A DNA stretch of 64,000 nt from the NCBI RefSeq assembly GCF_032598905.1, contig NZ_CP122458.1:8333001-8397000 (forward strand), given 5' to 3'. Origin of the DNA: Streptomyces sp. 11x1 (lineage in GTDB: Bacteria > Actinomycetota > Actinomycetes > Streptomycetales > Streptomycetaceae). The translations under genes and the position numbers were made by a program. Shown here piece after piece: positions 1 to 64,000 of this stretch. The first letter of the stretch is position 1. Each line of letters begins with the position of its first letter. Below the pieces are notes generated by a model, which saw only the letters and a program-made list of their open reading frames with translations, was not told the origin of the DNA and ran no database searches.

Positions 1-1
1 C

Positions 2-1039
2 GCGGCGAAGAAGGCCAACCGGCCCGATCTGGTGGTTCTCCCCAGCCTCGGCTCCATCCGGCGCTATGAGCCTGTCCTGCAGCCCATCGAGAACATTCCG
101 GCGTCCCGATTCCGGGAGCCCTTCAGGCCACCTGCGAAGGGCGATGGCCTCCTGGCCGTTCCGGTCAAGGTCGATGTCAAGTCCCTGATCTGGTACGACC
201 CCGCCGTCGTCGGGGCGCGCCCCGTATGGCGGTCGGCGGTGCGCGCCGAGCACGGTGCCCCGGGCGGGAGTTGGTGCCTCGGGATGGAATCGGGGGCGAC
301 ATCGGGCTGGCCGGGCGCCGACTGGATCGCCGACATCCTGCTCTCCGGAGACGGGGGGAAGGAGATGTACGAGGAATGGCTCCGCGGCCGGCTCTCGTGG
401 GAGTCACCCAGGATGAGCGCGGCGTGGCGCGAGTGGGGCGAGGTGGTTCGCGGCACCTCGCGCGACGCGTCGGTGAAGAACTTCACCGACGTCGCCATGG
501 AGATGTCCGGCGTCGACCGCACCTGCGACCTCGCGCACGGTGCGCTCGGCGCGCTGCGCTCTCCGACCGCCTCCCTCGTGGCGGAGAACTACGCGTTCAC
601 GGCCCCCGCGAAGGACGTGCCCGTGCAGGTGTCGGCCGACTACATCGCCATGTTCACAGCGAACGAGGACACCAGGAACCTGGTCGCCCATCTGGCCGAC
701 GCGACCACCCAGCGCCGCTGGGTCGGCGGCGAGGGCAGTTCGGCCTTCTCCGCCGTCCGGGGGGTCATGCCGCCCGAGAAACCCCGGGACGCCCAGCGAC
801 TCGTCGCCGGGATCCTCCAGGACGACGCCCGCACCCTCTGCTTCAGCGCCGCCGACACGATGGCCCCCGAGCTGGCAGCGGCCTTCTACCGCGCGGTCGT
901 CGACTACTTCGTCCACCTGCGCTCGGACCGGAAACAGGAGGTGCTCGCCGAGCACCTCAAGGCGCTCGACAGGATCAGCGCCGACCTGAAGCCCGCCGAG
1001 CGGCCGGACACCACCGCCAAGTTCTGCACCGCCCCCTGA
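2..1039 (+). CDS. Extracellular sugar-binding protein of an ABC importer (5' end outside window)
   Basis: The frame is open from base 2, so the N-terminus and any signal peptide lie outside the window and about 345 residues are visible. The stretch PVKVDVKSLIWYDP followed by WCLGMESGATSGWP and ADWIADILL is the pattern of family-1 carbohydrate-binding proteins of the alpha-glucoside type, in which these segments line the sugar cleft. About 430 residues is usual for the family, so roughly 80 are missing. No permease gene follows. The next gene, 22 bp downstream, is a Trypco1-domain protein, an unusual partner for a transporter. Family assignment is good; the ligand is unknown, and an N-terminal fusion to another domain cannot be excluded. 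Confidence 0.8.
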   Translation, partial: AAKKANRPDLVVLPSLGSIRRYEPVLQPIENIPASRFREPFRPPAKGDGLLAVPVKVDVKSLIWYDPAVVGARPVWRSAVRAEHGAPGGSWCLGMESGATSGWPGADWIADILLSGDGGKEMYEEWLRGRLSWESPRMSAAWREWGEVVRGTSRDASVKNFTDVAMEMSGVDRTCDLAHGALGALRSPTASLVAENYAFTAPAKDVPVQVSADYIAMFTANEDTRNLVAHLADATTQRRWVGGEGSSAFSAVRGVMPPEKPRDAQRLVAGILQDDARTLCFSAADTMAPELAAAFYRAVVDYFVHLRSDRKQEVLAEHLKALDRISADLKPAERPDTTAKFCTAP

Positions 1040-1061
1040 ACCGAGCCCGAGAAAGGCCCTC

Positions 1062-1409
1062 ATGTCAGACGTCGTGACCTTTTCCCTCGCCGACGGAACA
1101 ACCGTCGCCGTGGCGCCCGCCAACAGCCGTGTCGGTACCGGGGCCGTCGGACTGGGCGACCGGCTGCAGACCGCCGAGCAGAGCCTGCGGGAGGCGCTGG
1201 CACCGGTGACCGCCGCGGCGGCCGAGATGATGGACGGCTTTCGGCAGGCCGGCCGGCGGCCCGACGAGGTGGAGGTCGGCTTCGCCGTCACGCTCGACAG
1301 CAAGCTCGGCGGTGTCATCGCCAGCGCCAAGGCCACGGCCCACCTCAACGTCAAACTCCGCTGGACGGCTCGGCCCACGGCCCCCGAGCCGGGCGCGGCC
1401 GGCGGCTGA
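1062..1409 (+). CDS. Trypco1 (CU044_2847-type) domain protein
   Basis: This 115-residue protein starts at ATG 1062 behind GAAAGG with a 5-base spacer. It opens with a beta-rich stretch (VVTFSLADGTTVAV), then a helical segment rich in Ala and Glu, then VEVGFAVTLDSKLGGVIA and a KATAHLNVKLRW strand. This order, and the G-V-I-A / H-NV-L-W ending, is that of the trypsin-co-occurring domain 1 family, small proteins found with trypsin-like peptidases and NTPases in predicted actinobacterial conflict systems. No peptidase gene is visible downstream; anything upstream lies outside the window. Molecular function is unknown. Confidence 0.7.
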   Translation: MSDVVTFSLADGTTVAVAPANSRVGTGAVGLGDRLQTAEQSLREALAPVTAAAAEMMDGFRQAGRRPDEVEVGFAVTLDSKLGGVIASAKATAHLNVKLRWTARPTAPEPGAAGG

Positions 1410-1452
1410 CCCCGACCCACCACGCACTGCCCCGACACCCAGAAAGGCGGCC

Positions 1453-2970
1453 ATGTCGTCTGCACCAGCCGGATCGGACACCCCGGGAGTCGTCCGGAGC
1501 CTGATCCCGGCGAGAATCGACCGTCTGCCGTGGACCCTCTTCCACACCCGGCTGGTGGTGGCGCTCGGGGTGGCGTGGATCCTCGACGGCCTGGAGATCA
1601 CCCTGGCCAGCCTGGTCATGGGGTCCCTGACCAGGCCGGAGACACTGAACCTGTCGGCGGCCGCGTCCGCCGGCACGGCGACGGTGTATCTCGTCGGCCA
1701 GGTCGTCGGCGCCCTGTTCTTCGGCCGGATGACCGACCGGTTCGGCCGCAAGAACCTGTTCCTGATCACCCTCGCCGTCTACCTGGTGGGCAGCGGCCTC
1801 ACGGCGGCGACCGCCGGCTCGGGCACCTGGTGGGTGGTCTACCTCTATGCCACCCGGTTCATCGCCGGTATGGGTATCGGCGGTGAGTACGCCGCCATCA
1901 ACTCCGCCATCGACGAACTGATCCCGGCACGCTACCGGGGTCGCGTGGACATCGGGGTCAACGGCACGTACTGGGCCGGATCGGTGGTTGGCGCGCTCGT
2001 TCAGCTGGCCGTCTACAACCAGTTCCTCCAGGACGATCCGAGCCTCGCCTGGCGCATCGGTTTCCTGATCGGCCCGGTGCTCGGGCTGGTGATCATCCTC
2101 GTCCGGCGCAACCTCCCGGAGAGCCCCCGCTGGCAGCTCATGAACGGACGCGCGGCCGAGGCCGAGGAGTCCATCACCCGCATCGAGGCGGAGGTGCGCG
2201 AACGCGGCGGCACCCTGGAACCCGTCGCGGAGAGCCGGGCACTGGAGATCAGGCCCGCCCGGCACACCGGCTATCTGCGGCTGGTGCGGGTGCTGTTCCG
2301 CGACTACCCGAAGAGGTCGGTGTACGCACTGACCCTGATGGTCACCCAGTCCTTCCTCTACAACGCCATCTACTTCACCTACGCGATGGTCCTCGGCGTC
2401 TTCTTCGACGTCCGCGACGCCGACATCCCCCTGTACGGCCTGGCGTTCGCGGTGGGCAACCTGCTCGGTCCGCTGACGCTCGGCTGGCTCTTCGACATCG
2501 TCGGCCGCAAGCAGATGATCGCCGGCACCTATCTCGCCTCGGGGACGCTGCTGCTCGTCAGCGGACTGCTGTTCCGGGCCGGGCTGTTGACGGCGACGAC
2601 CCAGACCGCGGCCTGGGTGATCGTCTTCTTCTTCGCCTCGGCGGGGGCGAGCGCGGGATATCTGACGGTGGGAGAGATCTTCCCGTTGGAGGTGCGGGGC
2701 AAGGCCATCGCGGTGTTCTTCTCGATCGCGCAGCTCGTCGGCGCGGTCGCCCCGCTGTTCTACGGTGCCCTGATCGACGACGCGAACCCCGACCCCCACC
2801 ACCTCTTCCTCGGCTACGCGGTCGGAGCGGCCCTGATGATCACCGGCGGGCTGGTGGCGGCCGTCCTGGGCGTGGCGGCCGAGGGGCGGTCGTTGGAAGA
2901 CATCGCCGTACCCCTGTCCGTCAAGGAGCACCTCGCCGAGCAGGCGGCCGAACGGGCGGACATCAGGTGA
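1453..2970 (+). CDS. MFS transporter (metabolite:H+ symporter type)
   Basis: A 505-residue integral membrane protein, started at ATG 1453 behind AGAAAGG. About twelve hydrophobic segments are visible. The loop 2-3 signature appears as GRMTDRFGRKN, and its second-half counterpart as LFDIVGRKQ. The ARFIAGMGIGGEYA-like segment (here TRFIAGMGIGGEYAAINSA) and PESPRWQLMNGR are typical of the sugar/aromatic-acid porter branch. EIFPLEVRGKAIAVFFS in the C-terminal half supports the same branch. The substrate cannot be read from the sequence. It lies 43 bp after the Trypco1 gene and may be co-transcribed with it. A hairpin follows. Confidence 0.88.
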   Translation: MSSAPAGSDTPGVVRSLIPARIDRLPWTLFHTRLVVALGVAWILDGLEITLASLVMGSLTRPETLNLSAAASAGTATVYLVGQVVGALFFGRMTDRFGRKNLFLITLAVYLVGSGLTAATAGSGTWWVVYLYATRFIAGMGIGGEYAAINSAIDELIPARYRGRVDIGVNGTYWAGSVVGALVQLAVYNQFLQDDPSLAWRIGFLIGPVLGLVIILVRRNLPESPRWQLMNGRAAEAEESITRIEAEVRERGGTLEPVAESRALEIRPARHTGYLRLVRVLFRDYPKRSVYALTLMVTQSFLYNAIYFTYAMVLGVFFDVRDADIPLYGLAFAVGNLLGPLTLGWLFDIVGRKQMIAGTYLASGTLLLVSGLLFRAGLLTATTQTAAWVIVFFFASAGASAGYLTVGEIFPLEVRGKAIAVFFSIAQLVGAVAPLFYGALIDDANPDPHHLFLGYAVGAALMITGGLVAAVLGVAAEGRSLEDIAVPLSVKEHLAEQAAERADIR

Positions 2971-3016
2971 CGGGAGCGCCGATGAAGTGACGGGCGGCCT
3001 CGCTGTCGTCCTGCCG

Positions 3017-3065
3017 CGGCACACGCCGGGCGCACCCTCTTGGGGGCACCCGGCGTCGTGTGCCG
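3017..3065. terminator. Hairpin terminator between convergent genes
   Basis: The arms CGGCACACGCCGGG and CCCGGCGTCGTGTGCCG pair around a short loop, with a two-base bulge. It sits between the end of the MFS gene (2970) and the end of the TerD-type gene (3080), where a bidirectional terminator is expected. Confidence 0.7.
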
Positions 3066-3079
3066 GGGCGGATGTGCTC

Positions 3080-4303
3080 TCAGAGCGCCTGGGCCGCCGG
3101 CTTCACCATCCCCCTGACCGTGCGGGACTTCACGAAGTCGCCCATCGCCGTCATCTCCCACTCGCCGGAGAACTGCTTGATCATCTTGGCCATCATCACG
3201 CCGGTCTGGGCCTCGGCGTTCGTGAGGTCGAAGCGGACCAGCTCCTCGCCGGTCGCGGCGTCGAGGAGGCGGCAGTAGGCCTTGGCGACCTCGGTGAACT
3301 TCTGGCCGGAGAAGGAGTTGACGGTGAAGACCAGCCCGGTGACCTCCTGGGGGAGCCGGCCGAGGTCGACCACGATCACCTCGTCGTCGCCCCCGCCCTC
3401 ACCGGTGAGGTTGTCGCCGGAGTGCTTGATCGCCCCATTGACGATGGACAGCTTGCCGAAGTAGCAGCTGTCGATGTGGTTGCGCTGGGGGCCGTACGCG
3501 ATGACCGATGCGTCCAGGTCGATGTCCTTGCCCCGGTACGCCGGCTCCCAGCCGAGGCCCATCTTGACCTGCGAGAGGAGCGGGCGGCCGCCCTTGACCA
3601 GGGAGACCGTCTGATTCTTCTGGAGGCTGACGCGACCCTTGTCCAGGTTGATCTTCCCGGCACCGGGCGCGGGCGGGGCCGGAGGGGCGGGGGGCGCCGG
3701 GGGCGCGGCGACGCGGGGGTCCACGGCCGGGGCAGGCGGGGCGGCCGGGGGCCGCATGGCGGGGGCGGGCGGGGCGACGGGCTGGGCCGGGGCCGGGGCG
3801 GGTTCCTCCACGGTGACGCCGAAGTCCGTCGCGATGCCCGCGAGGCCGTTCGCGTACCCCTGGCCGACCGCGCGGGCCTTCCACGCGCCGTTGCGCAGAT
3901 AGACCTCCACGATCACCAGGGCCGTCTCCGAGCCCAGCTGCGGCGGGGTGAAGGTGGCGATCGCCGCGCCGCTGGCCGCGTCGCGGATCGTGGCCGTCGG
4001 TTCGATGCCCTGGAAGGTCTGGCCGGCCGCGTCCGGACTGGCCGTGACGACGATCTTCTCGATGCCCGGGGGCACGGCCGTCGTGTCCACCGTGATCGAG
4101 TCGGGGGTCGTGCCGCCGCCGGAGCGGTACGTCACGCCCGGGCCGCTCGGCTGGTTGTAGAAGATGAAGTCGTCGTCCGAGCGCACCTTGCCGTCGGCGG
4201 TGAGCAGCAGGCCCGAGACGTCGAGCCGCACGGGCGCGGCGACGTCCACCGCGACGCGGGTGACGGGCAGCGGGATGTTCGAGCCGGGGGTCATAGCGGT
4301 CAT
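3080..4303 (-). CDS. TerD-family protein with two TerD-like domains and a Pro/Ala linker
   Basis: The protein is 407 residues from ATG 4303; an in-frame ATG lies three codons later at 4294. The N-terminus has the family opening TPGSNIPL, then DVSGLLLTADGKVRSDDDFIFYNQP, the TerD calcium-binding-type core, and ends near residue 185. A low-complexity Pro/Ala linker follows at about 185-235. The second half, beginning near GKINLDKGRVSLQK and holding GLGWEP, DLDASVIAYG and GGDDEVIVVDL, is another TerD-like fold. TerD proteins occur in tellurite and stress-resistance loci and are thought to bind calcium at the membrane. No other ter gene is adjacent. No strong ribosome site precedes the start, so leaderless translation is possible. 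Confidence 0.9.
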   Translation of the reverse strand: MTAMTPGSNIPLPVTRVAVDVAAPVRLDVSGLLLTADGKVRSDDDFIFYNQPSGPGVTYRSGGGTTPDSITVDTTAVPPGIEKIVVTASPDAAGQTFQGIEPTATIRDAASGAAIATFTPPQLGSETALVIVEVYLRNGAWKARAVGQGYANGLAGIATDFGVTVEEPAPAPAQPVAPPAPAMRPPAAPPAPAVDPRVAAPPAPPAPPAPPAPGAGKINLDKGRVSLQKNQTVSLVKGGRPLLSQVKMGLGWEPAYRGKDIDLDASVIAYGPQRNHIDSCYFGKLSIVNGAIKHSGDNLTGEGGGDDEVIVVDLGRLPQEVTGLVFTVNSFSGQKFTEVAKAYCRLLDAATGEELVRFDLTNAEAQTGVMMAKMIKQFSGEWEMTAMGDFVKSRTVRGMVKPAAQAL

Positions 4304-4368
4304 GCCGGGTGAACGATTCAAGCCGCTTTACCGTTCCCTTACCCAGGCGTGCCGGGCGGCCGTTCGGG

Positions 4369-4590
4369 TCAGCGGCGGTTGCGGGGGTGCTCCCGGGCCG
4401 TGCGTTCGTTGCCCCGTCGGTAGTTCCCGGTCCAGCGGGCCATGACCAGCTGTGGGTCGCCCGCCGCGACCTCGGCGAGGAACCGGGCGGCTCGTGGGCC
4501 GCGCAGCGTCGTGGCCGCGCGGCCGTGGTGGTCGATCGTCACGGTGTTGTCGGAGTGCTCGGTGTAGGTGAATCCGCTGGGGCGTGGCAT
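4369..4590 (-). CDS. Small conserved actinobacterial protein, function unknown
   Basis: This 73-residue protein starts at ATG 4590. It begins with a beta-hairpin-like stretch (FTYTEHSDNTVTIDHHGR) and ends with the basic motif WTGNYRRGNERTAREH. I recognise this type of short basic protein from other streptomycetes but know no function for it. Codon positions show the strong third-base G/C bias of a real gene. It is not obviously in an operon: it lies 65 bp upstream of the divergently unrelated TerD gene start and 97 bp from the alcohol dehydrogenase stop. Nucleic-acid binding is possible from its basic tail but is only a guess. Confidence 0.8.
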   Translation of the reverse strand: MPRPSGFTYTEHSDNTVTIDHHGRAATTLRGPRAARFLAEVAAGDPQLVMARWTGNYRRGNERTAREHPRNRR

Positions 4591-4687
4591 GTCCCGGATG
4601 GTAGGGGTGGCAGCGGCGACGGCCCAGCGAATTTCGGTCGCCCGACGGAGCGCCCGGCCGCCCGCGGCCGCCCCCCGGCACCCGGCT

Positions 4688-5677
4688 CTACGGCACCACC
4701 ACGATCTTCCTGCCCACCCCCGACGCGAACTGCTCCAGTGCCTGGGGGTACTCCTTCAGCGGTACCCGGTCGCTGATGAAGACGTCCGGGTCCAGGACGC
4801 CGCCCGCGAAGAGCTCCGCCGCGCGTTCGAAGCTGTGCAGGACGGCCATGGAGCCGGTGATGGTGATCTCCTGGTTGTAGATGCGGTACGGGTCGATCGT
4901 GACCCGGGTCGCGTAGTCGGCCACTCCGAACTGGAGGAACGTGCCGGCCTTGGCCACCCGGTCCAGGCCGTCCTGGATGGCGGCGGCGTTGCCCGTCGCG
5001 TCGATCACCACGTCCCAGCCCTGCGGGCGGTCCAGTTCGTCGGGGCCGGCTGCGGACGCCGAGACGCCCAGCCGGCGGGCGGTCTCCAGCCGGGAGGGGT
5101 TCACGTCGACCACGTCCACGCTCGCCGCGCCCGTCCGCTTCGCGAGCTCCAGCATCATCAGGCCCATCGTGCCGGAGCCGTAGATGAGGACATGGGCGCC
5201 GAGGCGGGCGCGCAGGACGTCGTAGCCCCGTACCGCGCAGGACAGCGGTTCCACCAGGGCCGCGTCCTGGGTGCGGACGTGCTCCGGGAGCCGGACGCAG
5301 TTGGCCACCGGCGCCACTGCGTACTGCGCGGCGCCGCCGGCCGTGGTGACCCCGATCGCGGCCCACCGTTCGCAGAGGTTGTTGTGGCCGGTCCGGCAGT
5401 AGCGGCACTCGTGGCAGTACAGGGACGGGTCGACGGCCACCCGGTCGCCCACGGAGAGTTCCGTGACCCGGCTGCCCACGCCCACCACCTCGCCCGCGAA
5501 CTCGTGCCCCGGCACGATCGGGAGCCTCGGCGCGAACTCGCCCTGGAGGATGTGCAGATCGGTGCCGCACAGACCGCACGCGGCGACCTCGACGACGACC
5601 TCGCGGGGTCCCGGTGTCGGGTCCGGGACCTCGGCGACGACGGCCTTGCCCACGGACTCGATGACGGCGGCCTTCAT
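4688..5677 (-). CDS. Zinc-dependent alcohol (polyol) dehydrogenase
   Basis: A 329-residue medium-chain dehydrogenase. The catalytic zinc site is visible as CGLCGTDLH and GHEFAGEVV, and the structural zinc cysteines as CHECRYCRTGHNNLC. The cofactor fold follows as IYGSGTMGLMMLELAKRTGA, with VDVNPSRLETA consistent with NAD binding. Its ATG at 5677 overlaps the stop of the upstream permease gene by four bases (ATGA), so it is translationally coupled to the importer. Placed at the end of a binding protein-permease-permease operon, it most likely oxidises the imported polyol, as in sorbitol, mannitol or arabitol operons. The exact substrate is not readable. Confidence 0.9.
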   Translation of the reverse strand: MKAAVIESVGKAVVAEVPDPTPGPREVVVEVAACGLCGTDLHILQGEFAPRLPIVPGHEFAGEVVGVGSRVTELSVGDRVAVDPSLYCHECRYCRTGHNNLCERWAAIGVTTAGGAAQYAVAPVANCVRLPEHVRTQDAALVEPLSCAVRGYDVLRARLGAHVLIYGSGTMGLMMLELAKRTGAASVDVVDVNPSRLETARRLGVSASAAGPDELDRPQGWDVVIDATGNAAAIQDGLDRVAKAGTFLQFGVADYATRVTIDPYRIYNQEITITGSMAVLHSFERAAELFAGGVLDPDVFISDRVPLKEYPQALEQFASGVGRKIVVVP

Positions 5678-6597
5678 TTGACGGCTCCCAAGGAGAGGCC
5701 CTGGACCAGCTTGTCCTGGGCGGCGAACCCCGCGGCGAGCACCGGCAGGGAGATCACGAGCGAAGCGGCGCACACCTTGGCCAGGAACAGGCCCTGGCTG
5801 GTGATGAAGCCGGTCAGGAAGACGGGCGCGGTCTCGGCGACGACGCCGGTCAGCACCCGTGCGAACAGCAGCTCGTTCCAGCTGAAGATGAAGCAGATCA
5901 GGGCGGTCGCGGCGATGCCGGGGGCCGCTATCGGCGCCACCACCCGGGCCAGCACCGTGGGGAGCCGGGCGCCGTCCAGGTGCGCGGCCTCGATCACCGC
6001 CACCGGGACCTCCGCGAGGAAGGACTGCATCATCCAGACGGCGATCGGCAGGTTCATGGAGGTGTAGAGGAGGACGAGGAGCCAGATGTTGTCCAGCAGG
6101 CCCGTGTTCTTCGCAAAGAGGTAGAGGGGAAGCAGACCCGCCACCACCGGCAGCATCTTCGTGGAGAGGAAGAAGAACAGGACGTCCGTCCACTTCTTCA
6201 CCGGGCGGATCGACAGCGCGTACGCCGCCGGGAAGGCGAGCAGCAGGACCAGCAGGGTCGAGGCGAGGGACGCGACCGTCGAGTTGATCAGGGCCGGCCA
6301 GGGGCTGGCCCCGCCGTCCACGCCGAAGAACTCGCGGTAGCCGTCGAGGGTGAGGGAGGCCGCCCAGGACGGCGGGTTGGTCGCCGCGTCCGGCTCCGAG
6401 TGCAGCGAGGTCAGGGCCATCCAGGCGATGGGGAGGAAGAACAGGAGGCCGAGCAGCCAGGCGGCCACCCCGAGGCCGGCGCCCCGGGCCCCGCGGGCAC
6501 GCGCCGGTCGTGTCCGCCTCGTCGTGCGGCGCGCGGCTGCCGCCGTGCCCTGCGCATCCGCCGTCGTGTCGCGTATGTCTGTCGTCGTGTCGCTCAT
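5674..6597 (-). CDS. Sugar/polyol ABC transporter permease (second subunit)
   Basis: A 307-residue inner-membrane permease with six predicted segments, beginning with a Thr/Arg-rich cytoplasmic tail of about 45 residues. The EAA loop that contacts the ATPase reads EAAHLDGARLPTVLARVVAPIAAPG. The motif NSTVASLASTLLVLLLAFPAAYALS is typical of the MalG branch. The start codon overlaps the previous gene by ATGA, as does its stop with the dehydrogenase start. No ATPase gene is in the operon, as is usual in Streptomyces where a shared MsiK-type ATPase serves many sugar importers. Confidence 0.92.
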   Translation of the reverse strand: MSDTTTDIRDTTADAQGTAAAARRTTRRTRPARARGARGAGLGVAAWLLGLLFFLPIAWMALTSLHSEPDAATNPPSWAASLTLDGYREFFGVDGGASPWPALINSTVASLASTLLVLLLAFPAAYALSIRPVKKWTDVLFFFLSTKMLPVVAGLLPLYLFAKNTGLLDNIWLLVLLYTSMNLPIAVWMMQSFLAEVPVAVIEAAHLDGARLPTVLARVVAPIAAPGIAATALICFIFSWNELLFARVLTGVVAETAPVFLTGFITSQGLFLAKVCAASLVISLPVLAAGFAAQDKLVQGLSLGAVK

Positions 6598-7532
6598 CCG
6601 CGCGACACCTCCTCGCGGAACAGCGACGACACCACGCGCAGGGCGAACGTCGCGATGATGATCGAGCCGATGACGACCAGGACCCCGGCGGCCGAGGCGA
6701 GGCCGTTCTCGTGGGCCTGGTAGAAGGTCTGGTAGACGGTGTACGGCAGGTTCGCGGTGCCCAGGCCGCCCGAGGTGATCGTGAAGACCGCGTCGAAGTT
6801 CTGCACGATGTAGATCGAGCCGAGCAGGGCGCCCAGTTCGAGGTAGCGGCGCAGGTGCGGGAGCGTCAGATGGCGGAAGATCTGCCAGTCGCTCGCCCCG
6901 TCGACCCGGGCGGCCTCGATCTGCTGGTGGTCCCTGGACTGCAGTCCCGCCAGCAGGATCAGCATCATGAACGGCGTCCACTGCCACACCAGGGAGGCCT
7001 CGACCGCGAGCAGCGGGGTGTCCGAGATCCAGTCCGGCTGGGGGCCGCCCACGTAGTGCAACAGCCCGTTGAACAGGCCGTACTCGGGGTTGTAGAGCAC
7101 ATGTTTCCAGAGCAGGGCGGCCGCCACCGGGACCACCAGGAAGGGGGCGATGAGCAGGGTGCGGACGATGCCGCGGCCCCGGAACCTCCGGTCCAGCAGC
7201 AGGGCGAGCAGCAGACCGAGGACCAGGCTGGCGAGGACCACGGCGACCGTCAGCAGGATCGTCGTCCACACCGAGCGGCGCAGGTCGGGATCGGTGAGCA
7301 CCTCGCCGTAGTTGGCGAAGCCGGCGAAGGAGCGGGCGTCCGGGTAGAGGGAGTTCCAGTCGAGGAGGGAGATCACCAGGGTGGCCACGAACGGGAGTTG
7401 GGTCACGGTGATCATGAAGATCAGGGCGGGCAGGAGCGGGGCGCGGGTGGCCCAGGCGCGCAGCCGGGCGTTCGGTGTGCCCTGGGTGCGTATGGGGGTC
7501 GCCGCCCTCGGCGCTGTCGTGGTCGCGGTCAT
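6594..7532 (-). CDS. Sugar/polyol ABC transporter permease (first subunit)
   Basis: A 312-residue permease of the MalF-like branch with about six membrane segments. Its ATPase-contact loop is EAARVDGASDWQIFRHLTLPHLR. NFDAVFTITSGGLGTANLPYT is the usual segment near the last transmembrane helices of sorbitol/mannitol-type permeases. The start at 7532 overlaps the stop of the binding-protein gene by ATGA. It forms the channel together with the next gene. The ligand follows from the binding protein and is probably a sugar alcohol. Confidence 0.92.
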   Translation of the reverse strand: MTATTTAPRAATPIRTQGTPNARLRAWATRAPLLPALIFMITVTQLPFVATLVISLLDWNSLYPDARSFAGFANYGEVLTDPDLRRSVWTTILLTVAVVLASLVLGLLLALLLDRRFRGRGIVRTLLIAPFLVVPVAAALLWKHVLYNPEYGLFNGLLHYVGGPQPDWISDTPLLAVEASLVWQWTPFMMLILLAGLQSRDHQQIEAARVDGASDWQIFRHLTLPHLRRYLELGALLGSIYIVQNFDAVFTITSGGLGTANLPYTVYQTFYQAHENGLASAAGVLVVIGSIIIATFALRVVSSLFREEVSRG

Positions 7533-8896
7533 CGTCCCTCGTACTCCTCGGAGATCTGCTCGGCGAGCTCCTGCGATTTCTTGAGGGCCGACGCGACGGA
7601 CTGGCGTCCGGCGATGGCCGCGCTGATCTCCAGGGAGACCTTGGTGCCGAGGTCGGTGAACTCGGGGATGCCGACGAACTGGATGCCGGGCGCGGGGCGC
7701 GGCTGCACCCCGGGGTCGGTGGGCCGGGCGCCCTCGATGGCCTCGCGGGTCATCTCCTGGAAGGCGGCGGCCTCCTTGCGGTAGTCGGGGTTCGCGTACG
7801 TCGACTCCCGTTTGCCGGCGGGGACGTTCGACCAGCCGATCTCTTCGCCGACCAGTTCCTCGTACTCCTTGCCGGACGCCCAGGAGACGAACTTCCATGC
7901 CTTGTCGGGGTTGCGGGAGGCCTGCTGGATGCCCCAGGCCCAGGTGTAGAGCCAGCCGGAGGACTCGGTCCTCTCGACCGGCGCCGGTACGTAGCCGATC
8001 CTGCCCTTGACCGGGGAGTCGTCCGCCTCCAGGGAACCAGCGGCGGACGTGGCGTCGTACCACATGGCGACCTTGCCCTGGGTCATGTTGTTGAGGCACT
8101 CGGCGAAGCCGGCCTGGGCGGCGCCGGATTCGCCGTGCTCGCGCACGAGGTCGACGTAGAACCTGGTGGCCTTCTCGAACTCGGGGGAGTCGAGCCGGGC
8201 CTTCCAGTCCTTGTCGAACCAGGTGCCGCCGAAGGTGTTCACGACGGTGGTGAGGGGCGCCATGACCTCGCCCCAGCCGGGCAGTCCGCGCAGACAGATG
8301 CCCTTCATGCCGTCCTCGGCCCCGTCGGCCTTCGCGGCGAGGTCGGCGACCTCCTGCCAGGTGGGGTGCTCGGGCATGGTGAGCCCTCGCTCGGCGAAGA
8401 CGTCCTTGCGGTACATCAGGAAGGACGACTCGCCGTAGAACGGCTCTCCGTAGAGTTTGCCGTCGTCGCCGGTCAGGGACTGGCGCATCGGCTTCAGGAT
8501 GTCCTGTTGGTCGAAGGCCGGGTCCTTCGCGACGTACGGGTCCAGTTCCTCCAGCCAGCCGTTGCGTGCGTAGACGGGGATCTCGTAGTTGCTGAGGGTG
8601 GCCACGTCGTACTGGCCCGCCTGGTTGGCGAAGTCCTGGCTGATCTTGTCGCGGACGTCGTTCTCCGGCAGCACGGTGAAGTTCACCCTGATGCCGGTCT
8701 CCTTGGTGAAGTGCGCGGCGGTGAGCTTCTGCAGCTCCTGCATCTGCGGGTTGTTGACCATCAGTACGTTGATGGCGTCGCCGCCGGATCCCGCCCCGCC
8801 CGCCCCGGTCCAGCAGCCGGAGAGAAGCGGGGCGAGCAGCGTCCCTGCGGCGACCGCGGCGAGTGCGCGCGGCCTCCGTCGGCTCGGGATTCGCAT
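7529..8896 (-). CDS. Polyol-type ABC transporter substrate-binding lipoprotein
   Basis: A 455-residue lipoprotein. ATG 8896 is preferred over an upstream in-frame start at 8932, because AGGAG lies 7 bases ahead of it and the signal peptide then starts with MRIPSRRRPRAL and ends in the lipobox LLSGC. NYEIPVYARNGWLEELD, GEPFYGESSFLMYRKD and NTFGGTWFDKDWKA resemble SmoE/MtlE-type sorbitol and mannitol binding proteins. After lipidation it would sit on the outer face of the membrane and deliver ligand to the two permeases. The gene heads the operon; the DeoR gene upstream points the same way. Confidence 0.92.
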   Translation of the reverse strand: MRIPSRRRPRALAAVAAGTLLAPLLSGCWTGAGGAGSGGDAINVLMVNNPQMQELQKLTAAHFTKETGIRVNFTVLPENDVRDKISQDFANQAGQYDVATLSNYEIPVYARNGWLEELDPYVAKDPAFDQQDILKPMRQSLTGDDGKLYGEPFYGESSFLMYRKDVFAERGLTMPEHPTWQEVADLAAKADGAEDGMKGICLRGLPGWGEVMAPLTTVVNTFGGTWFDKDWKARLDSPEFEKATRFYVDLVREHGESGAAQAGFAECLNNMTQGKVAMWYDATSAAGSLEADDSPVKGRIGYVPAPVERTESSGWLYTWAWGIQQASRNPDKAWKFVSWASGKEYEELVGEEIGWSNVPAGKRESTYANPDYRKEAAAFQEMTREAIEGARPTDPGVQPRPAPGIQFVGIPEFTDLGTKVSLEISAAIAGRQSVASALKKSQELAEQISEEYEGR

Positions 8897-8940
8897 GGAT
8901 CGCTCCTGGACGTATGGGGAGATAAGGGGCACGTGAAGGT

Positions 8941-8960
8941 AGGGGGAGGTAGGGGGAGGT
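8941..8960. repeat. Tandem 10-base repeat in operon leader
   Basis: Two perfect copies of AGGGGGAGGT lie between the DeoR stop (9013) and the binding-protein start (8896). The remaining 116-bp gap is purine-rich on this strand. No clear promoter was recognised in it. Confidence 0.6.
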
Positions 8961-9012
8961 TGTGCGGGCAGGCAGGGGAGGGCGGGGGCCGTGGAGTCGG
9001 TCGGGGCCGGGG

Positions 9013-9783
9013 TCAGACGCGGATGACCTGGGGCCCCAGCAGCGAGTACCTGTGGGCCTCGGACGTCGGCAGCAGCGTGCTCGTGACGATCGCGTCCAGG
9101 CCGCTGACCTCGGCGAACCGGCAGAAGCTGACGGCGCCGAACTTGGTGTGGACGCCCGTGAAGACCGTGCGCCGGGAGGCGCGGATCGCCTGGGCCTTGA
9201 CCTCGCTGACGGCCGGGTCGGGGGTGGTGAGGCCGTGTTCGCGGGTGATGCCGTTGGCGCCGATGTACGCCAGGTCGATGACGAAGCCGGCCAGCATCCT
9301 CGTCGTCCAGTGGTCGACGGTGGCGAGGGTGCCGGGGCGCACCCGGCCGCCGAGCAGCAGCACGGTGGTGTTGCCGGCCTCGGCGAGGGCGCCCGCCGTG
9401 GCGAGCGAGGCGGTGACCACGGTCAGCGGCCGGTCCCGGGGTAGCGCCTCGGCGATGAGCTGCGGGGTGAAGCCCTCGTCGACGAAGACGGTCTCCGCGT
9501 CGCCGAGCAGTTCGGCCGCCGCGGCGGCGATCCGGCGCTTCTCGGGCACGTGGCTGGTGGCGCGGAAGGCGAGCGTCGTCTCGAAACCGGCGCTCTCCAC
9601 GGGATACGCGCCGCCGTGCGTACGTCGGACCAGGCCGTGGTCCTCCAGGGCGCGCAGATCACGCCGTACGGTCTCCTTGGCGACGCCCAGTGTGACCGCG
9701 AGTTCGGCGACGTCGACCGCGCCGTTGCTGCGGGCGGCCCTGACGATCTCGCGCTGCCTTTCTTCCGCGCTCATGGCCGACAC
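9013..9783 (-). CDS. DeoR/GlpR-family transcriptional regulator
   Basis: The N-terminal winged helix-turn-helix carries the DeoR signature KETVRRDLRALEDHGLVRRT within the first 60 residues. The C-terminal sugar-phosphate-sensing domain shows VFVDEGFTPQLIAEAL, TASLATAGALAEAG and GGRVRPGTLATVD. Two starts are possible: GTG 9783, four bases after GAGGAGG, or ATG 9774, thirteen bases after it; spacing slightly favours 9783 (256 residues). It lies directly upstream of the polyol importer operon in the same direction and probably represses it in response to a phosphorylated or imported polyol. A pair of TGACAAC repeats 278-294 bp upstream of the start may be its operator. Confidence 0.88.
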   Translation of the reverse strand: MSAMSAEERQREIVRAARSNGAVDVAELAVTLGVAKETVRRDLRALEDHGLVRRTHGGAYPVESAGFETTLAFRATSHVPEKRRIAAAAAELLGDAETVFVDEGFTPQLIAEALPRDRPLTVVTASLATAGALAEAGNTTVLLLGGRVRPGTLATVDHWTTRMLAGFVIDLAYIGANGITREHGLTTPDPAVSEVKAQAIRASRRTVFTGVHTKFGAVSFCRFAEVSGLDAIVTSTLLPTSEAHRYSLLGPQVIRV

Positions 9784-9975
9784 CTGCCCTCCTCGCCGTA
9801 GTGCTGCCCGTTCGGGCCCGCTGCGGGCCTTGGGGGAAGTTCTACAGCGGGTGCGCGGCGCCGACCAGGCCTGTCACGGGTCCGATGCTGCCCGTCCCTG
9901 ACCGTTTCGGGTGGCCACCGCCCGTGGCGGACCTGGGGCGGACGTGGCATCGGGCAACGGGCGTGCCCGAATGCG

Positions 9976-10010
9976 GGAGCGGGCGGGCCCGTTCGGTGCC
10001 CGCCCGCTCC
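9976..10010. terminator. Hairpin with 12-bp perfect stem
   Basis: GGAGCGGGCGGG and CCCGCCCGCTCC form a perfect 12-bp stem around an 11-base loop. It lies 90 bp past the stop of the minus-strand uronate dehydrogenase gene and probably ends its transcript, although no T-run is present. Confidence 0.6.
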
Positions 10011-10060
10011 TTCCGTACGTCATATGGCCCTACCCGTACGACGTACGAACCCAGAACCCT

Positions 10061-10077
10061 TGACAACCCGTGACAAC
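10061..10077. promoter_or_regulatory. TGACAAC direct repeat, possible DeoR operator
   Basis: TGACAAC occurs at 10061-10067 and 10071-10077, exactly ten bases apart, which puts both copies on one face of the helix. DeoR-family proteins often bind direct repeats near their own promoters. The link to the neighbouring regulator is inferred from position only. Confidence 0.4.
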
Positions 10078-10099
10078 TTTTGGGTCCTCGCCGGTCCGG

Positions 10100-10909
10100 T
10101 CAGTACGGCCAGATCGGGGGATCGTTGACGAAGTGGCCGCCGAGGTTGGCGTGGGCCTCGTTCCCCGGGGACAGCTCGCCCTGTTCGGCGATGAGCTTCT
10201 CGGCGTACGGCTCGGAGTCGTCCTGCGGTTCGTAGCCGAGGGCGCGGGCGGTGGAGAGGTCCCACCACAGGCGGGTGTTGGCGGAGGAGCCGTAGACGAC
10301 GGTGTGGCCGACGTGCTCGGCGGTCAGGGCCGCGTGGAAGAGGCGGGCGCCGTCGGCCGGGCTCATCCACAGGGAGAGCATGCGGACGCTGGTGGGTTCG
10401 GGGAAGCAGGAGCCGATGCGCACCGAGACCGTCTCCAGGCCGTGCTTGTCCCAGTAGAGCTGGGCCAGGTCCTCGCCGAAGGACTTGGACAGGCCGTAGA
10501 AGGTGTCGGGCCGGTGCGGGGTGTCGATCGGGATCAGCGGGTCGCCGTCCCGGGGGCGGGGGGTGAAGCCCACCGCGTGGTTGGAGGAGGCGAACACGAT
10601 CCGGGGCACGCCCTCCGCGCGCGCGGCCTCGTACAGGTGGTAGGTCCCCTCGATGTTGGCCTTGAGGATCTTCTCGAAGGAGGCTTCCAGCGAGATGCCC
10701 GCGAGGTGGATGATCGCGTCGACGCCCCGTACGGCCTCGCGCACGGCCTCCCGGTCGGCGAGGTCGGCCGTGATCGCGTCCGGCGCGTCCTCGACGGGCA
10801 GCAGGTCCATCAGGCGCAGTTCGTAGCCGTATGCCGGGAGCAGGTCCCGCATCAGGGTGCCGAGGCCACCGGCGGCGCCGGTGAGCAGAACGGTGCGGGG
10901 AGCGGGCAT
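10100..10909 (-). CDS. udh: Uronate dehydrogenase (NAD-dependent)
   Basis: A 269-residue short-chain-type enzyme predicted to oxidise D-galacturonate or D-glucuronate to the aldaro-lactone in the cytosol. The Rossmann glycine motif is TGAAGGLGTLMRD, and the catalytic Tyr-Lys pair appears as YGLSKSFGEDLA. RIVFASSNHAVGF and SVRIGSCFPEPTSVRMLSLW match the uronate dehydrogenase family closely; these segments build the carboxylate pocket. ATG 10909 is chosen because AAGGAGG lies eight bases upstream. It faces kdgD across a shared promoter region with matching motifs, so the two are probably induced together. The stop leaves a 316-bp gap before the DeoR gene. Confidence 0.9.
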   Translation of the reverse strand: MPAPRTVLLTGAAGGLGTLMRDLLPAYGYELRLMDLLPVEDAPDAITADLADREAVREAVRGVDAIIHLAGISLEASFEKILKANIEGTYHLYEAARAEGVPRIVFASSNHAVGFTPRPRDGDPLIPIDTPHRPDTFYGLSKSFGEDLAQLYWDKHGLETVSVRIGSCFPEPTSVRMLSLWMSPADGARLFHAALTAEHVGHTVVYGSSANTRLWWDLSTARALGYEPQDDSEPYAEKLIAEQGELSPGNEAHANLGGHFVNDPPIWPY

Positions 10910-10950
10910 CCGTGGATCCTCCTTGCATCGCCAGCCGTGCACATGGGCGT

Positions 10951-10970
10951 CCGATATTCACATTCATGGA
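10951..10970 (-). promoter_or_regulatory. Putative operator downstream of udh promoter
   Basis: The minus strand reads ATGAATGTGAATATCGG just after the udh -10 box. Its core ATGTGAATAT resembles ATGTAAACAC at 11092-11101, which sits at the equivalent place relative to the kdgD promoter. A repressor bound here would block transcription from both genes. The identity of the regulator is unknown; IclR (46009-46782) and GntR (17046-17711) are candidates in this window. Confidence 0.5.
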
Positions 10971-10971
10971 C

Positions 10972-11000
10972 ACGCTAGGGAGTGCGGTCGCGGGCGTCAA
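10972..11000 (-). promoter_or_regulatory. Promoter of uronate dehydrogenase gene
   Basis: On the minus strand, TTGACG (11000-10995) and TAGCGT (10977-10972) are separated by 17 bases, a good housekeeping-sigma promoter. The expected start point lies directly before the motif at 10951-10970. Confidence 0.65.
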
Positions 11001-11048
11001 GTGCGGCGCGAGGGCGGGAAATCGCTGGTGCGGCGGCGGGTGTCCGGC

Positions 11049-11078
11049 TTGACCGGCGTCGCGAGGGCGCCTTAGCGT
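11049..11078 (+). promoter_or_regulatory. Promoter of kdgD
   Basis: TTGACC (11049-11054) and TAGCGT (11073-11078) are 18 bases apart. The -10 hexamer is identical to that of the divergent udh promoter. Confidence 0.6.
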
Positions 11079-11085
11079 GCTCTTG

Positions 11086-11105
11086 TTCAGAAATGTAAAC
11101 ACTGA
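11086..11105 (+). promoter_or_regulatory. Putative operator downstream of kdgD promoter
   Basis: TTCAGAAATGTAAACACTGA begins eight bases after the -10 box. The ATGTRAAYAY core is shared with the site downstream of the udh promoter, on the strand reading towards the regulated gene in both cases. Confidence 0.5.
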
Positions 11106-11174
11106 TCAGCGACATGGACATGCGCGTCGAAGCCGACTCGACGGTCGACTTCGGCTCGGACTTGGGAGCGCCCC

Positions 11175-12131
11175 GTGACGTCAGCCCCTCTCACCGCCCG
11201 GCTCAGGGTCCCCAGCGGACCGCTGTTCTTCCCCGTCACGGCCTACGGCCCGGACGGCGCGGTCGATCTCGACGCCTGCCGCGCGCACGTCCGTCAGGGC
11301 GTCGACGCCGGGGCGGCCGCCGTCTTCGTCGCCTGTGGCACCGGCGAGTTCCACGCGCTCACGCCCGAGGAGTTCCAGAGCTGCGTCCGGGCCGCCGTCG
11401 CGGAGACGGCCGGCCGGGTGCCCGTGGTGGCCGGCGCGGGCTACGGCACCGCCCTCGCCGTGCGCTACGCGCGCCTCGCCGAGGGGGCGGGCGCCGACGG
11501 CCTGCTGGCCCTGCCGCCGTACCTCGTCGTGGCCGCCCAGGAAGGGCTGCTGCGCCACTACCGGGAACTGGCCGCCGCGACCTCCCTCCCGGTCGTGGTC
11601 TACCAGCGCGACAACGCGGTCCTCACCCCGGAGACCGTCGTCGGACTGGCCCGCACGGAAGGGATCGTCGGCCTCAAGGACGGCGTCGGCGACCTGGACC
11701 TGATGACACGGATCGTCAGCGCGGTACGCGCCGAGGGCCCGGCCACCGCCGACTTCCTCTACTTCAACGGCCTGCCGACCGCCGAGCTCACCCAGCCCGC
11801 GTACCGGGGCGTCGGGGTCCCCCTGTACTCGTCGGCCGTCTTCTGCTTCGTCCCGGAGATCGCCCTCGCCTTCCACCGGGCGCTCGAAGCCGGTGACCGC
11901 GCGATCGTGGAACGGCTCCTGGACGGGTTCTACCGGCCCTTCGTCGAGCTTCGCGCCAAGGGCCGGGGCTATGCCGTGTCACTGGTCAAGGCCGGGGTAC
12001 GGCTACGGGGACTGGACGTGGGCGGGGTACGGCCGCCGCTGCACGAGCCTGCCGAGGAACACGTCGAACAACTGGGCCCGTTGATCGAGCGCGGACACGC
12101 GCTGCTGGAAGAGTGCCAGGAGGACATGTGA
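11175..12131 (+). CDS. kdgD: 5-dehydro-4-deoxyglucarate dehydratase
   Basis: A 318-residue TIM-barrel enzyme of the DapA superfamily. It would convert 5-dehydro-4-deoxy-D-glucarate to 2-ketoglutarate semialdehyde, with loss of water and CO2 (EC 4.2.1.41). The family phosphate-loop equivalent is ACGTGEFHALTPEEF, the proton-relay tyrosine is in VVVYQRDNAVLT, and the Schiff-base lysine is in IVGLKDGVGDLDLM. The GDLDLMTRIV segment and FFPVTAYGPDG near the start set this branch apart from DapA. It starts at GTG 11175. It pairs with the divergent uronate dehydrogenase in the oxidative uronate pathway. Its stop overlaps the next gene by GTGA. Confidence 0.92.
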   Translation: MTSAPLTARLRVPSGPLFFPVTAYGPDGAVDLDACRAHVRQGVDAGAAAVFVACGTGEFHALTPEEFQSCVRAAVAETAGRVPVVAGAGYGTALAVRYARLAEGAGADGLLALPPYLVVAAQEGLLRHYRELAAATSLPVVVYQRDNAVLTPETVVGLARTEGIVGLKDGVGDLDLMTRIVSAVRAEGPATADFLYFNGLPTAELTQPAYRGVGVPLYSSAVFCFVPEIALAFHRALEAGDRAIVERLLDGFYRPFVELRAKGRGYAVSLVKAGVRLRGLDVGGVRPPLHEPAEEHVEQLGPLIERGHALLEECQEDM

Positions 12132-13300
12132 AGGCGTCGACGTTCGTCTACCCGTGGGACGTCAACGGGGACCCGGCAGCCGCGGAACGCATCGCGGGGC
12201 TGGGCGTACGACAGGTGACGCTCGCCTCCGCGTACCACTCCACCCGCGCGCTCACCCCCCGCCACCCCCGGCAGCGTATCGTCACCGCCGAGCACGCGGC
12301 CGTGCTGTACCCGCCGGGGGCGCGCTGGGAGGGCCGGACACTGCGGCCCTACCCGGCGGGGGACTGGGCGCCGGGTGACGCGTTCGGCGAGGCGGCGACG
12401 GCACTCGCGCACGCCGGGCTGGAGGTGCACACCTGGGTCGTCCTCGCCCACAACTCCCGGCTCGGCGCCGAGCACCCCTCGACCTCCGTGGTCAACGCCT
12501 ACGGCGACCGGTATCCGTGGGCCCCGTGCGTCGCGCAGGAGGCGACCCGCGAGTACCTCGTCGACCTGGCCGTGGAGGCGGCGGTCCGGCCGGGCGCCCG
12601 CGGCACGGAACTGGAGTCGCTCGGCTGGTACGGGACCTCCCACCTCCACGCCCACGACAAGACGGGTGGCGTCGGGCTCGGGGACGCCGGGCAGTACCTG
12701 ATGTCGCTCTGCTTCTGCGTGACCTGCCGCGCCGGTTACGCCGACGCCGGGCAGGACCCCGAGGAGCTGGCGGCGGCCGTCCGGGACGCGCTGGAGCCGC
12801 TGTGGCGGGGGGAGGCCGTCGACGAGGGCTGGCCGGCCGTGGAGAAGCTGCTCGGCGCGGGCCGGGCGGCGGCCACGCGCGTGTGGCGCGAGGCGATCGC
12901 CCGCTCCCTCCAGGAGGCGGCGGTCGAGGCGGTACGGGCCGCCGCGCCCGCCGGGTTCCAGATCCTGCTGCACGCGGACCCGGTGACGTACCACTGCGGG
13001 GCGAACCCCGGGGTCGATCCCGCGCACATTCTCGGCGTGGCGGACGGCGTGGTCGTCCCGTGTGCGGGCGGCCCGGGACTGCTGCCGGCCTTCGCCGAGG
13101 CCGGTGCGGAGGGCGCCGTCCTGGCCGCCAACTTCGGCATCGTGTCGGGCATGGGCGGCAGCCCGGTCACCCTGGCCGAGGACGCGGGCCGCGCGGCGGA
13201 ACTGGGCGCGACGGAACTCCGCCTGTATCACGCGGGCCTGGCCTCGGACCAGGACCTGACGGCGGTGAGGGAAGCGCTGACGGCGGTACGGGGAGACTGA
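12128..13300 (+). CDS. Uncharacterised protein coupled to kdgD
   Basis: A 390-residue, Ala-rich protein starting at GTG 12128, four bases after AGGAGG and overlapping the kdgD stop. No named domain was recognised. It begins with STFVYPWDVNGDP and has a run of alternating strand/helix segments that suggests a TIM barrel. Conserved-looking polar motifs include HTWVVLAHNSRLG, ESLGWYG, HAHDKTG, the paired cysteines CFCVTCRAGY, and LLHADPVTYHCGAN. It has no signal peptide. The tight coupling to kdgD argues for a role in uronate or aldarate breakdown, for example the missing lactone-opening or isomerising step, or a glycosidase-like step; this is inference from position only. Confidence 0.75.
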   Translation: MKASTFVYPWDVNGDPAAAERIAGLGVRQVTLASAYHSTRALTPRHPRQRIVTAEHAAVLYPPGARWEGRTLRPYPAGDWAPGDAFGEAATALAHAGLEVHTWVVLAHNSRLGAEHPSTSVVNAYGDRYPWAPCVAQEATREYLVDLAVEAAVRPGARGTELESLGWYGTSHLHAHDKTGGVGLGDAGQYLMSLCFCVTCRAGYADAGQDPEELAAAVRDALEPLWRGEAVDEGWPAVEKLLGAGRAAATRVWREAIARSLQEAAVEAVRAAAPAGFQILLHADPVTYHCGANPGVDPAHILGVADGVVVPCAGGPGLLPAFAEAGAEGAVLAANFGIVSGMGGSPVTLAEDAGRAAELGATELRLYHAGLASDQDLTAVREALTAVRGD

Positions 13301-13351
13301 CCGCGGTGGGGTGAGCCGGGGGCCGGGTGGATTGCGGCGCGCCCTCCCGTC

Positions 13352-13960
13352 TCAGCGCAGCACCGCGTACGTCAGGTGGGTGACCAGGCTTGTCGGGCGG
13401 GCGGTCAGTTGTCTCAGGGGCAGTGGGGGGACGCCGTCGAAGAGTCGGGTGCCGGAGCCGAGCGTGAACGCGGCGATGTGGAGCCGTAGTTCGTCGACGA
13501 GGCCGGCGGTCAGGTACTGGTTGACGGTGGTCGCGCCGCCCATGACCGTGACATCGCCGTCGCCGGCCGCCGCGCGGGCCCGGTCCAGCGCTGCGGTGAT
13601 CCCCTCGGTGACGAAGTGGAACGTGGTGCCGCCGTCCATCGGCTGCGGGTCGCGCGGGTGGTGGGTGAGGACGAACACCGGGGCGTGGAACGGCGGATCG
13701 TCGCCCCACCAGCCGTTCCACGGCCGGTCCCACGCGCCGCGCACCGGGCCGAACATATTGCGCCCCATGACGAAGGCCCCGGCGGTGTTCAACCGGTCGA
13801 TCTCGGCCCGGTTCTCCTCGGGAGCGTCGAACATCCAGGCGTGCAGCGCGGCGCCGGAGCCGTCGCCGCCGTCGTCGCCGAACGGGCGTTCCTCGGTCTG
13901 GTGGTGCCCCGCCGAGTAGCCGTCGAGCGAGATCGTGATGTCGCAGATCACCTTGCCCAT
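13352..13960 (-). CDS. Dihydrofolate reductase / RibD C-terminal family protein
   Basis: A 202-residue cytosolic protein with the family opening VICDITISLDGYSAG, the helix GAFVMGRNMFGPV, the HHPRDP loop, and the nucleotide-binding stretch DVTVMGGATTVNQYL. The end, LRLHIAAFTLGSGTRLFDG, is typical of the YyaP/YwjB-like reductases common in actinobacteria. NADPH-dependent reduction is likely; the substrate is unknown. Start ATG 13960. It is transcribed towards the end of the kdgD operon and lies next to an MFS gene on the same strand with a 21-bp gap, so the two may be co-transcribed. Confidence 0.88.
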   Translation of the reverse strand: MGKVICDITISLDGYSAGHHQTEERPFGDDGGDGSGAALHAWMFDAPEENRAEIDRLNTAGAFVMGRNMFGPVRGAWDRPWNGWWGDDPPFHAPVFVLTHHPRDPQPMDGGTTFHFVTEGITAALDRARAAAGDGDVTVMGGATTVNQYLTAGLVDELRLHIAAFTLGSGTRLFDGVPPLPLRQLTARPTSLVTHLTYAVLR

Positions 13961-13981
13961 GCGTACAGGGTCCCCCAGGGG

Positions 13982-15250
13982 TCAGCGATGGCGCAGCAGA
14001 ACGGCCGCGGGAAGCAGGCAGACGCCCCCCACCGACACCGCCAGGACCCGCAGGTCGATCGGTCCCACCAGGGCGGCGCCGATCGCCATGCCCACCGCTG
14101 TCGGGGCGAACAGCAGGGTCTGGGCGGTGGCCGTGGCGCGGCCCAGCAGGTGGGGTGGGGTGTCGCGCTGGACCGCGGTGAGCGTGGCGACGAGGACGCA
14201 CGGCAGCCCGGCGCCGATCGCCGCGCCGCACACGAGGGCCACGGTGTCCTCCGGTGAGGCGCGCAGTGCCACGGCCACCCCTGTCAGGGCGATCCCGTAC
14301 GCGGCGAAGCGGCGTTCGCCGAGGCGGCGCAGGAGGGGGCCGGTGGTCAGGCCGACGGCGATCGACCCCGCGCCCTGGGCGACGTGGAGGAGGCCGGCGT
14401 AGGCGGGGGAGCGGCCTAGGGCTTCCACCACCGCGAAGACGAGGGAGCCGTTGATGCCGGACAGCAGCATGGTCACGCCCCCGGCCAGGACGAGCGGACG
14501 CAGGCGCGCGTGGGCCAGCAGGTACCGGGCGCCTGCGGATGTGCGGCCGGTTCGGGACGAGCGGACGGTTCGAGCGGTTCGGGCGGTGGGGTCGGTTCGA
14601 GCGGTTCGGGCGGTGGGGTCGACTTCGGCGATGGGGTCGGTGCGGGTGGCGCGGCCGGCACTCTCCCGTACCGAGCCGTACAACCCCGCCGCCGCCACGA
14701 ACGTCACCGCGTCCAGCAGGGCCACCGTCGCTCCGCCGTACGCCGCGTACAGGCCCGCCCCCGCCAAGGGAGCCAGCAGCTTCATGCTCTCGTTCGCCGT
14801 CATGCGCAGGCCGTTGAAGTCGCCGAGGAGGGAGGGGGCGACGGTGGTGGCGACGAGGGCCGACTCCGCCGCGTCGTGGACGACGCCCGCCGCGCCGTAG
14901 ACGAGGAGGACCGCGTAGAGGAGCCACAGGTCACCCGGGGCGTCGACGGTGAAGAGGCTGAGGAGGAGGGCGGCCAGGGCGAGGTCGGTGGTGATGAGGA
15001 GGGCGCGGCGGTGGGGGCGGTCCGCCAGGGCGCCCAGCAGGGGGCCGGCCAGCAGCGGGGCCCACAGGGCGAACGCGCACAGCGCCGCCAGCGCGTCCGA
15101 GCCGGTGAGGTCCTTGACCCAGACCCCCGCGACCAGCCACAGCGCGGACGAACCCAGGCCCGAGACCACCACCGCGGCCAGATACAGCCCCGCGTCGCGG
15201 TCCCGCAGCACCCGTCCCACCGCCCACGTCGTCGATGCAGTCGATGTCAT
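13982..15250 (-). CDS. MFS efflux-type transporter
   Basis: A 422-residue membrane protein with about eleven to twelve hydrophobic segments. GALADRPHRRALLITTD is the loop 2-3 signature of the drug-efflux (MFS_3, macrolide efflux-like) branch. The central cytoplasmic loop is expanded by TDPTARTAR-type repeats encoded by a 27-base tandem repeat (14567-14620). The second half contains TTGPLLRRLGERRFAAYG and LLGRATATAQTLLFAPT. The substrate is unknown. The start at 15250 gives a normal cytoplasmic N-terminus. Confidence 0.88.
   Translation of the reverse strand: MTSTASTTWAVGRVLRDRDAGLYLAAVVVSGLGSSALWLVAGVWVKDLTGSDALAALCAFALWAPLLAGPLLGALADRPHRRALLITTDLALAALLLSLFTVDAPGDLWLLYAVLLVYGAAGVVHDAAESALVATTVAPSLLGDFNGLRMTANESMKLLAPLAGAGLYAAYGGATVALLDAVTFVAAAGLYGSVRESAGRATRTDPIAEVDPTARTARTDPTARTARTVRSSRTGRTSAGARYLLAHARLRPLVLAGGVTMLLSGINGSLVFAVVEALGRSPAYAGLLHVAQGAGSIAVGLTTGPLLRRLGERRFAAYGIALTGVAVALRASPEDTVALVCGAAIGAGLPCVLVATLTAVQRDTPPHLLGRATATAQTLLFAPTAVGMAIGAALVGPIDLRVLAVSVGGVCLLPAAVLLRHR
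14567..14620. repeat. Two perfect 27-base tandem repeats inside the MFS gene
   Basis: Positions 14567-14593 and 14594-14620 are identical copies (unit begins GGTTCGAGCGG and ends GGTGGGGTC). They encode a nine-residue Thr/Ala/Arg repeat in the central loop. A degenerate third copy follows. Confidence 0.85.
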
Positions 15251-15448
15251 GGCTGGTGAGCGTGGTGCTAAGGACCCGGCGCACGGATCGGGCGGATGCC
15301 CTAGGAAACGTCACCGGGAAAGGTGTTTGCTCCGTCGGCGATGAGTTCTCGGGACGCCGGGGGTCTACCGAACACGAACCCCGACCCCCGACCCCCGACC
15401 CCCGAACCACGCACCACGCACGAGGACAGACCTGTGAAGGAGTACCGC

Positions 15449-16042
15449 ATGACCGACCACGGCCCTATCCCCCTCGACCTCGGCCCGCAGACCCGCCTCG
15501 TCGCCCGGCTCGTCGCGGCCGTCCGGGACGACCAGCTCGCCGCCCCCACCCCGTGCCCCGAGTACGCGGTGCGCCACCTCCTCGGGCATCTCCTCGGCCT
15601 CGCCATCGCCTTCCGGGACGCGGGCCGCAGGGATCTGGGGCCGACGACGGACACCGACCCGCAGTCCGCGCTGCCCGACATCGGGCCCGGCTGGCGCGAG
15701 GCTCTGCCGAAGGTGCTCGACGAACTGGCGGAAGCCTGGCGGGACCCGGCCGCCTGGACGGGTGAGACCCGGGCGGGCGGGGTGTCGCTGCCGGGGGCGG
15801 TCGCCGGGGCCGTGGCGACGGACGAACTCGTCGTGCACGGCTGGGACCTCGCGCGGGCGACCGGGCAGCCGTACGAAGCCGATCCGCCGGCCCTCACCGC
15901 GACGCACGCCTTCCTGGAGGCGTCGGTCGACGACCCCTCGCGCGGCGAGATCTTCGGCCCCGTGATGCCCGTCCCGGACGACGAGCCGCTGCTCGACCGT
16001 GTGATCGGTCTGAGCGGACGCGATCCGAAGTGGAAGCCATAG
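15449..16042 (+). CDS. TIGR03086-family metal-binding protein (DinB/MDMPI-like)
   Basis: A 197-residue protein from ATG 15449 with GAAGGAG six bases upstream; longer upstream frames lack such a site. It has the pattern LVAAVRDDQLAAPTPCPEYAVRHLLGHL, then DELVVHGWDLARATGQP. The HGWD motif with the upstream His supplies the metal ligands of the mycothiol-dependent maleylpyruvate isomerase/DinB fold. Members of the family are four-helix bundles of mostly unknown reaction in actinobacteria. It stands alone between an opposing MFS gene and a hydrolase gene. Confidence 0.85.
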   Translation: MTDHGPIPLDLGPQTRLVARLVAAVRDDQLAAPTPCPEYAVRHLLGHLLGLAIAFRDAGRRDLGPTTDTDPQSALPDIGPGWREALPKVLDELAEAWRDPAAWTGETRAGGVSLPGAVAGAVATDELVVHGWDLARATGQPYEADPPALTATHAFLEASVDDPSRGEIFGPVMPVPDDEPLLDRVIGLSGRDPKWKP

Positions 16043-16132
16043 CGGCAACCTTGCGAGCAACACCATGAGCAACCCACGAAAGAACGCACAAACCCGGCGC
16101 ACGCCCCCGTCCGCGTCCGTACGCTCCCGAGC

Positions 16133-16882
16133 ATGCCCCTGAGCCTCACCGTCCTCGGCACCGCCTCACCGCACCCCGGCCCGGGCAGGCCCGCCTCCGG
16201 GTACCTGCTGCGCGGCGGCGGCGCCGAGATATGGGTGGAGGCGGGCTTCGGCACGTTCGCTGAATTGCAGCGGCACACGGACCCCACCCGGCTCACGGCC
16301 ATCTGGATCTCCCATCTGCACGCCGACCACAGCGCGGATCTTGTGGCCGCGCTGTACGGGTTCGCCCACGGCGGCCTCACCCTCCCGGCGCCGCTGCCGG
16401 TCTACGCGCCCGGCGACTGCGCCGCCCGCGTCGCGGGGTTCCTCGGGCGGTCGGACCCCGCCTCCCTGAACGGGGTCTTCGACTTCCGCCCCCTGTACGA
16501 CGGCCACACCGTCCGGCACTGGAACCTCACGCTCACCGCCCGCGCCGTCGTCCACGACGTGGAGGCGTACGGCCTGCGGGCCGAGTGCCAGGGGCGGGTC
16601 CTCGCCTACTCGGGGGACAGCGGGCCGTGCGACGCGCTGGGCGCGCTCGCGGGCAGCGCCGACCTGTTCCTGTGCGAGGCGGACGTCGACACGCATCGCG
16701 AAGGCGAACCCCAGGTGCATCTCACCCCGGAGGAGGCGGGCCGGTACGCCAAGGGCGCCGGCCGGCTGCTGATCACCCATGTGGGGCCCACGCTCACCCC
16801 GGAGGGGGCGACCGGGCGGGCGGCGGTGGTCTTCGGCGGTCCCACCGAGAGCGCGCGGGTGGGGGACACCCACATCGTGTGA
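16133..16882 (+). CDS. Metallo-beta-lactamase-fold hydrolase
   Basis: A 249-residue protein with the zinc motif HLHADHSADL near residue 65, a later aspartate in YSGDSGPCDAL, and a final histidine in LLITHVGPTLTP, the order seen in ribonuclease Z-like and CPSase-like MBL-fold hydrolases. The N-terminus LTVLGTASPHPGPGRPASGYLL is typical of the RNase Z-type branch. It is too short for RNase Z itself and lacks its exosite arm. The substrate is unknown. The start is ATG 16133 without a strong ribosome site. Confidence 0.88.
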   Translation: MPLSLTVLGTASPHPGPGRPASGYLLRGGGAEIWVEAGFGTFAELQRHTDPTRLTAIWISHLHADHSADLVAALYGFAHGGLTLPAPLPVYAPGDCAARVAGFLGRSDPASLNGVFDFRPLYDGHTVRHWNLTLTARAVVHDVEAYGLRAECQGRVLAYSGDSGPCDALGALAGSADLFLCEADVDTHREGEPQVHLTPEEAGRYAKGAGRLLITHVGPTLTPEGATGRAAVVFGGPTESARVGDTHIV

Positions 16883-16949
16883 CACCGGTATCGACGGTGT
16901 GGCACCCAAGATCATGTGACCGCGCGCACATCTTCTTCTGTCAGAAGCA

Positions 16950-16978
16950 TTGACGAAGCACGGGCCCCCTCCTACCTT
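16950..16978 (+). promoter_or_regulatory. Promoter of GntR regulator gene and operon
   Basis: TTGACG (16950-16955) and TACCTT (16973-16978) are 17 bases apart, about 70 bp ahead of the GntR start codon. Confidence 0.65.
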
Positions 16979-16999
16979 CAACGCGTCGTACTTCGTACG

Positions 17000-17009
17000 T
17001 CATATATGA
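17000..17009. promoter_or_regulatory. Palindrome TCATATATGA, likely GntR autoregulatory site
   Basis: This perfect 10-bp palindrome lies about 15 bases after the predicted transcription start of the GntR gene and is strikingly A/T-rich for this genome. FadR-subfamily regulators typically bind short palindromes of this size near their own promoter. Confidence 0.5.
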
Positions 17010-17045
17010 GACGCGATATGTGAGATCCGAGAGCGAGAGGCGCGC

Positions 17046-17711
17046 ATGACCTCTGTGCCCACGCCGATCCCGTCCCGCACGCAGTTCGTGCTGGAGGGGA
17101 TCAAGCACCGCATCCTCACCGGGCAGCTGACGCCCGGTCAGGCCCTGGTCGAGACCGAACTGGCCGCGCAGTTCGGGGTGTCGAAGACGCCCGTGCGCGA
17201 GGCCCTGAAGACACTGGCCGGGACCGGGCTCGTCGTGATGAGCCAGTACAAGGGCGTCACGGTGCGCATGGTCGATGCGGACATGGCGCGCGAGGTCTAC
17301 GACGTACGGCTGCTCCTGGAGCCGGAGGCGTTGCGCCGCTCGGTGCGGCGCGGTGCCCCGTGGGACGCGGCGAGCGACGCGCTGACCAGGGCCGACGAGG
17401 CCACGGACACCGCCGAACGCTCGCTGGTCAACCGGGAGTTCCACCGCGCGCTGTACGTACCGTGCGGCAATCCGCTGCTCGGCCGGATGCTCGACGAGGT
17501 GCGCGACCAGGCCGCCCTGGTCTCGGCCGTCGCCTGGGCCGCCGACCCCTCCTGGGAGCGGGAGGCCGCTGAGCACCGGGAGATCCTGCGGCTCGCGCTC
17601 GACGGCGACGCGGACGGCGCCGCCGCCGCGCTGTACGCGCACATCGCCTCGTTCGTCGAGCGGGCCTTCCCGGAGGCCCGAGTGGAAGCACAGGGCCCAC
17701 CGGCCCCGTAA
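17046..17711 (+). CDS. GntR-family regulator, FadR/FCD subfamily
   Basis: A 221-residue regulator. The N-terminal winged helix has GQLTPGQALVETELAAQFG and VSKTPVREALKTLAGTGLV, the standard GntR recognition helix. The C-terminal FCD domain has YDVRLLLEPEALRRS, NREFHRALYVPCGNPLL and EHREILRLALDGDA, whose Asp/His residues normally bind a metal and an organic-acid effector. It begins the catabolic operon of a DapA-like lyase and an IlvD-like dehydratase, which suggests a sugar-acid effector. A promoter and palindrome lie just upstream. Confidence 0.9.
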   Translation: MTSVPTPIPSRTQFVLEGIKHRILTGQLTPGQALVETELAAQFGVSKTPVREALKTLAGTGLVVMSQYKGVTVRMVDADMAREVYDVRLLLEPEALRRSVRRGAPWDAASDALTRADEATDTAERSLVNREFHRALYVPCGNPLLGRMLDEVRDQAALVSAVAWAADPSWEREAAEHREILRLALDGDADGAAAALYAHIASFVERAFPEARVEAQGPPAP

Positions 17712-17808
17712 GCCCCCGAGTCCACGAGGCACGGCGGAGCCGCCCGACGCGGCGGCCACGCCGGCCCTCCGCAGTCCTCCAAGAACTCCTTGCAGAGGAA
17801 GGTCATCC

Positions 17809-18720
17809 ATGAGCAGCGTGACGTTCGAGACCCAACGGACGGCCCTGGCCGACGTGGTGGCCATCCCGGTGACTCCGTTCGCCGAGGACGGCACCGTCGA
17901 CCAGGACGCCCACCGGGCCCTGCTGCGTCGGCTGCTCGACGGCGGCATCACCACTCTCACCCCGAACGGCAACACCGGCGAGTTCTACGCGCTCACCCCC
18001 GACGAGCGCCGCCTCGTCACCGAGCTGACCATGGACGAGGTCGGCGACCGCGCGGTGCTCCTGGTCGGCGTCGGACACGACATCCCGACCGCGATCGCCT
18101 CCGCCGAGCACGCCCGCACGATCGGCGCCCAGATGGTGATGGTCCATCAGCCGGTCCACCCCTATGTCTCGCAGAGCGGCTGGGTCGACTACCACCGGGC
18201 GATCGCGGAGGCCGTACCCGAACTGGGCGTCGTGCCCTACATCCGCAACGCCCAGCTCACCGGGGAACGCCTCGCCGAACTCGCCGACGCCTGCCCGAAC
18301 GTCATCGGGGTCAAGTACGCCGTCCCGGACGCCGCCCGCTTCGCCGCCTTCGCCCGCGACGCCGGCCTGGAGCGCTTCGTCTGGGTGGCCGGACTCGCCG
18401 AGCCGTACGCGCCCTCCTACTTCTCGGCCGGCGCCACCGGCTTCACCTCCGGACTGGTGAACGTCGCCCCGGCCGTCTCGCTGAACATGATCGAAGCGCT
18501 TCGATCGGGTGACTTCCCGGCCGCCATGAAGGTCTGGGAGCAGATCCGCCGCTTCGAGGAGTTGCGCGCCGCCAACGGCTCCGCCGACAACGTCACCGTG
18601 GTCAAGGAGGCCCTCGCCTCCCTCGGCCTGTGCCGCCGTGACGTCCGGGCCCCCAGCAGACAACTGCCCGAGGACGAACGCGCCGAGGTCGCCGTCATAG
18701 CCGCCGGATGGTCGATATGA
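17809..18720 (+). CDS. DapA-superfamily lyase/dehydratase for a 2-keto-3-deoxy sugar acid
   Basis: A 303-residue TIM-barrel protein with an RBS (AGAGGAAGG) ahead of ATG 17809. Motifs: the substrate-loop TPNGNTGEFYALTPDER, YIRNAQLTGERLAE where the family normally has its tyrosine, and the Schiff-base lysine in NVIGVKYAVPDAARF. It is a catabolic paralogue, not lysine biosynthesis. The following IlvD/Edd dehydratase overlaps its stop (ATGA), and in other bacteria this pair converts a pentonate to 2-keto-3-deoxypentonate and on to 2-ketoglutarate semialdehyde (or cleaves it as an aldolase). Which of the two reactions it performs cannot be read directly. Confidence 0.85.
   Translation: MSSVTFETQRTALADVVAIPVTPFAEDGTVDQDAHRALLRRLLDGGITTLTPNGNTGEFYALTPDERRLVTELTMDEVGDRAVLLVGVGHDIPTAIASAEHARTIGAQMVMVHQPVHPYVSQSGWVDYHRAIAEAVPELGVVPYIRNAQLTGERLAELADACPNVIGVKYAVPDAARFAAFARDAGLERFVWVAGLAEPYAPSYFSAGATGFTSGLVNVAPAVSLNMIEALRSGDFPAAMKVWEQIRRFEELRAANGSADNVTVVKEALASLGLCRRDVRAPSRQLPEDERAEVAVIAAGWSI
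18489..18506. repeat. Perfect 18-bp palindrome inside the DapA-like gene
   Basis: GATCGAAGCGCTTCGATC is its own reverse complement and centres on AGCGCT, like the operators at 20581 and 26312. It encodes M-I-E-A-L-R-S, so it may be chance. Confidence 0.6.
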
Positions 18721-20456
18721 ACAAGCCCGTCGACAGGAAGAAGCCCGAGAACCTCCGCAGTCACCAGTGGTACGGCACCGACGGCCTGCGCTCCTTCAGC
18801 CACCGGGCCCGTACCCGCCAGCTCGGCTACCTCCCCGAGGAGCACCTCGGCAAGCCGGTCATCGCGATCCTCAACACCTGGTCGGACATCAACCCCTGTC
18901 ATGTGCACCTCCGGGATCGCGCGCAGGCGGTCAAGCGGGGGGTCTGGCAGGCGGGCGGATTCCCGCTGGAGTTCCCGGTCTCGACCCTCTCCGAGACCTT
19001 CCAGAAGCCGACCCCCATGCTCTACCGCAACATGCTCGCCATGGAGACCGAGGAGCTGCTGCGCTCCTACCCGGTCGACGGGGCCGTGCTGATGGGAGGC
19101 TGCGACAAGTCCACGCCCGCGCTGCTCATGGGTGCCGCCTCCGTCGACCTGCCGACCGTGTTCGTGCCCGCCGGGCCCATGCTGCCGGGGCACTGGCGAG
19201 GCGAGGTCCTGGGCTCCGGCACCGACATGTGGAAGTACTGGGACGACAAGCGCGCCGGGCTCATCGGCGACTGCGAGATGACCGAGCTGGAGTCCGGTCT
19301 CGCGCGCTCGCCGGGGCACTGCATGACCATGGGCACGGCCTCCACGCTCACCGCCGCCGCCGAGGCCCTCGGGGTCACCGTCCCGGGCGCCTCCAGCATC
19401 CCGGCCGTCGACTCCGGCCACGACCGCATGGCGGCCGCCGCCGGTCTGCGCATCGTCGAACTGGTCCACAGCGACCGGAAGTTGAGCGACATCCTCACCG
19501 CCGACGCCTTCGAGGACGCCGTCACCACCGTCCTCGGACTCGGCGGCTCCACCAACGCGGTCATCCACCTCATCGCGATGGCCGGCCGCGCGGGCGTCGA
19601 GCTCACCCTCGACGACTTCGACCGCATCGCCCGCACGGTCCCGGTGCTCGCCAACGTCAGGCCCGGCGGGCAGACGTACCTGATGGAGGACTTCCACTTC
19701 GCGGGCGGCCTCCCGGGGTTCCTGTCCCGGATCACCGACCTGCTGCACCTGGACCGGCCGACCGTCTCGTACGACACGATGCGCGAACAGCTCGACGGCG
19801 CGCTCGTGCACGACGACGACGTGATCCGGACCCGCGAGAACCCGGTCGCCGCCGAGGGCGGGGTCGCCGTCCTGCGGGGCAACCTCTGTCCGGACGGCGC
19901 GGTCATCAAGCACATCTCGGCCGAGCCGCACCTGCTGAAGCACACCGGCCCCGCGGTCGTCTTCGACGACTACAGGACCATGCAGCGGAGCATCGACGAC
20001 CCGTCGCTCGGCATCACCGCGGACACCGTCCTGGTGCTGCGCAACTCCGGGCCCAAGGGCGGTCCGGGGATGCCCGAGTACGGGATGCTGCCCATCCCCG
20101 ATCATCTGCTGAAGCAGGGCGTCCGGGACATGGTGCGGATCTCCGACGCCCGCATGAGCGGCACGAGCTACGGCGCCTGCGCCCTGCACGTCGCACCGGA
20201 GTCGTACGTCGGCGGGCCCCTCGCCCTGGTCCGCACCGGCGACTCCATCACCCTCGACGTCGAGGCCCGGACCCTGCAACTCAACGTGGACGAAGAGGAG
20301 TTGGAGCGCCGCCGGGCCGAGTGGACGCCACCGCCCACCCGCTACGAACGCGGCTACGGCGCCCTCTACAACGACCAGATCACCCAGGCCGACACCGGCT
20401 GCGACTTCGAGTTCCTGGCCAGACCGGGCAAGGTCCCGGACCCGTACGCCGGTTGA
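18717..20456 (+). CDS. IlvD/Edd-family sugar-acid dehydratase (L-arabinonate dehydratase-like)
   Basis: A 579-residue iron-sulfur dehydratase. The cluster cysteines appear at about C61 (INPCHVHL), C129 (MGGCDKSTPA) and C202 (GHCMTMGTAS). The C-terminal half has GGPGMPEYGMLP and ISDARMSGTSYGA, the conserved substrate/metal region. Length and the HWRGEVLGSGTDMWKYWD segment fit the pentonate/hexonate dehydratase branch better than dihydroxy-acid dehydratase for valine/isoleucine. ATG 18717 overlaps the previous stop. With the DapA-like enzyme it would form a non-phosphorylating pentonate route ending in 2-ketoglutarate semialdehyde; L-arabinonate is the best guess given the GH43 genes nearby. 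Confidence 0.88.
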   Translation: MNKPVDRKKPENLRSHQWYGTDGLRSFSHRARTRQLGYLPEEHLGKPVIAILNTWSDINPCHVHLRDRAQAVKRGVWQAGGFPLEFPVSTLSETFQKPTPMLYRNMLAMETEELLRSYPVDGAVLMGGCDKSTPALLMGAASVDLPTVFVPAGPMLPGHWRGEVLGSGTDMWKYWDDKRAGLIGDCEMTELESGLARSPGHCMTMGTASTLTAAAEALGVTVPGASSIPAVDSGHDRMAAAAGLRIVELVHSDRKLSDILTADAFEDAVTTVLGLGGSTNAVIHLIAMAGRAGVELTLDDFDRIARTVPVLANVRPGGQTYLMEDFHFAGGLPGFLSRITDLLHLDRPTVSYDTMREQLDGALVHDDDVIRTRENPVAAEGGVAVLRGNLCPDGAVIKHISAEPHLLKHTGPAVVFDDYRTMQRSIDDPSLGITADTVLVLRNSGPKGGPGMPEYGMLPIPDHLLKQGVRDMVRISDARMSGTSYGACALHVAPESYVGGPLALVRTGDSITLDVEARTLQLNVDEEELERRRAEWTPPPTRYERGYGALYNDQITQADTGCDFEFLARPGKVPDPYAG

Positions 20457-20472
20457 ACAACCCGACCGACCC

Positions 20473-20522
20473 GCGCCCCAGGTCTTTCAGGGGCGCGGGG
20501 AACCGCGCGACAAGCCACAACG
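20473..20522 (-). repeat. Interspersed hairpin repeat, copy A (reverse)
   Basis: Contains GGGGCGCGGGGAACCGCGCG followed by a CACAAC end, the reverse of the unit GTTGTGGYTG-YTCGCGCAGTTCCCCGCGCCCC seen at 29032 and 50213. It lies just after the IlvD-like gene and can form a GCGCCCC/GGGGCGC hairpin, so it may also end transcripts. Confidence 0.75.
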
Positions 20523-20580
20523 CACCCGCACCCGCCAACGCACCCCAAGAGGCGTCCCGTACCGCGCACGCACGCACAAG

Positions 20581-20596
20581 GGGAAAGCGCTTCCTG
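20581..20596. promoter_or_regulatory. LacI-type operator ahead of importer genes
   Basis: GGGAAAGCGCTTCCTG is a near-perfect inverted repeat around AGCGCT, the core of LacI/GalR-family operators in Streptomyces. It ends 44 bases before the first permease start. The same core recurs at 26312-26327. No LacI-family gene is in the window. Confidence 0.6.
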
Positions 20597-20639
20597 CGCG
20601 ACAACGCACCACGACGTACCCAGAAACGGAGCCCCAGTC

Positions 20640-21584
20640 ATGGCCCAAGCCGCAGCCGTGGCGAAACCCCCCACGCCACCCCGGCGGAGCCGTGCGCGCC
20701 GTGCCTCCACGACCCCGCGCAGGCTGCCGTACCTGCTGATCGCCCCGGCCGCCCTGCTCATGCTGGGCTTCATCGCCTACCCGGTCATCAGCGTCTTCTA
20801 CTACAGCCTGCAGCACTACAACCCCACGAAACCCTGGCGGAACGGCTTCGCCGGCTTCGAGAACTTCGTCCACGCCTTCACCGAGGACCCCCTCTTCTGG
20901 GACACCCTCGTCTTCAGCGCCAAGTGGGTGATCGTCGAGGTCTCGCTGCAACTGCTCTTCGGTCTCGCCCTCGCGCTCATCGTCAACCAGACCTTCGTCG
21001 GCCGGGCCGTCGGCCGCGCCCTGGTCTTCTCCCCGTGGGCAGTCTCGGGCGTGCTGACCTCCGCGATCTGGGTGCTCCTCTACAACTCCCAGACCGGCAT
21101 CACCCGTTACCTCGCGGACATGGGCGTCGGGGAGTACGGCACCAGCTGGCTCTCCGACACCTCCACCGTCTTCTCGGCGGCGATCGTCGCCGACCTGTGG
21201 CGCGGGGTCCCCTTCTTCGCGATCCTCATCCTCGCCGACCTCCAGTCCGTCTCGAAGGACCTGTACGAGGCGGCCGAGGTCGACGGCGCGAGCCGCATCC
21301 GGCAGTTCCTGCACATCACGCTGCCGCACCTGAAGGACGCGATCATCCTCTCCACGTTGCTGCGCGCGGTGTGGGAGTTCAACAACGTCGACCTGCTGTA
21401 CACCCTGACGGGCGGCGGACCGGCCGGAGTGACCACGACCCTCCCGCTGTACATCGCCAACACCTCCGTCGACGCCCACAACTTCGGCTACGCGTCCGCC
21501 CTGACCACGGTCGCGTTCGTGATCCTGCTCTTCTGCTCGATGGTCTATCTGCGGCTGAGCAAGTTCGGAGGCGAGTCCAAGTGA
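20640..21584 (+). CDS. Oligosaccharide ABC transporter permease (first subunit)
   Basis: A 314-residue MalF-like permease with a basic cytoplasmic tail (RRSRARRASTTPRR) and six membrane segments. The ATPase-contact loop is EAAEVDGASRIRQFLHITLPHLK. NNVDLLYTLTGGGPAGVTTTL is the typical substrate-path segment. It starts at ATG 20640 after a 183-bp gap that holds a repeat and a LacI-type operator, so the importer probably has its own promoter. The second permease overlaps its stop (GTGA). Confidence 0.92.
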   Translation: MAQAAAVAKPPTPPRRSRARRASTTPRRLPYLLIAPAALLMLGFIAYPVISVFYYSLQHYNPTKPWRNGFAGFENFVHAFTEDPLFWDTLVFSAKWVIVEVSLQLLFGLALALIVNQTFVGRAVGRALVFSPWAVSGVLTSAIWVLLYNSQTGITRYLADMGVGEYGTSWLSDTSTVFSAAIVADLWRGVPFFAILILADLQSVSKDLYEAAEVDGASRIRQFLHITLPHLKDAIILSTLLRAVWEFNNVDLLYTLTGGGPAGVTTTLPLYIANTSVDAHNFGYASALTTVAFVILLFCSMVYLRLSKFGGESK

Positions 21585-22483
21585 TCACCAAGGACGCCGA
21601 GAGGACCGTACCGGTGACGTCCGCGCCCGCGGCCGAGGAGCCTCCGCAGCGGCCCGGCAAGGTCCGCCGCGCCTGGGACGAGGTACCGCGCTGGCAGATC
21701 TACCTGCCGCTGGGGATCTACCTGGTCTTCACCCTCGTCCCCTTCTACTGGATCCTGCTCTTCGCGCTGCGCAGGCCCGGCTCGACCTCGCTCGTGCCCT
21801 GGCCGATCACCTTCGAGCACTTCGAGAAGGTGTGGAACGAACGCAGCTTCGGCACCTACTTCCAGAACAGCGTGCTCGTCGGTGTCGTCACCCTGCTGAT
21901 GACCACGCTCGTCGCCCTGGCCGGCGGCTACGCCCTCGCCCGCTTCGACTTCAAGATCAAGCGCGGGTTCATGCTGGCGCTGCTCTGCTCCCAGTTCGTG
22001 CCGGGCGCGCTGCTCCTGGTCCCGCTGTTCCAGATCTTCGCCGAGCTGCGGATGATCAACTCGCTCGGCAGTGTCATCCTCGCCGAGACGGTCTTCCAGT
22101 TGCCGCTGTCGATCATCCTGATCAGCAACTTCATCAAGAACGTGCCGTACTCCCTGGAGGAGGCGGCCTGGGTCGACGGCTGCAACCGGTTCACCGCGTT
22201 CCGGGTGGTCGTGCTGCCGCTGCTGCGGCCCGGTCTGATCGCCGTCGGCTCCTTCGCCTTCGTGCACTCCTGGAACCACTTCCTGTTCGCCCTGATGTTC
22301 CTCAGCAACCAGGAGAAGCAGACCATCCCGGTCGGCCTGAACACCCTGCTCAGCGCGGACAGCGTCGACCTGGGCGCACTGGCGGCCGGCGGCATCATCG
22401 CCGCCGTCCCGGTGGTCATCGTCTTCGCCTTCATCCAGAAGTGGCTCATCACGGGCTTCAGTGCGGGGGCGGTGAAGGGATGA
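21581..22483 (+). CDS. Oligosaccharide ABC transporter permease (second subunit)
   Basis: A 300-residue MalG-like permease from GTG 21581, overlapping the previous stop. Six membrane segments; the EAA loop reads EEAAWVDGCNRFTAFRVVVLPLLRP. The C-terminus WLITGFSAGAVKG is the family ending. It pairs with the upstream permease and, by position, with the binding protein at 26714. No ATPase gene is present. Its stop overlaps the start of a collapsed pectate lyase frame. Confidence 0.92.
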   Translation: MITKDAERTVPVTSAPAAEEPPQRPGKVRRAWDEVPRWQIYLPLGIYLVFTLVPFYWILLFALRRPGSTSLVPWPITFEHFEKVWNERSFGTYFQNSVLVGVVTLLMTTLVALAGGYALARFDFKIKRGFMLALLCSQFVPGALLLVPLFQIFAELRMINSLGSVILAETVFQLPLSIILISNFIKNVPYSLEEAAWVDGCNRFTAFRVVVLPLLRPGLIAVGSFAFVHSWNHFLFALMFLSNQEKQTIPVGLNTLLSADSVDLGALAAGGIIAAVPVVIVFAFIQKWLITGFSAGAVKG

Positions 22484-22707
22484 GGAAGGTCCAACCGGTC
22501 GTCGTGCTCGGGCGCCTGGGCGTTCTGCTCACCACCCCGGCCGGGGCCGAGGCCCAGGGCGCCGGGCAGGACACCGGCCGCGACATCAGCCGAGACACTC
22601 TCGCGGCCGTCGTCGGCTGGACGCCTACCCTGCACCAAAAGATCGACAGCGCCGGGAAGGCCGACCGAGAGGTGGCACGCGGCGCGGGCGCCGGGAGGAT
22701 CCGATGA
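22480..22707 (+). pseudogene. Pectate lyase (PL1) reduced to its two ends by an in-frame deletion
   Basis: A 75-codon frame starting at ATG 22480. Residues 1-25 look like a signal peptide (MRKVQPVVVLGRLGVLLTTP). Residues about 27-43 (GQDTGRDISRDTLAA) match the mature start of streptomycete pectate lyases, compare RDLGRQVLGAGDGW in the intact PL1 at 29113. The rest, VGWTPTLHQKIDSA and RGAGAGRIR, matches the PL1 C-terminus (GAGWMPTLRTKVDS and NRAGAGKVC). The whole catalytic beta-helix is missing, so it cannot be a lyase. The frame still overlaps both neighbours (ATGA at each end), so translational coupling through the operon is kept. Confidence 0.75.
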
Positions 22708-23879
22708 ACACCACGACGTACGAGAACCCGCTTCCGCTCGTCCTCGCGGGAGCCCGCGGCCACGGCCGCTGGCACCTGGAGAACATCCGTCGGATGGCGG
22801 ACAAGGGGATCGTCCGGCTCGCCGGCATCTGCGAACTGACGCCGCTGGGCGCGGACGAGATCCCCGACGGACTCGGCACGCCCGAGCAGTCCGCCGACTT
22901 CGGGGCGCTCCTCGATTCCACGGACGCGGCGATCGCCGTGATCTGCACGCCCATCCCCACCCACACCGACCTGGCACTGACGGCCGCCGAGCGGGGCGTC
23001 CACATTCTGCTGGAGAAGCCGCCGGCCCCGTCGTACGCCGAGTTCCGCCGGATGGCCGACGGGGTGGCGGCGGCCGGAGTGGTCTGCCAGATCGGATTCC
23101 AGTCGCTGGGCTCGCACGCCCTGCCCGCCATCCACAAGATGGTCGCGGACGGCCTGATCGGTGAGGTCGTCGGTGTCGGAGGCGCCGGTGCCTGGGCCCG
23201 CGCCGAGGCGTACTACCAGCGCGCGCCCTGGGCCGGAAAGCGGCGCCTGAACGGCGTGGACGTCATCGACGGGGCGCTCACCAACCCCCTCGCGCACGCC
23301 GTCGCCACCGGGCTCGCGCTCGCCGGCGCGCCCCGTGCCGAGGACGTCGCCACCATCGAGACCGAGCTGCTGCGCGCCAACGACATCGAGTCCGACGACA
23401 CCTCCTGCGTACGGATCACCACCGCCGACGGCGGCCGGGTCACCGTGGCCGCCACGCTGTGCGCCGAGGACCCGGACGACCCGTACAACGTCGTCCACGG
23501 CACCAGCGGTCGGATCACCTTCTGGTACAAGCAGGACCGCGTGCTCGTCCAGCGTGCCGGACACGGTCCGGAGGAGATCGAGTACGGCCGCACCGACCTG
23601 CTGGAGAACCTCGTCGACCATCTCGTCGACGGCACCGACCTGCTGGCCCCGCCGGAGGTGACCGGCGCGTTCATGAAGGTCGTCGAGGCGATCCGGGTCG
23701 CCCCGGACCCGGTCGCGCTGCCGGCCGACGCCTGGCACCGGCTGCCCGACGAGGACCGCCGGGTCGTCGACGGCATCGACGGCCTGGTCGCGGCCGCCGC
23801 CGACGACCTCGCCCTCTACTCAGAACTCGGCGCGCCCTGGGCGCTCCCCGAACCACCGGCGAAAGAGGTGAGCACGTGA
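22704..23879 (+). CDS. Gfo/Idh/MocA-family oxidoreductase
   Basis: A 391-residue NAD(P)-dependent sugar oxidoreductase. The Rossmann start is LVLAGARGHGRWHLENI; the conserved EKP motif is ILLEKPPAPSYAEF. The catalytic-region helix reads LTNPLAHAVATGLAL, which supplies the usual His. GGRVTVAATLCAEDPDDPYNVVHGTSGRI is in the C-terminal beta sheet. GGGAGG precedes ATG 22704 inside the collapsed lyase frame. It is coupled to a DUF6807 protein and a cytosolic GH43, a trio often found with plant-polysaccharide uptake. It may oxidise the sugar released by GH43; the substrate is not readable. Confidence 0.88.
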   Translation: MNTTTYENPLPLVLAGARGHGRWHLENIRRMADKGIVRLAGICELTPLGADEIPDGLGTPEQSADFGALLDSTDAAIAVICTPIPTHTDLALTAAERGVHILLEKPPAPSYAEFRRMADGVAAAGVVCQIGFQSLGSHALPAIHKMVADGLIGEVVGVGGAGAWARAEAYYQRAPWAGKRRLNGVDVIDGALTNPLAHAVATGLALAGAPRAEDVATIETELLRANDIESDDTSCVRITTADGGRVTVAATLCAEDPDDPYNVVHGTSGRITFWYKQDRVLVQRAGHGPEEIEYGRTDLLENLVDHLVDGTDLLAPPEVTGAFMKVVEAIRVAPDPVALPADAWHRLPDEDRRVVDGIDGLVAAAADDLALYSELGAPWALPEPPAKEVST

Positions 23880-24724
23880 CGATCACCGACGACTCCCTGG
23901 TCCTGCGCGTGGCGGGCCGCCCCGTGGGCCGCTACCTCACCCGGCCCGAAGTGCCGGCACACCTCTCCCCGCGCCCCTGTCTGCATCCCGTCACCACCCT
24001 GTCCGGTACGGCGGTCACCGAGCTGAGTCCCGCCGACCACCTCCACCACCTCGGCGTCGGTGTCGCCGTTCCCGACGTCGAGGGGCACAACTTCTGGGGC
24101 GGACGCACCTACGTCCGCGACCAGGGACCGACCGAACTCGACAACCACGGCTACCAGCGCCACACCGCCTTCCAGCTGCGCGACCCCGACGGCTTCGTCG
24201 AGGAGCTGCGCTGGGTGGCGTCCGGCACCGAGATACTGCGTGAGCGGCGTACCGTCGCGGCCACCGAACTGACCGACTCCGCCTGGGCGTTGGACTTCAC
24301 CTTCTCCCTCACCAACATCACCGACGCCCCGGTGTCGATCGGCAGCCCCGCCACCAACGGTCGCCCCGGCGCCGCGTACGGCGGCTTCTTCTGGCGGGCC
24401 CGCAAGGGGGCCGCCGCACCCCGTGTCTTCACGGCCGGGGCGGAGGGCGAGACCGAGGTCCACGGCAGCCGCGCCGACTGGCTCGCCCTGGCCGGGGACA
24501 CCTGGACGCTCGTCTTCGCCGGGGCCACCGACACCACCCGCCGCGACCCCTGGTTCGTCCGCGCCGACGAGTACCCGGGCGTCGGCTCCTCCCTCGCCCA
24601 CACCGACCGCCTGGCGATCGAGCCGGGTGGGACGGCCGTACGCCGGGTCGTCACCGTCGTCGCCGACGGCACCCTCGACCGGGTCGGGGCCGCGGCCCTC
24701 GTACGGAAGGCGGTGAGCGCGTGA
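23876..24724 (+). CDS. DUF6807 (PmoA-like) family protein
   Basis: A 282-residue cytosolic protein from GTG 23876, overlapping the previous stop. Motifs are RPCLHPVTTLSGTAVTE, DHLHHLGVGVAVPDVEGHNFWGG and RGG-type sheet segments such as NGRPGAAYGGFFWRARKG. The DHxHHxG and NFWGG signatures identify the family annotated PmoA or DUF6807. Despite that name it is not a particulate methane monooxygenase subunit and has no membrane segments. It repeatedly accompanies Gfo/Idh oxidoreductases in polysaccharide loci; the His-rich motif suggests a metal or sugar site. The reaction is unknown. Confidence 0.85.
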   Translation: MTITDDSLVLRVAGRPVGRYLTRPEVPAHLSPRPCLHPVTTLSGTAVTELSPADHLHHLGVGVAVPDVEGHNFWGGRTYVRDQGPTELDNHGYQRHTAFQLRDPDGFVEELRWVASGTEILRERRTVAATELTDSAWALDFTFSLTNITDAPVSIGSPATNGRPGAAYGGFFWRARKGAAAPRVFTAGAEGETEVHGSRADWLALAGDTWTLVFAGATDTTRRDPWFVRADEYPGVGSSLAHTDRLAIEPGGTAVRRVVTVVADGTLDRVGAAALVRKAVSA

Positions 24725-26274
24725 CCACCTCGGTGAGCGCACCCGCCTTCTCCGCCGACCGGGGAGACGGTACCTACCGCAACCCGGTCCTCGACGCCGA
24801 CTGGTCCGACCCCGATGTCCTGCGCGTGGCCGACGACTTCTACCTGACGGCCTCCAGCTTCGGCCGGGCCCCGGGCCTTCCCCTGCTGCACTCCCGGGAC
24901 CTGGTCAACTGGACGCTCGTCGGCCACGCGCTGCAACTCCTGGAACCGGCGGCCGAGTTCAGGACCCCGCGCCACGACTGCGGGGTGTGGGCGCCCTCGC
25001 TGCGCCACTTCGACGACCGGTTCTGGATCTTCTGGGGCGACCCCGACCACGGCATCTTCCAGGTCAACGCCCCCGGGATCAGGGGCCCTTGGACCCGGCC
25101 GCACCTGGTCAAGGAGGGCAAGGGGCTCATCGACCCCTGCCCGCTGTGGGACGAGGAGACCGGCGAGGCGTATCTGGTGCACGCCTGGGCGAAGTCCCGC
25201 TCCGGCGTCAAGAACCGGCTCACCGGGCACCGGATGCGGCCCGACGGGACGGGGCTGCTCGACGAGGGCAAGATCATCGTCGACGCCGACCGGCTCTCCG
25301 GCTGGTTCACCCTGGAGGGGCCCAAGCTCTACCGCCACGACGGCTGGTACTGGATCCTCGCCCCCGCCGGAGGCGTGGAGACCGGCTGGCAGGGCGCCTT
25401 CCGCTCCCGCGACTTCTTCGGGCCCTACGAGGAACGGATCGTCCTGGAGCAGAAGGACACCGAGGTCAACGGGCCGCACCAGGGCGGCTGGGTGCGCACG
25501 GCGGCCGACGAGGACTGGTTCCTGCACTTCCAGCAGCGGGGCGCGTACGGCAGGGTCGTCCACCTGCAGCCCATGCGCTGGGACCACTCGGACGGCTGGC
25601 CGGTGATCGGCGACGACGGCGCCCCGGTCGCCGTCCACCGCAAGCCGGCGCTGCCGGCCCAGCCGCCGACCGCGCCCGCGACCGACGACGACTTCCCCGG
25701 CGGCCGCTTCGGACGCCAGTGGCAGTGGACCGCGAACCCTCAGGACGGCTGGGCCACCCAGCACTCCGGGGACGGGCTGCGGCTCACGTGCGTGCGCTCC
25801 GTGCACGCGCACGACCTGCGGAAACTGGCGAATGTGCTCACACAGCGGCTGCCGGGGATCCCCGCCGTCGTCGAGGTGGAGCTGAGGCTCGACAGCGAGG
25901 AACCGGGGGCGCGTGCCGGGCTCGCGGTGCTCGGGGACGCCTTCCGCTGGATCGGGCTCCAGCGGGGTGCCGAGGGGACCGTGCACCTCGTCCACCGGTT
26001 CGCCGAGACCGTCGCAGGCCGGGAACGGGACGCCGATGACGCGCGCCCGGCGCCCGGAGGGCGGGCCCGGCTGCGGATCGAGACCTCGGCCGGGGCGCGC
26101 TGCCGGTTCTCCTACGACGTGGGGGAGGGGTGGCAGCCCTCGGGACAGGTCTTCGCCGCCACCCCCTGGCGCTGGGTCGGCGCCCTGCTCGGCCTCTTCG
26201 CGGTCGCGCCCACCGGCGGGGGCCACGCCGGGGCGGCCACGTTCACGCAGTTCAGGATCACCCCTTCCGCGTAA
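24721..26274 (+). CDS. Cytosolic glycoside hydrolase family 43 with C-terminal beta-sandwich
   Basis: A 517-residue protein without signal peptide, GTG 24721 overlapping the previous stop. The five-bladed propeller starts NPVLDADWSDPDVLRV (catalytic base Asp). It has GVWAPSLRHFDDRFWIFW and the acid Glu in FTLEGPKLYRHDGWYW. After about residue 330 comes the beta-xylosidase-type concanavalin domain (DDDFPGGRFGRQWQW to ATFTQFRI). Such enzymes are beta-xylosidases or alpha-L-arabinofuranosidases. In this setting it probably trims imported arabino- or galacturono-oligosaccharides. Confidence 0.9.
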   Translation: MTTSVSAPAFSADRGDGTYRNPVLDADWSDPDVLRVADDFYLTASSFGRAPGLPLLHSRDLVNWTLVGHALQLLEPAAEFRTPRHDCGVWAPSLRHFDDRFWIFWGDPDHGIFQVNAPGIRGPWTRPHLVKEGKGLIDPCPLWDEETGEAYLVHAWAKSRSGVKNRLTGHRMRPDGTGLLDEGKIIVDADRLSGWFTLEGPKLYRHDGWYWILAPAGGVETGWQGAFRSRDFFGPYEERIVLEQKDTEVNGPHQGGWVRTAADEDWFLHFQQRGAYGRVVHLQPMRWDHSDGWPVIGDDGAPVAVHRKPALPAQPPTAPATDDDFPGGRFGRQWQWTANPQDGWATQHSGDGLRLTCVRSVHAHDLRKLANVLTQRLPGIPAVVEVELRLDSEEPGARAGLAVLGDAFRWIGLQRGAEGTVHLVHRFAETVAGRERDADDARPAPGGRARLRIETSAGARCRFSYDVGEGWQPSGQVFAATPWRWVGALLGLFAVAPTGGGHAGAATFTQFRITPSA

Positions 26275-26311
26275 CTCGTACGCCTGTTTGGAGCCGCAAT
26301 GACGCACCTCC

Positions 26312-26327
26312 TTAGCAAGCGCTTTCC
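26312..26327. promoter_or_regulatory. LacI-type operator, second copy
   Basis: The minus strand reads GGAAAGCGCTTGCT, sharing the GGAAAGCGCTT core with the site at 20581-20596. It probably once served the pectinesterase gene whose remnant starts directly after it, or now serves the binding protein 390 bp on. Confidence 0.55.
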
Positions 26328-26329
26328 GG

Positions 26330-26684
26330 GTGGAGGGAGAACCCGCCCGGACGCACCACCTCGACCGGCCCTGGCACCCGGGCGGGGAGCCGCACGCCGT
26401 CGCCCAGCTGCCCTTGCGGGTTGTCCGCCGCGATCGAGTCGTCGCCGTGGACGGACATGATCGGCTTCTCCTGGAAGGACACGCGGTTCACGGAGTACCG
26501 GAGGTGCGGGCCGGGATCCGGCGTCACCACCGACCGGCCGCAGCTCGACCGCGCCGACGCATCTACCCACACGGTCACCAAGTACCTCGCGGGGACGGAC
26601 GGTTGGGCATCGCATCGCCCGCACGCCGGCGCCGACCGCTGGGCCCGTTCCCGGATACAGCACAGACCCCCCGCAACTTCATAA
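26330..26684 (+). pseudogene. Pectinesterase (CE8) C-terminal remnant with frameshift
   Basis: Frame from 26330 reads HHLDRPWHPGGEPHAVAQ, the conserved arginine-tryptophan region of CE8 (RPW-P). One extra base near 26420 moves the homology to another frame: SAAIESSPWTDMIGFSWKD, then TRFTEYRRCGPG and TVTKYLAGTDGW, the family C-terminus. Compare FPWQDQRFAEYRNTGPG in the intact enzyme at 30420. The catalytic N-terminal part is absent. It is a decayed copy left between GH43 and the binding-protein gene. Confidence 0.8.
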
Positions 26685-26713
26685 CCCTCGTATCCAGAAG
26701 AGAGAGCCGTTCG

Positions 26714-28060
26714 ATGAAGATCAGCAATCGCAGAAGCAGGCGTGCCGCCGCGGCCGTCGCCCTCGTTTCCGTCCTCGCCCTGACCGCCACCGCCTGCGGT
26801 GACGACGGCAGCGGCACCGGCGGGGACAAGGGTTCCGAGGGCAGCGGCAAGGGCGAGATCGTCTTCTGGGACAACAACGGCGGTGTCCGCACCGAGATCT
26901 GGAAGGAGGTCATCGCCGACTTCGAGAAGGCCCACCCGGACATCGACGTCCAGTACGTCGGGATCGCCGCCACGGAGTACCAGTCCAAGGTGGACACGGC
27001 CATCCAGGGCGGCGGCCTCCCGGACGTCGGCGGTATCGGCGCGGCCATGGCCGCGGGATTCGCCGCGCAGGGCGCGCTGGAGCCGCTCGACGACCGGCTC
27101 TCCAAGTCCTCCCTGAGCGGCAAGCTCAACGAGTCGATGGTCGAGTCGCTGAAGTCCGCCGGCGGCGGCGACGCCCTCTTTTCGATCCCGACCTCCGCCA
27201 ACAACGGTGTCCTCTACTACCGCATCGACCTGTTCAAGGCGGCGGGCCTGCCCGAGCCGACCGACTGGGACAAGTTCTACGACGCCGCCGAGAAGCTCAC
27301 CGACAAGGACAAGAACAAGTTCGGCTACACCATCCGCGGTGGCGCCGGCTCCATCGCGCAGGCGCTGGACGCGATGTACGGGCAGTCGGGGATCACCTCG
27401 TTCTGGGACGCGAGCGGTGAGAAGACCACCGTGAACGACCCGAAGAACGTGGAGGCCCTGGAGGAGTACGTCGGCCTCTACAAGAAGGTCACGCCCGCGG
27501 CCGACCTCAACAACGACTTCACCAAGATGGTCGCGCAGTTCGACTCCGGCACGATCGGGATGCTGAACCACAACCTGGGCTCCTACCAGGACCATGTGAA
27601 GGCGTTCGGCGACAAGTTCCGCGGCATCCCGCAGCCGACCGGGCCCGGTGGCAAGCGGGTCCAGGTGTCCAACCCGGTCGACGGGCTCGGTCTGTTCAAG
27701 AGCTCGAAGAACAAGGAAGCCGCCTGGAAGTTCATCGAGTTCGCCACGTCGCACGAGGAGAACTCCAAGTTCAACAAGTCGGCCGGGCAGGTGCCGTCGA
27801 ACAACGACGCCGCGAAGGACACGTGGATCTCGGAGGCCGAGCCGACGAAGCTGGCCGCCGCCGCGCTGACCGACGGGTCGACGACGATCGTGCAGCTGCC
27901 GTACTACCTGCCGGACTGGAACACGATCTCGAAGGCCGACAACGAGCCGGCCTTCCAGAAGGTGATGGACGGGAAGAGCACGGCGAAGGAGTTCCTGGAC
28001 ACGATGGCCGAGCAGCTGAACGAGGCTCAGGCGGAGTGGAACGAGCAGAAGAAGGGCTGA
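26714..28060 (+). CDS. Oligosaccharide ABC transporter substrate-binding lipoprotein
   Basis: A 448-residue lipoprotein with signal MKISNRRSRRAAAAVALVSV and lipobox LTATAC, followed by a Gly/Ser/Asp tether. GEIVFWDNNGGVRTEIW opens the family-1 binding fold; DFEKAHPDIDVQYVG, QGGGLPDVGGIG and KEAAWKFIEFATSHE follow in order. ATG 26714 has AGAGAG upstream. Being last in the operon after a degraded spacer is unusual, since the binding protein normally precedes its permeases. It is the only candidate partner for the permeases at 20640-22483. The ligand is probably a pectin-derived oligosaccharide, from context. Confidence 0.9.
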   Translation: MKISNRRSRRAAAAVALVSVLALTATACGDDGSGTGGDKGSEGSGKGEIVFWDNNGGVRTEIWKEVIADFEKAHPDIDVQYVGIAATEYQSKVDTAIQGGGLPDVGGIGAAMAAGFAAQGALEPLDDRLSKSSLSGKLNESMVESLKSAGGGDALFSIPTSANNGVLYYRIDLFKAAGLPEPTDWDKFYDAAEKLTDKDKNKFGYTIRGGAGSIAQALDAMYGQSGITSFWDASGEKTTVNDPKNVEALEEYVGLYKKVTPAADLNNDFTKMVAQFDSGTIGMLNHNLGSYQDHVKAFGDKFRGIPQPTGPGGKRVQVSNPVDGLGLFKSSKNKEAAWKFIEFATSHEENSKFNKSAGQVPSNNDAAKDTWISEAEPTKLAAAALTDGSTTIVQLPYYLPDWNTISKADNEPAFQKVMDGKSTAKEFLDTMAEQLNEAQAEWNEQKKG

Positions 28061-28097
28061 GAACTCGGGCCGGTCCGTTCGTGTCCGGCCGAAGGTT

Positions 28098-28169
28098 CGT
28101 TGTGGTTGATCGCGCCCACGCGGCGGAGCCGCATATGTGACAGTCCCGCGCCCCTATAGGGGCGCGGGA
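28098..28169 (+). repeat. Interspersed hairpin repeat, copy B (variant)
   Basis: Starts CGTTGTGGTTGATCGCGCCC, has the inner inverted repeat GCGGCGGAGCCGC, and ends in a perfect 26-bp palindrome (28144-28169, arms TCCCGCGCCCCTA and TAGGGGCGCGGGA). It follows the binding-protein gene and could act as its terminator. Confidence 0.8.
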
Positions 28170-28192
28170 CCCTACTGGAAAGGCACCCGCAC

Positions 28193-28999
28193 GTGTCACT
28201 CACCCGTAGACAGGTCACCACCGCGGCGCTCGCCGCCGTTCCGCTCGCCGTAGCCGCCACCGGGCCCGCGTCCGCCGCGGCCTCGCCCGGCGGGGCCCGG
28301 CGTGAGCGCACCCTCTACCTCGCCGGCGACTCCACCGCCGCGCAGAAGTACGCCGACGCCGCGCCCGAGACCGGGTGGGGGATGGTGCTGCCGTTCTTCC
28401 TCCGGCAAGGGGCGGCGGTCTCCAACCACGCCGTGAACGGGCGTAGTTCGAAGAGCTTCATCGACGAGGGACACCTGGACGTCATCCTCGGAGACATTCG
28501 GCCCGGGGACTTCCTGGTCGTCCAGTTCGGGCACAACGACTCCAAGATCGCCGATCCCACGCGGTACACCGAGCCGTGGACGACGTACCAGGACTACCTG
28601 CGCCAGTACATCGACGGTGCGCGGGCGCGGGGCGCCCGGCCGGTGCTCGCCACCTCCGTCGAGCGCAGAAAGTTCGACGCGAGCGGCAACGCCGTGCCGA
28701 CCCACGGCGACTATCCGGCAGCGGCGATCGCTCTCGCCGCGGAGGAGGGTGTCGCCCTCCTCGACATCCAGGCGCTGTCCATCGCGTTGTGGCAGCGACT
28801 CGGGGTCGAGGAGACCAAGAAGTACTTCAACTGGACCGCGACCGAGCAGGACAACACGCACTTCAATCCGCCGGGGGCCGTGGCCGTGGCCCGGCTAGTG
28901 GTGGGTGAGTTGCTGCGTCGGCGGGTGCTTTCGCCGCGGGATGTTCGTCGGTTGGGCGAGGAGATCCCGGAGTCGTGGATCACCTGGCCGGAAGCGTAG
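28193..28999 (+). CDS. Rhamnogalacturonan acetylesterase (CE12, SGNH hydrolase)
   Basis: A 268-residue secreted esterase with a twin-arginine-type signal (SLTRRQVTTAALAAVPLAVA). SGNH blocks are visible: block I LYLAGDSTAAQ with the nucleophile Ser, block II NHAVNGRSSKSF, block III VQFGHNDSK, block V DNTHFNPPG with the catalytic Asp and His. It removes acetyl groups from rhamnogalacturonan so that lyases can act. GTG 28193 is the start. It begins the secreted pectinase block and lies after repeat B. Confidence 0.92.
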   Translation: MSLTRRQVTTAALAAVPLAVAATGPASAAASPGGARRERTLYLAGDSTAAQKYADAAPETGWGMVLPFFLRQGAAVSNHAVNGRSSKSFIDEGHLDVILGDIRPGDFLVVQFGHNDSKIADPTRYTEPWTTYQDYLRQYIDGARARGARPVLATSVERRKFDASGNAVPTHGDYPAAAIALAAEEGVALLDIQALSIALWQRLGVEETKKYFNWTATEQDNTHFNPPGAVAVARLVVGELLRRRVLSPRDVRRLGEEIPESWITWPEA

Positions 29000-29031
29000 T
29001 GCTCCGCTTTCAGGCCGGTTTTCGGCTGCGA

Positions 29032-29079
29032 GTCCGTTGTGGCTGGTCGCGCAGTTCCCCGCGCCCCTGAAGGGGCGCA
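29032..29079 (+). repeat. Interspersed hairpin repeat, copy C
   Basis: GTCCGTTGTGGCTGGTCGCG, then CAGTTCCCCGCGCCCC-TGA-AGGGGCGC, the standard form of the unit, between the acetylesterase and PL1 genes. Confidence 0.85.
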
Positions 29080-29112
29080 TCATCCCCCTTTGCTTCGAAA
29101 GGAACCGCATCC

Positions 29113-30420
29113 ATGCGTCCTCGTATGTGGCATGCCCATGTCATGACATCCGTCGTCGGCTGCACCGCGCTCGTGCTCGGGGTCACCGGCACCGGCGTCG
29201 CCCAGGCCCAGGTGCGTGACCTCGGGCGGCAGGTCCTCGGTGCCGGTGACGGGTGGGGGTCGGCCGAGGGCGGCACCACCGGTGGGTCCGCCGCCGACGC
29301 CGAGCACGTCTACACCGTCACCACCTGGGCGGAGTTCAAGGCCGCGCTGAGAGACGGTGGAGACGCGCCGAAGATCATCAAGGTGAAGGGGATGATCGAC
29401 GCCGTCTCCGAGGGCTGCGAGGCCTTCGTCACCGACGGCTACGACCTCCAGCAGTACCTCAAGGACTACGACCCGGCCGTCTACGGCAACGACCAGGTCG
29501 CCAGGGGGCCGCAGGAGGACGCGCGGGTCGCGTCCATGGCCAACCAGGACTCGGCGATCAAGGCCGACATCCCGTCCAACACCACGATCGTCGGCGTCGG
29601 CAAGAACTCCGGCATCCTCGGCGGCAGCCTCCAGATCAAGGGCGTCTCGAACGTCATCATGCGCAACCTCACCATCGAGGCGCCGCTCGACTGTTTCCCC
29701 AAGTGGGACCCGACCGACGACGACAACACCGGCAACTGGAACAGCGAGTACGACGCCGTGGTCGTCTTCGGCACCGACCACGTCTGGCTCGACCACAACA
29801 CCTTCACCGACGGGCGCTACCCGGACAGTGAGCGGCCGGTCTACTTCGGCAAGGTCTTCCAGCAGCACGACGGCCTGACCGACATCGTGCGCGGCTCCGA
29901 CTACGTGACCGTCTCCTGGAACCGCTTCCAGGACCACGACAAGAACATGCTGATCGGCAACAGCGACGGCACCGCCGCCCTCGACTCGGGCAAGCTCAAG
30001 GTCACCCTGCACCACAACCGCTTCGACGGGATCCTCCAGCGTTCCCCGCGTGTGCGGTTCGGCCAGGTCGACGTCTACAACAACCACTACGTGGTGACCG
30101 AGGAGCAGAAGGACGACTACTACCTCTTCGGTGTCGGCCTCTCCTCGCAGCTCCACGCCAGCGACAACGCGATCACGCTGCCGTCGGGCGCGAGTGTCGG
30201 CAAGGCCCTGAAGAGGTGGAACGACTCCCCGCTCACCGCCGAGAACAACTACGTCAACGGCAGGCTGACGGACCTGATCGCCGTCCACAACGCCGAGATC
30301 CCCTCGGAGTTCCTCCGGTCGGGCGCCGGCTGGATGCCCACCCTGCGGACCAAGGTCGACTCGCCGCGCGCCGTGCCGGGCGTCGTCGCGAACCGCGCGG
30401 GCGCCGGGAAGGTCTGCTGA
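29113..30420 (+). CDS. Secreted pectate lyase, family PL1
   Basis: A 435-residue enzyme with a signal peptide ending near GVAQAQ. It cleaves polygalacturonate by calcium-dependent beta-elimination. The PL1 beta-helix markers are GGSLQIKGVSNVIMRNL, DAVVVFGTDHVWLDHNTF (calcium-site Asp), GSDYVTVSWNRFQDHDKNML, and the catalytic Arg region ILQRSPRVRFG. The C-terminus GWMPTLRTKVDS is the segment retained in the collapsed copy at 22480. CGAAAGGA lies ahead of ATG 29113. The next gene starts inside its stop (TGATG), so lyase and esterase are co-translated. Confidence 0.93.
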   Translation: MRPRMWHAHVMTSVVGCTALVLGVTGTGVAQAQVRDLGRQVLGAGDGWGSAEGGTTGGSAADAEHVYTVTTWAEFKAALRDGGDAPKIIKVKGMIDAVSEGCEAFVTDGYDLQQYLKDYDPAVYGNDQVARGPQEDARVASMANQDSAIKADIPSNTTIVGVGKNSGILGGSLQIKGVSNVIMRNLTIEAPLDCFPKWDPTDDDNTGNWNSEYDAVVVFGTDHVWLDHNTFTDGRYPDSERPVYFGKVFQQHDGLTDIVRGSDYVTVSWNRFQDHDKNMLIGNSDGTAALDSGKLKVTLHHNRFDGILQRSPRVRFGQVDVYNNHYVVTEEQKDDYYLFGVGLSSQLHASDNAITLPSGASVGKALKRWNDSPLTAENNYVNGRLTDLIAVHNAEIPSEFLRSGAGWMPTLRTKVDSPRAVPGVVANRAGAGKVC

Positions 30421-31613
30421 TGATCGGGCGCCAACCGGGGCCGAGCAGACGGTCGTTGACGGCCGCCGGGATCGGGACCGCGCTCGCGCTCGCCGTCGCG
30501 ACCCCGGTCCGAGCGGCCCGAGCGGCCCAAGCGGCACCGGCGGCCCGGGCCGACCGCGCCGCCCGTGGCCGCCGGGTCTTCGGACGGTACGGATCGCCGG
30601 CCGCCCGCCTCGACGAGCGGACCCTGTACGTGGATGCCGGCGGTGCCGGCGACTTCACCACCGTCCAGGCCGCCGTCACCGCCGCTGGGGGTACCTCCCA
30701 GGCGTTCAGCACTGGGGGAGGCACCGGATACACCCTGGTCGTCGCGCCCGGCGTCTACCGCGAGACCGTCGCCGTCGGCGTCGCCCGTACGGAGATGACC
30801 TGGATCGGTGCCTCCGGGGACGCCCAGGACGTCGTGGTCGTGTACGACAACGCGGCCGGCACCCCCAAGCCCGGCGGCGGCACCTACGGCACCACCGGGT
30901 CCGCCACCACCCTGGTGCAGGCCGCCGGGTTCACCGCGCGGGACATCACCTTCGCCAACGACTGGCTGCGCGCCGACCACCCCGGGATCAGCGGCACCCA
31001 GGCCGTCGCCATCAAGGTGCAGGGCGACCGGTCCGCGTTCCTGCGCTGCCGGTTCCTGGGGCACCAGGACACCCTGTACGCCGACTCGACGGCGCTCGGC
31101 ACCTTCGCGCGGCAGTACTTCCGCGACTGCTACGCCGAGGGGGACGTGGACTTCGTCTTCGGACGGGCCACCGCCGTCTTCGAACGCTGCCACTTCCACA
31201 CCCTGACCAGGACCGACCTGGCCTCCGCGCCCTACGGGTTCGTCTTCGCGCCCTCCACCGCGGGCGCCAACCCGCGCGGCTACCTGGTGACCCGGAGCCG
31301 GATCACCAGTGAGGCACCGGACGCCCACTACAAGCTGGCCCGGCCCTGGGTGCCCAGCTCGGACACCACCGCCCGTCCCATGCTCACTGTGCGCGAGACC
31401 CGCCTCGGTGCCGGGATCGACGCGGTAGCGCCCTACACCGACATGTCGTCGGGCTTCCCCTGGCAGGACCAGCGGTTCGCCGAGTACCGCAACACCGGAC
31501 CCGGCGCCGTCGTCTCCGTCCCGGAGAACCGGCCCCAGCTCACGGCCGCCGAGGCTGCCTCCGCCACCCGTGAGGCGTACCTCGGCGACTGGACCCCGTG
31601 GGAGAGGTGCTGA
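30420..31613 (+). CDS. Secreted pectinesterase, family CE8 (first)
   Basis: A 397-residue enzyme with a twin-arginine-like signal (PSRRSLTAAGIGTALALAVA). It removes methyl groups from pectin for the lyases. CE8 motifs: TLYVDAGGAGDFTTVQAAV, ISGTQAVAI, LGHQDTLYADS (catalytic Asp), EGDVDFVFGRATAVF (second Asp) and KLARPWVPSS (Arg). Compared with the next gene it has about 14 extra residues (GGTSQAFSTGGG) encoded by a palindrome-like insert at 30685-30720. Start ATG 30420 overlaps the lyase stop. Confidence 0.93.
   Translation: MIGRQPGPSRRSLTAAGIGTALALAVATPVRAARAAQAAPAARADRAARGRRVFGRYGSPAARLDERTLYVDAGGAGDFTTVQAAVTAAGGTSQAFSTGGGTGYTLVVAPGVYRETVAVGVARTEMTWIGASGDAQDVVVVYDNAAGTPKPGGGTYGTTGSATTLVQAAGFTARDITFANDWLRADHPGISGTQAVAIKVQGDRSAFLRCRFLGHQDTLYADSTALGTFARQYFRDCYAEGDVDFVFGRATAVFERCHFHTLTRTDLASAPYGFVFAPSTAGANPRGYLVTRSRITSEAPDAHYKLARPWVPSSDTTARPMLTVRETRLGAGIDAVAPYTDMSSGFPWQDQRFAEYRNTGPGAVVSVPENRPQLTAAEAASATREAYLGDWTPWERC
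30685..30720 (+). repeat. Palindrome-like insert inside pectinesterase gene
   Basis: TGGGGGTACCTCCCA followed by GGCGTTCAGCACTGGGGGAG. This arrangement resembles short interspersed repeats of Streptomyces. It is 36 bases, so the frame is kept, and it lies where the paralogue at 31615 has no sequence. Confidence 0.6.
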
Positions 31614-31614
31614 G

Positions 31615-32646
31615 ATGCGCCGACGCACCCTGCTCGGCGGAATCGCCGGCGGCCTGGTGGCCGCCGGCGCGGCCCCCGCCCTCGCCCATGGCGGCCGCCG
31701 GGTCCTGCACGTCCGGCCCGGAGGATCGGTCCAGGCCGCCGTGGACGCCGTCACCTGGCCCGGGTGGACGATCGTCGTCCACCCGGGGACGTATCGCGAG
31801 GTCGTCAACATCCCAGCGGACAAGCGGGAGTTGACACTGCGGGGCGCGTCCCGCGACCCCCGCGCCGCCGTGATCGTCTTCGACCGCGCCAACGGCACCC
31901 CCAGGCCGGAGGGCGGCACGTACGGCACCGCGGGCTCCGCCACCTTCACCTCGGCGGCGCCAGGCCTGACCGTACGCGACCTGACCCTCGCCAACGACTG
32001 GCTGCGCGCCGACCACCCCGACATCACCGGGACCCAGGCGGTCGCCGCGTACGTCACCGGGGACCGCTCGCACTTCGAGAACGTCCGGTTCCTCGCCCAC
32101 CAGGACACCCTGTTCGCGGACACCACCGCGCTCGACGCCTTCGACCGGCAGTACTACCGGCACTGCTACATCGAAGGTGATGTCGACTTCGTGTTCGGGC
32201 GGGCCCGCGCCGTGTTCGACTCCTGCCACTTCCGCACCCTCCAGCGAGATGTGACCTTCACCCCCAAGGGCATGGTCTTCGCCCCCGCCACCGCCCGCGC
32301 CAACCTCTACGGCTTCCTCGCCCTGCGCGGCCGGATCACCTCCGGCGCCGAGGACGCCGCGTACAAGATCGCCCGACCCTGGGTGCCCTCGTACGAGACG
32401 ACCGCCTGGCCGTCGCTGGTCGTGCGGGACACCTGGATCGGCCCCGGGATCGACGCCGTCGCGCCCTACACCAACATGCGCGACGCCTACCCCTGGCAGA
32501 CCATGCGCCTCCGCGAGTACGCCAACTCCGGTCCGGGCGCGGTCGTCTCCGTGCCGGAGAACCGGCCCCGGCTGACGGCGGCCGAGGCCAGGGAGCACAC
32601 ACCGAGGACCTACCTCGGGGACTGGAGGCCCTGTGCCGGCCGGTGA
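31615..32646 (+). CDS. Secreted pectinesterase, family CE8 (second)
   Basis: A 343-residue paralogue of the preceding gene, starting at ATG 31615 one base after its stop. Twin-arginine-like signal MRRRTLLGGIAGGLVAAG. Motifs: ITGTQAVAAY, LAHQDTLFADT, EGDVDFVFGRARAVF, KIARPWVPSY, REYANSGPGAVVSVPENRP. Both copies keep all catalytic residues, so both are probably active; they may differ in pattern of de-esterification. Its end overlaps the next gene by 14 bases. Confidence 0.92.
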   Translation: MRRRTLLGGIAGGLVAAGAAPALAHGGRRVLHVRPGGSVQAAVDAVTWPGWTIVVHPGTYREVVNIPADKRELTLRGASRDPRAAVIVFDRANGTPRPEGGTYGTAGSATFTSAAPGLTVRDLTLANDWLRADHPDITGTQAVAAYVTGDRSHFENVRFLAHQDTLFADTTALDAFDRQYYRHCYIEGDVDFVFGRARAVFDSCHFRTLQRDVTFTPKGMVFAPATARANLYGFLALRGRITSGAEDAAYKIARPWVPSYETTAWPSLVVRDTWIGPGIDAVAPYTNMRDAYPWQTMRLREYANSGPGAVVSVPENRPRLTAAEAREHTPRTYLGDWRPCAGR

Positions 32647-33850
32647 ACCGGCGGGCGCCCCGGATCCGCTCGGGACCCGACGGCCCGTGGGGCGCCGCGC
32701 CTTCGTCGTGGGCGCGGGGGCGGCGGCGTTCACGGGCGCCGGAACGGCCGCGGCGGCCGGGGCGGAGCCCGCGGCCGCCGCCGGGTCCGCCCTGCCCGGT
32801 GCCCTCCCTGACTTCCACCCCCTGCTCAAGGACGAGCTCCGCTTCCCGCTCGCCTGGGGCACCTCACCGATCCGGGACTTCCGCACCTGGCGGCGCGCGG
32901 CCCGCGCCAAGGTCGAGGAGCATCTGTTCGTCGCCCGGGACGACACCCCGTACGCGCCCGAGTACGGCGGACAACGGGACGAAGGCGACGGCTACAGCCG
33001 CGAGTCGGTGGCCTTCTCCCTCACCCGGTACGGCCGCGTCCGGGGCGCCCTGCTCACCCCGCACGGCACCGGACCGTTCCCGGCCGTCCTCCTCCTGCAC
33101 GACCACGGCGCCAAGTTCGACATCGGCAAGGAGAAACTGGTCCGGCCGTGGTTCGACGAGAGCAGGCTCGCCTCCGCGCGGGCCTGGGCCGACCGGTACT
33201 TCAGCGGCCGGTTCGTCGGCGACGAACTCGCCCGGCGCGGCTACGTCGTCCTCGCCGTGGACGCGCTCGGCTGGAGCGACCGGGGCCCGGTCACCTACGA
33301 GGAGCAACAGGCCCTCGCGAGCAACCTCTACCACCTCGGCTCCTCCCTCGCCGGGCTCATGGCCAGGGAGGACGTGCGCGCGGCGGGCTTCTTGGCCGGC
33401 CTCGACCGGGTGGACCGGCACCGGGTCGCGGCCCTCGGGTTCTCCATGGGTGCGTTCAGGGCCTGGCAGACGGCCGCCCTCAGCGACGACATCGCGGCCG
33501 CGGTCAGCATCTGTTGGATGACCGGCCTCAAGGACGTCATGGTCCCCGGCAACAACATCCTGCGCGGCCAGTCCTCCTACTACATGCTCCACCCCGGGCT
33601 CGCCCGGTACCTCGACTTCCCCGACGTGGCGAGCATCGGCGCCCCCAAGCCGATGCTGTTCCTCCACGGCGGCCAGGACCCCCTCTTCACCAGCGAGGGC
33701 GTCCGGGTCGCGCACGAGAAGCTGCGCGCCGTCTGGCGTTCACGCCACGCCGGGGAGCGGTTGGACCTGCGTATCCGGCCGGACCTCGGCCATGTGTTCA
33801 CCGCACCCCAGCAGGACGAGGTCTTCGACTGGCTCGACGCCGTCCTGTGA
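32633..33850 (+). CDS. Secreted alpha/beta hydrolase (dienelactone hydrolase / acetyl esterase-like)
   Basis: A 405-residue protein with twin-arginine signal (TRRPVGRRAFVVGAGAAAF). The nucleophile elbow is GFSMGAFRAWQ near residue 270; the acid is in HGGQDPLF and the histidine in DLGHVFTAPQ. An early HDHGAKFDIGKEKL supplies the oxyanion region. The family includes glucuronoyl and acetyl-xylan/pectin esterases (CE7/CE15-like neighbours). Start GTG 32633 lies inside the previous gene, indicating coupling. In this operon it probably removes acyl groups from pectin side chains. Confidence 0.85.
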   Translation: MPAGEPAGAPDPLGTRRPVGRRAFVVGAGAAAFTGAGTAAAAGAEPAAAAGSALPGALPDFHPLLKDELRFPLAWGTSPIRDFRTWRRAARAKVEEHLFVARDDTPYAPEYGGQRDEGDGYSRESVAFSLTRYGRVRGALLTPHGTGPFPAVLLLHDHGAKFDIGKEKLVRPWFDESRLASARAWADRYFSGRFVGDELARRGYVVLAVDALGWSDRGPVTYEEQQALASNLYHLGSSLAGLMAREDVRAAGFLAGLDRVDRHRVAALGFSMGAFRAWQTAALSDDIAAAVSICWMTGLKDVMVPGNNILRGQSSYYMLHPGLARYLDFPDVASIGAPKPMLFLHGGQDPLFTSEGVRVAHEKLRAVWRSRHAGERLDLRIRPDLGHVFTAPQQDEVFDWLDAVL

Positions 33851-33888
33851 ACCATCCCCCCACCCGCACGGGAAAGGAACCGCTCCCC

Positions 33889-35001
33889 ATGTCTCGTCGC
33901 ACCGCTCTCGTCCTGAGCACGGCCCTGGCGCTCGGCGCCGGCCTGGCCGTCCTCCCCACCCGGGCGCACGCCGCGACCGTGGTCGTCGACACGACCACGG
34001 CCCTGTCCAGCGCCATCAAGAACGCCACCCCCGGCACCGTCATCCAGGTGCGCGGCGGCACGTACTACCCGACGGCGACCCTCCAGTCGACGGCCAACGG
34101 CAGCTCGTCCAGCCGGATACGCCTCCAGCCGTACGGCTCGGAGACAGTGAAGATCGACGGCTCGAACCTCCCCGACGGCGACTGGATCTTCAAGCTGACC
34201 GCCGACTACTGGACCGTCTCCGGGATCACCTTCCAGAACTCCCCGGACAGCGCGGTCGTCTGCCAGTCCTGCGCCTCCACGGTCTGGGACAACATCAGGA
34301 CCATCAACGGCGGCGACTCCGGCTTCACGCTCACCGGCGACGGCACCACCAACAACACCGTCCGCAACATCGACTCCTACGGCCACTACGACCCGGCCAA
34401 CCACGGGGAGAACGCCGACGGCATCGCGGTGAAGTTCGGCTCCGGCAGCGGCAACCTCATCACCGGGGCCCGTCTCTACAACAACGCGGACGACGGCCTG
34501 GACTTCTGGTCCTTCTCCTCGCCCGTCACCGTCGAGCACACCTGGGCGATGGGCAACGGCAAGAACCGCTGGGGCGATGCCGCGTTCGCCGGCGACGGCA
34601 ACGGCTACAAGCTCGGCGGCGACGGCGAGACCGTGGCCCATGTCGTCAACAACTCGGCGGCCTGGGACAACGCGGGCAACGGCTTCACCGAGAACAGCAA
34701 CAAGGGCGCCATCGTCATCAACCGGACCACCGCCTACGCCAACGCCAAGTGGGGCTACTACTTCGCCACCGGCGCGGCCCGTCTCGGCAAGAACCTGGCC
34801 GTGAGCAACGGCGGCGGCCCCGTCAACAAGGCTTCGTCGGTCGTGTCGTCCGGCAACAACTGGGACTCCGGCGTCTCGACCCCGTCGTTCCGCTCCACCG
34901 ACGCCTCCTCGACGTACAACGCCCGTTCGTCGAGCGGCGCCCTGCCCGCGACCACCTTCCTCACCACGGGCAGTACGACGATCGGCTCGACCATGAACTG
35001 A
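33889..35001 (+). CDS. Secreted pectate lyase, family PL9 (first)
   Basis: A 370-residue right-handed beta-helix protein; signal peptide ends near RAHA. Helix turns show NPxS and NxAD-type ladders: NADGIAVKFGSGSGN, YNNADDGLDFWSFSSPV (calcium-site Asp residues), and GNGYKLGG, whose lysine is the catalytic base in PL9. Start ATG 33889 with GGAAAGG upstream. It ends the acetylesterase-to-PL9 run and is followed by a hairpin. A second PL9 of the same layout is at 38352. Confidence 0.92.
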   Translation: MSRRTALVLSTALALGAGLAVLPTRAHAATVVVDTTTALSSAIKNATPGTVIQVRGGTYYPTATLQSTANGSSSSRIRLQPYGSETVKIDGSNLPDGDWIFKLTADYWTVSGITFQNSPDSAVVCQSCASTVWDNIRTINGGDSGFTLTGDGTTNNTVRNIDSYGHYDPANHGENADGIAVKFGSGSGNLITGARLYNNADDGLDFWSFSSPVTVEHTWAMGNGKNRWGDAAFAGDGNGYKLGGDGETVAHVVNNSAAWDNAGNGFTENSNKGAIVINRTTAYANAKWGYYFATGAARLGKNLAVSNGGGPVNKASSVVSSGNNWDSGVSTPSFRSTDASSTYNARSSSGALPATTFLTTGSTTIGSTMN

Positions 35002-35028
35002 CCGGCGTGCAGCTCTCCGGCACGCCGG
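35002..35028 (+). terminator. Hairpin after PL9 gene
   Basis: CCGGCGTGC and GCACGCCGG form a perfect 9-bp stem with a 9-base loop, followed by GCAAAACGATTCTC. It lies directly after the stop codon. Confidence 0.75.
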
Positions 35029-35118
35029 GCAAAACGATTCTCTCGACTCGGAGCGGGTGCGACCCCACACAGTGTTGCGCGACGAACAGCGCATGCGCAC
35101 TTGAGTGGAGTGGTCCTC

Positions 35119-36738
35119 GTGGTCGGTAGTCCTCGCCCGCTGATCCTGATTCGCGGATTCGGCGGACCTGGTGTGTCGGACGAGCGGCGTGACGCGTATC
35201 AGGGATTCAACAACGGCAGCGTCTACGAAAAGCGCTACGGCGAGAACTTCATCTACGAGGGCTTCGTCCTGCGCGCCCTCAAGTCGACGCTCCACCCGTA
35301 CCGGGACGCCACCAACGTGGTCGGCTACTACGAGGAGGAGCAGAAACCCAGACCGGGCGAGCGCGACGGATGGCCGGAGCACCTGCTCACCGGCACGATG
35401 GTGGTGGACGTCCCCATGGCGCGCGAGGTGCTCGCCCAGGGCGCCATGGGAACCCTGTGGATCTACCGCTACTACGACCTCGTCCCCCGGAAGATCGACC
35501 GCTTCGGGGAAGGGCTGGTCAGGCTCATCGAGATCATCCGCCACGGCATGCGGCCGGGCGAGGAGTTCACCGGTGTGGACATCGTCGCGCACAGCATGGG
35601 CGGCCTCGTCACCCGGGCCGCCCTGAGCCGCCTGGGGGAGCAGAGCGCGGACGTCGTCCACCGCATCGTCACCCTGGGCACACCGCACCGGGGGATCGCG
35701 TTCCAGTACATGCCCGACGCGCTGGTCAAGTGCCTGCCCGGCGCGGTCGCGGACGAGATCGCCGCCTTCGACCCGGACCGCACGGACATCCGGGCCATCC
35801 CGTTCCCCGTCAGGAGGATCCTGACGGTGGTCGGCACGGACTACCGTTCCTACGGAGCCAAGTTCGCCACCCTGGGCAATCGCATCGCGGGCCTGATGGA
35901 CGAGGGCACGCTCACCTACAACCGCAGCGACGGCCTGGTCAAGCAGTCCTCCGCCCAGATCCCGGGCGCGCCCCGGACCTTCGTCCACAAATGCCACGGC
36001 GGCAACGACTCGCTGGTGACCTCGCGCGAGGCGTACGAGATCGCCATGCGCTTCTTCCACGGCACGCACCATGTACAGCTGCGACTGGACCGGGCCGAGG
36101 TGACCCGGGGCCGGGACCTCTTCGGCCGCAGCGAGTTCTACTTCGGGGTGTCCGTCAAACCGCGCTTCGTCGACTTCGAGCTGTGCCACCAGAGCAGCGA
36201 GGCCGAGAACTACTACGGCCCCTTCCGCAAGGACGACCTCACCGACGAACTGCCCGATCTCGCCGAGGAGTTGAGCAAGCCTCTCTCGGCGCCGGGTGAC
36301 GTCACCACCGGATGGGCGGACGGGAACCGGCTGATCTGGGAGGGCTGGGTCGATGCCGCCGCCAAACCCGAGGGCGCGGGGGACCGGTCGGTGGTCCTCC
36401 GCCTCGGCGTCCATGTGTACGAGCGGGACAGCCTCGGTATCGGATTCTCCGACAACGAAGTCTTCCGCAAGCAGTACTACGTCCAGGCGGTGCCCGGCGA
36501 CTCCGGGGCGTGGTCGCTGTATCTGCACACCACCGAGCGTTACCTGGCGCCGGGAGTGAGCACCGAGGAAGGGCACGCCGCCGCGGAGGACAGGCAGATC
36601 GCGGAGGTGTGGCCGATGCGGCCCACCGACAAGGGTGGGCCCGGCACCTGGGCCTTCGAGGTCGGAGGGACCGGCTTCAGGGCGGACCTGCTGCTGACGG
36701 TGACCGACGAACGGACCACGGGCGGCGTGCCGGCCTGA
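35119..36738 (+). CDS. Cytosolic alpha/beta hydrolase, PGAP1/lipase-like
   Basis: About 539 residues from GTG 35119, which has GGAG eight bases upstream; in-frame TTG 35101 and GTG 35110 are alternatives. No signal peptide. The opening PLILIRGFGG is a lipase-type oxyanion strand; the nucleophile elbow VAHSMGGLV is near residue 159, with GTPHRGIAFQ after it and a likely His in KCHGGNDSLV. The C-terminal 200 residues form an unassigned beta-rich region (EFYFGVSVKPRFVDF, SVVLRLGVHVYERDSLG). The substrate is unknown. It sits inside the pectinase island and ends one base short of the opposing GH43 gene. Confidence 0.8.
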   Translation: MVGSPRPLILIRGFGGPGVSDERRDAYQGFNNGSVYEKRYGENFIYEGFVLRALKSTLHPYRDATNVVGYYEEEQKPRPGERDGWPEHLLTGTMVVDVPMAREVLAQGAMGTLWIYRYYDLVPRKIDRFGEGLVRLIEIIRHGMRPGEEFTGVDIVAHSMGGLVTRAALSRLGEQSADVVHRIVTLGTPHRGIAFQYMPDALVKCLPGAVADEIAAFDPDRTDIRAIPFPVRRILTVVGTDYRSYGAKFATLGNRIAGLMDEGTLTYNRSDGLVKQSSAQIPGAPRTFVHKCHGGNDSLVTSREAYEIAMRFFHGTHHVQLRLDRAEVTRGRDLFGRSEFYFGVSVKPRFVDFELCHQSSEAENYYGPFRKDDLTDELPDLAEELSKPLSAPGDVTTGWADGNRLIWEGWVDAAAKPEGAGDRSVVLRLGVHVYERDSLGIGFSDNEVFRKQYYVQAVPGDSGAWSLYLHTTERYLAPGVSTEEGHAAAEDRQIAEVWPMRPTDKGGPGTWAFEVGGTGFRADLLLTVTDERTTGGVPA

Positions 36739-36739
36739 C

Positions 36740-38104
36740 CTACGCCGGGGTCGGCACCGCCTCCACGGTCCAGACGCGCTTCGTGCCGTCGGCACCGGTG
36801 ACCGTGTACTTCTGCGGCTTACGGAAGTCGCGGCGGGTTCCCGGCCTCGGGCTCACCGACGCGCCCTCACCGAGCCACAGCTTCGGCGCCAGCCGGGAGA
36901 GCTTCGCGCCGGGCGCCATCGGCAGGACGACCTCGGACGAGGCCTCGGTGACGACCGCGTACCCCTGCTGGCCCTTCGCCGTCACGTCCACGACCGAGGC
37001 CGGGGTCACCGGATACGCGGCCAGCAGCCGGTCGTACTCCCGCCGTGTCACCGGGATGACCGTGCCGTGTCGGGGGCTGGCGGGCAGTTGGTAGTTCGTC
37101 GACGGGGTCCACCGGCCGGAGCCGAGGTCGGTCGTCTCGAAGGGGAGGTAGCCGCGGCCGCCGTACTCGTCGATGAACAGGTACCACTTCTCCTCGGTGT
37201 TCGACTTGAACACCGTCGGCCCCTCGCCGCGGGCCATCGCGCCGTCGCCGATGCAGTCCGCCACGAAGTCGTACCTGGTCGAGGTCAGCGACGTCGACTT
37301 CTCACCGGTGATGAACTTGGCGCAGGGGCTGGAGGAGGTGGGGTCCCGCTCGTCCTTGGTGTAGCGGTAGTACGTGCCGTCGTGCTCCACCACGGTCGAG
37401 TCGATGACCGAGTAGCCCGGGTCGTTCCAGACCTTCGGCTCGCCGAAGGCGCGGAAGTCCTTCGTCGTGGCGTACAGCATCTTGTTGTGGGTGGAGCCGG
37501 TGTGGCCCGGGTCGTCGTCGGCGTACAGCTTCGACGCCCAGAACACGACGAACTCACCGCGGCTCTCGTCCCAGTACGCCTCCGGCGCCCAGGTGTTGCC
37601 CGCGTTGTCGGGCGAGACCCTCACCAGCCGCTGGTCGGTCCAGTGCACCAGGTCCGTGGACTCCCAGACCATGATCGACTTGCTGCCGTGTCTCTGGACC
37701 TGGTCCCAACTGCCGCTGCTGTTGCGGTACATCCGCAGATCGGTGGCGATCATGTAGAACTTGTCACCCCCGGGAGCGCGGATCACGAACGGGTCGCGCA
37801 GCCCCTTCTCGCCGATCGTCGAGGTGAGGACCGGCTCCCCGGCGTTCAACTCCCGCCAGTGCAGGGCGTCGTCGCCGCGGCTGAGGGCGTAGCGGATCTG
37901 CTCGCCGTCGGCGGTGCCCTCGCCGGTGAAGTAGGCGAAGAGATAGCCGGCGTACTGCGGGTTCTTCCCGGGCTTCTTCCCGGGCTTGTGCACGGACCGG
38001 TGCGTGGGCTCGGGTGCCGGTTGGGCCGCACCCGGTGGGGCGGCCATGAGGCCGAGGACGAGGGCCAGGAGGGGCAGCAGGAGCGTACGGGCGGTGGGGC
38101 GCAT
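36740..38104 (-). CDS. Secreted glycoside hydrolase, family 43-like
   Basis: A 454-residue secreted protein; Sec signal (ARTLLLPLLALVLGLMAA). Propeller motifs: LFAYFTGEGTADGEQI, GLRDPFVIRAPGGDKFYMIATDL (Asp), AGNTWAPEAYWDESRGEFVVFWAS, VIDSTVVEHDGTYYRY and the likely acid Glu in MARGEGPTVFKS. About the last 100 residues form a small beta domain (VVDVTAKGQQGYAVV). Such proteins act as arabinanases, arabinofuranosidases or galactosidases on side chains of rhamnogalacturonan. It is transcribed away from the second PL9 gene across a shared 247-bp promoter region. Confidence 0.85.
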   Translation of the reverse strand: MRPTARTLLLPLLALVLGLMAAPPGAAQPAPEPTHRSVHKPGKKPGKNPQYAGYLFAYFTGEGTADGEQIRYALSRGDDALHWRELNAGEPVLTSTIGEKGLRDPFVIRAPGGDKFYMIATDLRMYRNSSGSWDQVQRHGSKSIMVWESTDLVHWTDQRLVRVSPDNAGNTWAPEAYWDESRGEFVVFWASKLYADDDPGHTGSTHNKMLYATTKDFRAFGEPKVWNDPGYSVIDSTVVEHDGTYYRYTKDERDPTSSSPCAKFITGEKSTSLTSTRYDFVADCIGDGAMARGEGPTVFKSNTEEKWYLFIDEYGGRGYLPFETTDLGSGRWTPSTNYQLPASPRHGTVIPVTRREYDRLLAAYPVTPASVVDVTAKGQQGYAVVTEASSEVVLPMAPGAKLSRLAPKLWLGEGASVSPRPGTRRDFRKPQKYTVTGADGTKRVWTVEAVPTPA

Positions 38105-38209
38105 GACACATCCTGTGGGAGTCTGACGGTTTCTGTGTGCCGAGTAACCCCTCGGAGTCTCACCAGTGCGGTTCAGGGCGTCAATCGGTGTGCGTGTGAA
38201 GACTCCCAG

Positions 38210-38220
38210 CGAAACTTTCG
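38210..38220. promoter_or_regulatory. CGAAACTTTCG box
   Basis: A perfect inverted repeat (CGAAA-C-TTTCG) 20 bases ahead of the -35-like element of the second PL9 promoter. Boxes of this form are known upstream of streptomycete xylanase genes, where they act in carbon-source control. Confidence 0.6.
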
Positions 38221-38239
38221 AGCAATTTGGCGGGGCGCG

Positions 38240-38266
38240 GCAACCCTTTCCCGGCCGGCGGCGACC
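38240..38266 (+). promoter_or_regulatory. ECF-sigma-like promoter of second PL9 gene
   Basis: GCAACC (38240-38245), 15 bases, GCGACC (38261-38266), followed by AGT. The same two elements with the same spacing, and a similar spacer (CTTTC..GCCGG.G), lie upstream of the PL3 gene on the other strand. The leader to the start codon is about 80 bases. Confidence 0.6.
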
Positions 38267-38351
38267 AGTGATCAGAAGCGGGCCGGGGTGGGCCCTCCGG
38301 CCCGCTTCGTTCCTCGTCTCCCGAAGACGCGTCCCCTGCGAAAGGAACCCC

Positions 38352-39506
38352 GTGCGTCAGACCTACGGACGCCACCGTAGAACCCGGACCCTGTCGATCG
38401 CCGCCGCCGTGTCCGTCGCCGCGGGGGCGGGCGGCGTCTACCTCGGCCTCGCGCACGACGGCGCCCAGGCCGCCGCCAACACCGTCACGGTCTCCAGCAC
38501 CGCCGCGCTGGAGTCGGCCGTGGCGAACGCCGTCGCCGGTACGACGATCCAGGTGCGCGGCGGCACCTACAAGCCGACGAAGACCCTGAAGTCCACGGCG
38601 AACGGCACCCCCTCGGCCCGGATCACGCTCACCGCGTACGGCGGCGAGAAGGTCAAGGTCGACGGGTCCGCACTGCCCGCCGGCTCCTGGCTCGCCGGGA
38701 TCTACGGCGACTACTGGACCGTCTCGGGACTCACCTTCCAGAACTCCCCGGCCCAGGGCTTCGTGGCCACGTCCTCGGTCGGCGGTGTCTTCCAGAACCT
38801 CGTCACCGCGAACAACGGCGACTCGGGCTTCACCCTGCGCGGTGACGGCACCACGGACAACCTCGTGCGCAACCTGGACAGTCACGGCAACTACGACGCC
38901 GCGAACCACGGCCAGAACGCCGACGGCATCGCCGTGAAGTTCGGCTCGGGCACCGGCAACAGGATCACCGGGGCGCGCCTGTACGGCAACGCTGACGACG
39001 GGCTCGACCTCTGGCAGTTCTCCTCGCCCGTCACCGTCGACCACTCCTGGGCCTTCGGCAACGGCAGGAACCGCTGGAAGGACCCCGCGTTCGAGGGCAA
39101 CGGCAACGGGTTCAAGCTGGGCGGCGGCGGAGCCTCGGTCGCGCACTCCGTCAACAACAACGCGGCCTGGGACAACACGCTGCACGGGTTCACCGAGAAC
39201 TCCAACACCGGCGCGATCCTGGTGAACCGCAACACGGCCTACGCCAACAAGGGGAACGGGTTCTACTTCGCCACCGGCAAGGCCCGGCTGGCGCGGAACC
39301 TCGCGGTGGGCAACGGGACGGGGGAGGCGAAGCTGGGCTCGGGCACGGTCTCGGCTGCCAACAACTGGGACAGCGGCATCACCGCGCCCGCCTTCCGGTC
39401 CGAGGACGCGGCCACCGCGTACGCGGCCCGGCGGACGGACGGCTCCCTGCCGATCACGACGTTCCTCACCACGGGCTCCAAGTCCATCGGCGCGACGATG
39501 AACTGA
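38352..39506 (+). CDS. Secreted pectate lyase, family PL9 (second)
   Basis: A 384-residue paralogue of the PL9 at 33889. Start GTG 38352 with GAAAGGA upstream; the N-terminus has an RRTR basic stretch then a hydrophobic segment, so export may use a longer signal. Shared motifs: NADGIAVKFGSGTGN, YGNADDGLDLWQFSSPV, GNGFKLGG (catalytic Lys) and the C-terminal FLTTGSKSIGATMN. The intact calcium and lysine sites indicate an active enzyme. It has its own ECF-like promoter and a strong terminator, so it is a single-gene unit. Confidence 0.92.
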   Translation: MRQTYGRHRRTRTLSIAAAVSVAAGAGGVYLGLAHDGAQAAANTVTVSSTAALESAVANAVAGTTIQVRGGTYKPTKTLKSTANGTPSARITLTAYGGEKVKVDGSALPAGSWLAGIYGDYWTVSGLTFQNSPAQGFVATSSVGGVFQNLVTANNGDSGFTLRGDGTTDNLVRNLDSHGNYDAANHGQNADGIAVKFGSGTGNRITGARLYGNADDGLDLWQFSSPVTVDHSWAFGNGRNRWKDPAFEGNGNGFKLGGGGASVAHSVNNNAAWDNTLHGFTENSNTGAILVNRNTAYANKGNGFYFATGKARLARNLAVGNGTGEAKLGSGTVSAANNWDSGITAPAFRSEDAATAYAARRTDGSLPITTFLTTGSKSIGATMN

Positions 39507-39580
39507 CCTGCCGCGCGGGGCGAGACGCCAGGAAAGGGCGAGACGCCGGGAGGGGCGAGAACAGACGGGGCGAGAAGAAG

Positions 39581-39618
39581 GCGCCCCCCGCCGGTCGTCA
39601 CCGGCGGGGGGCGTTTTT
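39581..39618 (+). terminator. Strong rho-independent terminator after second PL9 gene
   Basis: GCGCCCCCCGCCGG and CCGGCGGGGGGCG pair around TCGTCA, followed by TTTTT. It is the clearest terminator in the window. Confidence 0.92.
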
Positions 39619-39672
39619 CGTGCCGACCCCGAGGGGGGCTCAGGTCGGCACCTGCTGCCGGCCGAGGGGGGC

Positions 39673-40073
39673 TCAGGCCAGCAGGTCCACGCAGTCGAAC
39701 GAGGTACCCGGGCTGACGAAGCCCGTGCCGCTCGAACCACTGACGATGTCGAGTATCAGTACGTTGTACTCACTGGTGTTCGACTTCCCTGCACTTGCAG
39801 GGACGCTGTAGAGGAAGGTGTGGTTGTTCCCCGGTACGAACCCGTGGTGAGCGAACGGGTGGACGGCTGTTTCGGGGCCGCCGGGACCGGCGGGACCCGG
39901 TCATTGATGAATACCCGCGGTCGCCCGCCCGCGAACGCGTCCGTGACACCGATCCGCAGGGTGTGCGCGGCGGCGGCCTGCGCGGGAGTGAGTTGTGAGG
40001 GTGCGGAGCGCCCGTACCGCTGCCGGCCCGGGGCCGTGGGGGGCGAAATGGTGCAGGTGACGGTTGCGGGGGC
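39673..40073 (-). pseudogene. Rhamnogalacturonan lyase (PL4) C-terminal remnant
   Basis: The minus strand reads LTPAQAAAAHTLRIGVTDAF and AGGRPRVFIND, then STRSLTTGSYRG. A one-base deletion near 39831 shifts the frame, after which it continues NNHTFLYSVPASA, NVLILDIVSGSSGTGF and SPGTSFDCVDLLA before a stop at 39673. This is the beta-sandwich C-terminal domain of PL4 rhamnogalacturonan endolyases. The catalytic part is gone; the break coincides with a TnpB fragment starting at 40079. Confidence 0.75.
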
Positions 40074-40078
40074 GTGGC

Positions 40079-40208
40079 ATGTTCGAGGACACCGGCCGCA
40101 AGTGGGCCAAGAAGGTCGTCCGCGGCCACGACGCCATCGCCGTCGAAGACTTCCGCTGCTCCAGACGGCGGCCTGAGCCAGGAATCCTGTCTGCACGGGA
40201 GGCTTCAG
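40079..40208 (+). mobile_element. IS200/IS605-group TnpB fragment with right end
   Basis: The plus strand encodes DTGRKWAKKVVRGHDAIAVEDF, cut here to the recognisable core WAKKVVRGHDAIAVEDF: the TnpB segment with the RuvC-like acidic residue. Nothing else of the protein remains. The following AGGAATCC..GGGAGGCTTCAG (40178-40201) resembles the hairpin right end of these elements. The fragment abuts the truncated PL4 gene and stops at the PL3 stop codon, so insertion and later deletion probably destroyed PL4. Confidence 0.6.
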
Positions 40209-41035
40209 TTGTACGTGATGGCAGATGACGAGAACTTGCAGGTGGTTCCGTCCGCACCCACACCGATCTGCGTCGGTTCCTTGCCGGAACTGTTGCCCTT
40301 GAAGCGCACGCAGGTCCTGACCTTCTTCTTCGGGTCACCGTGGACGCGGATCCTCGACAGCGTCGCGGTGTCGCCGTAGTTGGCGTTCACGCCGACGATC
40401 GCCTTCAGGGGCGCCACGACGTCGATGTCGCTGAGCACGATCGCGCGCTTGTGCTGCTTCTTGCAGTTGCCGCAGGAGCGCACCAGCTTGCCGGAGTCCT
40501 GCACCCGGAACCCGGTGATGCTGAGCCTCCCGGCGCCGTTGAACTGGAACACCTTGTCCGAGGCCTTCTTCGCGCCCCCGCCGACGACCTTGTACACGGC
40601 CTTCGACGACGTGCCCTTGAAGCTGGCCGCGTCCTCACCGACATCCAGCCACCAGACGTTCTTCAGGGTGCAGCTGCCCTTGCAGTGCACGCCGTCCGCC
40701 CCCGGTACACCGATGATCACGTTCTTCAGCACGGCGCCGTCCGCCAGTTCGAAGATCGGGTCCCGGCCCTCGTCCTGGCTGCCGTCGCCGAGCGCGCCCT
40801 TGCCGAAGAACTTCCTCAGCCTGCCGTCGTACGTGCCCTTCACCCCGATCGTCGAGGAGACGGCCTTGCTGCCCTTGGCCGTCGGCCAGGTGGCGGCGGC
40901 GCCGGCGGAGGACAGCAGCGACGTCGTGGCGAGCACCCCGCCCGTGAGGGCGAGGGCGGCCACCGACCCGATCACGGCCCGCCGGCCGGTGACCCGACGG
41001 CGGTGCCGGACGCGCTGTTCTGCAGGTGCGGTCAT
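40205..41035 (-). CDS. Secreted pectate lyase, family PL3
   Basis: A 276-residue enzyme; ATG 41035 is chosen because the signal peptide then reads basic residues (RVRHRRRVTGRR) followed by a hydrophobic core. PL3 motifs: KGTYDGRLRKFFGKGALGDG, FELADGAVLKNVIIG, ADGVHCKGSCTLKNVWWLDVGEDAAS (calcium-binding acidic residues) and the basic RSCGNCKKQHKRAI region. Cysteine pairs suggest disulfides. An ECF-like promoter matches that of the second PL9. Upstream on the same strand are the SigE-family sigma factor and its coupled membrane protein. Confidence 0.92.
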   Translation of the reverse strand: MTAPAEQRVRHRRRVTGRRAVIGSVAALALTGGVLATTSLLSSAGAAATWPTAKGSKAVSSTIGVKGTYDGRLRKFFGKGALGDGSQDEGRDPIFELADGAVLKNVIIGVPGADGVHCKGSCTLKNVWWLDVGEDAASFKGTSSKAVYKVVGGGAKKASDKVFQFNGAGRLSITGFRVQDSGKLVRSCGNCKKQHKRAIVLSDIDVVAPLKAIVGVNANYGDTATLSRIRVHGDPKKKVRTCVRFKGNSSGKEPTQIGVGADGTTCKFSSSAITYN

Positions 41036-41074
41036 GTACCCGATTCCTCGCTGGTGGTGACTCTTGCGCCTACT

Positions 41075-41101
41075 GGTCGCCACCGGCGGAGAAAGGGTTG
41101 C
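41075..41101 (-). promoter_or_regulatory. ECF-sigma-like promoter of PL3 gene
   Basis: Minus strand GCAACC (41101-41096), 15 bases, GCGACC (41080-41075), then AGT: the same elements and spacing as at 38240-38266. The start codon follows about 40 bases later. Confidence 0.6.
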
Positions 41102-41159
41102 CGCGCCTGCGGAACTTTTTCGAGCCGTGCATCGCCCTCGCCTCGACCTCGACCTCGAG

Positions 41160-42032
41160 TTACGAGTCGCTCTCGTCCGGGGAGTCGTCGTCCTTGTCCT
41201 GGGCCTCGAAGCCGCCGCCGACCGTGAGGTCCTCGCCGCCCGCCTTCGCGGTCATCGTGTAGCGGTCGTCACTCGCGTCACGGCCGCCGCGCTCATGGTT
41301 GTACTGCCCGGCGAAGACGAACTCGCCCTTCGGGACCGTGCGTCCGTCCTTGAGCACCCAGGTGTAGACCAGGAACCCGTCGCCCTCCTCGACCGTGAGG
41401 TCGAAGTCCTGCTCCGGCAACGACCGCCAGGCACCGGACGAGGAGACCCCGCCGGTCTGGGCGATCCTCAGCTGGACGGTCAGCTCGGTGAGCTGTTCGC
41501 TCGTCCTCAGGGTGAGGTTGCTCTGCGCCCAGAAATCGTTGCTGTGCGGGTCGACCGCGCCGTCGGACCGGAGCGGCCCGTCCTCCTCGCTGTTCGAGGT
41601 GGGCAGCTTCGGCACCGGCGTGCCCTTGGGCGACGGGCTGTTCGACGGCGTCGAGCCGGGCTTCTCCTCGCGCTTCCCGTCGGCGCTCGGGGTCGGGCGG
41701 TCCGGCGGGAGCGGGGCGCGGCTGGTCGCGCCGGGGGAGTCGACCGGAGTCGGGGAGACCACGACCGTCCGGTCGGCGGGGGGCGTCGGTTCGCCCTTCA
41801 CCGCGGAGGCGACCGCGTAGCCGCCGACCGCGAGCACACCCGCGACACCGGCCGTGGCGGTGACCACCCGCACCCAGCCCCACAGCGGCGGCCGGGTCGC
41901 CCCGCGGCTCCGGCGCTCCTCGGGGGCGGCCATACCGCGCTCGATCCGGGCCAGGATGCGGGCGCGGTCGGGCTCGTGCGTCTCGGCCGACTCGCGCAGC
42001 CGGGCGCGCAGCTCCTCGTGCACGTCCCTCAT
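41160..42032 (-). CDS. Membrane protein coupled to SigE-family sigma factor, possible anti-sigma factor
   Basis: A 290-residue protein. Residues 1-50 are cytoplasmic and helical (DVHEELRARLRESAETHEPDRARILARIERGM), residues about 53-78 form one membrane segment (VRVVTATAGVAGVLAVGGYAVAS), then a Pro/Ser/Thr linker leads to an outer beta-rich domain of about 130 residues (FWAQSNLTLRTSEQLTELTVQLRI, DFDLTVEEGDGFLVYTWVL). Start 42032 overlaps the sigma gene stop by ATGA. This one-pass layout with a sigma partner suits an anti-sigma factor that senses an outside signal; the outer domain looks able to bind a ligand. No zinc-finger motif is seen. Confidence 0.75.
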   Translation of the reverse strand: MRDVHEELRARLRESAETHEPDRARILARIERGMAAPEERRSRGATRPPLWGWVRVVTATAGVAGVLAVGGYAVASAVKGEPTPPADRTVVVSPTPVDSPGATSRAPLPPDRPTPSADGKREEKPGSTPSNSPSPKGTPVPKLPTSNSEEDGPLRSDGAVDPHSNDFWAQSNLTLRTSEQLTELTVQLRIAQTGGVSSSGAWRSLPEQDFDLTVEEGDGFLVYTWVLKDGRTVPKGEFVFAGQYNHERGGRDASDDRYTMTAKAGGEDLTVGGGFEAQDKDDDSPDESDS

Positions 42033-42631
42033 CGGTCCCTTCCTCCGGTGCCGGTCACTCCCGCGCGGGTCACGCGCGGCTTCGTGGCGCCCCCGCCCGC
42101 GATGCCCGCGTGCATCCGCCGCGGCGCGTCCTCGGTGCCGAGCAGCTTCTGCAACTCGGCCATCCCCTTGGACGTCTGGCTCTTCACCGTACCGACCGAG
42201 ACGCCGAGGGCGAGCGCCGTGTCCTTCTCCGAGAGGTCGAAGGCGTGGCGCAGGACCACACAGGCCCGCTTGCGGAACGGCAGCCTGCGCAGCGCCGACT
42301 GGACGTCGACCGCGCCGGGCACATCGGGATTCTCGGTCTTCTCCTCGCGCTGCGACCAGAACAGCGTGACCCTGCGGCGCTCACGGACCGCGCTGCGGAT
42401 CCGGGTGCGGGCCAGATTGGCGACGACGCCACGGGCGTACGCCACCGGATGGTCCGCCGCGCGGACCCGGTCCCAGCGGTGCCACATCGCGAGCAACGCG
42501 TCCGCGGCCAGGTCGTCGGCGGCATCCGCCTCACCCGTCAACAGGTGTGCGAGGCGCGACAGTTCGGCATAGTGCCGTTCGAAGAAGGCGTGGAACTCCA
42601 CGGAGGCTGCGTCGTCGACGACTGTGCCCAC
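42029..42631 (-). CDS. SigE-family ECF RNA polymerase sigma factor
   Basis: About 200 residues from GTG 42631, preferred over ATG 42658 because AGAGAGG lies five bases upstream. Region 2 is FHAFFERHYAELSRLAHLLTGEADAADDLA with LLAMWHRWDRV. Region 4 is ALRRLPFRKRACVVLRHAFDLSEKDTALALGVSVGTVKSQTSKGMAEL, seen here in pieces up to 20 residues such as EKDTALALGVSVGTVKSQTS. It would direct polymerase to ECF promoters. Matching ECF-like elements occur upstream of PL3 (41075-41101) and the second PL9 (38240-38266), making these plausible targets. Confidence 0.9.
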   Translation of the reverse strand: MGTVVDDAASVEFHAFFERHYAELSRLAHLLTGEADAADDLAADALLAMWHRWDRVRAADHPVAYARGVVANLARTRIRSAVRERRRVTLFWSQREEKTENPDVPGAVDVQSALRRLPFRKRACVVLRHAFDLSEKDTALALGVSVGTVKSQTSKGMAELQKLLGTEDAPRRMHAGIAGGGATKPRVTRAGVTGTGGRDR

Positions 42632-42843
42632 GGGGACCTCTCTTCTCGCTGCGGCCACAGCAGCCGAGCCGGCTGGCTGTGCGTGTCATGTGGATGACAT
42701 GTGATCGTCCGGGGTCGACCCCCGACGAGATCCGGAAGAGTAGCAGTGATCGTGAAGGGGGTTCGTACGCGGCTTCGAACGCCGTCTTGCAGGGAGAACT
42801 CCGATTCCGTAACACGGAGAAAACCTGAATCGGGTTCAACAGG

Positions 42844-42874
42844 GGAACAATCCAGCCAGCATCCGCGCGTAGTC
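42844..42874 (+). promoter_or_regulatory. Possible ECF-type promoter ahead of NCS2 permease
   Basis: GGAAC (42844-42848) with CGTAGTC at 42868-42874 resembles the GGAAC..GTC form of stress-sigma promoters and ends 26 bases before the start codon. Spacing is a little long, so this is tentative. Confidence 0.3.
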
Positions 42875-42900
42875 CACGCATGTCACTAGGAGCACCGTTC

Positions 42901-44352
42901 ATGTCCGACGCACAGAAGGTGGCCGACCGACCCGCAGTCGAGCCCCCCGGGGCGAACAGCGTCGATCGCTTCTTCAAGATCAGCGCCCGGGGGTCCACCT
43001 TCGCCCGTGAGATACGCGGCGGCTTCGCCACGTTCTTCACGATGGCGTACATCCTTGTCCTGAATCCCATCATCCTCGGCAGCGCGAAGGACAAGTACGG
43101 CCACACCCTCGACGGCGCCGAACTCGTCACCGCCACCGCCCTCGTGGCCGCGGTGATGACGATCATCATGGGCGTCGGAGGAAACCTTCCTCTCGCGCTC
43201 GCCGCGGGCCTCGGCCTCAACGCGGTCGTCGCCTTCCAGATAGCCCCGCTGATGAGCTGGTCCGACGCGATGGGCCTGGTCGTCCTGGAGGGCCTGCTGA
43301 TCTGCGTCCTGGTGGTCACCGGCCTGCGCGAGGCCGTGATGCACGCCATTCCGCAGCCGCTGAAGCAGGCGATCAGCGTCGGCATCGGCCTGTTCATCGC
43401 CTTCATCGGCTTCGTGGACGCCGGGTTCGTCACCCGCATCCCGGACATCGCGAACACCACCGTGCCGGTCCAGCTCGGTGCCGGCGGCGCGCTGTCCGGC
43501 TGGCCCATCCTGGTCTTCTGCGCCGGCGTGCTGCTGACCGTCGCGCTGCTCGCCCGCAAGGTGAAGGGCGCCATCCTGATCAGCATTCTGACGATGACGG
43601 TCGTTGCGATCGTGATCAACTCGGTGGCCGACATCAAGAGCTGGGGCCTGACCACCCCGAAGGTCCCCGACGACATCGTCGCCGCCCCCGAGTTCGGACT
43701 GATCGGTGACTTCAGCCTCTTCGGCTCGTTCGGGGAGACCACCGTCATCACGGTCGTCCTGCTGATCTTCACCCTGCTGCTCTCGGACTTCTTCGACACC
43801 ATGGGCACGGTCGTCGGCATCACCGCCGAGGCGGGCCTGCTCGACGAGGAGGGCAAGGTCCCGAACCTCGGCCGGGTCCTCCTCATCGACGGTGCGGCGG
43901 CCGTCGCGGGCGGCGCCTCCTCCTCGTCCTCCGCGACCTCCTACATCGAGTCCGCGGCCGGCGTCGGCGAGGGCGCCCGCACCGGCCTCTCCAACCTGAT
44001 CACCGGCGGCCTCTTCGCGGTGGCGCTCTTCCTCACCCCGCTGCTGACCATCGTCCCCATGCAGGCCGCCGCGCCCGCGCTCGTCGCCGTCGGCTTCCTG
44101 ATGATGACCCAGGTCAAGAACATCGACTGGGACAAGTACGAGATAGCCATCCCGGCGTTCCTCACCATCGCGGTGATGCCGTTCACGTACTCCATCACCA
44201 ACGGCATCGGCGCGGGCTTCCTCGCCTTCGTCCTCATCAAGACGGTCCTCGGCAAGGCGAAGGAGATCCACTGGCTGCTGTGGGCCACCTCGGCGCTGTT
44301 CCTGGTGTACTTCGCGATCAACCCGATCCAGCAGCTGTTCGGCGTGAAGTAG
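42901..44352 (+). CDS. NCS2-family purine permease (AzgA/GhxP-like)
   Basis: A 483-residue transporter with about 12-14 membrane segments. EIRGGFATFFTMAYILVLNP is the start signature of the AzgA branch, which imports hypoxanthine, guanine or adenine by proton symport. Further motifs are GGNLPLALAAGLGLNAVVAF, LLLSDFFDTMGTVVG, and GGASSSSSATSYIESAAGVGEGARTGLS, which carry the substrate-site acidic and polar residues. ATG 42901 has TAGGAG upstream. It stands alone and ends in a terminator shared with the opposing PBP gene. Confidence 0.92.
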   Translation: MSDAQKVADRPAVEPPGANSVDRFFKISARGSTFAREIRGGFATFFTMAYILVLNPIILGSAKDKYGHTLDGAELVTATALVAAVMTIIMGVGGNLPLALAAGLGLNAVVAFQIAPLMSWSDAMGLVVLEGLLICVLVVTGLREAVMHAIPQPLKQAISVGIGLFIAFIGFVDAGFVTRIPDIANTTVPVQLGAGGALSGWPILVFCAGVLLTVALLARKVKGAILISILTMTVVAIVINSVADIKSWGLTTPKVPDDIVAAPEFGLIGDFSLFGSFGETTVITVVLLIFTLLLSDFFDTMGTVVGITAEAGLLDEEGKVPNLGRVLLIDGAAAVAGGASSSSSATSYIESAAGVGEGARTGLSNLITGGLFAVALFLTPLLTIVPMQAAAPALVAVGFLMMTQVKNIDWDKYEIAIPAFLTIAVMPFTYSITNGIGAGFLAFVLIKTVLGKAKEIHWLLWATSALFLVYFAINPIQQLFGVK

Positions 44353-44367
44353 CCGAAGCCGAAGGCG

Positions 44368-44404
44368 AAGGGCCGCCCTCCGGGGGGAGTGAGGGCGGCC
44401 CTTC
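44368..44404. terminator. Bidirectional terminator between NCS2 and PBP genes
   Basis: AAGGGCCGCCCTC and GAGGGCGGCCCTT pair around CGGGGGGAGT. It lies 16 bp after the permease stop and 35 bp from the stop of the opposing gene. Confidence 0.88.
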
Positions 44405-44438
44405 CTATTCAGGTGGTTCCTGGTGGACCCGTGGTCCT

Positions 44439-45890
44439 TCAGCCCTTCAACGCCGCCTCCATCACGGCCTTCGCGACCGGCGCGGCCAACCCGTTGCCGC
44501 TGACCTCCGAGCGCGCCGCGTTCGACTGCTCGACGACGACCGCGACGGCGACCTCCTTGCCGTCGGCCTTCGCGTACGACGTGAACCAGGCGTACGGCGT
44601 CTTGCTGTTGTTCTCGCCGTGCTGGGCCGTACCTGTCTTGCCGCCCACCGTCGCCCCGCTGATGCGCGCGTTGGTGCCGGTGCCGTCCTCGACGACCGTC
44701 CGCATCGCCGACTGCAACTGCTCGGCGGTGTCGGAGCTCATGATCTCCTTCGAGTCCGCCCCCGAGTCGTAGTCCTCCAGGACGTCGCCACCGCCGTTGG
44801 TGATCTGCGACACCATGTGCGGCGCGACCAGCTCACCGCCGTTGGCTATCGCCGCCGACACCATCGCCATCTGGAGCGGCGTCGCGGTGACGTCGTACTG
44901 ACCGATGCCTGTCAGAGCCGTGGAGGGCCTGTTCATGCCCGAGGGATAGACGCTCTCGTACGCCCGCACCGGCACGTCCTGCGCCTGGTCGTTGAAACCG
45001 AACTTCTCGGCGGTCACCCGCACCTTGTCCTGACCGAGGTCGACGGCCATCTTCGCGAAGACGTTGTTGCACGAGTACTGCAGCGCCGTACGGATCGTGG
45101 CGTTCTCGCAGGGCGCGCTCGGGTTCTCGTTGGACAGCTCCGTCTCGGTGTCCGGGAGCGTGTACGGGTCCGGGCTGACCGTCTTCTCGTCCACCGAGCC
45201 GTACAGCCCGTCCTCCAGCGCGGCCGCCGCCACGACCAGCTTGAACGTCGACCCCGGCGGCAGCGGCTGGCGCAGCGCCCGGTTGGTCAGCGGCTTGTCC
45301 GGGTCCGCGTTGAGCTTCTTCCACGCCGTACCGGCGGTGCCCGCGTCGGTGAGCGCGGACGGGTCGTACGAGGGTGTCGACACCACCGCGAGGATCCTGC
45401 CCGTCTTCGGGTCGATCGCGACGGCCGCGCCCTTCTTGTCGCCGAGCGCGTCGTACGCCGCCTTCTGCACGGCAGGGTCGATCGTGGTGATCACATTGCC
45501 CGGCTCGGCGTGCTGCCCGGTGACCGTGTCCATCACGGTCTTCAGCCGCAGGTCGGTGCCGTCGAGCAGATCCTGGTAGACGCCCTCCAGCTGCGTGGGC
45601 GCGTAGGCCTGCGAGGCGTAGCCGGTGACCGCCGCGTACAGCTCGCCGTCCTTGTACGTGCGCTTGTACGCGAGGTCGCTGTTCTCGGTGCGGGCCGAAC
45701 CGGTGATCGAGTCGCCCGCCACGATGATGTTCCCGAGCGGGTCGGCGTACATCCGGATCGCGTTGCGCCGGTTGTTCTGGTCGTCCGCGAGCGCCGTCCC
45801 CTCGTAGAACTGCACCCATGTCGCCCTGACCAACAGGGCGAGCACGAGCAGCAGGGTGAAGACGGCGGAGCGCCTGATCGTCTTGTTCAT
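44439..45890 (-). CDS. Penicillin-binding protein 2-type transpeptidase
   Basis: A 483-residue class B PBP with one N-terminal membrane anchor (AVFTLLLVLALLVRAT) and the enzyme outside the membrane. The dimerisation domain is followed by transpeptidase motifs: SxxK in PLPPGSTFKLVVAAA, SxN in YSCNNVFAKMA, and KTG in GGKTGTAQHGENNS. It crosslinks peptidoglycan, normally with an SEDS glycosyltransferase such as RodA/FtsW; no such gene is adjacent. A single-copy PbpA in Streptomyces lies next to rodA and a protein kinase, so this is probably an extra paralogue. Confidence 0.92.
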   Translation of the reverse strand: MNKTIRRSAVFTLLLVLALLVRATWVQFYEGTALADDQNNRRNAIRMYADPLGNIIVAGDSITGSARTENSDLAYKRTYKDGELYAAVTGYASQAYAPTQLEGVYQDLLDGTDLRLKTVMDTVTGQHAEPGNVITTIDPAVQKAAYDALGDKKGAAVAIDPKTGRILAVVSTPSYDPSALTDAGTAGTAWKKLNADPDKPLTNRALRQPLPPGSTFKLVVAAAALEDGLYGSVDEKTVSPDPYTLPDTETELSNENPSAPCENATIRTALQYSCNNVFAKMAVDLGQDKVRVTAEKFGFNDQAQDVPVRAYESVYPSGMNRPSTALTGIGQYDVTATPLQMAMVSAAIANGGELVAPHMVSQITNGGGDVLEDYDSGADSKEIMSSDTAEQLQSAMRTVVEDGTGTNARISGATVGGKTGTAQHGENNSKTPYAWFTSYAKADGKEVAVAVVVEQSNAARSEVSGNGLAAPVAKAVMEAALKG

Positions 45891-46008
45891 CGCACCCGGA
45901 AGGACGAGCGGGATGCGATCAGTCGTTCCCTTCGCCCGGTCTTCTCATGGGGTCTTCATGAAACCGGGCTTGCCATCGGCGCGACGGGCGGGGTCGCCCG
46001 GCGCCGGA

Positions 46009-46782
46009 TCAGAGTCTGCGGGTCGCCAGGGTCAGCCGGTCGCGGGCGTCGAAGAGGGCGTCCTTGACCAGTTGCTCGTGCGCCGGGGTCAGCCGGGCCA
46101 CCGGGACGGAGCAGCTGATCGCGTCGCGGGCCGGGGTGCGGTAGGGGATCGCCACCCCGAAGCAGCGCAGCCCCAGCGTGTTCTCCTCGCGGTCCACCGA
46201 GAACCCCTGCTCGCGGATCTGGCGCAGCTCCTCGATCAGCTGTTCCCGGTCGGTGATCGTGTGCTCCGTCAGCGCGGGCAGGGTCTCCGGGAGCAGCTTG
46301 CGGACCTGCTCGTCGGTGTGGGTGGCCAGCAACGCCTTGCCGAGCGAGGTGGAGTGGGCCGGCAGTCGGCGGCCGACCCGGGTGAAGGGGCGCAGATAGT
46401 GCTGGGACTGGCGGGTGGCCAGATAGACGACGTTGGTGCCGTCGAGCCGGGCCAGGTGGATCGTCTCCGTGGTGTCGTCCGACAGTCGGTCCAGCGTCGG
46501 CCGGGCCAGCGCCACCACCTCGTCGCCGTCGATGTACGACGTGCCCACGAGCAGCGCCCGCACGCCGATGCCGTACCGCGTGCCGGTCGCGTCGGTCTCC
46601 ACCCAACCCAGCTCCACAAGGGTGCGCAGGAGCATGTAGAGACTCGACTTGGGATATCCGACGGCTTCCTGGACCGCCGCCAGGGAATGCATACCGGGGC
46701 GCCCGGCGAAGTATTCGAGCAGCTCAACGGTCCTTACCGCCGATTTGACCTGTGCCCCGCCGCCCGTCTCCACTGCCGACAT
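46009..46782 (-). CDS. IclR-family transcriptional regulator
   Basis: A 257-residue regulator from ATG 46782; an upstream in-frame start at 46845 would add an atypical leader. Winged helix: TVELLEYFAGRPGMHSL and VGYPKSSLYMLLRTLVELGW. Effector domain: DTTETIHLARLDGTNVVYLA, RLPAHSTSLGKALLA and GLRCFGVAIPYRT. It faces the semialdehyde dehydrogenase gene across 154 bp. In this family such neighbours are usually the target, and KdgR-type IclR proteins respond to 2-keto-3-deoxygluconate. It may also control udh/kdgD, though no shared palindrome is certain. Confidence 0.9.
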   Translation of the reverse strand: MSAVETGGGAQVKSAVRTVELLEYFAGRPGMHSLAAVQEAVGYPKSSLYMLLRTLVELGWVETDATGTRYGIGVRALLVGTSYIDGDEVVALARPTLDRLSDDTTETIHLARLDGTNVVYLATRQSQHYLRPFTRVGRRLPAHSTSLGKALLATHTDEQVRKLLPETLPALTEHTITDREQLIEELRQIREQGFSVDREENTLGLRCFGVAIPYRTPARDAISCSVPVARLTPAHEQLVKDALFDARDRLTLATRRL

Positions 46783-46936
46783 CGCCCTTGACCCCTTCGT
46801 TCGGCGAGAAGCTGAAGATATAGTCTCCGACAGAATATTCATCATCAGGGACGGTGTTCAGCATATCGAACGCCGCTGGTGAATGACCCAGATATACCCC
46901 TGGGAATCGACCCAGAAATACGTGGAGGAACCCGCG
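46783..46936. promoter_or_regulatory. Divergent promoter region of iclR and semialdehyde dehydrogenase genes
   Basis: On the plus strand a near-consensus -10 TATAGT (46819-46824) has a weak TTCGTT 17 bases before it. Downstream lie the palindrome GAATATTC (46833-46840) and the imperfect inverted repeat GTTCAGCATATCGAAC (46856-46871). These are likely operator sequences for the IclR protein. The region is clearly A/T-richer than its surroundings. Confidence 0.55.
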
Positions 46937-48466
46937 GTGGCAGCAGCACCAGTCTGGAGTGTCGACCCCCGTACCGGGAAGCAGCGCGAGCAGGTTGCGG
47001 TGGAGGCCACAGCCCAGGAGGTCGACGCCGCCGTCCGCGCGGCGCACGCCGCCCGTGCCTCCCTCACCGACCGCACGGTCCGCGCGGCCTTCCTGCGCAC
47101 CGCCGCCGACCAGCTCCAGGCGGCCAAGGACCAGCTCGTCGAGGTCGCCGACGCCGAGACCGCGCTCGGCCCGGTCCGGCTCACCGGCGAACTCGCCCGC
47201 ACCTGCTACCAGCTGCGGGCCTTCGCCGACATCGTCGACGAGGGCGCCTTCCTCGACGTGGTGATCAACCACCCCGACGACACCGCCACCCCGCCCATCC
47301 CGGACCTGCGCCGTTACAAGGTCCCCCTCGGCGTCGTGGCCGTGTACTCGGCCTCCAACTTCCCCTTCGCCTTCTCCGTTCCCGGCGGTGACACGGCGAG
47401 CGCGCTGGCCGCCGGCTGCCCGGTGGTCGTCAAGGCCCACCCCGACCACCCGGCCCTGTCCGAGCTGGTCGCGATCGTGCTGCGCCGGGCCGCCGCCGAG
47501 CACGGCATCCCCGAGGGCGTCCTCGGCCTCGTGCACGGCTTCGAGGCGGGCGTCGAGCTGGTCAAGCACCCGCTCGTCACCGCCGCCGGCTTCACCGGTT
47601 CGGTACGCGGCGGCCGTGCCCTCTTCGACGCGGCGGCCGCGCGCCCCGTGCCGATCCCGTTCCACGGAGAGCTGGGCTCCCTGAACCCGGTCCTCATCAC
47701 CGAGGCCGCCGCCGCCGAGCGCGCGGAGGCGATCGGCGCCGGGCTCGCCGGGTCGATGACGCTCGGTGTCGGCCAGTTCTGCGTCAAGCCGGGCCTGGTG
47801 CTGGCGCCCGCCGGTGACGCCGGCGACCGGCTGCTCAAGTCGCTCACCGACGCGGTCAGCGACGTCGACTCCGGGGTCCTGCTGGACCACCGGATGCGTG
47901 ACAACTTCCTCGCCGGTGTCGCCGAGCGCGCCGAGCTGCCGGACGTCGAGTCGCCGGTGACCGCCGGCGCGGGCGGCGAGCACACCGTCAGCCCCGGGTT
48001 CCTGACCGTCCCGGCCGGCAGGCTGGCGGCCGAGGGCGAGCACGACCTGCTCCTGGAGGAGTGCTTCGGGCCGCTCACGGTCGTGGCCCGCTACGAGGAC
48101 GAGGACGAGGCCAAGTCGGTGCTGTCCCGGCTGCCGGGCAACCTCACCGCGACGGTGCACGTGTCGGGTGAGGAGGCGGCCGAGGGCGGGCGCGGGCCGG
48201 AACTGCTGGCCGAGCTGACGCCGCTGGCCGGGCGCGTGCTCGTGAACGGCTGGCCGACGGGTGTGGCCGTGGCCGCGGCCCAGCACCACGGTGGGCCCTA
48301 CCCGGCGACCACGTCGACGTCCACGTCGGTGGGCGGCACGGCCATCGAGCGGTGGCTGCGGCCGGTCGCCTACCAGGGGGCGCCCTCGGCGCTGCTTCCG
48401 CCGGAGCTGCGGGACGAGAACCCGCTGGGGCTGCCGCGGCGGTTCAACGGGGTTCTGGAGCGCTAG
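46937..48466 (+). CDS. 2-Ketoglutarate semialdehyde (2,5-dioxovalerate) dehydrogenase
   Basis: A 509-residue aldehyde dehydrogenase from GTG 46937, which has GGAGG eight bases upstream; the in-frame ATG at 46883 lacks this. It belongs to the KGSDH branch: GVVAVYSASNFPFAFSVPGG, CPVVVKAHPDHPALSELVA, AAGFTGSVRGGRALFDAAAA, HGELGSLNPVLI with the general base Glu, and the nucleophile Cys in VGQFCVKPGLVLAPAG. It oxidises 2-ketoglutarate semialdehyde to 2-ketoglutarate. That is the predicted product of KdgD and of the IlvD/DapA-like pair, so it is the joint last step feeding the TCA cycle. Confidence 0.92.
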   Translation: MAAAPVWSVDPRTGKQREQVAVEATAQEVDAAVRAAHAARASLTDRTVRAAFLRTAADQLQAAKDQLVEVADAETALGPVRLTGELARTCYQLRAFADIVDEGAFLDVVINHPDDTATPPIPDLRRYKVPLGVVAVYSASNFPFAFSVPGGDTASALAAGCPVVVKAHPDHPALSELVAIVLRRAAAEHGIPEGVLGLVHGFEAGVELVKHPLVTAAGFTGSVRGGRALFDAAAARPVPIPFHGELGSLNPVLITEAAAAERAEAIGAGLAGSMTLGVGQFCVKPGLVLAPAGDAGDRLLKSLTDAVSDVDSGVLLDHRMRDNFLAGVAERAELPDVESPVTAGAGGEHTVSPGFLTVPAGRLAAEGEHDLLLEECFGPLTVVARYEDEDEAKSVLSRLPGNLTATVHVSGEEAAEGGRGPELLAELTPLAGRVLVNGWPTGVAVAAAQHHGGPYPATTSTSTSVGGTAIERWLRPVAYQGAPSALLPPELRDENPLGLPRRFNGVLER

Positions 48467-48521
48467 CCCTCTGCGGGAGCGCCGTAGGCAGGGGCGCGGA
48501 TCGGGTCCGGGCTGCGCGAGC

Positions 48522-48579
48522 GTCGTGGTTGCTCGCGCCCCGCGGCGGAGCCGCTTATCGATGCAGCCCCGCGCTCCCA
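48522..48579 (+). repeat. Interspersed hairpin repeat, copy D (variant)
   Basis: GTCGTGGTTGCTCGCGCCCC with the inner repeat GCGGCGGAGCCGC, then ATGCAGCCCCGCGCTCCC. It is closest to copy B and follows the dehydrogenase gene. Confidence 0.75.
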
Positions 48580-48621
48580 AAAAGCCTGCTGATGTGGGCC
48601 GGGAGCTGCGAGAATCCCCCG

Positions 48622-49230
48622 ATGGACGTCGAGATTCCCGAACTCCCCTTCCCCCTTCGCACATATGGCCCCGATGGGCACTGGTCCTACGAGGACGGGG
48701 TGCTCACCGGATGGGCCGGTGCCCGGCAGGACCGGTTCGTGCCGCCCACGGACGAGGGGCTCGACCCGAAATCGGACGCGCCCCGGCTGCTGGGATCGCC
48801 GGAAGGGGACTTCCAGCTGATCGCCCGCGTCACCGTCGGCTTCGCCGCCGGGTTCGACGCGGGCGTGCTGTACGTGCACGTGGGGGAGCGGGCCTGGGCG
48901 AAGCTCTGCCTGGAGAACTCCCCCGACGTGCCGACCGTGTGCACGGTGGTCACCCGGGGGCATTCGGACGACGCCAACTCCTTCACCGTCGAGGGAAGTT
49001 CGGTCTGGCTCCGGGTCAGCCGCACCGGGCGCGCCTTCGCCTTCCACGCCTCCCGCGACGGCAAGCGGTGGACCTTCGTCCGCCTCTTCACCCTCGCCGG
49101 CGAGCGGGAGAGCGGCGCCGCCCTGATCGGCTTCATGACGCAGTCCCCGATGGGGGAGGGCTGCGTGGTCACCTACGACGAGATCGAGTTCCGCCCGAAC
49201 TGGCCGGAGGACCTGAGGAACGGCAGCTGA
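48622..49230 (+). CDS. DUF1349 family protein
   Basis: A 202-residue cytosolic protein from ATG 48622. The pattern GDFQLIARVTVGFAAGFDAGVLYVHVGERAWAKLCLEN, then SVWLRVSRTGRAFAFHASRDGKRWTFVRLF is that of DUF1349, a concanavalin-like beta sandwich (YeaP/regulation of enolase protein 1 type). The exposed Trp and Lys suggest sugar binding but no catalytic site is known. It lies between two repeat copies and has no operon partner. Confidence 0.88.
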   Translation: MDVEIPELPFPLRTYGPDGHWSYEDGVLTGWAGARQDRFVPPTDEGLDPKSDAPRLLGSPEGDFQLIARVTVGFAAGFDAGVLYVHVGERAWAKLCLENSPDVPTVCTVVTRGHSDDANSFTVEGSSVWLRVSRTGRAFAFHASRDGKRWTFVRLFTLAGERESGAALIGFMTQSPMGEGCVVTYDEIEFRPNWPEDLRNGS

Positions 49231-49232
49231 GG

Positions 49233-49270
49233 CCGCGCCCCGAAAGGGGCGCGGGGAACTGCGCGAGAAG
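49233..49270 (-). repeat. Interspersed hairpin repeat, copy E (reverse)
   Basis: CCGCGCCCCGAAAGGGGCGC followed by GGGGAACTGCGCGAGA: the reverse orientation of the unit, three bases after the DUF1349 stop. Confidence 0.8.
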
Positions 49271-49449
49271 TCCCACCGGAGGCGCGCTGTGGGGGGCGAA
49301 GGGGCGCAGCCCCTTGAGGGCGGGACGGGACGGGTAGGGGGGCGGGGGCGAAAGACCCTCGGCCGGGAATGAGCCGCGCTGCTTGAACGTTCATCCACGG
49401 TGGAGGCGGAGGGCGTCTCCGTCCCGTACGACCTGGAGAGAGCTGAACC

Positions 49450-50166
49450 ATGCGCGTCGAGATCTGGAGCGACATCGCCTGCCCCTGGTGCTACGTGGGC
49501 AAGGCCCGCTTCGAGAAGGCGCTCGCGGCCTTCCCGCACCGTGACGGCGTCGAGGTGGTGCACCGCTCCTTCGAGCTCGACCCGGGCCGCGCCAAGGACG
49601 ACATCCAGCCCGTGCTCACCATGCTCGCCAAGAAGTACGGCATGAGCCGGGCGCAGGCCCAGGCCGGTGAGCACAACCTGCGGGAGCAGGCGGCGGCCGA
49701 GGGGCTCGCCTACCGGGCGGAGGGCCGTGACCACGGCAGCACCTTCGACATGCACCGCCTGATCCACTTCGCCAAGGAACAGGGGCGGCAGAGCGAACTG
49801 CTCCAGGCCTTCTACCGGGCGAACTTCGCCGAGGAGCGGTCCGTGTACGCCGACGCGGACGACTACCTGATCGAACTTGCCGTCGAGGCCGGGCTCGACG
49901 AGGAGGCCGCGCGCAAGGTGCTGGCCGACCCCGACGCCTACGCGGACGCCGTCCGCGCGGACGAGCGGGAGGCCGCTGCGCTCGGCGCGAACGGAGTGCC
50001 GTTCTTCGTGCTGGACCGGAAGTACGGGGTGTCCGGGGCGCAGCCCGCGGAGGTCTTCGAGAAGGCACTCGCCCAGGCGTGGGGAGAGCGGCCCGCGCCG
50101 CTCACTGTCGTGGCGGCGGACGGCGCGGAGGCTTGTGGGCCGGAGGGGTGTGCGGTGCCTCAATAG
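49450..50166 (+). CDS. DsbA-family oxidoreductase (FrnE-like)
   Basis: A 238-residue thioredoxin-fold protein without signal peptide. The active site is SDIACPWCYVGK (CPWC) at the start, followed by the helical insert and the late cis-Pro motif NGVPFFVLDRKYGVSGAQ. The extra C-terminal CGPEGC could form a second redox pair. FrnE-type proteins act as cytosolic disulfide isomerases or polyketide-related oxidoreductases. ATG 49450 has GGAGAG upstream. It is not part of a visible operon. Confidence 0.9.
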   Translation: MRVEIWSDIACPWCYVGKARFEKALAAFPHRDGVEVVHRSFELDPGRAKDDIQPVLTMLAKKYGMSRAQAQAGEHNLREQAAAEGLAYRAEGRDHGSTFDMHRLIHFAKEQGRQSELLQAFYRANFAEERSVYADADDYLIELAVEAGLDEEAARKVLADPDAYADAVRADEREAAALGANGVPFFVLDRKYGVSGAQPAEVFEKALAQAWGERPAPLTVVAADGAEACGPEGCAVPQ

Positions 50167-50212
50167 AGGGCGCCGGGCAGCGCCGTAGGAGTGCGGTGGC
50201 TCGCGGGCCGCG

Positions 50213-50264
50213 GGTCCGTTGTGGTTGCTCGCGCAGTTCCCCGCGCCCCTAAAGGGGACGCGGC
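50213..50264 (+). repeat. Interspersed hairpin repeat, copy F
   Basis: GGTCCGTTGTGGTTGCTCGC, then GCAGTTCCCCGCGCCCCTAAAGGGG, the standard form of the unit, between the DsbA-like and aminotransferase genes. Confidence 0.85.
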
Positions 50265-50358
50265 GGCGCAGGTCAGACGCCATACATAAGCGTTGCTTGG
50301 GGACAGGGCGCAAAACTTCTCAATGGACGTGGGATGCGCCCGGCCCCACAGTGGTCCC

Positions 50359-51417
50359 ATGGAAACCTTCGAGAGCCTCGTGCGTGCCGAGTTCGTCCCG
50401 AAGAACACCTACCTGAACACCGCCAGTACGGGCCTGCTGCCCGCCCGAGCGGTCGACGCGATGCAGGCGGCCGTGGAGTCCGTGGCCGCCGGGCAGGCGC
50501 AGGACATGTTCGCCGACGTGGAGGCCGCGCGGGCGGCGTTCGGCCGGATCACCGGGGTGCCGGACCGCCGCGTGGCGGCCGGGGCCTCGGTCGCCGTCTA
50601 CAGCGGTCTGATCGCCGCCGCGCTCCCGGCGGGAGCCGAGGTGCTGACGGCCGAGGGCGAGTTCGCGTCCCTCGTGAACCCCTTCCATGTGCGCGGCGAC
50701 CTCAAGGTGCGCCAGGTGCCGCTGGAGCGCGTCGCCGAGTCGGTGCGGCCCGGCACCGCACTCGTCGCGGTGAGCGCCGCGCAGTCCGCCGACGGCCGGG
50801 TCGCCGACCTGGACGCGATCCGTGAGGCGGCCCGGGAGCGGGGAGCGCGTACGTTCGTCGACGCGTCGCAGTCGGCCGGCTGGCTGCCGATCGAGGCGGA
50901 CGCGTACGACTACGTCGTCGCCGTCGCCTTCAAATGGCTGCTGTGCCCGCGCGGAGTCACCTTCCTCGTCGTTCCGGAGGACCTCGGCGGGCTCACCCCC
51001 GTCTTCGCCGGCTGGGTCGCGGGGGAGGAGCCGTGGGACAGCTGCTACGGCCCGGTCGAGGAACTCGCCCGCTCCGCACGCCGGTTCGACGAGAGCCCCA
51101 GCCTGTTCTCCTACGCGGGCGCCCGCCGCTCCCTGGCGCTGATCGAGGAGCTGGGCGTGGCGAACGTACGGGACCACGACCTGGCGCTGGCCGACCGGTT
51201 CCGCGCGGGTCTCGCCGCGCTGGGCCGCGAGCCGGTGCCCGCGCCCGGGTCGGCGATCGTGTCGGTGCCCGGACTCGGGCGGCGGCAGGCGGAGTTGAGC
51301 CGCGCGGGGATCGAGGTCTCCGATCGCGCGGGCCATCTGCGGGCCGCCTTCCACCTGTACAACACACCGGCGGACGTCGACCGGCTTCTGGACGCCCTGT
51401 CCGGCCGACTTCCCTGA
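50359..51417 (+). CDS. Class V aminotransferase-family PLP enzyme
   Basis: A 352-residue PLP enzyme. NTYLNTASTGLLPARAVDAM is the N-terminal substrate strand; the PLP aspartate is in TFVDASQSAGWLPIEA and the lysine in VVAVAFKWLLCPRGVTF. SAQSADGRVADLD lies where cysteine desulfurase-like enzymes have the His contact. No cysteine-loop typical of IscS/SufS was seen, so desulfurase action is unlikely. An isopenicillin-N-epimerase-like or kynureninase-like reaction is possible. The start is ATG 50359. Confidence 0.85.
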   Translation: METFESLVRAEFVPKNTYLNTASTGLLPARAVDAMQAAVESVAAGQAQDMFADVEAARAAFGRITGVPDRRVAAGASVAVYSGLIAAALPAGAEVLTAEGEFASLVNPFHVRGDLKVRQVPLERVAESVRPGTALVAVSAAQSADGRVADLDAIREAARERGARTFVDASQSAGWLPIEADAYDYVVAVAFKWLLCPRGVTFLVVPEDLGGLTPVFAGWVAGEEPWDSCYGPVEELARSARRFDESPSLFSYAGARRSLALIEELGVANVRDHDLALADRFRAGLAALGREPVPAPGSAIVSVPGLGRRQAELSRAGIEVSDRAGHLRAAFHLYNTPADVDRLLDALSGRLP

Positions 51418-51463
51418 CCCACTGGCGCGGACCGCCCCAGGACGCTAGGAAGGGCATCACTAG

Positions 51464-52072
51464 GTGGTGGTGCCGGTGGAGCCGACGCTCGAACAGCCGT
51501 CCATCGATGTGGAGTTGCATCGGCGGCTGGTGTACGGGGACGAGTCCGCGCTGCGTGAGGCGTACGCGGCGTACGGGGGACTCGTCCGGCGGGTGGCCGT
51601 CCGGGTCACCCGCAGCCCGGCGGCCGCCGAGGACGTGGCGCAGGAGGTCTTCGCCCAGCTCTGGAGCAGGCCGTACGGCTTCGACGCGCGCCGGGGCTCG
51701 CTGCGCACCTGGCTGTCCATGGTCGCCCACCGGCGGGCCGTGGACTGGGTGCGCGGCGAGGCCCGGCACCGCAAGGACGTCCGCGCGGACGACTCGGCGC
51801 TGCACGCCATCCCCGACGCGGGCCCCGACCCGGCCGAGGCGGTCGTCGAGCGCGAGCGCTCCCTGCAGCTGCACACCGCCCTCGCCGAACTCCCGCGCCC
51901 CCAGCGGGAGGTGGTCCACCTCGCCTACTTCGCGGGCCGCACCTACCGCCAGGCCGCCGTCGAGCTCGGGATACCCGAGGGCACCGCGAAGACCCGCCTC
52001 CGCTCGGCGCTGCGCAAACTGGCGGAGTCCCTCGCGGACCCACCGGATCCGGCAGCGGCAAGGGGCGCGTGA
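51464..52072 (+). CDS. ECF sigma factor (SigK/RpoE-like)
   Basis: A 202-residue sigma factor starting in a run of GTG codons at 51464 (51467 also possible), with AGGAAGGG upstream. Region 2: AYAAYGGLVRRVAVRVTRSP and AEDVAQEVFAQLWSRP; region 4: LPRPQREVVHLAYFAGRTYRQAA and LGIPEGTAKTRLRSAL. It sits 76 bp ahead of its probable anti-sigma factor. The promoters it serves are not known. Confidence 0.92.
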   Translation: MVVPVEPTLEQPSIDVELHRRLVYGDESALREAYAAYGGLVRRVAVRVTRSPAAAEDVAQEVFAQLWSRPYGFDARRGSLRTWLSMVAHRRAVDWVRGEARHRKDVRADDSALHAIPDAGPDPAEAVVERERSLQLHTALAELPRPQREVVHLAYFAGRTYRQAAVELGIPEGTAKTRLRSALRKLAESLADPPDPAAARGA

Positions 52073-52148
52073 TGGGGGCGCACGGGACCGTCCGGAGCGC
52101 GCGGCACCTGCGTATCGTGGACGTGGCAGGGCGAAAGGGCGGCGCGCG

Positions 52149-53192
52149 ATGACCAACGACCACGACGGCGTGCGGGAGCTGCTGGCCGCCTGGGCCGTCG
52201 GCGCGCTCCCGCCCGGCGACCTGCGCAGAGTCACCCCGCACCTGGCCGCCTGCCCGTCGTGCGCGGCAGAGGCGGAACGCCTGCGCGACACGGTACGACT
52301 GCTGGACGGATCGGCGGACGGGCGCCCGGGCGGTGGCGTGGCCGGTGGCCCGGGCGGTGGCGTGGACGCGGGCGCCGACGGCGTCCTCTCGCTCGCTCTC
52401 CGCTCCCGCCGCCCCCGGGCCGCCGAGATCGCCCATCACGCGGCGCCCTACGCCGCGGCCGTGGCCGGACTCCAGGCGCTGGTACCGGAGGTGGAGGGCC
52501 GCTGGGGCGTCCCGGTCGTGCACGACTGGGACGCGCACGCCACCGTCGCCCACCTCGTCGCCGCCGACGAACACCTGGCCGTATGCCTGGGCGTCGACAC
52601 AGGGCTGCCCGTCTCGCACATCCCGGACGGGATCCCCGCCGGGGACGCCTGGGCCCGGCGCACCGCCGACGTCATCGCCCACGAGCACCGGCGCACGCCC
52701 GCGCAGACGGTCGCCACGTGGGCCGCGCAGGCCGCCGCGCTGCTCGCCACCCCCGAGGCCGCCGACCCCGAACTCGCCGCCCGCCCCGTCACGGTGCTGG
52801 GCCTGCGGCTGCCGGTCGCCGACCACTTCGTGATCCGCGCCTTCGAGGCCTGGATCCACACGGACGACATCGGCCGGGCCCTCGCTCTCCCCGTGCCGCC
52901 GCCCCCCGCCGAGCATCTGTGGTCCCTGGTCCGGCTGGCCGTCCGCATCCTCGGTCTGGCCCTCCACGACGCGCCGCCCGTCCTCTTCGAGGTCACCGGG
53001 CCCACCTGCACCAGCTGGATCCTCGGCGACGACACGGGCCCCGTGCACGCCGAACTCAGCCTGGATCCGGTCGACTTCTGCCTCCTCGTCGGCGGCCGCC
53101 ACACCCCGGAGGAGGTACCGAGGGCCATCACGGGCGACGAGAGCGCGGCACGGAACGTACTGGAGCGGGCGGCGTCGTTGGCCTGGCTCTAG
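52149..53192 (+). CDS. Anti-sigma factor with zinc finger fused to an MDMPI-type domain
   Basis: A 347-residue cytosolic protein. Residues 1-45 are a zf-HC2 anti-sigma domain (LLAAWAVGALPPGDLRRV and HLAACPSCAAEAERL with HxxxCxxC). After a Gly-rich linker comes a DinB/mycothiol-dependent maleylpyruvate isomerase domain: VVHDWDAHATVAHLVAADEH and AFEAWIHTDDIGRAL with His/Asp metal ligands, then an SCP2-like tail (TCTSWILGDDTGPVHAEL). It has no membrane segment. It would hold the upstream sigma factor and release it on a redox, thiol or small-molecule signal. Confidence 0.88.
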   Translation: MTNDHDGVRELLAAWAVGALPPGDLRRVTPHLAACPSCAAEAERLRDTVRLLDGSADGRPGGGVAGGPGGGVDAGADGVLSLALRSRRPRAAEIAHHAAPYAAAVAGLQALVPEVEGRWGVPVVHDWDAHATVAHLVAADEHLAVCLGVDTGLPVSHIPDGIPAGDAWARRTADVIAHEHRRTPAQTVATWAAQAAALLATPEAADPELAARPVTVLGLRLPVADHFVIRAFEAWIHTDDIGRALALPVPPPPAEHLWSLVRLAVRILGLALHDAPPVLFEVTGPTCTSWILGDDTGPVHAELSLDPVDFCLLVGGRHTPEEVPRAITGDESAARNVLERAASLAWL

Positions 53193-53228
53193 GGCTCGTG
53201 GACGTACGCGCCCCGTAGGCATGCGGAA

Positions 53229-53269
53229 GGGGCCGGGCGGTCGCTCAGGGGTGGCGACCGCCCGGCCCC
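53229..53269. terminator. Hairpin terminator between anti-sigma and ectD genes
   Basis: GGGGCCGGGCGGTCGC and GCGACCGCCCGGCCCC form a perfect 16-bp stem around TCAGGGGTG. It lies between convergent genes and can serve both. Confidence 0.85.
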
Positions 53270-53287
53270 GTCAGGGGGACGGTGGGC

Positions 53288-54202
53288 TCATCGCACCGGG
53301 GTGAAGTCCCGTGCGCCGATGAACTCCGGCCGCCGTACCGGCGCGGCGAACGGCTCCACGGCCACGTTCTCCACGCTGTTGAAGACGATGAAGACGTTGC
53401 TGCGCGGGAACGGTGTGATGTTGTCGCCGGACCCGTGCATGCAGTTGCAGTCGAACCAGGTCGCCGAACCGGCCTTGCCCGTGAACAGCTTGATGCCGTA
53501 CTCGGACGCCATGGCCGTGAGCGCCTCGTCGGACGGGGTGCCGGCGTCCTGCATCTGCAGCGACTTCTTGTAGTTGTCCTTCGGGGTGGCGCCCGCGCAG
53601 CCGAGGAACGTCCGGTGCGACCCCGGCATGATCATCAGACCGCCGTTGGTGTCGTAGTTCTCGGTCAGCGCGATCGAGACGGACACCGTCCGCATGTTCG
53701 GCAGCCCGTCCTCGGCGTGCCAGGTCTCGAAGTCGGAGTGCCAGTAGAACCCGGACGCGCCGAAGCCCGGCTTCACGTTGATCCGCGACTGGTGGACGTA
53801 GACGTCCGAGCCGAGGATCTGCCGGGCCCGCCCGACGACCCGCTCGTCCCGCACCAGCTGCGCGAACAGCTCGCTGATCCGGTGGACCTCGAAGACCGAC
53901 CGGATCTCCTGCGACTTCGGCTCGACGATCGAGCGGTCGTCGGCGCGGATCGCCGGGTCGGCGACGAGCCGCTCCAGCTCCTGCCGGTACACGGCGACCT
54001 CGTCCGGCTCGATCAGCTGCTCCACGGGGAGGAAGCCGTCACGCTCGTACGCCTGGAGTTCGGCGAGGGAGACGGGGCCGGGCGTGCCGGGGGAGCCCCA
54101 GACGACCGGGTCCTGACGCGGGACGGTGACCTCGGTGGCCCCGCGGCTGGGGTAGAGGTCGGGGACGGTGGTGGCCGTGTTCATCGTGGTGGTCGTGGTC
54201 AT
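53288..54202 (-). CDS. ectD: Ectoine hydroxylase
   Basis: A 304-residue Fe(II)/2-oxoglutarate dioxygenase that turns ectoine into 5-hydroxyectoine. The iron ligands are in GFYWHSDFETWHAEDGLPN (H and D) and FDCNCMHGSGDN (second H). The family signature around RINVKPGFGASGF binds ectoine and 2-oxoglutarate. Start ATG 54202 lies 12 bases after AGGAGG; ATG 54184 is an alternative. It follows ectC by 7 bp, making the full ectABCD order on the minus strand. Confidence 0.96.
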   Translation of the reverse strand: MTTTTTMNTATTVPDLYPSRGATEVTVPRQDPVVWGSPGTPGPVSLAELQAYERDGFLPVEQLIEPDEVAVYRQELERLVADPAIRADDRSIVEPKSQEIRSVFEVHRISELFAQLVRDERVVGRARQILGSDVYVHQSRINVKPGFGASGFYWHSDFETWHAEDGLPNMRTVSVSIALTENYDTNGGLMIMPGSHRTFLGCAGATPKDNYKKSLQMQDAGTPSDEALTAMASEYGIKLFTGKAGSATWFDCNCMHGSGDNITPFPRSNVFIVFNSVENVAVEPFAAPVRRPEFIGARDFTPVR

Positions 54203-54209
54203 GGTGATG

Positions 54210-54614
54210 TCAGACCTCCTCGGGCTCGGTGAGCAGCGGGTAGACGCCGTTCTCGTCGTGGTCCTCCCGTCCGGTCACGGGCGGGTTGAACACACAGATG
54301 CAGCGGAAGTCCTCCTTGATCCGCATCGTGTGCCGCTCGTGCCCGTCGAGGAGGTACATGGTCCCGGGCGTGATCGTGTACGTGCGCCCGGTCTCGTTGT
54401 CGGTCAGCTCGGCCTCGCCCTCGACGCACACCACGGCCTCGATGTGGTTCGCGTACCACATCGACGTCTCCGTGCCCGCGTAGAGGACCGTCTCGTGCAG
54501 GGAGAAACCGACCCTCTCCTTGGCGAGGACGATGCGTTTGCTCTCCCACGTGCCGGACGCGGCTTTGACGTGCCGGTCGGTGCCTTCCAGATCCTTGAAA
54601 GAACGGACGATCAC
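54210..54614 (-). CDS. ectC: Ectoine synthase
   Basis: A 134-residue cupin that closes N-gamma-acetyl-2,4-diaminobutyrate to ectoine. It starts at GTG 54614 with AAGGAGG twelve bases upstream and opens [18 protein letters not shown]. The cupin core has [20 protein letters not shown] and [19 protein letters not shown], with the metal ligands Glu, Tyr and His. It is followed by ectD after 7 bp and preceded by ectB by 65 bp. Confidence 0.97.
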
Positions 54615-54679
54615 GGTGGTTCCAGGCCTCCTTCTCAGCCTTCTCTGACGGTGTCTCGGGCGGTTGCCCGGACGGTTGC

Positions 54680-55951
54680 TCAGACGGTTTCCCGGACGGC
54701 GCGGGCGAGGACGCGCAGGCCCTCGTCCAGCTCCTCGGAAGTGATGGTGAGGGCCGGCAGCAGTTTGACGACCTCGCTCTCCGGGCCGGACGTCTCGATC
54801 AGCAGCCCGAGTTCGAAGGCCCGCTTGGCCACCCGGCCTGCGCGCTCCTTGTCGTGGAACTCCATGCCCCACACCAGGCCGCGGCCCCGGTACTCCTTCA
54901 CGTCGGCGAGGTTCTCCTCCGTGATGGAGATGAGCGCCTGCTCGACCTGCTCACCGCGCTTGCGGGTCTGCTTCTCCATGGCGGAGCCGTCGGCCCAGTA
55001 CGCCTCCAGCGCGGCCGTCGCCGTCACGAACGCGGGGTTGTTGCCGCGGAAGGTGCCGTTGTGCTCGCCGGGCTCCCAGATGTCCAGCTCCGGCTTGAAC
55101 AGGCAGAGCGACATCGGCAGCCCGTAGCCGCTGATCGACTTCGAGACGGTGACGATGTCGGGCGTGATGCCGGCTTCCTCGAACGAGAAGAAGGCGCCCG
55201 TACGACCGCAGCCCATCTGGATGTCGTCGACGATGAGCAGCATGTCCTGCCGCTCGCACAGCTCGGCGAGCGCGCGCAGCCACTCCGGACGGGCGACGTT
55301 GATGCCGCCCTCGCCCTGCACGGTCTCCACGATCACCGCGGCGGGCTTGTTCAGCCCGGAGCCCTGGTCCTCCAGAAGACGCTCGAACCACAGGAAGTCC
55401 TCGACCGTGCCGTCGAAGTAGTTGTCGAACGGCATCGGGGTGCCGTGCACCAGCGGGATCCCCGCCCCGGCCCGCTTGAAGGCGTTGCCGGTGACGGCGA
55501 GCGAACCGAGCGACATACCGTGGAAGGCGTTGGTGAACGACACGATGGCCTCGCGCCCCTTCACCTTCCGCGCCAGCTTCAGCGCGGACTCCACCGCGTT
55601 GGTGCCCGTCGGCCCCGGGAACATGACCTTGTACGGCAGGTCGCGCGGCCGCAGCACCAGGTTCTGGAAGGACTCCAGGAACGCCCGCTTGGCCGTCGTC
55701 GACATGTCGAGCCCGTGGGTGACGCCGTCCCGTTCCAGATAGTCGATGAGGGCGCGTTTGAGCACGGGGTTGTTGTGGCCGTAGTTGAGTGAACCGGCGC
55801 CGGCGAAGAAGTCCAGATACGTGTGGCCGTCCTCGTCGAACATCCGGCTGCCCTGCGCGCGGTCGAAGACGGTGGGCCAGCCGCGGCAGTAGCTGCGCAC
55901 CTCGGACTCCAGGGTCTCGAAGACGCTCAGGTCGGGCTGGGTGATGGTCAC
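54680..55951 (-). CDS. ectB: Diaminobutyrate-2-oxoglutarate transaminase
   Basis: A 423-residue PLP enzyme forming L-2,4-diaminobutyrate from aspartate semialdehyde. It opens [20 protein letters not shown], the EctB signature. Cofactor motifs: [53 protein letters not shown] and the Schiff-base lysine in [24 protein letters not shown] supplies the phosphate contact. A 138-bp gap separates it from ectA, longer than usual and without a recognised promoter. Confidence 0.97.
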
Positions 55952-56089
55952 GTCGAATCGCTCCTCGGTGCGTGGAGGGGTGAGGGGAGAAGGGGGGAGT
56001 GAGGGAGTGGAGAAGGTGCCTCCGGTCGGGCGGACACCCCGGACGGGCGGAGACGCCGGTCAGGCGGGGACCCGGCCGGGCGGCGGCCC

Positions 56090-56620
56090 TCAGGGGGTCA
56101 GCGGGCCGATGCGGTGGAGCACCTCGGGCTGGTGCGGGCCGTCCGGGAAGTCCCCCGCCTCGAACAGGACCGTGCGCTCGACGCTCGCGCCGTGCCGCTC
56201 GGCGAACGCGGCGAACAGGCGCTCGGAGGCGGTGTTACCGGGGGTGATGGTCGTCTCCAGGGTGGTCAGCGGGTGCCGTCGCGCGACCCGGGCGGTGAGC
56301 CCGTCCAGCAGCGCGGCCGCGAGCCCGAGCCCCCGGTGCGCCTCGTCGACGGCCACCTGCCACACCAACAGGGTGTCCGGCTGCTCCGGCCGCACGTACC
56401 CGGTCACGAACCCGACCGGCTCCCCGGACTCGTCCCGCGCCACCGCCGAGGTGTCCGCGAAGTCCCGGCACCACAGGAGATAGCTGTACGAGGAGTTCAG
56501 GTCCAGGGCTCCGGACTCGCCGGCGATGCGCCAGAGCGACGCGCCGTCCGACACGTCCGGGCGATCGATCCGAATCCCTTCCGCGATTTCCGTCAGTGGT
56601 TCTGCTTGTGCGGCAGTCAT
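56090..56620 (-). CDS. ectA: L-2,4-diaminobutyrate acetyltransferase
   Basis: A 176-residue GNAT enzyme from ATG 56620. GIRIDRPDVSDGASLWRIA and LDLNSSYSYLLWCRDFADTS are the substrate part of EctA; the acetyl-CoA loop is VDEAHRGLGLAAALLDGL, and NTASERLFAAFAERHG is motif B. It is the first gene of ectABCD, giving the compatible solutes ectoine and hydroxyectoine against osmotic and heat stress. No regulator of the EctR type is adjacent. Confidence 0.96.
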   Translation of the reverse strand: MTAAQAEPLTEIAEGIRIDRPDVSDGASLWRIAGESGALDLNSSYSYLLWCRDFADTSAVARDESGEPVGFVTGYVRPEQPDTLLVWQVAVDEAHRGLGLAAALLDGLTARVARRHPLTTLETTITPGNTASERLFAAFAERHGASVERTVLFEAGDFPDGPHQPEVLHRIGPLTP

Positions 56621-56959
56621 GGGGCTTGAATTTACCCATGGGAATTTCGAATTGCATCGCCGCGCGGGGTTACATATGGGCCGTTCTCGTGTTATCACGC
56701 GGGCGTGAAGGCCTGCGGCGTGCCTAGTCGTTATGGTAGGTTTCGCCCGTAAATTACCGCACAAAACGGGCGGGTTGTGGAGTCGGTCACACGTGCGTAA
56801 CTCTCACGACTTCTGCTCGAATCGGGCCCGCAGGTGTCCGTGAAATCTTTGCGTTTAGACGAGAGAAGAGCGGGCAGAAGAATACGGGATTCTGTTCTGT
56901 GAATCCCACTGTATTCCTGTTGCGAAAGCCGACGCAATTCCCCCGGCAAAAGCGCTTCC
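56621..56959. other. 339-bp region upstream of ectA
   Basis: No gene was found. It is A/T-rich for this genome and must hold the ectABCD promoter, but no convincing -35/-10 pair was recognised. Noted structures are CGCCCGT/ACGGGCG arms (56744-56750, 56766-56772), a possible terminator of the upstream aminotransferase transcript, and CGTGTTATCACG (56688-56699) with 4-bp inverted ends. Confidence 0.5.
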
Positions 56960-58060
56960 CTACGCCCAGGCCTCCGCCGCCGCCCGCCGGGCCCCCTCCA
57001 GGTCCACGCTCGCGCCGAACTCCGCCAGGGCCGCGCCCAGTCCCGCGAGGGCGGAGTGCACGACGCCCGGGGTGGCGTCGGGGCCGTAGTGGTTCACGCG
57101 GATCATCTCCGCGGCGAGGGGCCCGCCACCGGCGGCCAGCGGGAGCGCCGGGTCCGTGGCGAGCGCCTTGGCGACCAGCTCCGCGGCGTCGACCCCCGCG
57201 GGCGACCGCAGGGTCGTGGCGACCGGCGCGGCGTCGGCCGCCTCGCGCACGTACGGCTCCAGACCCCCACCCAGCGCGAGCGCCCCGGCCCGGGTCGCCG
57301 CGGCGGCGGACGCGTGCCGGGACATCACGGTGTCGAGCCCCTCCGCCTCGATGCGCTCCAGACAGGCCTCCAGGGTGAGCATCTCCAGCTGGGCGGGCGC
57401 GTGCAGGAGGGCCCGGCGACCGCCGTCGATCCAGCGCTCCTTCCAGTCCAGGAGCGAGAGGTACGAGCGGCGCGGCGCCCGCGGGTTGGCCGCCATCCGC
57501 GCCCACGCCCGCTCGCTCACGGAGATCGCGGAGACCCCGGCAGGCCCGCCCATCGCCTTCTGCGCCCCGATGACGCACAGGTCGACTCCCCACGCGTCCG
57601 GCAGCACCGGCTCGGCGCCGACGGAGGCCACCGCGTCCAGGTAGAACAGGGCACCGTGCTCGCGGACCACCTCGCCGATCTCCGCCACGGGGTTGGTGTT
57701 GCCGGTCGCCGCCTCCGCGTGCACCAGCGACACGAAGTCGATCGCCGGGTGCTCGGCGAAGGCGTCCTGGATCTGACCGGCCGTCACCGCCGTGTGGAAG
57801 GGCACCGCCAGGTCGACGACCGTCGCCCCGCAGTCCCGCAGCCAGTTCCCGAAGGTCTGCCCGTACGGACCGGTGATCACGTTCAGCGCCGTCGTGTCCG
57901 GCCCGGCGGCCCCGCGGATCGCGCCCTCCAGCGGCAGCAGCGCCTCGCCCTGGGTGATCACGACGTCCTGCTCGGTGGAGAGCAGCCGGGCCACCCGGTC
58001 CTCGATCGCGGCGAAGTGCGACGCGCTCAGCGGGGCCAGATCCAGAAACGGGTGTGTCAC
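56960..58060 (-). CDS. Class V aminotransferase (alanine-glyoxylate/serine-pyruvate type)
   Basis: A 366-residue PLP enzyme from GTG 58060. QGEALLPLEGAIRGAAGPDT and NVITGPYGQTFGNWLRDCGA form the substrate and PLP-phosphate region; SLVHAEAATGNTNPVAEIG and FYLDAVASVGAEPV give the PLP aspartate; the lysine is in IGAQKAMGGPAGVSAIS. It may act in glyoxylate, serine or aminosulfonate metabolism; the exact acceptor is unknown. It faces the amino-acid importer genes across 172 bp and may share control with them. Confidence 0.88.
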   Translation of the reverse strand: MTHPFLDLAPLSASHFAAIEDRVARLLSTEQDVVITQGEALLPLEGAIRGAAGPDTTALNVITGPYGQTFGNWLRDCGATVVDLAVPFHTAVTAGQIQDAFAEHPAIDFVSLVHAEAATGNTNPVAEIGEVVREHGALFYLDAVASVGAEPVLPDAWGVDLCVIGAQKAMGGPAGVSAISVSERAWARMAANPRAPRRSYLSLLDWKERWIDGGRRALLHAPAQLEMLTLEACLERIEAEGLDTVMSRHASAAAATRAGALALGGGLEPYVREAADAAPVATTLRSPAGVDAAELVAKALATDPALPLAAGGGPLAAEMIRVNHYGPDATPGVVHSALAGLGAALAEFGASVDLEGARRAAAEAWA

Positions 58061-58170
58061 GGGGTGCTCTCTTCACTGACGGGGTAGATGGTGACGAGGG
58101 TACCGACGGCACCTGGCGCCCCTCACCGGCGACATCTGAGGTCAGACGGGTCGGTAGGCATCGGAATAGT

Positions 58171-58198
58171 TTGAGCAGGCCAAAGATTTCCTTATCAT
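58171..58198 (+). promoter_or_regulatory. Probable promoter of amino-acid ABC operon
   Basis: TTGAGC (58171-58176) and TATCAT (58193-58198) are 16 bases apart, 35 bp ahead of the first start codon and in an A/T-rich patch. Confidence 0.5.
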
Positions 58199-58232
58199 CG
58201 GTTGTCTCAGTTTCCCTACAGGAGGTCTCCCC

Positions 58233-59093
58233 GTGAACTCGGTCCCCGGACGCCGGACCCGCATCCTGGCCGCCACCACCGCCGCGGCCGGACTGCTGCT
58301 CGTGGCCGGCTGTTCCTCGGACGACGGCGGCAGCGGCGCCACCAAGACCGCGGCCGGCGGGGTCGAACTGGTGAAGGCCGGTCAGCTCACGACCTGCACC
58401 CACCTGCCGTACCCGCCGTTCCAGTCCGAGATCGACGGCAAGGTCCAGGGCTTCGACGTCTCCCTGATCGACCTCGTCGCCGAGGACCTGGGGGTGAAGC
58501 AGGACATCCTCGACACCCCGTTCGAGAACTTCAAGACGGGCGCCTTCCTGAACTCCGGACAGTGCGACCTCGCCGCGGCCGGCATGACCATCACCGACGA
58601 GCGCAAGAAGAACGTCGACTTCTCCGACCCTTACTTCGAGGCGACGCAGGCCGTTCTCGCCGCCAAGAAGGCCGACATCCGTTCCTTCGCGGACCTCAAG
58701 GGCGACGGGGACTACAAGGTCGGGACCCAGGCACAGACCACCGGCGAGGACTACGCCAAGAGCCAGGGCCTCGACCCCGTCTCCTTCGAGTCCTCCGACG
58801 CCGTCCTCAACGGCCTGCGCGCCGGCCAGGTCGACGCCGTCGTCATCGACTACCCGGTGGTCCAGGGCTGGCTCAAGGACGCGACCCTCGCCGATGCCTA
58901 CACCGTGGCCGAGCAGATCAACACCGGTGAGGAGTACGGCTTCACGGTCAAGAAGGGCAACGCCAAGCTCCTCGCGGCGATCGACAAGGCGCTGGCGGAG
59001 GCCAAGGCCGACGGCACGTACAAGGACCTGTACGAGCAGTGGATCGGCCCGTACGACGAGAGCGCCGCCTCGGTCGCCCCGTCGGCCTCATGA
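58233..59093 (+). CDS. Amino-acid ABC transporter substrate-binding lipoprotein (family 3)
   Basis: A 286-residue lipoprotein with AGGAGG seven bases before GTG 58233 and lipobox LLVAGC. The SBP_bac_3 fold shows YPPFQSEIDGKVQGFDVSLIDLVAEDLG, the ligand-guanidinium/carboxylate segment GQCDLAAAGMTITDERKKNVDFSDPY, and GLRAGQVDAVVIDYPVV. It would bind a polar amino acid or a related cation outside the cell. Its stop overlaps the permease start (ATGA). Confidence 0.92.
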   Translation: MNSVPGRRTRILAATTAAAGLLLVAGCSSDDGGSGATKTAAGGVELVKAGQLTTCTHLPYPPFQSEIDGKVQGFDVSLIDLVAEDLGVKQDILDTPFENFKTGAFLNSGQCDLAAAGMTITDERKKNVDFSDPYFEATQAVLAAKKADIRSFADLKGDGDYKVGTQAQTTGEDYAKSQGLDPVSFESSDAVLNGLRAGQVDAVVIDYPVVQGWLKDATLADAYTVAEQINTGEEYGFTVKKGNAKLLAAIDKALAEAKADGTYKDLYEQWIGPYDESAASVAPSAS

Positions 59094-59929
59094 GCGGGAC
59101 CGACTCGGACACAGCGCTCCAGCCGAAGAAGAGGGGGCTCAGCCGGAGCCAGAAGCGCGCCCTTTCCCGGGGCGCGCAGTACGCGCTGTTCGTCGCCGCC
59201 GTCGTCGCTTTCGTGGTGTCGGCGGACTGGGCCCGGCTGAAGAACCAGTTCGCCCAGTGGGACATCGCCGAGCAGATGTTCCCCGACGTCATCACGCTGG
59301 CCCTGAAGAACACCGTGCTGTACACGCTGTCCGGCTTCGTGTTCGGACTCGTCCTCGGCATGGTCATCGCGCTGATGCGGCTGTCGTCGGTGGGCCCGTA
59401 CCGCTGGTTCGCCGGCGTGTACATCGAGATCTTCCGGGGCCTGCCCGCCCTGCTGATCTTCATCTTCATCGGCGTCGCCGTGCCGCTGGCCTTCCCCGGC
59501 ACGGAGATCCCCGGCGGCACGTACGGCAAGGTGGCGCTCGCGCTCGGTCTGGTGGCCGCCGCGTACATGGCGGAGACGATCCGGGCGGGCATCCAGGCGG
59601 TTCCCAAGGGCCAGATGGAAGCGGCCCGTTCGCTGGGTTTCTCGCCCGCCCGCGCGATGGTCTCGATCATCATCCCGCAGGCGTTCCGGATCATCCTGCC
59701 GCCGCTCACCAACGAGTTGGTCCTGCTCTTCAAGGACTCCTCGCTGGTCCTCTTCCTGGGCGTCACCCTGGAGGAGCGCGAACTGTCCAAGTACGGCCGT
59801 GACCTGGCCAGCACCACCGCCAACTCCACGCCGATCCTGGTCGCCGGCCTGTGCTACCTGCTGGTGACCATCCCGCTCGGCTTCGTCGTACGCCGTATGG
59901 AGGCGAAGGCCCAGGAGGCCGTGAAATGA
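59090..59929 (+). CDS. Amino-acid ABC transporter permease
   Basis: A 279-residue HisM-type permease with four to five membrane segments. [22 protein letters not shown] is the family start; the ATPase contact loop is [42 protein letters not shown] follows. Overlaps at both ends (ATGA) tie it to the binding protein and the ATPase. One permease gene suffices because it works as a homodimer. Confidence 0.93.
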
Positions 59930-60717
59930 ACCGGCCCGAGATCCACGTACGCGGTCTGCACAAGTCGTTCGGCGACAACGAGGTGCTGAAGGGCATCGAC
60001 CTGGAGATCGGGCGGGGCGAGGTGGTCTGTGTCATCGGCCCGTCCGGCTCCGGCAAATCGACCCTGCTCAGGTGCGTGAACCTCCTGGAGGAACCCACCG
60101 AGGGCCAGGTCTTCGTCGGCGGCACGGAGTTGACGGACCCCGACGTCGACATCGACGCCGTACGCCGCCGGATCGGCATGGTCTTCCAGCAGTTCAACCT
60201 CTTCCCGCACCTCACGGTGACCGAGAACCTCACGCTGCCGCAGCGCCGGGTCCTCAGTCGGGACAAGGCGACGGCGGCGAAGGTCGCGGCGGAGAACCTG
60301 TCCCGGGTGGGTCTGTCGGAGAAGGCGGCCGCCTACCCCGCCTCCCTCTCCGGCGGCCAGCAGCAGCGCGTGGCGATCGCCCGCGCGCTGTCGATGGGAC
60401 CCGAGGTGATGCTCTTCGACGAGCCGACCTCGGCGCTCGACCCGGAACTGGTGGGTGACGTCCTGGCGGTCATGCGCAGGCTGGCGCAGGAGGGCATGAC
60501 CATGATGGTGGTGACCCACGAGATGACCTTCGCCCGCGAGGTCGCCGACCGCGTCGTCTTCATGGACGACGGCGTGATCGTCGAGGAGGGCCCCCCGGCC
60601 CGGGTCATCGGCAGCCCGAGCCACGAGCGCACCCGCCACTTCCTCTCCCGCCTCCTGGACCCGGCGATGGCGGAGGTGGAGGAGGAGACGTCGGACCAGG
60701 TGGGCGGCAAGGAGTGA
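59926..60717 (+). CDS. Amino-acid ABC transporter ATPase
   Basis: A 263-residue ATPase. Walker [11 protein letters not shown]-loop [12 protein letters not shown], signature [15 protein letters not shown], Walker [15 protein letters not shown] and switch [10 protein letters not shown] are all intact. It is the GlnQ/HisP type. The start overlaps the permease stop. Unlike the two sugar importers in this window, this system carries its own ATPase. Confidence 0.95.
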
Positions 60718-60767
60718 GGAGGGCGTCCCTTTCTGGGGTACCGGCGCGCTGACTTAAGGTGCGGTGC

Positions 60768-61859
60768 ATGAGCGAGCGCGCGGTGCTGCATGTGAAGGGC
60801 CGGATCCTGGTCGGACCCGAGGAGGTCCGGGACGAGCTGTGGGTGATCGACGGCCGGGTGTCGTACGACCGCCCGGCCGGCGCCCAGGACATCCGCACCG
60901 TCGAGGGCTGGGCCCTGCCCGGCCTGGTCGACGCGCACTGCCACGTCGGCCTCGGCCCGCACGGCCCGGTCCCGGAGGACGTCGCCGAGAAACAGGCGCT
61001 GACCGACCGGGACGCGGGCACCCTCCTCATCCGCGACGCGGGCTCCCCCTCCGACACCCGCTGGATCGACGACCGCGACGACCTGCCGCACATCATCCGG
61101 GCCGGCCGCCACATCGCCCGCACCCGGCGCTACATCCGCAACTTCGCCCACGAGATCGAGCCGGACGAACTGGTCGCGTACGTCGCCCAGGAGGCCCGGC
61201 GCGGGGACGGCTGGGTGAAGCTGGTCGGGGACTGGATCGACCGGGGGCTGGGCGACCTGTCGCCCTGCTGGCCGCGCGAGGCGGTCGAGGCGGCGATCAC
61301 GGAGGCGCACCTCTTGGGCGCCCGCGTGACGGCGCACTGCTTCGCCGAGTCGTCCCTCCGCGACCTCGTCGAGGCGGGCATCGACTGCATCGAACACGCG
61401 ACGGGCCTGACGGACGACCTGATCCCCCTCTTCGCCTCCCGGGGCGTCGCGATCGTTCCGACCCTGGTCAACATCGCCACCTTCCCGAGCATGGCGGCGG
61501 GTGGCGAGACCAAGTTCCCGAACTGGGCCGCGCACATGCGTCGCCTCCACGAACGCCGCTACGACACCGTCCGCAACGCCTACGATGCGGGCATCCCGGT
61601 GTACGTCGGCACGGACGCGGGCGGCTCCCTGGCCCACGGCCTGGTCGCCGCCGAGGTCGCCGAACTGGTCACGGCCGGAATCCCACCGGTGGAGGCCCTC
61701 GCGGCGACCACCTGGCACGCCCGCGAGTGGCTGGGCCGCCCGGGCCTGGACGAGGGCGCCCCGGCGGACCTGGTGGTGTACGAACGGGACCCCCGCACGG
61801 ATGTTCGCGTGCTGGGGGCCCCGTCGAGGGTGGTGCTGAACGGGCGGGTTGTCGGCTGA
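60768..61859 (+). CDS. Amidohydrolase-family protein
   Basis: A 363-residue TIM-barrel metal-dependent hydrolase from ATG 60768. The binuclear-site motif is LPGLVDAHCHVGLG; further ligands are in DGWVKLVGDW (where a Lys may bridge the metals), VTAHCFAESSL, CIEHATGL and YVGTDAGGSLAHG. It resembles the imidazolonepropionase/prolidase-like branch and may split an acyl-amino acid or ring amide. It follows the ABC importer by 50 bp and could act on the imported compound; an own promoter is not excluded. Confidence 0.88.
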   Translation: MSERAVLHVKGRILVGPEEVRDELWVIDGRVSYDRPAGAQDIRTVEGWALPGLVDAHCHVGLGPHGPVPEDVAEKQALTDRDAGTLLIRDAGSPSDTRWIDDRDDLPHIIRAGRHIARTRRYIRNFAHEIEPDELVAYVAQEARRGDGWVKLVGDWIDRGLGDLSPCWPREAVEAAITEAHLLGARVTAHCFAESSLRDLVEAGIDCIEHATGLTDDLIPLFASRGVAIVPTLVNIATFPSMAAGGETKFPNWAAHMRRLHERRYDTVRNAYDAGIPVYVGTDAGGSLAHGLVAAEVAELVTAGIPPVEALAATTWHAREWLGRPGLDEGAPADLVVYERDPRTDVRVLGAPSRVVLNGRVVG

Positions 61860-61890
61860 GGTCCTGCCGGATCACCTCCGGCGGGACCTC
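61858..61890. terminator. Hairpin terminator after amidohydrolase gene
   Basis: GAGGTCCTGCCGG and CCGGCGGGACCTC pair with one mismatch around ATCACCT. It begins in the stop codon and lies between convergent genes. Confidence 0.8.
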
Positions 61891-61893
61891 ACC

Positions 61894-62283
61894 TCAGGGG
61901 GCCGGGCTCCCTGTCTTCTGAAGCGCCGCACAGATCGCCCATCCCACAGCCTGCACGTTCTCGCTGTAGAAGCCGTATCTGTGGTGAAACGCCTCTTCCG
62001 ACGAGCGATTCAAGAAGGCGAATGCCAAGGCGCCGTACAGGATGCGAAGGTCGGAGTGGCTCACGTGCACCTCGATATTCCTTCGGGCCTGGAAATCTGT
62101 CTCCCGCCCCCTCAGTTCGAGTAGTTCCGCCGAGGCTTCGCCGACCACGACGGCAATCACCTCCGGAGCGTGACTACCGCCGTATAGATCGAGAAGAATC
62201 CTCCTGACCAGCTCGAACTGAGTCGGTGTGAGGGAGAGGAGGTACCCGTCGTCCGAACTCCTGAGGCCGACTCTGCGGTACAT
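61894..62283 (-). CDS. Probable immunity protein for the Rhs toxin
   Basis: A 129-residue cytosolic protein from ATG 62283, six bases after the toxin stop codon. No family was recognised. It has a beta/alpha start (YRRVGLRSSDDGYLLSLTP), an acidic middle (VVVGEASAELLELRGRETDF), HVSHSDLRILYGALAFAF and a C-terminal helix with FYSENVQAVGWAI. The local G+C is about 59% over 61921-62040 by hand count, well below the surrounding genes, as is usual for swappable toxin/immunity cassettes. Its role is inferred from position, size and composition. Confidence 0.7.
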   Translation of the reverse strand: MYRRVGLRSSDDGYLLSLTPTQFELVRRILLDLYGGSHAPEVIAVVVGEASAELLELRGRETDFQARRNIEVHVSHSDLRILYGALAFAFLNRSSEEAFHHRYGFYSENVQAVGWAICAALQKTGSPAP

Positions 62284-62289
62284 CCGATC

Positions 62290-64000
62290 TCACCTCAGTA
62301 TGTTGAAGATGCTGTTGAACTCGTCCAGTGACTGATGGTAGGCGTGCACCATGTAGGAGTTCTGGACGATCGTGACGCCTCGACCGTTGGCGTCCACTGT
62401 GCTCTCGTCGCGCCGTGCGGTCGTCCCGGGCTTCCTCCGGTCGACGTGTGTCATACCCAGATTGCGCTGACCCGCCAGGTACTGGGCCAAGCGGTCCGCG
62501 TTGGCACCGATTCCCTGGAGAGTGTGATCGGCGGCATCACTGGCCGAGTTGCACGTCGGGCACATGCGCTGGAGGTTGTAGTCGACTCCGTCGGCGATGT
62601 CGTTCCCCAGAGAGTCCTGGATCCGTGCATGAGCGGCATCGTCGAGTCCTCCGCAGTTGTGGACGAGGACTGAAGTCCGTCCCGCCAGCACATGGTAAGT
62701 GTGGAGACCTTCGACGGTCAGGTTGTGGACGGTCGCCTGTGCTTTCCGCTCCTTGACAGCCGTGATGCGAATCCAGCTGCCGCTGCCCGTGCTGAGCCAC
62801 TGGCCGGGCTCCAGGTCGCCGGCTTCGACCCACTGACCCACGTCGGGCAGCCAGAACGGGTGGTTCTCCGTCGCCGTGATCGTGGACGTCTCGTCGCCTG
62901 CCCGGCCGTCCGTGTCGACAGTCAGGGTGACCAGGTGCTTCTTGCCGTCGCCCGTGATCGTGCGGGTGACCGTCCGCGCCTGCGTGTCGTCCGTCTCCAC
63001 GTCCGACGCCGTGACCTTGTCGCCGATCTCGATGTCCTCGATCGGCTTCGTCGTGCCGTCGGCCATTAGGACCTCGGTGCCGGGGACGAAGCTGTTCTTG
63101 CAGGCCGGCGGCGCGTCCGGGGCCTTCGGGGCCGCTGGAGCCGGGGCGGGTGCCGGGTCGGCCGGCGCGGGGTCCTTCGGCGTCGCCGGGGCGTCCGGGG
63201 TGCCGCCCGTCGGGGGCGGGTCCGCCGCCCGCCCCGCGTCCGCCACGTTGTCCGCCGCGCGGGCCGTGTCGCTCGCCGTGTCGATGGCGTCCAGCGCCTT
63301 GTCGCCGTACCGCGCCGCCTTAGCCGCCGTCGCCCCGTACCCCGCGAACGGGATCGCCGAGGCGCAGGACAGGGCCGCGTCGACGTATTCGCCCTCGGCC
63401 GCGTACCAGCCGCAGTTGGCCAGGTCCGCGGCCTCGCCCACGACCGGGATCAGGCCGACCACATCCAGCGCCGCATGGCCGATGTCGGACCAGGAGAGGC
63501 CGAACAGGTGGCCGTCGATCTCGATGAAGGAGATCGGGTTGCCGCCGGCGAACGCGTAGCGGTTGCCGGTGTACGGGTCCATCGTCAGGCCCATGTCGGC
63601 CAGGGCCCCGCCGTACATGTCACGGGTGAGGAAGCGGTTCAGCCCCGGGTCGTACGTGCGGAAGCCCATGTCGTACGTGCCGGAGGCGGTGTCGTAGCGC
63701 TTGGCGTTGAAGCGGTACGCGTTGTACGGCTCCGCCGCCTCCCCGCCCGCCCCCGGTTTGTCCGCGCCCGTGAACTGGGCCGTGTCGTTCTTGCCGTACG
63801 CCGTATAGCCATACGTGGTCTTGGTGTTGCCGTCCTTGTCCGTCAGCGCCTCCACGTCGCCGTGCGGGTGGTAGAGGTACTGCGTGGTCTCCGGTTCTTT
63901 GTCCTCTTCGTCCTTGATCTGGGTGAGCTTCTGGCCCCAGGAGGCGTACTGGAAGGACGTGACGCCCTCGTCCGTCACCTCCTCCCTCAGGGAGTTCGAG
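62290..64000 (-). CDS. Rhs-repeat polymorphic toxin, C-terminal part (5' end outside window)
   Basis: About 570 residues are visible and the frame stays open to the window edge. First come the last Rhs/YD motifs (YDMGFRTYDPGLNRFLTRD, PYTGNRYAFAGGNP). A pretoxin alpha-helical segment follows (VVGEAADLANCGWYAAEGEY) and a Pro/Ala linker. A HINT self-cleaving domain runs from Cys at 63102-63100 (CKNSFVPGTEVLMADGT, ENHPFWLPDVGQWV) to HNC at 62655-62653. The last 120 residues (62652-62290) are the toxin tip: CPTCNSASDAADHTLQG, GMTHVDRRKPGTTARRDEST, YMVHAYHQSLDEFNSIFNI. The tip has no family I recognise; its CPTC and His residues could bind zinc. The protein would be exported and release the tip by HINT cleavage. 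Confidence 0.88.
   Translation of the reverse strand, partial: SNSLREEVTDEGVTSFQYASWGQKLTQIKDEEDKEPETTQYLYHPHGDVEALTDKDGNTKTTYGYTAYGKNDTAQFTGADKPGAGGEAAEPYNAYRFNAKRYDTASGTYDMGFRTYDPGLNRFLTRDMYGGALADMGLTMDPYTGNRYAFAGGNPISFIEIDGHLFGLSWSDIGHAALDVVGLIPVVGEAADLANCGWYAAEGEYVDAALSCASAIPFAGYGATAAKAARYGDKALDAIDTASDTARAADNVADAGRAADPPPTGGTPDAPATPKDPAPADPAPAPAPAAPKAPDAPPACKNSFVPGTEVLMADGTTKPIEDIEIGDKVTASDVETDDTQARTVTRTITGDGKKHLVTLTVDTDGRAGDETSTITATENHPFWLPDVGQWVEAGDLEPGQWLSTGSGSWIRITAVKERKAQATVHNLTVEGLHTYHVLAGRTSVLVHNCGGLDDAAHARIQDSLGNDIADGVDYNLQRMCPTCNSASDAADHTLQGIGANADRLAQYLAGQRNLGMTHVDRRKPGTTARRDESTVDANGRGVTIVQNSYMVHAYHQSLDEFNSIFNILR

Follow-up and report, generated by a model that had tools for sequence, protein, structure and literature searches.

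A conserved promoter-like motif upstream of plant cell wall-degrading genes of Streptomyces and its predicted reading by a family of ECF sigma factors

Two polysaccharide lyase genes of Streptomyces sp. 11x1, of families PL9 and PL3, are preceded by the same promoter-like motif, GGCAACC-N16-CGACCA, which recurs within the genus upstream of genes for plant cell wall breakdown and co-occurs with one family of ECF sigma factors. We consider it probable (about 0.8) that a Streptomyces subfamily of ECF sigma factors, together with a one-pass membrane partner, drives a regulon for pectin and plant cell wall degradation, and the combination of a shared motif with one regulator family suggests a dedicated genetic switch for this function. 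Streptomyces genomes encode dozens of ECF sigma factors whose purpose is not known and, to our knowledge, the induction of pectin breakdown in these bacteria is poorly explained; in our literature searches, we did not find this regulon described. A motif whose background is close to zero would provide a function for an ECF sigma factor as well as a directly testable list of targets, and would place pectate lyases, pectinesterases, rhamnogalacturonan lyases and expansins under a single promoter type. This bears on the recognition of plant tissue by soil and plant-associated Streptomyces and puts a set of promoters on offer for enzyme production.

The stretch of DNA analysed (64 000 nt, hereafter the window) carries both predicted targets, assigned by Pfam: the gene for a PL9-like secreted beta-helix lyase (PF22842) at 38352–39506 on the + strand and that for a PL3 pectate lyase (PF03211) at 40205–41035 on the − strand. 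The PL9 motif (38239–38267, + strand) is composed of a putative −35 element, GGCAACC, at 38239–38245 and a putative −10 element, CGACC, at 38262–38266. In the PL3 motif (41074–41102, − strand), these elements lie at 41102–41096 and 41079–41075, respectively, and the end of CGACCAGT is separated from the ATG by 36 bases. The two sites score 39.9 (PL9) and 41.0 (PL3) on a weight matrix with a maximum of 41.5. A preliminary description of this DNA had reported GCAACC followed, at an identical distance of 15 bases, by a second block upstream of both genes. Upon re-reading, both coordinates and spacing were correct (PL9: GCAACC 38240–38245, GCGACCAGT 38261–38269; PL3: GCAACC 41101–41096, GCGACCAGT 41080–41072), and the likeness of the spacers was borne out, each having CTTTC at its start and GCCGG near its end. 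When the pattern of that description was searched in the window with up to three mismatches, eight matches were obtained for a mean of four in shuffled windows (5 of 100 shuffles reach eight), the PL9 and PL3 sites being the only perfect ones. The motif is absent from the other pectinase genes of the window (29569–34947).

Scans were extended to the complete 10.67 Mb genome. The short core GCAACC-N14-16-CGACC was of no use by itself, since it is near background (61 matches, 44 for the reversed control), and a version with a 16-base gap gave a single match, within a coding region. The longer pattern GGCAACCCTTYC-N6-GGYGGCGACCA, with up to three mismatches, matched the PL9 and PL3 sites only, with no match in the control. 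A relaxed pattern gave ten matches (control, three). Seven of them lie in front of wall genes, at a distance of no more than about 170 bases (PL9, PL3, two expansins, PL11, GH10-GH62 and a truncated PL1), and the three found elsewhere equal the number given by the control.

At the level of the genus, the exact pattern matched 102 of 392 Streptomyces genomes and the reversed control none of the 392. Of the 129 strict sites, which come almost entirely from Streptomyces and in which CGACC is fixed by the search pattern, 117 precede PL3 (60, partly PL3 by construction of the search), PL1 (17), PL9 (15), PL4 (10), PL11 (2), expansin (5), pectinesterase (4) or GH10 (1) genes, or an unknown secreted family (3). 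Six sites were found without a co-oriented gene and six were classed as ‘other’, a class to which the three matches having a 17-base gap all belong. Assignments to PL4, PL11 and GH10 were initially made by inspection of the translations, after which Pfam was applied to one representative each, those of PL11 and GH10 being proteins of the present genome. With seven of ten relaxed and 117 of 129 strict sites so placed, genome-wide matches do precede secreted beta-helix or carbohydrate-active proteins, a check named beforehand. A named collection, overlapping the genus sample, gave 73 of 81 sites in front of wall families and 2 of 81 in front of the unknown secreted family; 3 of its 80 loci come from other phyla, and these match none of the seed proteins. 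In a sample of the class outside the genus, 1 of 354 genomes matched, with a 17-base gap and among phage-like genes. Upstream of PL3 orthologues, the weight matrix detected the motif at 29 of the 30 loci that match best; the window's own locus is one of these, and the matrix was partly trained on them. The whole locus, with sigma, partner, a motif scoring 41, PL3 and PL9, is also present in S. coeruleorubidus ATCC 13740 (L380).

These data also bear on a trivial origin of the likeness, that one promoter was copied from the other and inherited by duplication without regulatory meaning. The two window sites are indeed only about 2.8 kb apart and very similar over 30 bases. The census nevertheless speaks against duplication as a full explanation: in many genomes, the motif is found at unlinked places in front of genes from unrelated families, its flanks and spacers differing from site to site, and we regard this origin as barely plausible.

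The preliminary description had noted a sigma factor gene and a coupled membrane protein gene directly upstream of PL3, and the neighbours are as described. The sigma factor (P0002, 42029–42631, − strand) is a protein of 200 residues matching the SigE-family profile TIGR02983 with 171.7 bits (curated cut-off 141.55). Only Pfam region 2 and region 4 families were found in it, together with a weak PhyR sigma2 match below cut-off. Its homologues form one clade in a quick tree, and their DNA-contacting regions are far better conserved than the linker and the tail. The ATG of the partner gene (P0003, 41160–42032, − strand) overlaps the sigma stop codon (ATGA, 42029–42032), and a partner homologue follows sigma in most, not all, of the neighbourhoods compared. 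In P0003, a short pair of helices at the N-terminus is followed by a single hydrophobic segment, identified by eye, and then by a Pro/Ser/Thr-rich linker and a C-terminal beta-sandwich. It belongs to no Pfam or NCBIfam family and hence carries no recognised anti-sigma domain or RsgI-type N-terminal domain; some database records of its homologues are named anti-sigma factor. Sequence searches of the PDB with P0003 and with its alignment returned nothing, and structure searches with Foldseek and VIA-align gave, among the matches listed, the common beta-sandwich only; therefore, no ligand is claimed. Topology and gene order designate P0003 as a candidate anti-sigma factor, and are consistent with its receiving a signal from outside the cell. 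SCO1876 and SCO1880 are presumably the S. coelicolor counterparts; two papers were found to mention SCO1876, in passages that are not about pectin.

In the mechanism that we propose, GGCAACC and CGACCA would act as −35 and −10 promoter elements, and would be read by RNA polymerase associated with the ECF sigma factor encoded at 42029–42631 or with another member of its subfamily. The holoenzyme bound at the motif would then turn on the secreted pectin and plant cell wall enzymes. P0003 would most likely tether the sigma factor to the membrane, releasing it when its outer beta-sandwich meets a signal. In the present genome, the regulon would include PL3 and PL9, which have strong sites, and probably also the two expansins, the PL11 lyase and the GH10-GH62 protein, which have weaker ones.

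The link between motif and sigma factor was approached through their co-occurrence. A close sigma homologue is present in 99 of the 102 motif genomes, compared to 74 of 121 sampled genomes. All 32 motif genomes of this sample are among the 74 sigma-positive ones and none is among the 47 sigma-negative ones (Fisher 6e-9, kinship ignored), and 67 of the 70 motif genomes beyond the sample carry the sigma family. Considering only motif sites far from the sigma gene, the figures are 8 of 74 versus 0 of 47 (p 0.02), a weak difference in which kinship is again ignored. Sigma and motif are kept together in varied gene orders: sigma-partner-motif-PL3 or PL4, motif-expansin-sigma-partner, motif-PL9-sigma-partner, sigma2-partner-motif-GH10 (a weak site) and divergent PL3 or GH12. 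Of the sigma loci at the syntenic site, 18 of 19 have wall genes as neighbours; for sigma loci elsewhere the count is 17 of 28, and for the other ECF loci of the present genome 0 of 13. When seven loci fetched for their motif are left out, the first two counts become 14 of 15 and 14 of 25. Co-occurrence, varied gene orders and promoter-like spacing thus support the proposed tie between motif and sigma family, and we infer from them that the PL3 and PL9 promoters probably depend on the neighbouring sigma factor.

The promoters might instead be read by a general sigma-E-type ECF factor, the neighbouring sigma not being the main one. Sigma-E should be present in the 47 sigma-negative genomes, from which the strict motif is missing; by weight matrix, two exceptions have a PL3 motif, G103 (score 22), in which motif, partner and PL3 all look decayed, and G114 (score 34), whose contig breaks off within the partner gene. 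The distance of 23–24 bases between the GG of the −35 and the CG of the −10 is that of S. coelicolor sigma-E promoters, and in passages of PMC6767563 hrdD is among the sigma-E targets that have GGCAACC as their −35. However, the −10 of both window sites is CGACC, not the CGTC of sigma-E. A term search of the main text of that paper found neither ‘pectate’ nor ‘SCO1880’. We judge this possibility very unlikely.

Somewhat less improbable, though still unlikely, is that the motif is the site of another, unseen plant-wall transcription factor and that the sigma gene merely shares its gene islands. This would fit with the three motif genomes that have no sigma match, of which G225 has a PL11 site, G265 a chance match with a 17-base gap, and G338 an assembly of 1510 contigs. 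It would also fit with the lack, in the 104 sigma reading frames tested, of a co-oriented motif scoring at least 20 within the 400 bases directly upstream (the best, at L261, scores 19.7). Autoregulation is usual for ECF sigma factors; here it is therefore seen only where sigma follows a target gene. On the other hand, the motif has two blocks with a gap of 15 or 16 and no apparent dyad symmetry, its spacing is sigma-E-like, and the sigma-partner pair recurs beside it in several different gene orders, all of which speak against such a factor.

A wider proposal, which we put forward only tentatively, is that Streptomyces own a ‘plant-wall’ branch of ECF factors whose partners sense wall polymers directly through their outer beta-sandwich, and whose paralogues have divided the wall between them, with the −10 element changed to match. 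The branch of the window could serve pectin and others expansin, xylan or xyloglucan (GH10-GH62, GH12, GH74-like), and the matching −10 changes could be from CGACC to CAACC. The present genome encodes a second sigma factor, 78% identical, which adjoins the GH10-GH62 gene, and in some relatives GGCAACC and other variants stand in place of the −10 CGACC.

RsgI is the name of an anti-sigma factor with outer sugar-binding domains. According to passages of PMC10766802, plant-wall enzymes are controlled in SigI-RsgI of Clostridium thermocellum by a sigma factor coupled to an anti-sigma partner in the membrane, and a pectin regulon of this kind is predicted in Pseudobacteroides. The present system likewise associates a sigma factor, a membrane partner (here a candidate anti-sigma) and plant-wall targets, but its sigma is a TIGR02983 ECF factor and its partner has a generic outer beta-sandwich and no Pfam-recognised domain. 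The S. coelicolor sigma-E regulon differs in content: according to the passages of PMC6767563, about half of its genes serve the cell envelope, as opposed to the plant-wall enzymes found here. The ECF52 and ECF53 factors of Actinobacteria are, in the passages found on them, also linked by prediction to carbohydrate domains; in these the anti-sigma or sensor part is fused to sigma, whereas here it is encoded by a separate, overlapping gene.

Further elements surround the two motifs. The preliminary description was mistaken in placing a shared CGAAA stretch before both: upstream of PL9 there is a perfect palindrome, CGAAACTTTCG (38210–38220), which is absent at PL3, and upstream of the PL3 −35 an A/T-rich tract (about 41113–41122, − strand). 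At the position of this tract, mean A+T is 0.71 over 60 PL3 sites, versus 0.26–0.28 in the flanks. The palindrome has one match in the window, for a chance expectation of 0.58 at one mismatch; of the 15 PL9 motif sites, 11 have it upstream, on either strand, and three more have a similar palindrome there. Its sequence is the BxlR operator published in PMC4743123, as given in passages of that article; a BxlR-type repressor may add a second, separate layer at PL9. A GH43-type gene (36740–38104, − strand, profile match) is divergent from PL9. Finally, between PL9 and PL3 lies a relic of a gene for a PL4 rhamnogalacturonan lyase (39676–40055, − strand); two relatives (L125 and L126) have a long PL4 frame at this position.

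When the sequence was re-read, the two promoter-like sites (GGCAACC...CGACCA) were located where the preliminary description had placed them, one upstream of the second PL9 gene (38239-38267, forward strand; gene 38352-39506) and the other upstream of PL3 (41102-41074, reverse strand). Pfam and NCBIfam searches identified PL3 (PF03211, 247 bits), confirmed the PL9-like beta-helix protein and gave a TIGR02983 match exceeding the cut-off for the sigma product (42029-42631, reverse strand), whose stop codon shares ATGA (42029-42032) with the start of the membrane partner gene (41160-42032). PL3 and the PL9 genes form one pectin island with matches to PL1 (29569-30330, 29% identity), pectinesterases (30621-31598 and 31726-32637) and the first PL9 (33970-34947), together with a remnant of a PL4 rhamnogalacturonan lyase (39676-40055), for which two relatives (G108 and G040) carry a longer frame at the equivalent position. 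Within the island, the motif is limited to the second PL9 and PL3, the other pectinase genes being devoid of it. A short piece at 26345-26594, with ~60% identity to a pectinesterase, is probably a gene fragment.

In the 10.67 Mb genome, matches to a shortened motif are close to background (61 vs 44 for the reversed control), while the full motif with at most three mismatches retrieves the two window sites alone (control: 0). A relaxed pattern (GGCAACCYTTYC-N6-GGYGGCRACYR, at most three mismatches) gave 10 matches compared to 3 for the control. The suggestion that genomic matches might precede secreted beta-helix or carbohydrate-active proteins was borne out for seven of the 10, located upstream of PL9, PL3, two expansins, a PL11 lyase (~40 bases from its match), a truncated PL1 and a GH10-GH62 protein whose gene directly follows another sigma-partner pair; the other three are not upstream of such genes. 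One of the two expansins was compared with the PDB and matched expansins there (best E 2.5e-68). By weight matrix, the five additional sites score low, from below 8 to 21.5 (window sites ~40-41).

To extend the search to the genus, we used the pattern GGCAACCNTTN{9,11}GNGGCGACC, derived from PL3 upstream regions. Of 121 Streptomyces genomes, 32 contained a match (37 sites in all); in a larger sample of 392, which includes the 121, there were 127 sites distributed over 102 genomes. The reversed pattern detected none in either. Six of 394 genomes matched in a class-wide sample, 5 of 40 Streptomyces and 1 of 354 others. The genes downstream of 129 sites (the 127 and two new from the class-wide sample) encode PL3 (60), PL1, some fused to pectinesterase (17), PL9 (15), PL4 (10), expansin (5), pectinesterase (4), a secreted family of 446-461 residues without assigned function (3), PL11 (2), GH10 (1) and other products (6, including all three sites with a 17-base gap); behind six sites, located at pectin or sigma loci, a co-oriented gene was not found. 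Because the pattern came from PL3 loci, there is some circularity in the 60 PL3 sites; among the remaining 69, 54 precede named wall families and three the secreted family. In the named collection of loci, which overlaps the census sample, 73 of the 81 sites among the matches listed (80 loci of 119 stretches) precede wall families, a class whose 'GH10' label may rest on a shared lectin domain; two precede the unassigned family and six none of these, three of the six being from other phyla.

At seven pectin or sigma loci (L190, L419 from S. scabiei 87.22, L128, L217, L220, L194 and L141), no co-oriented lyase gene was found downstream of the motif, which could mean either that the gene was lost or that a short transcript went unrecognised. 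At L124, L213 and L215 the motif is followed by a secreted-looking protein of 446-461 residues, without a Pfam match for that of L124, and perhaps a new plant-wall enzyme.

The sigma factor has a 78% identical paralogue in its own genome, other ECF factors recovered by the same query being at most 37% identical, and its homologues in the genus form one clade in a quick tree, separate from 12 of 13 further ECF factors encoded by this genome. The family is present in 74 of the 121 genomes, and all 32 motif genomes are within these 74 (Fisher 6e-9, uncorrected for kinship). Motif sites distant from the sigma gene, counted by hand, occur in 8/74 genomes with the family vs 0/47 without it (p 0.02). 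Of 70 further motif genomes, 67 carry the sigma gene, the exceptions being G225, G265, whose site has a 17-base gap, and G338, whose assembly is highly fragmented. Six sigma-negative genomes have PL3 matches. The motif is absent from four of them (best score 12), one being G106, where the PL3 match consists of fragments alone; G114 carries the motif at PL3 on a contig that stops inside the partner gene; and G103 has a degenerate motif, an adjoining fragmentary partner and a split PL3. At this G103 locus (L239), motif, partner and PL3 all look decayed, and no sigma gene was detected in the genome. Among 43 diverged sigma members, conservation is 0.83-0.88 in regions 2 and 4, 0.54 in the linker and 0.23 in the tail, as expected if members read the same promoter.

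Sigma-partner pairs and motif are arranged in several orders: the pair may precede PL3 or PL4, follow an expansin or PL9 gene that has the motif ahead of it, stand divergent to PL3 or GH12 or, in the own genome, precede GH10. At a PBP/permease site, wall genes lie close to 18 of 19 sigma loci; for sigma loci in other places the count is 17 of 28 (14/15 and 14/25 without seven loci fetched for their motif), and for the genome's other ECF loci it is 0 of 13. In G004, G015 and G076, the motif or a near variant lies at PL3 without adjoining sigma, the sigma gene being at a different genomic position or on a separate contig.

No Pfam or NCBIfam family matched the partner. Its model (mean pLDDT 61) begins with a pair of short helices, followed by a long middle part of low confidence and a better predicted beta-sandwich (~144-277). 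Adhesin, pilin and adaptin domains tie as structural matches, and chitin-binding and CBM3b domains are among Foldseek rows 16-44, compatible with, without proving, an outer binding domain. Some homologues are called anti-sigma factor in source records. The motif, the genes behind it and its co-occurrence with the sigma family are shown at sequence level. We infer that the partner would hold the sigma factor, that plant wall material outside would give the signal, and that secreted enzymes and expansins would be transcribed upon sigma release. A co-oriented motif scoring at least 20 within 400 bases upstream was found for 0/104 sigma frames (one reaches 19.7); positive feedback would therefore be confined to sigma genes behind a target gene. 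Parts of a 2024 review describe ECF/anti-sigma control of wall enzymes in Bacteroides, Cytophaga and Clostridium, and mention computational predictions where actinobacterial ECF52/53 are concerned (PMC10766802). No report of motif or regulon was found in the literature searched, which covered few subscription papers.

The motif reads C-GGCAACC-(C/T)TTTC-N-G(C/T)GG-CGACC-A, the gap from GCAACC to GCGACC being 15 or 16 bases. A CGCA begins ~11 bases past the first base of CGACC and moves along with the longer gap, as a start site would. Start codons, predicted by script and with outliers, are mostly 32-52 or 96-125 bases downstream for PL3 and 36-59 for PL1. In excerpts of a study of S. coelicolor sigma-E promoters, spacing is the same and so, in some cases, is the -35, whereas the typical -10 is CGTC instead of CGACC (PMC6767563). 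An A/T tract lies directly upstream of PL3 sites (A+T 0.71 vs 0.26-0.28). At 14 of 15 PL9 sites there is a CGAAA-TTTCG-type palindrome instead, with the exact operator of the BxlR repressor, as excerpted from PMC4743123, in 11 of 15; PL9 may therefore be under two controls. The window copy (38210-38220), a perfect CGAAACTTTCG identical to that operator, lies between PL9 and the divergent GH43-type gene (36740-38104, reverse strand), which it may serve. Finally, at L255, L261, L269 and L270, beside diverged sigmas of the same family, a variant with changed -10 (GGCAACCA in three of these loci; GGCAACTG and GGCCACTG in L270) precedes GH12, PL9 and a GH74-like gene.
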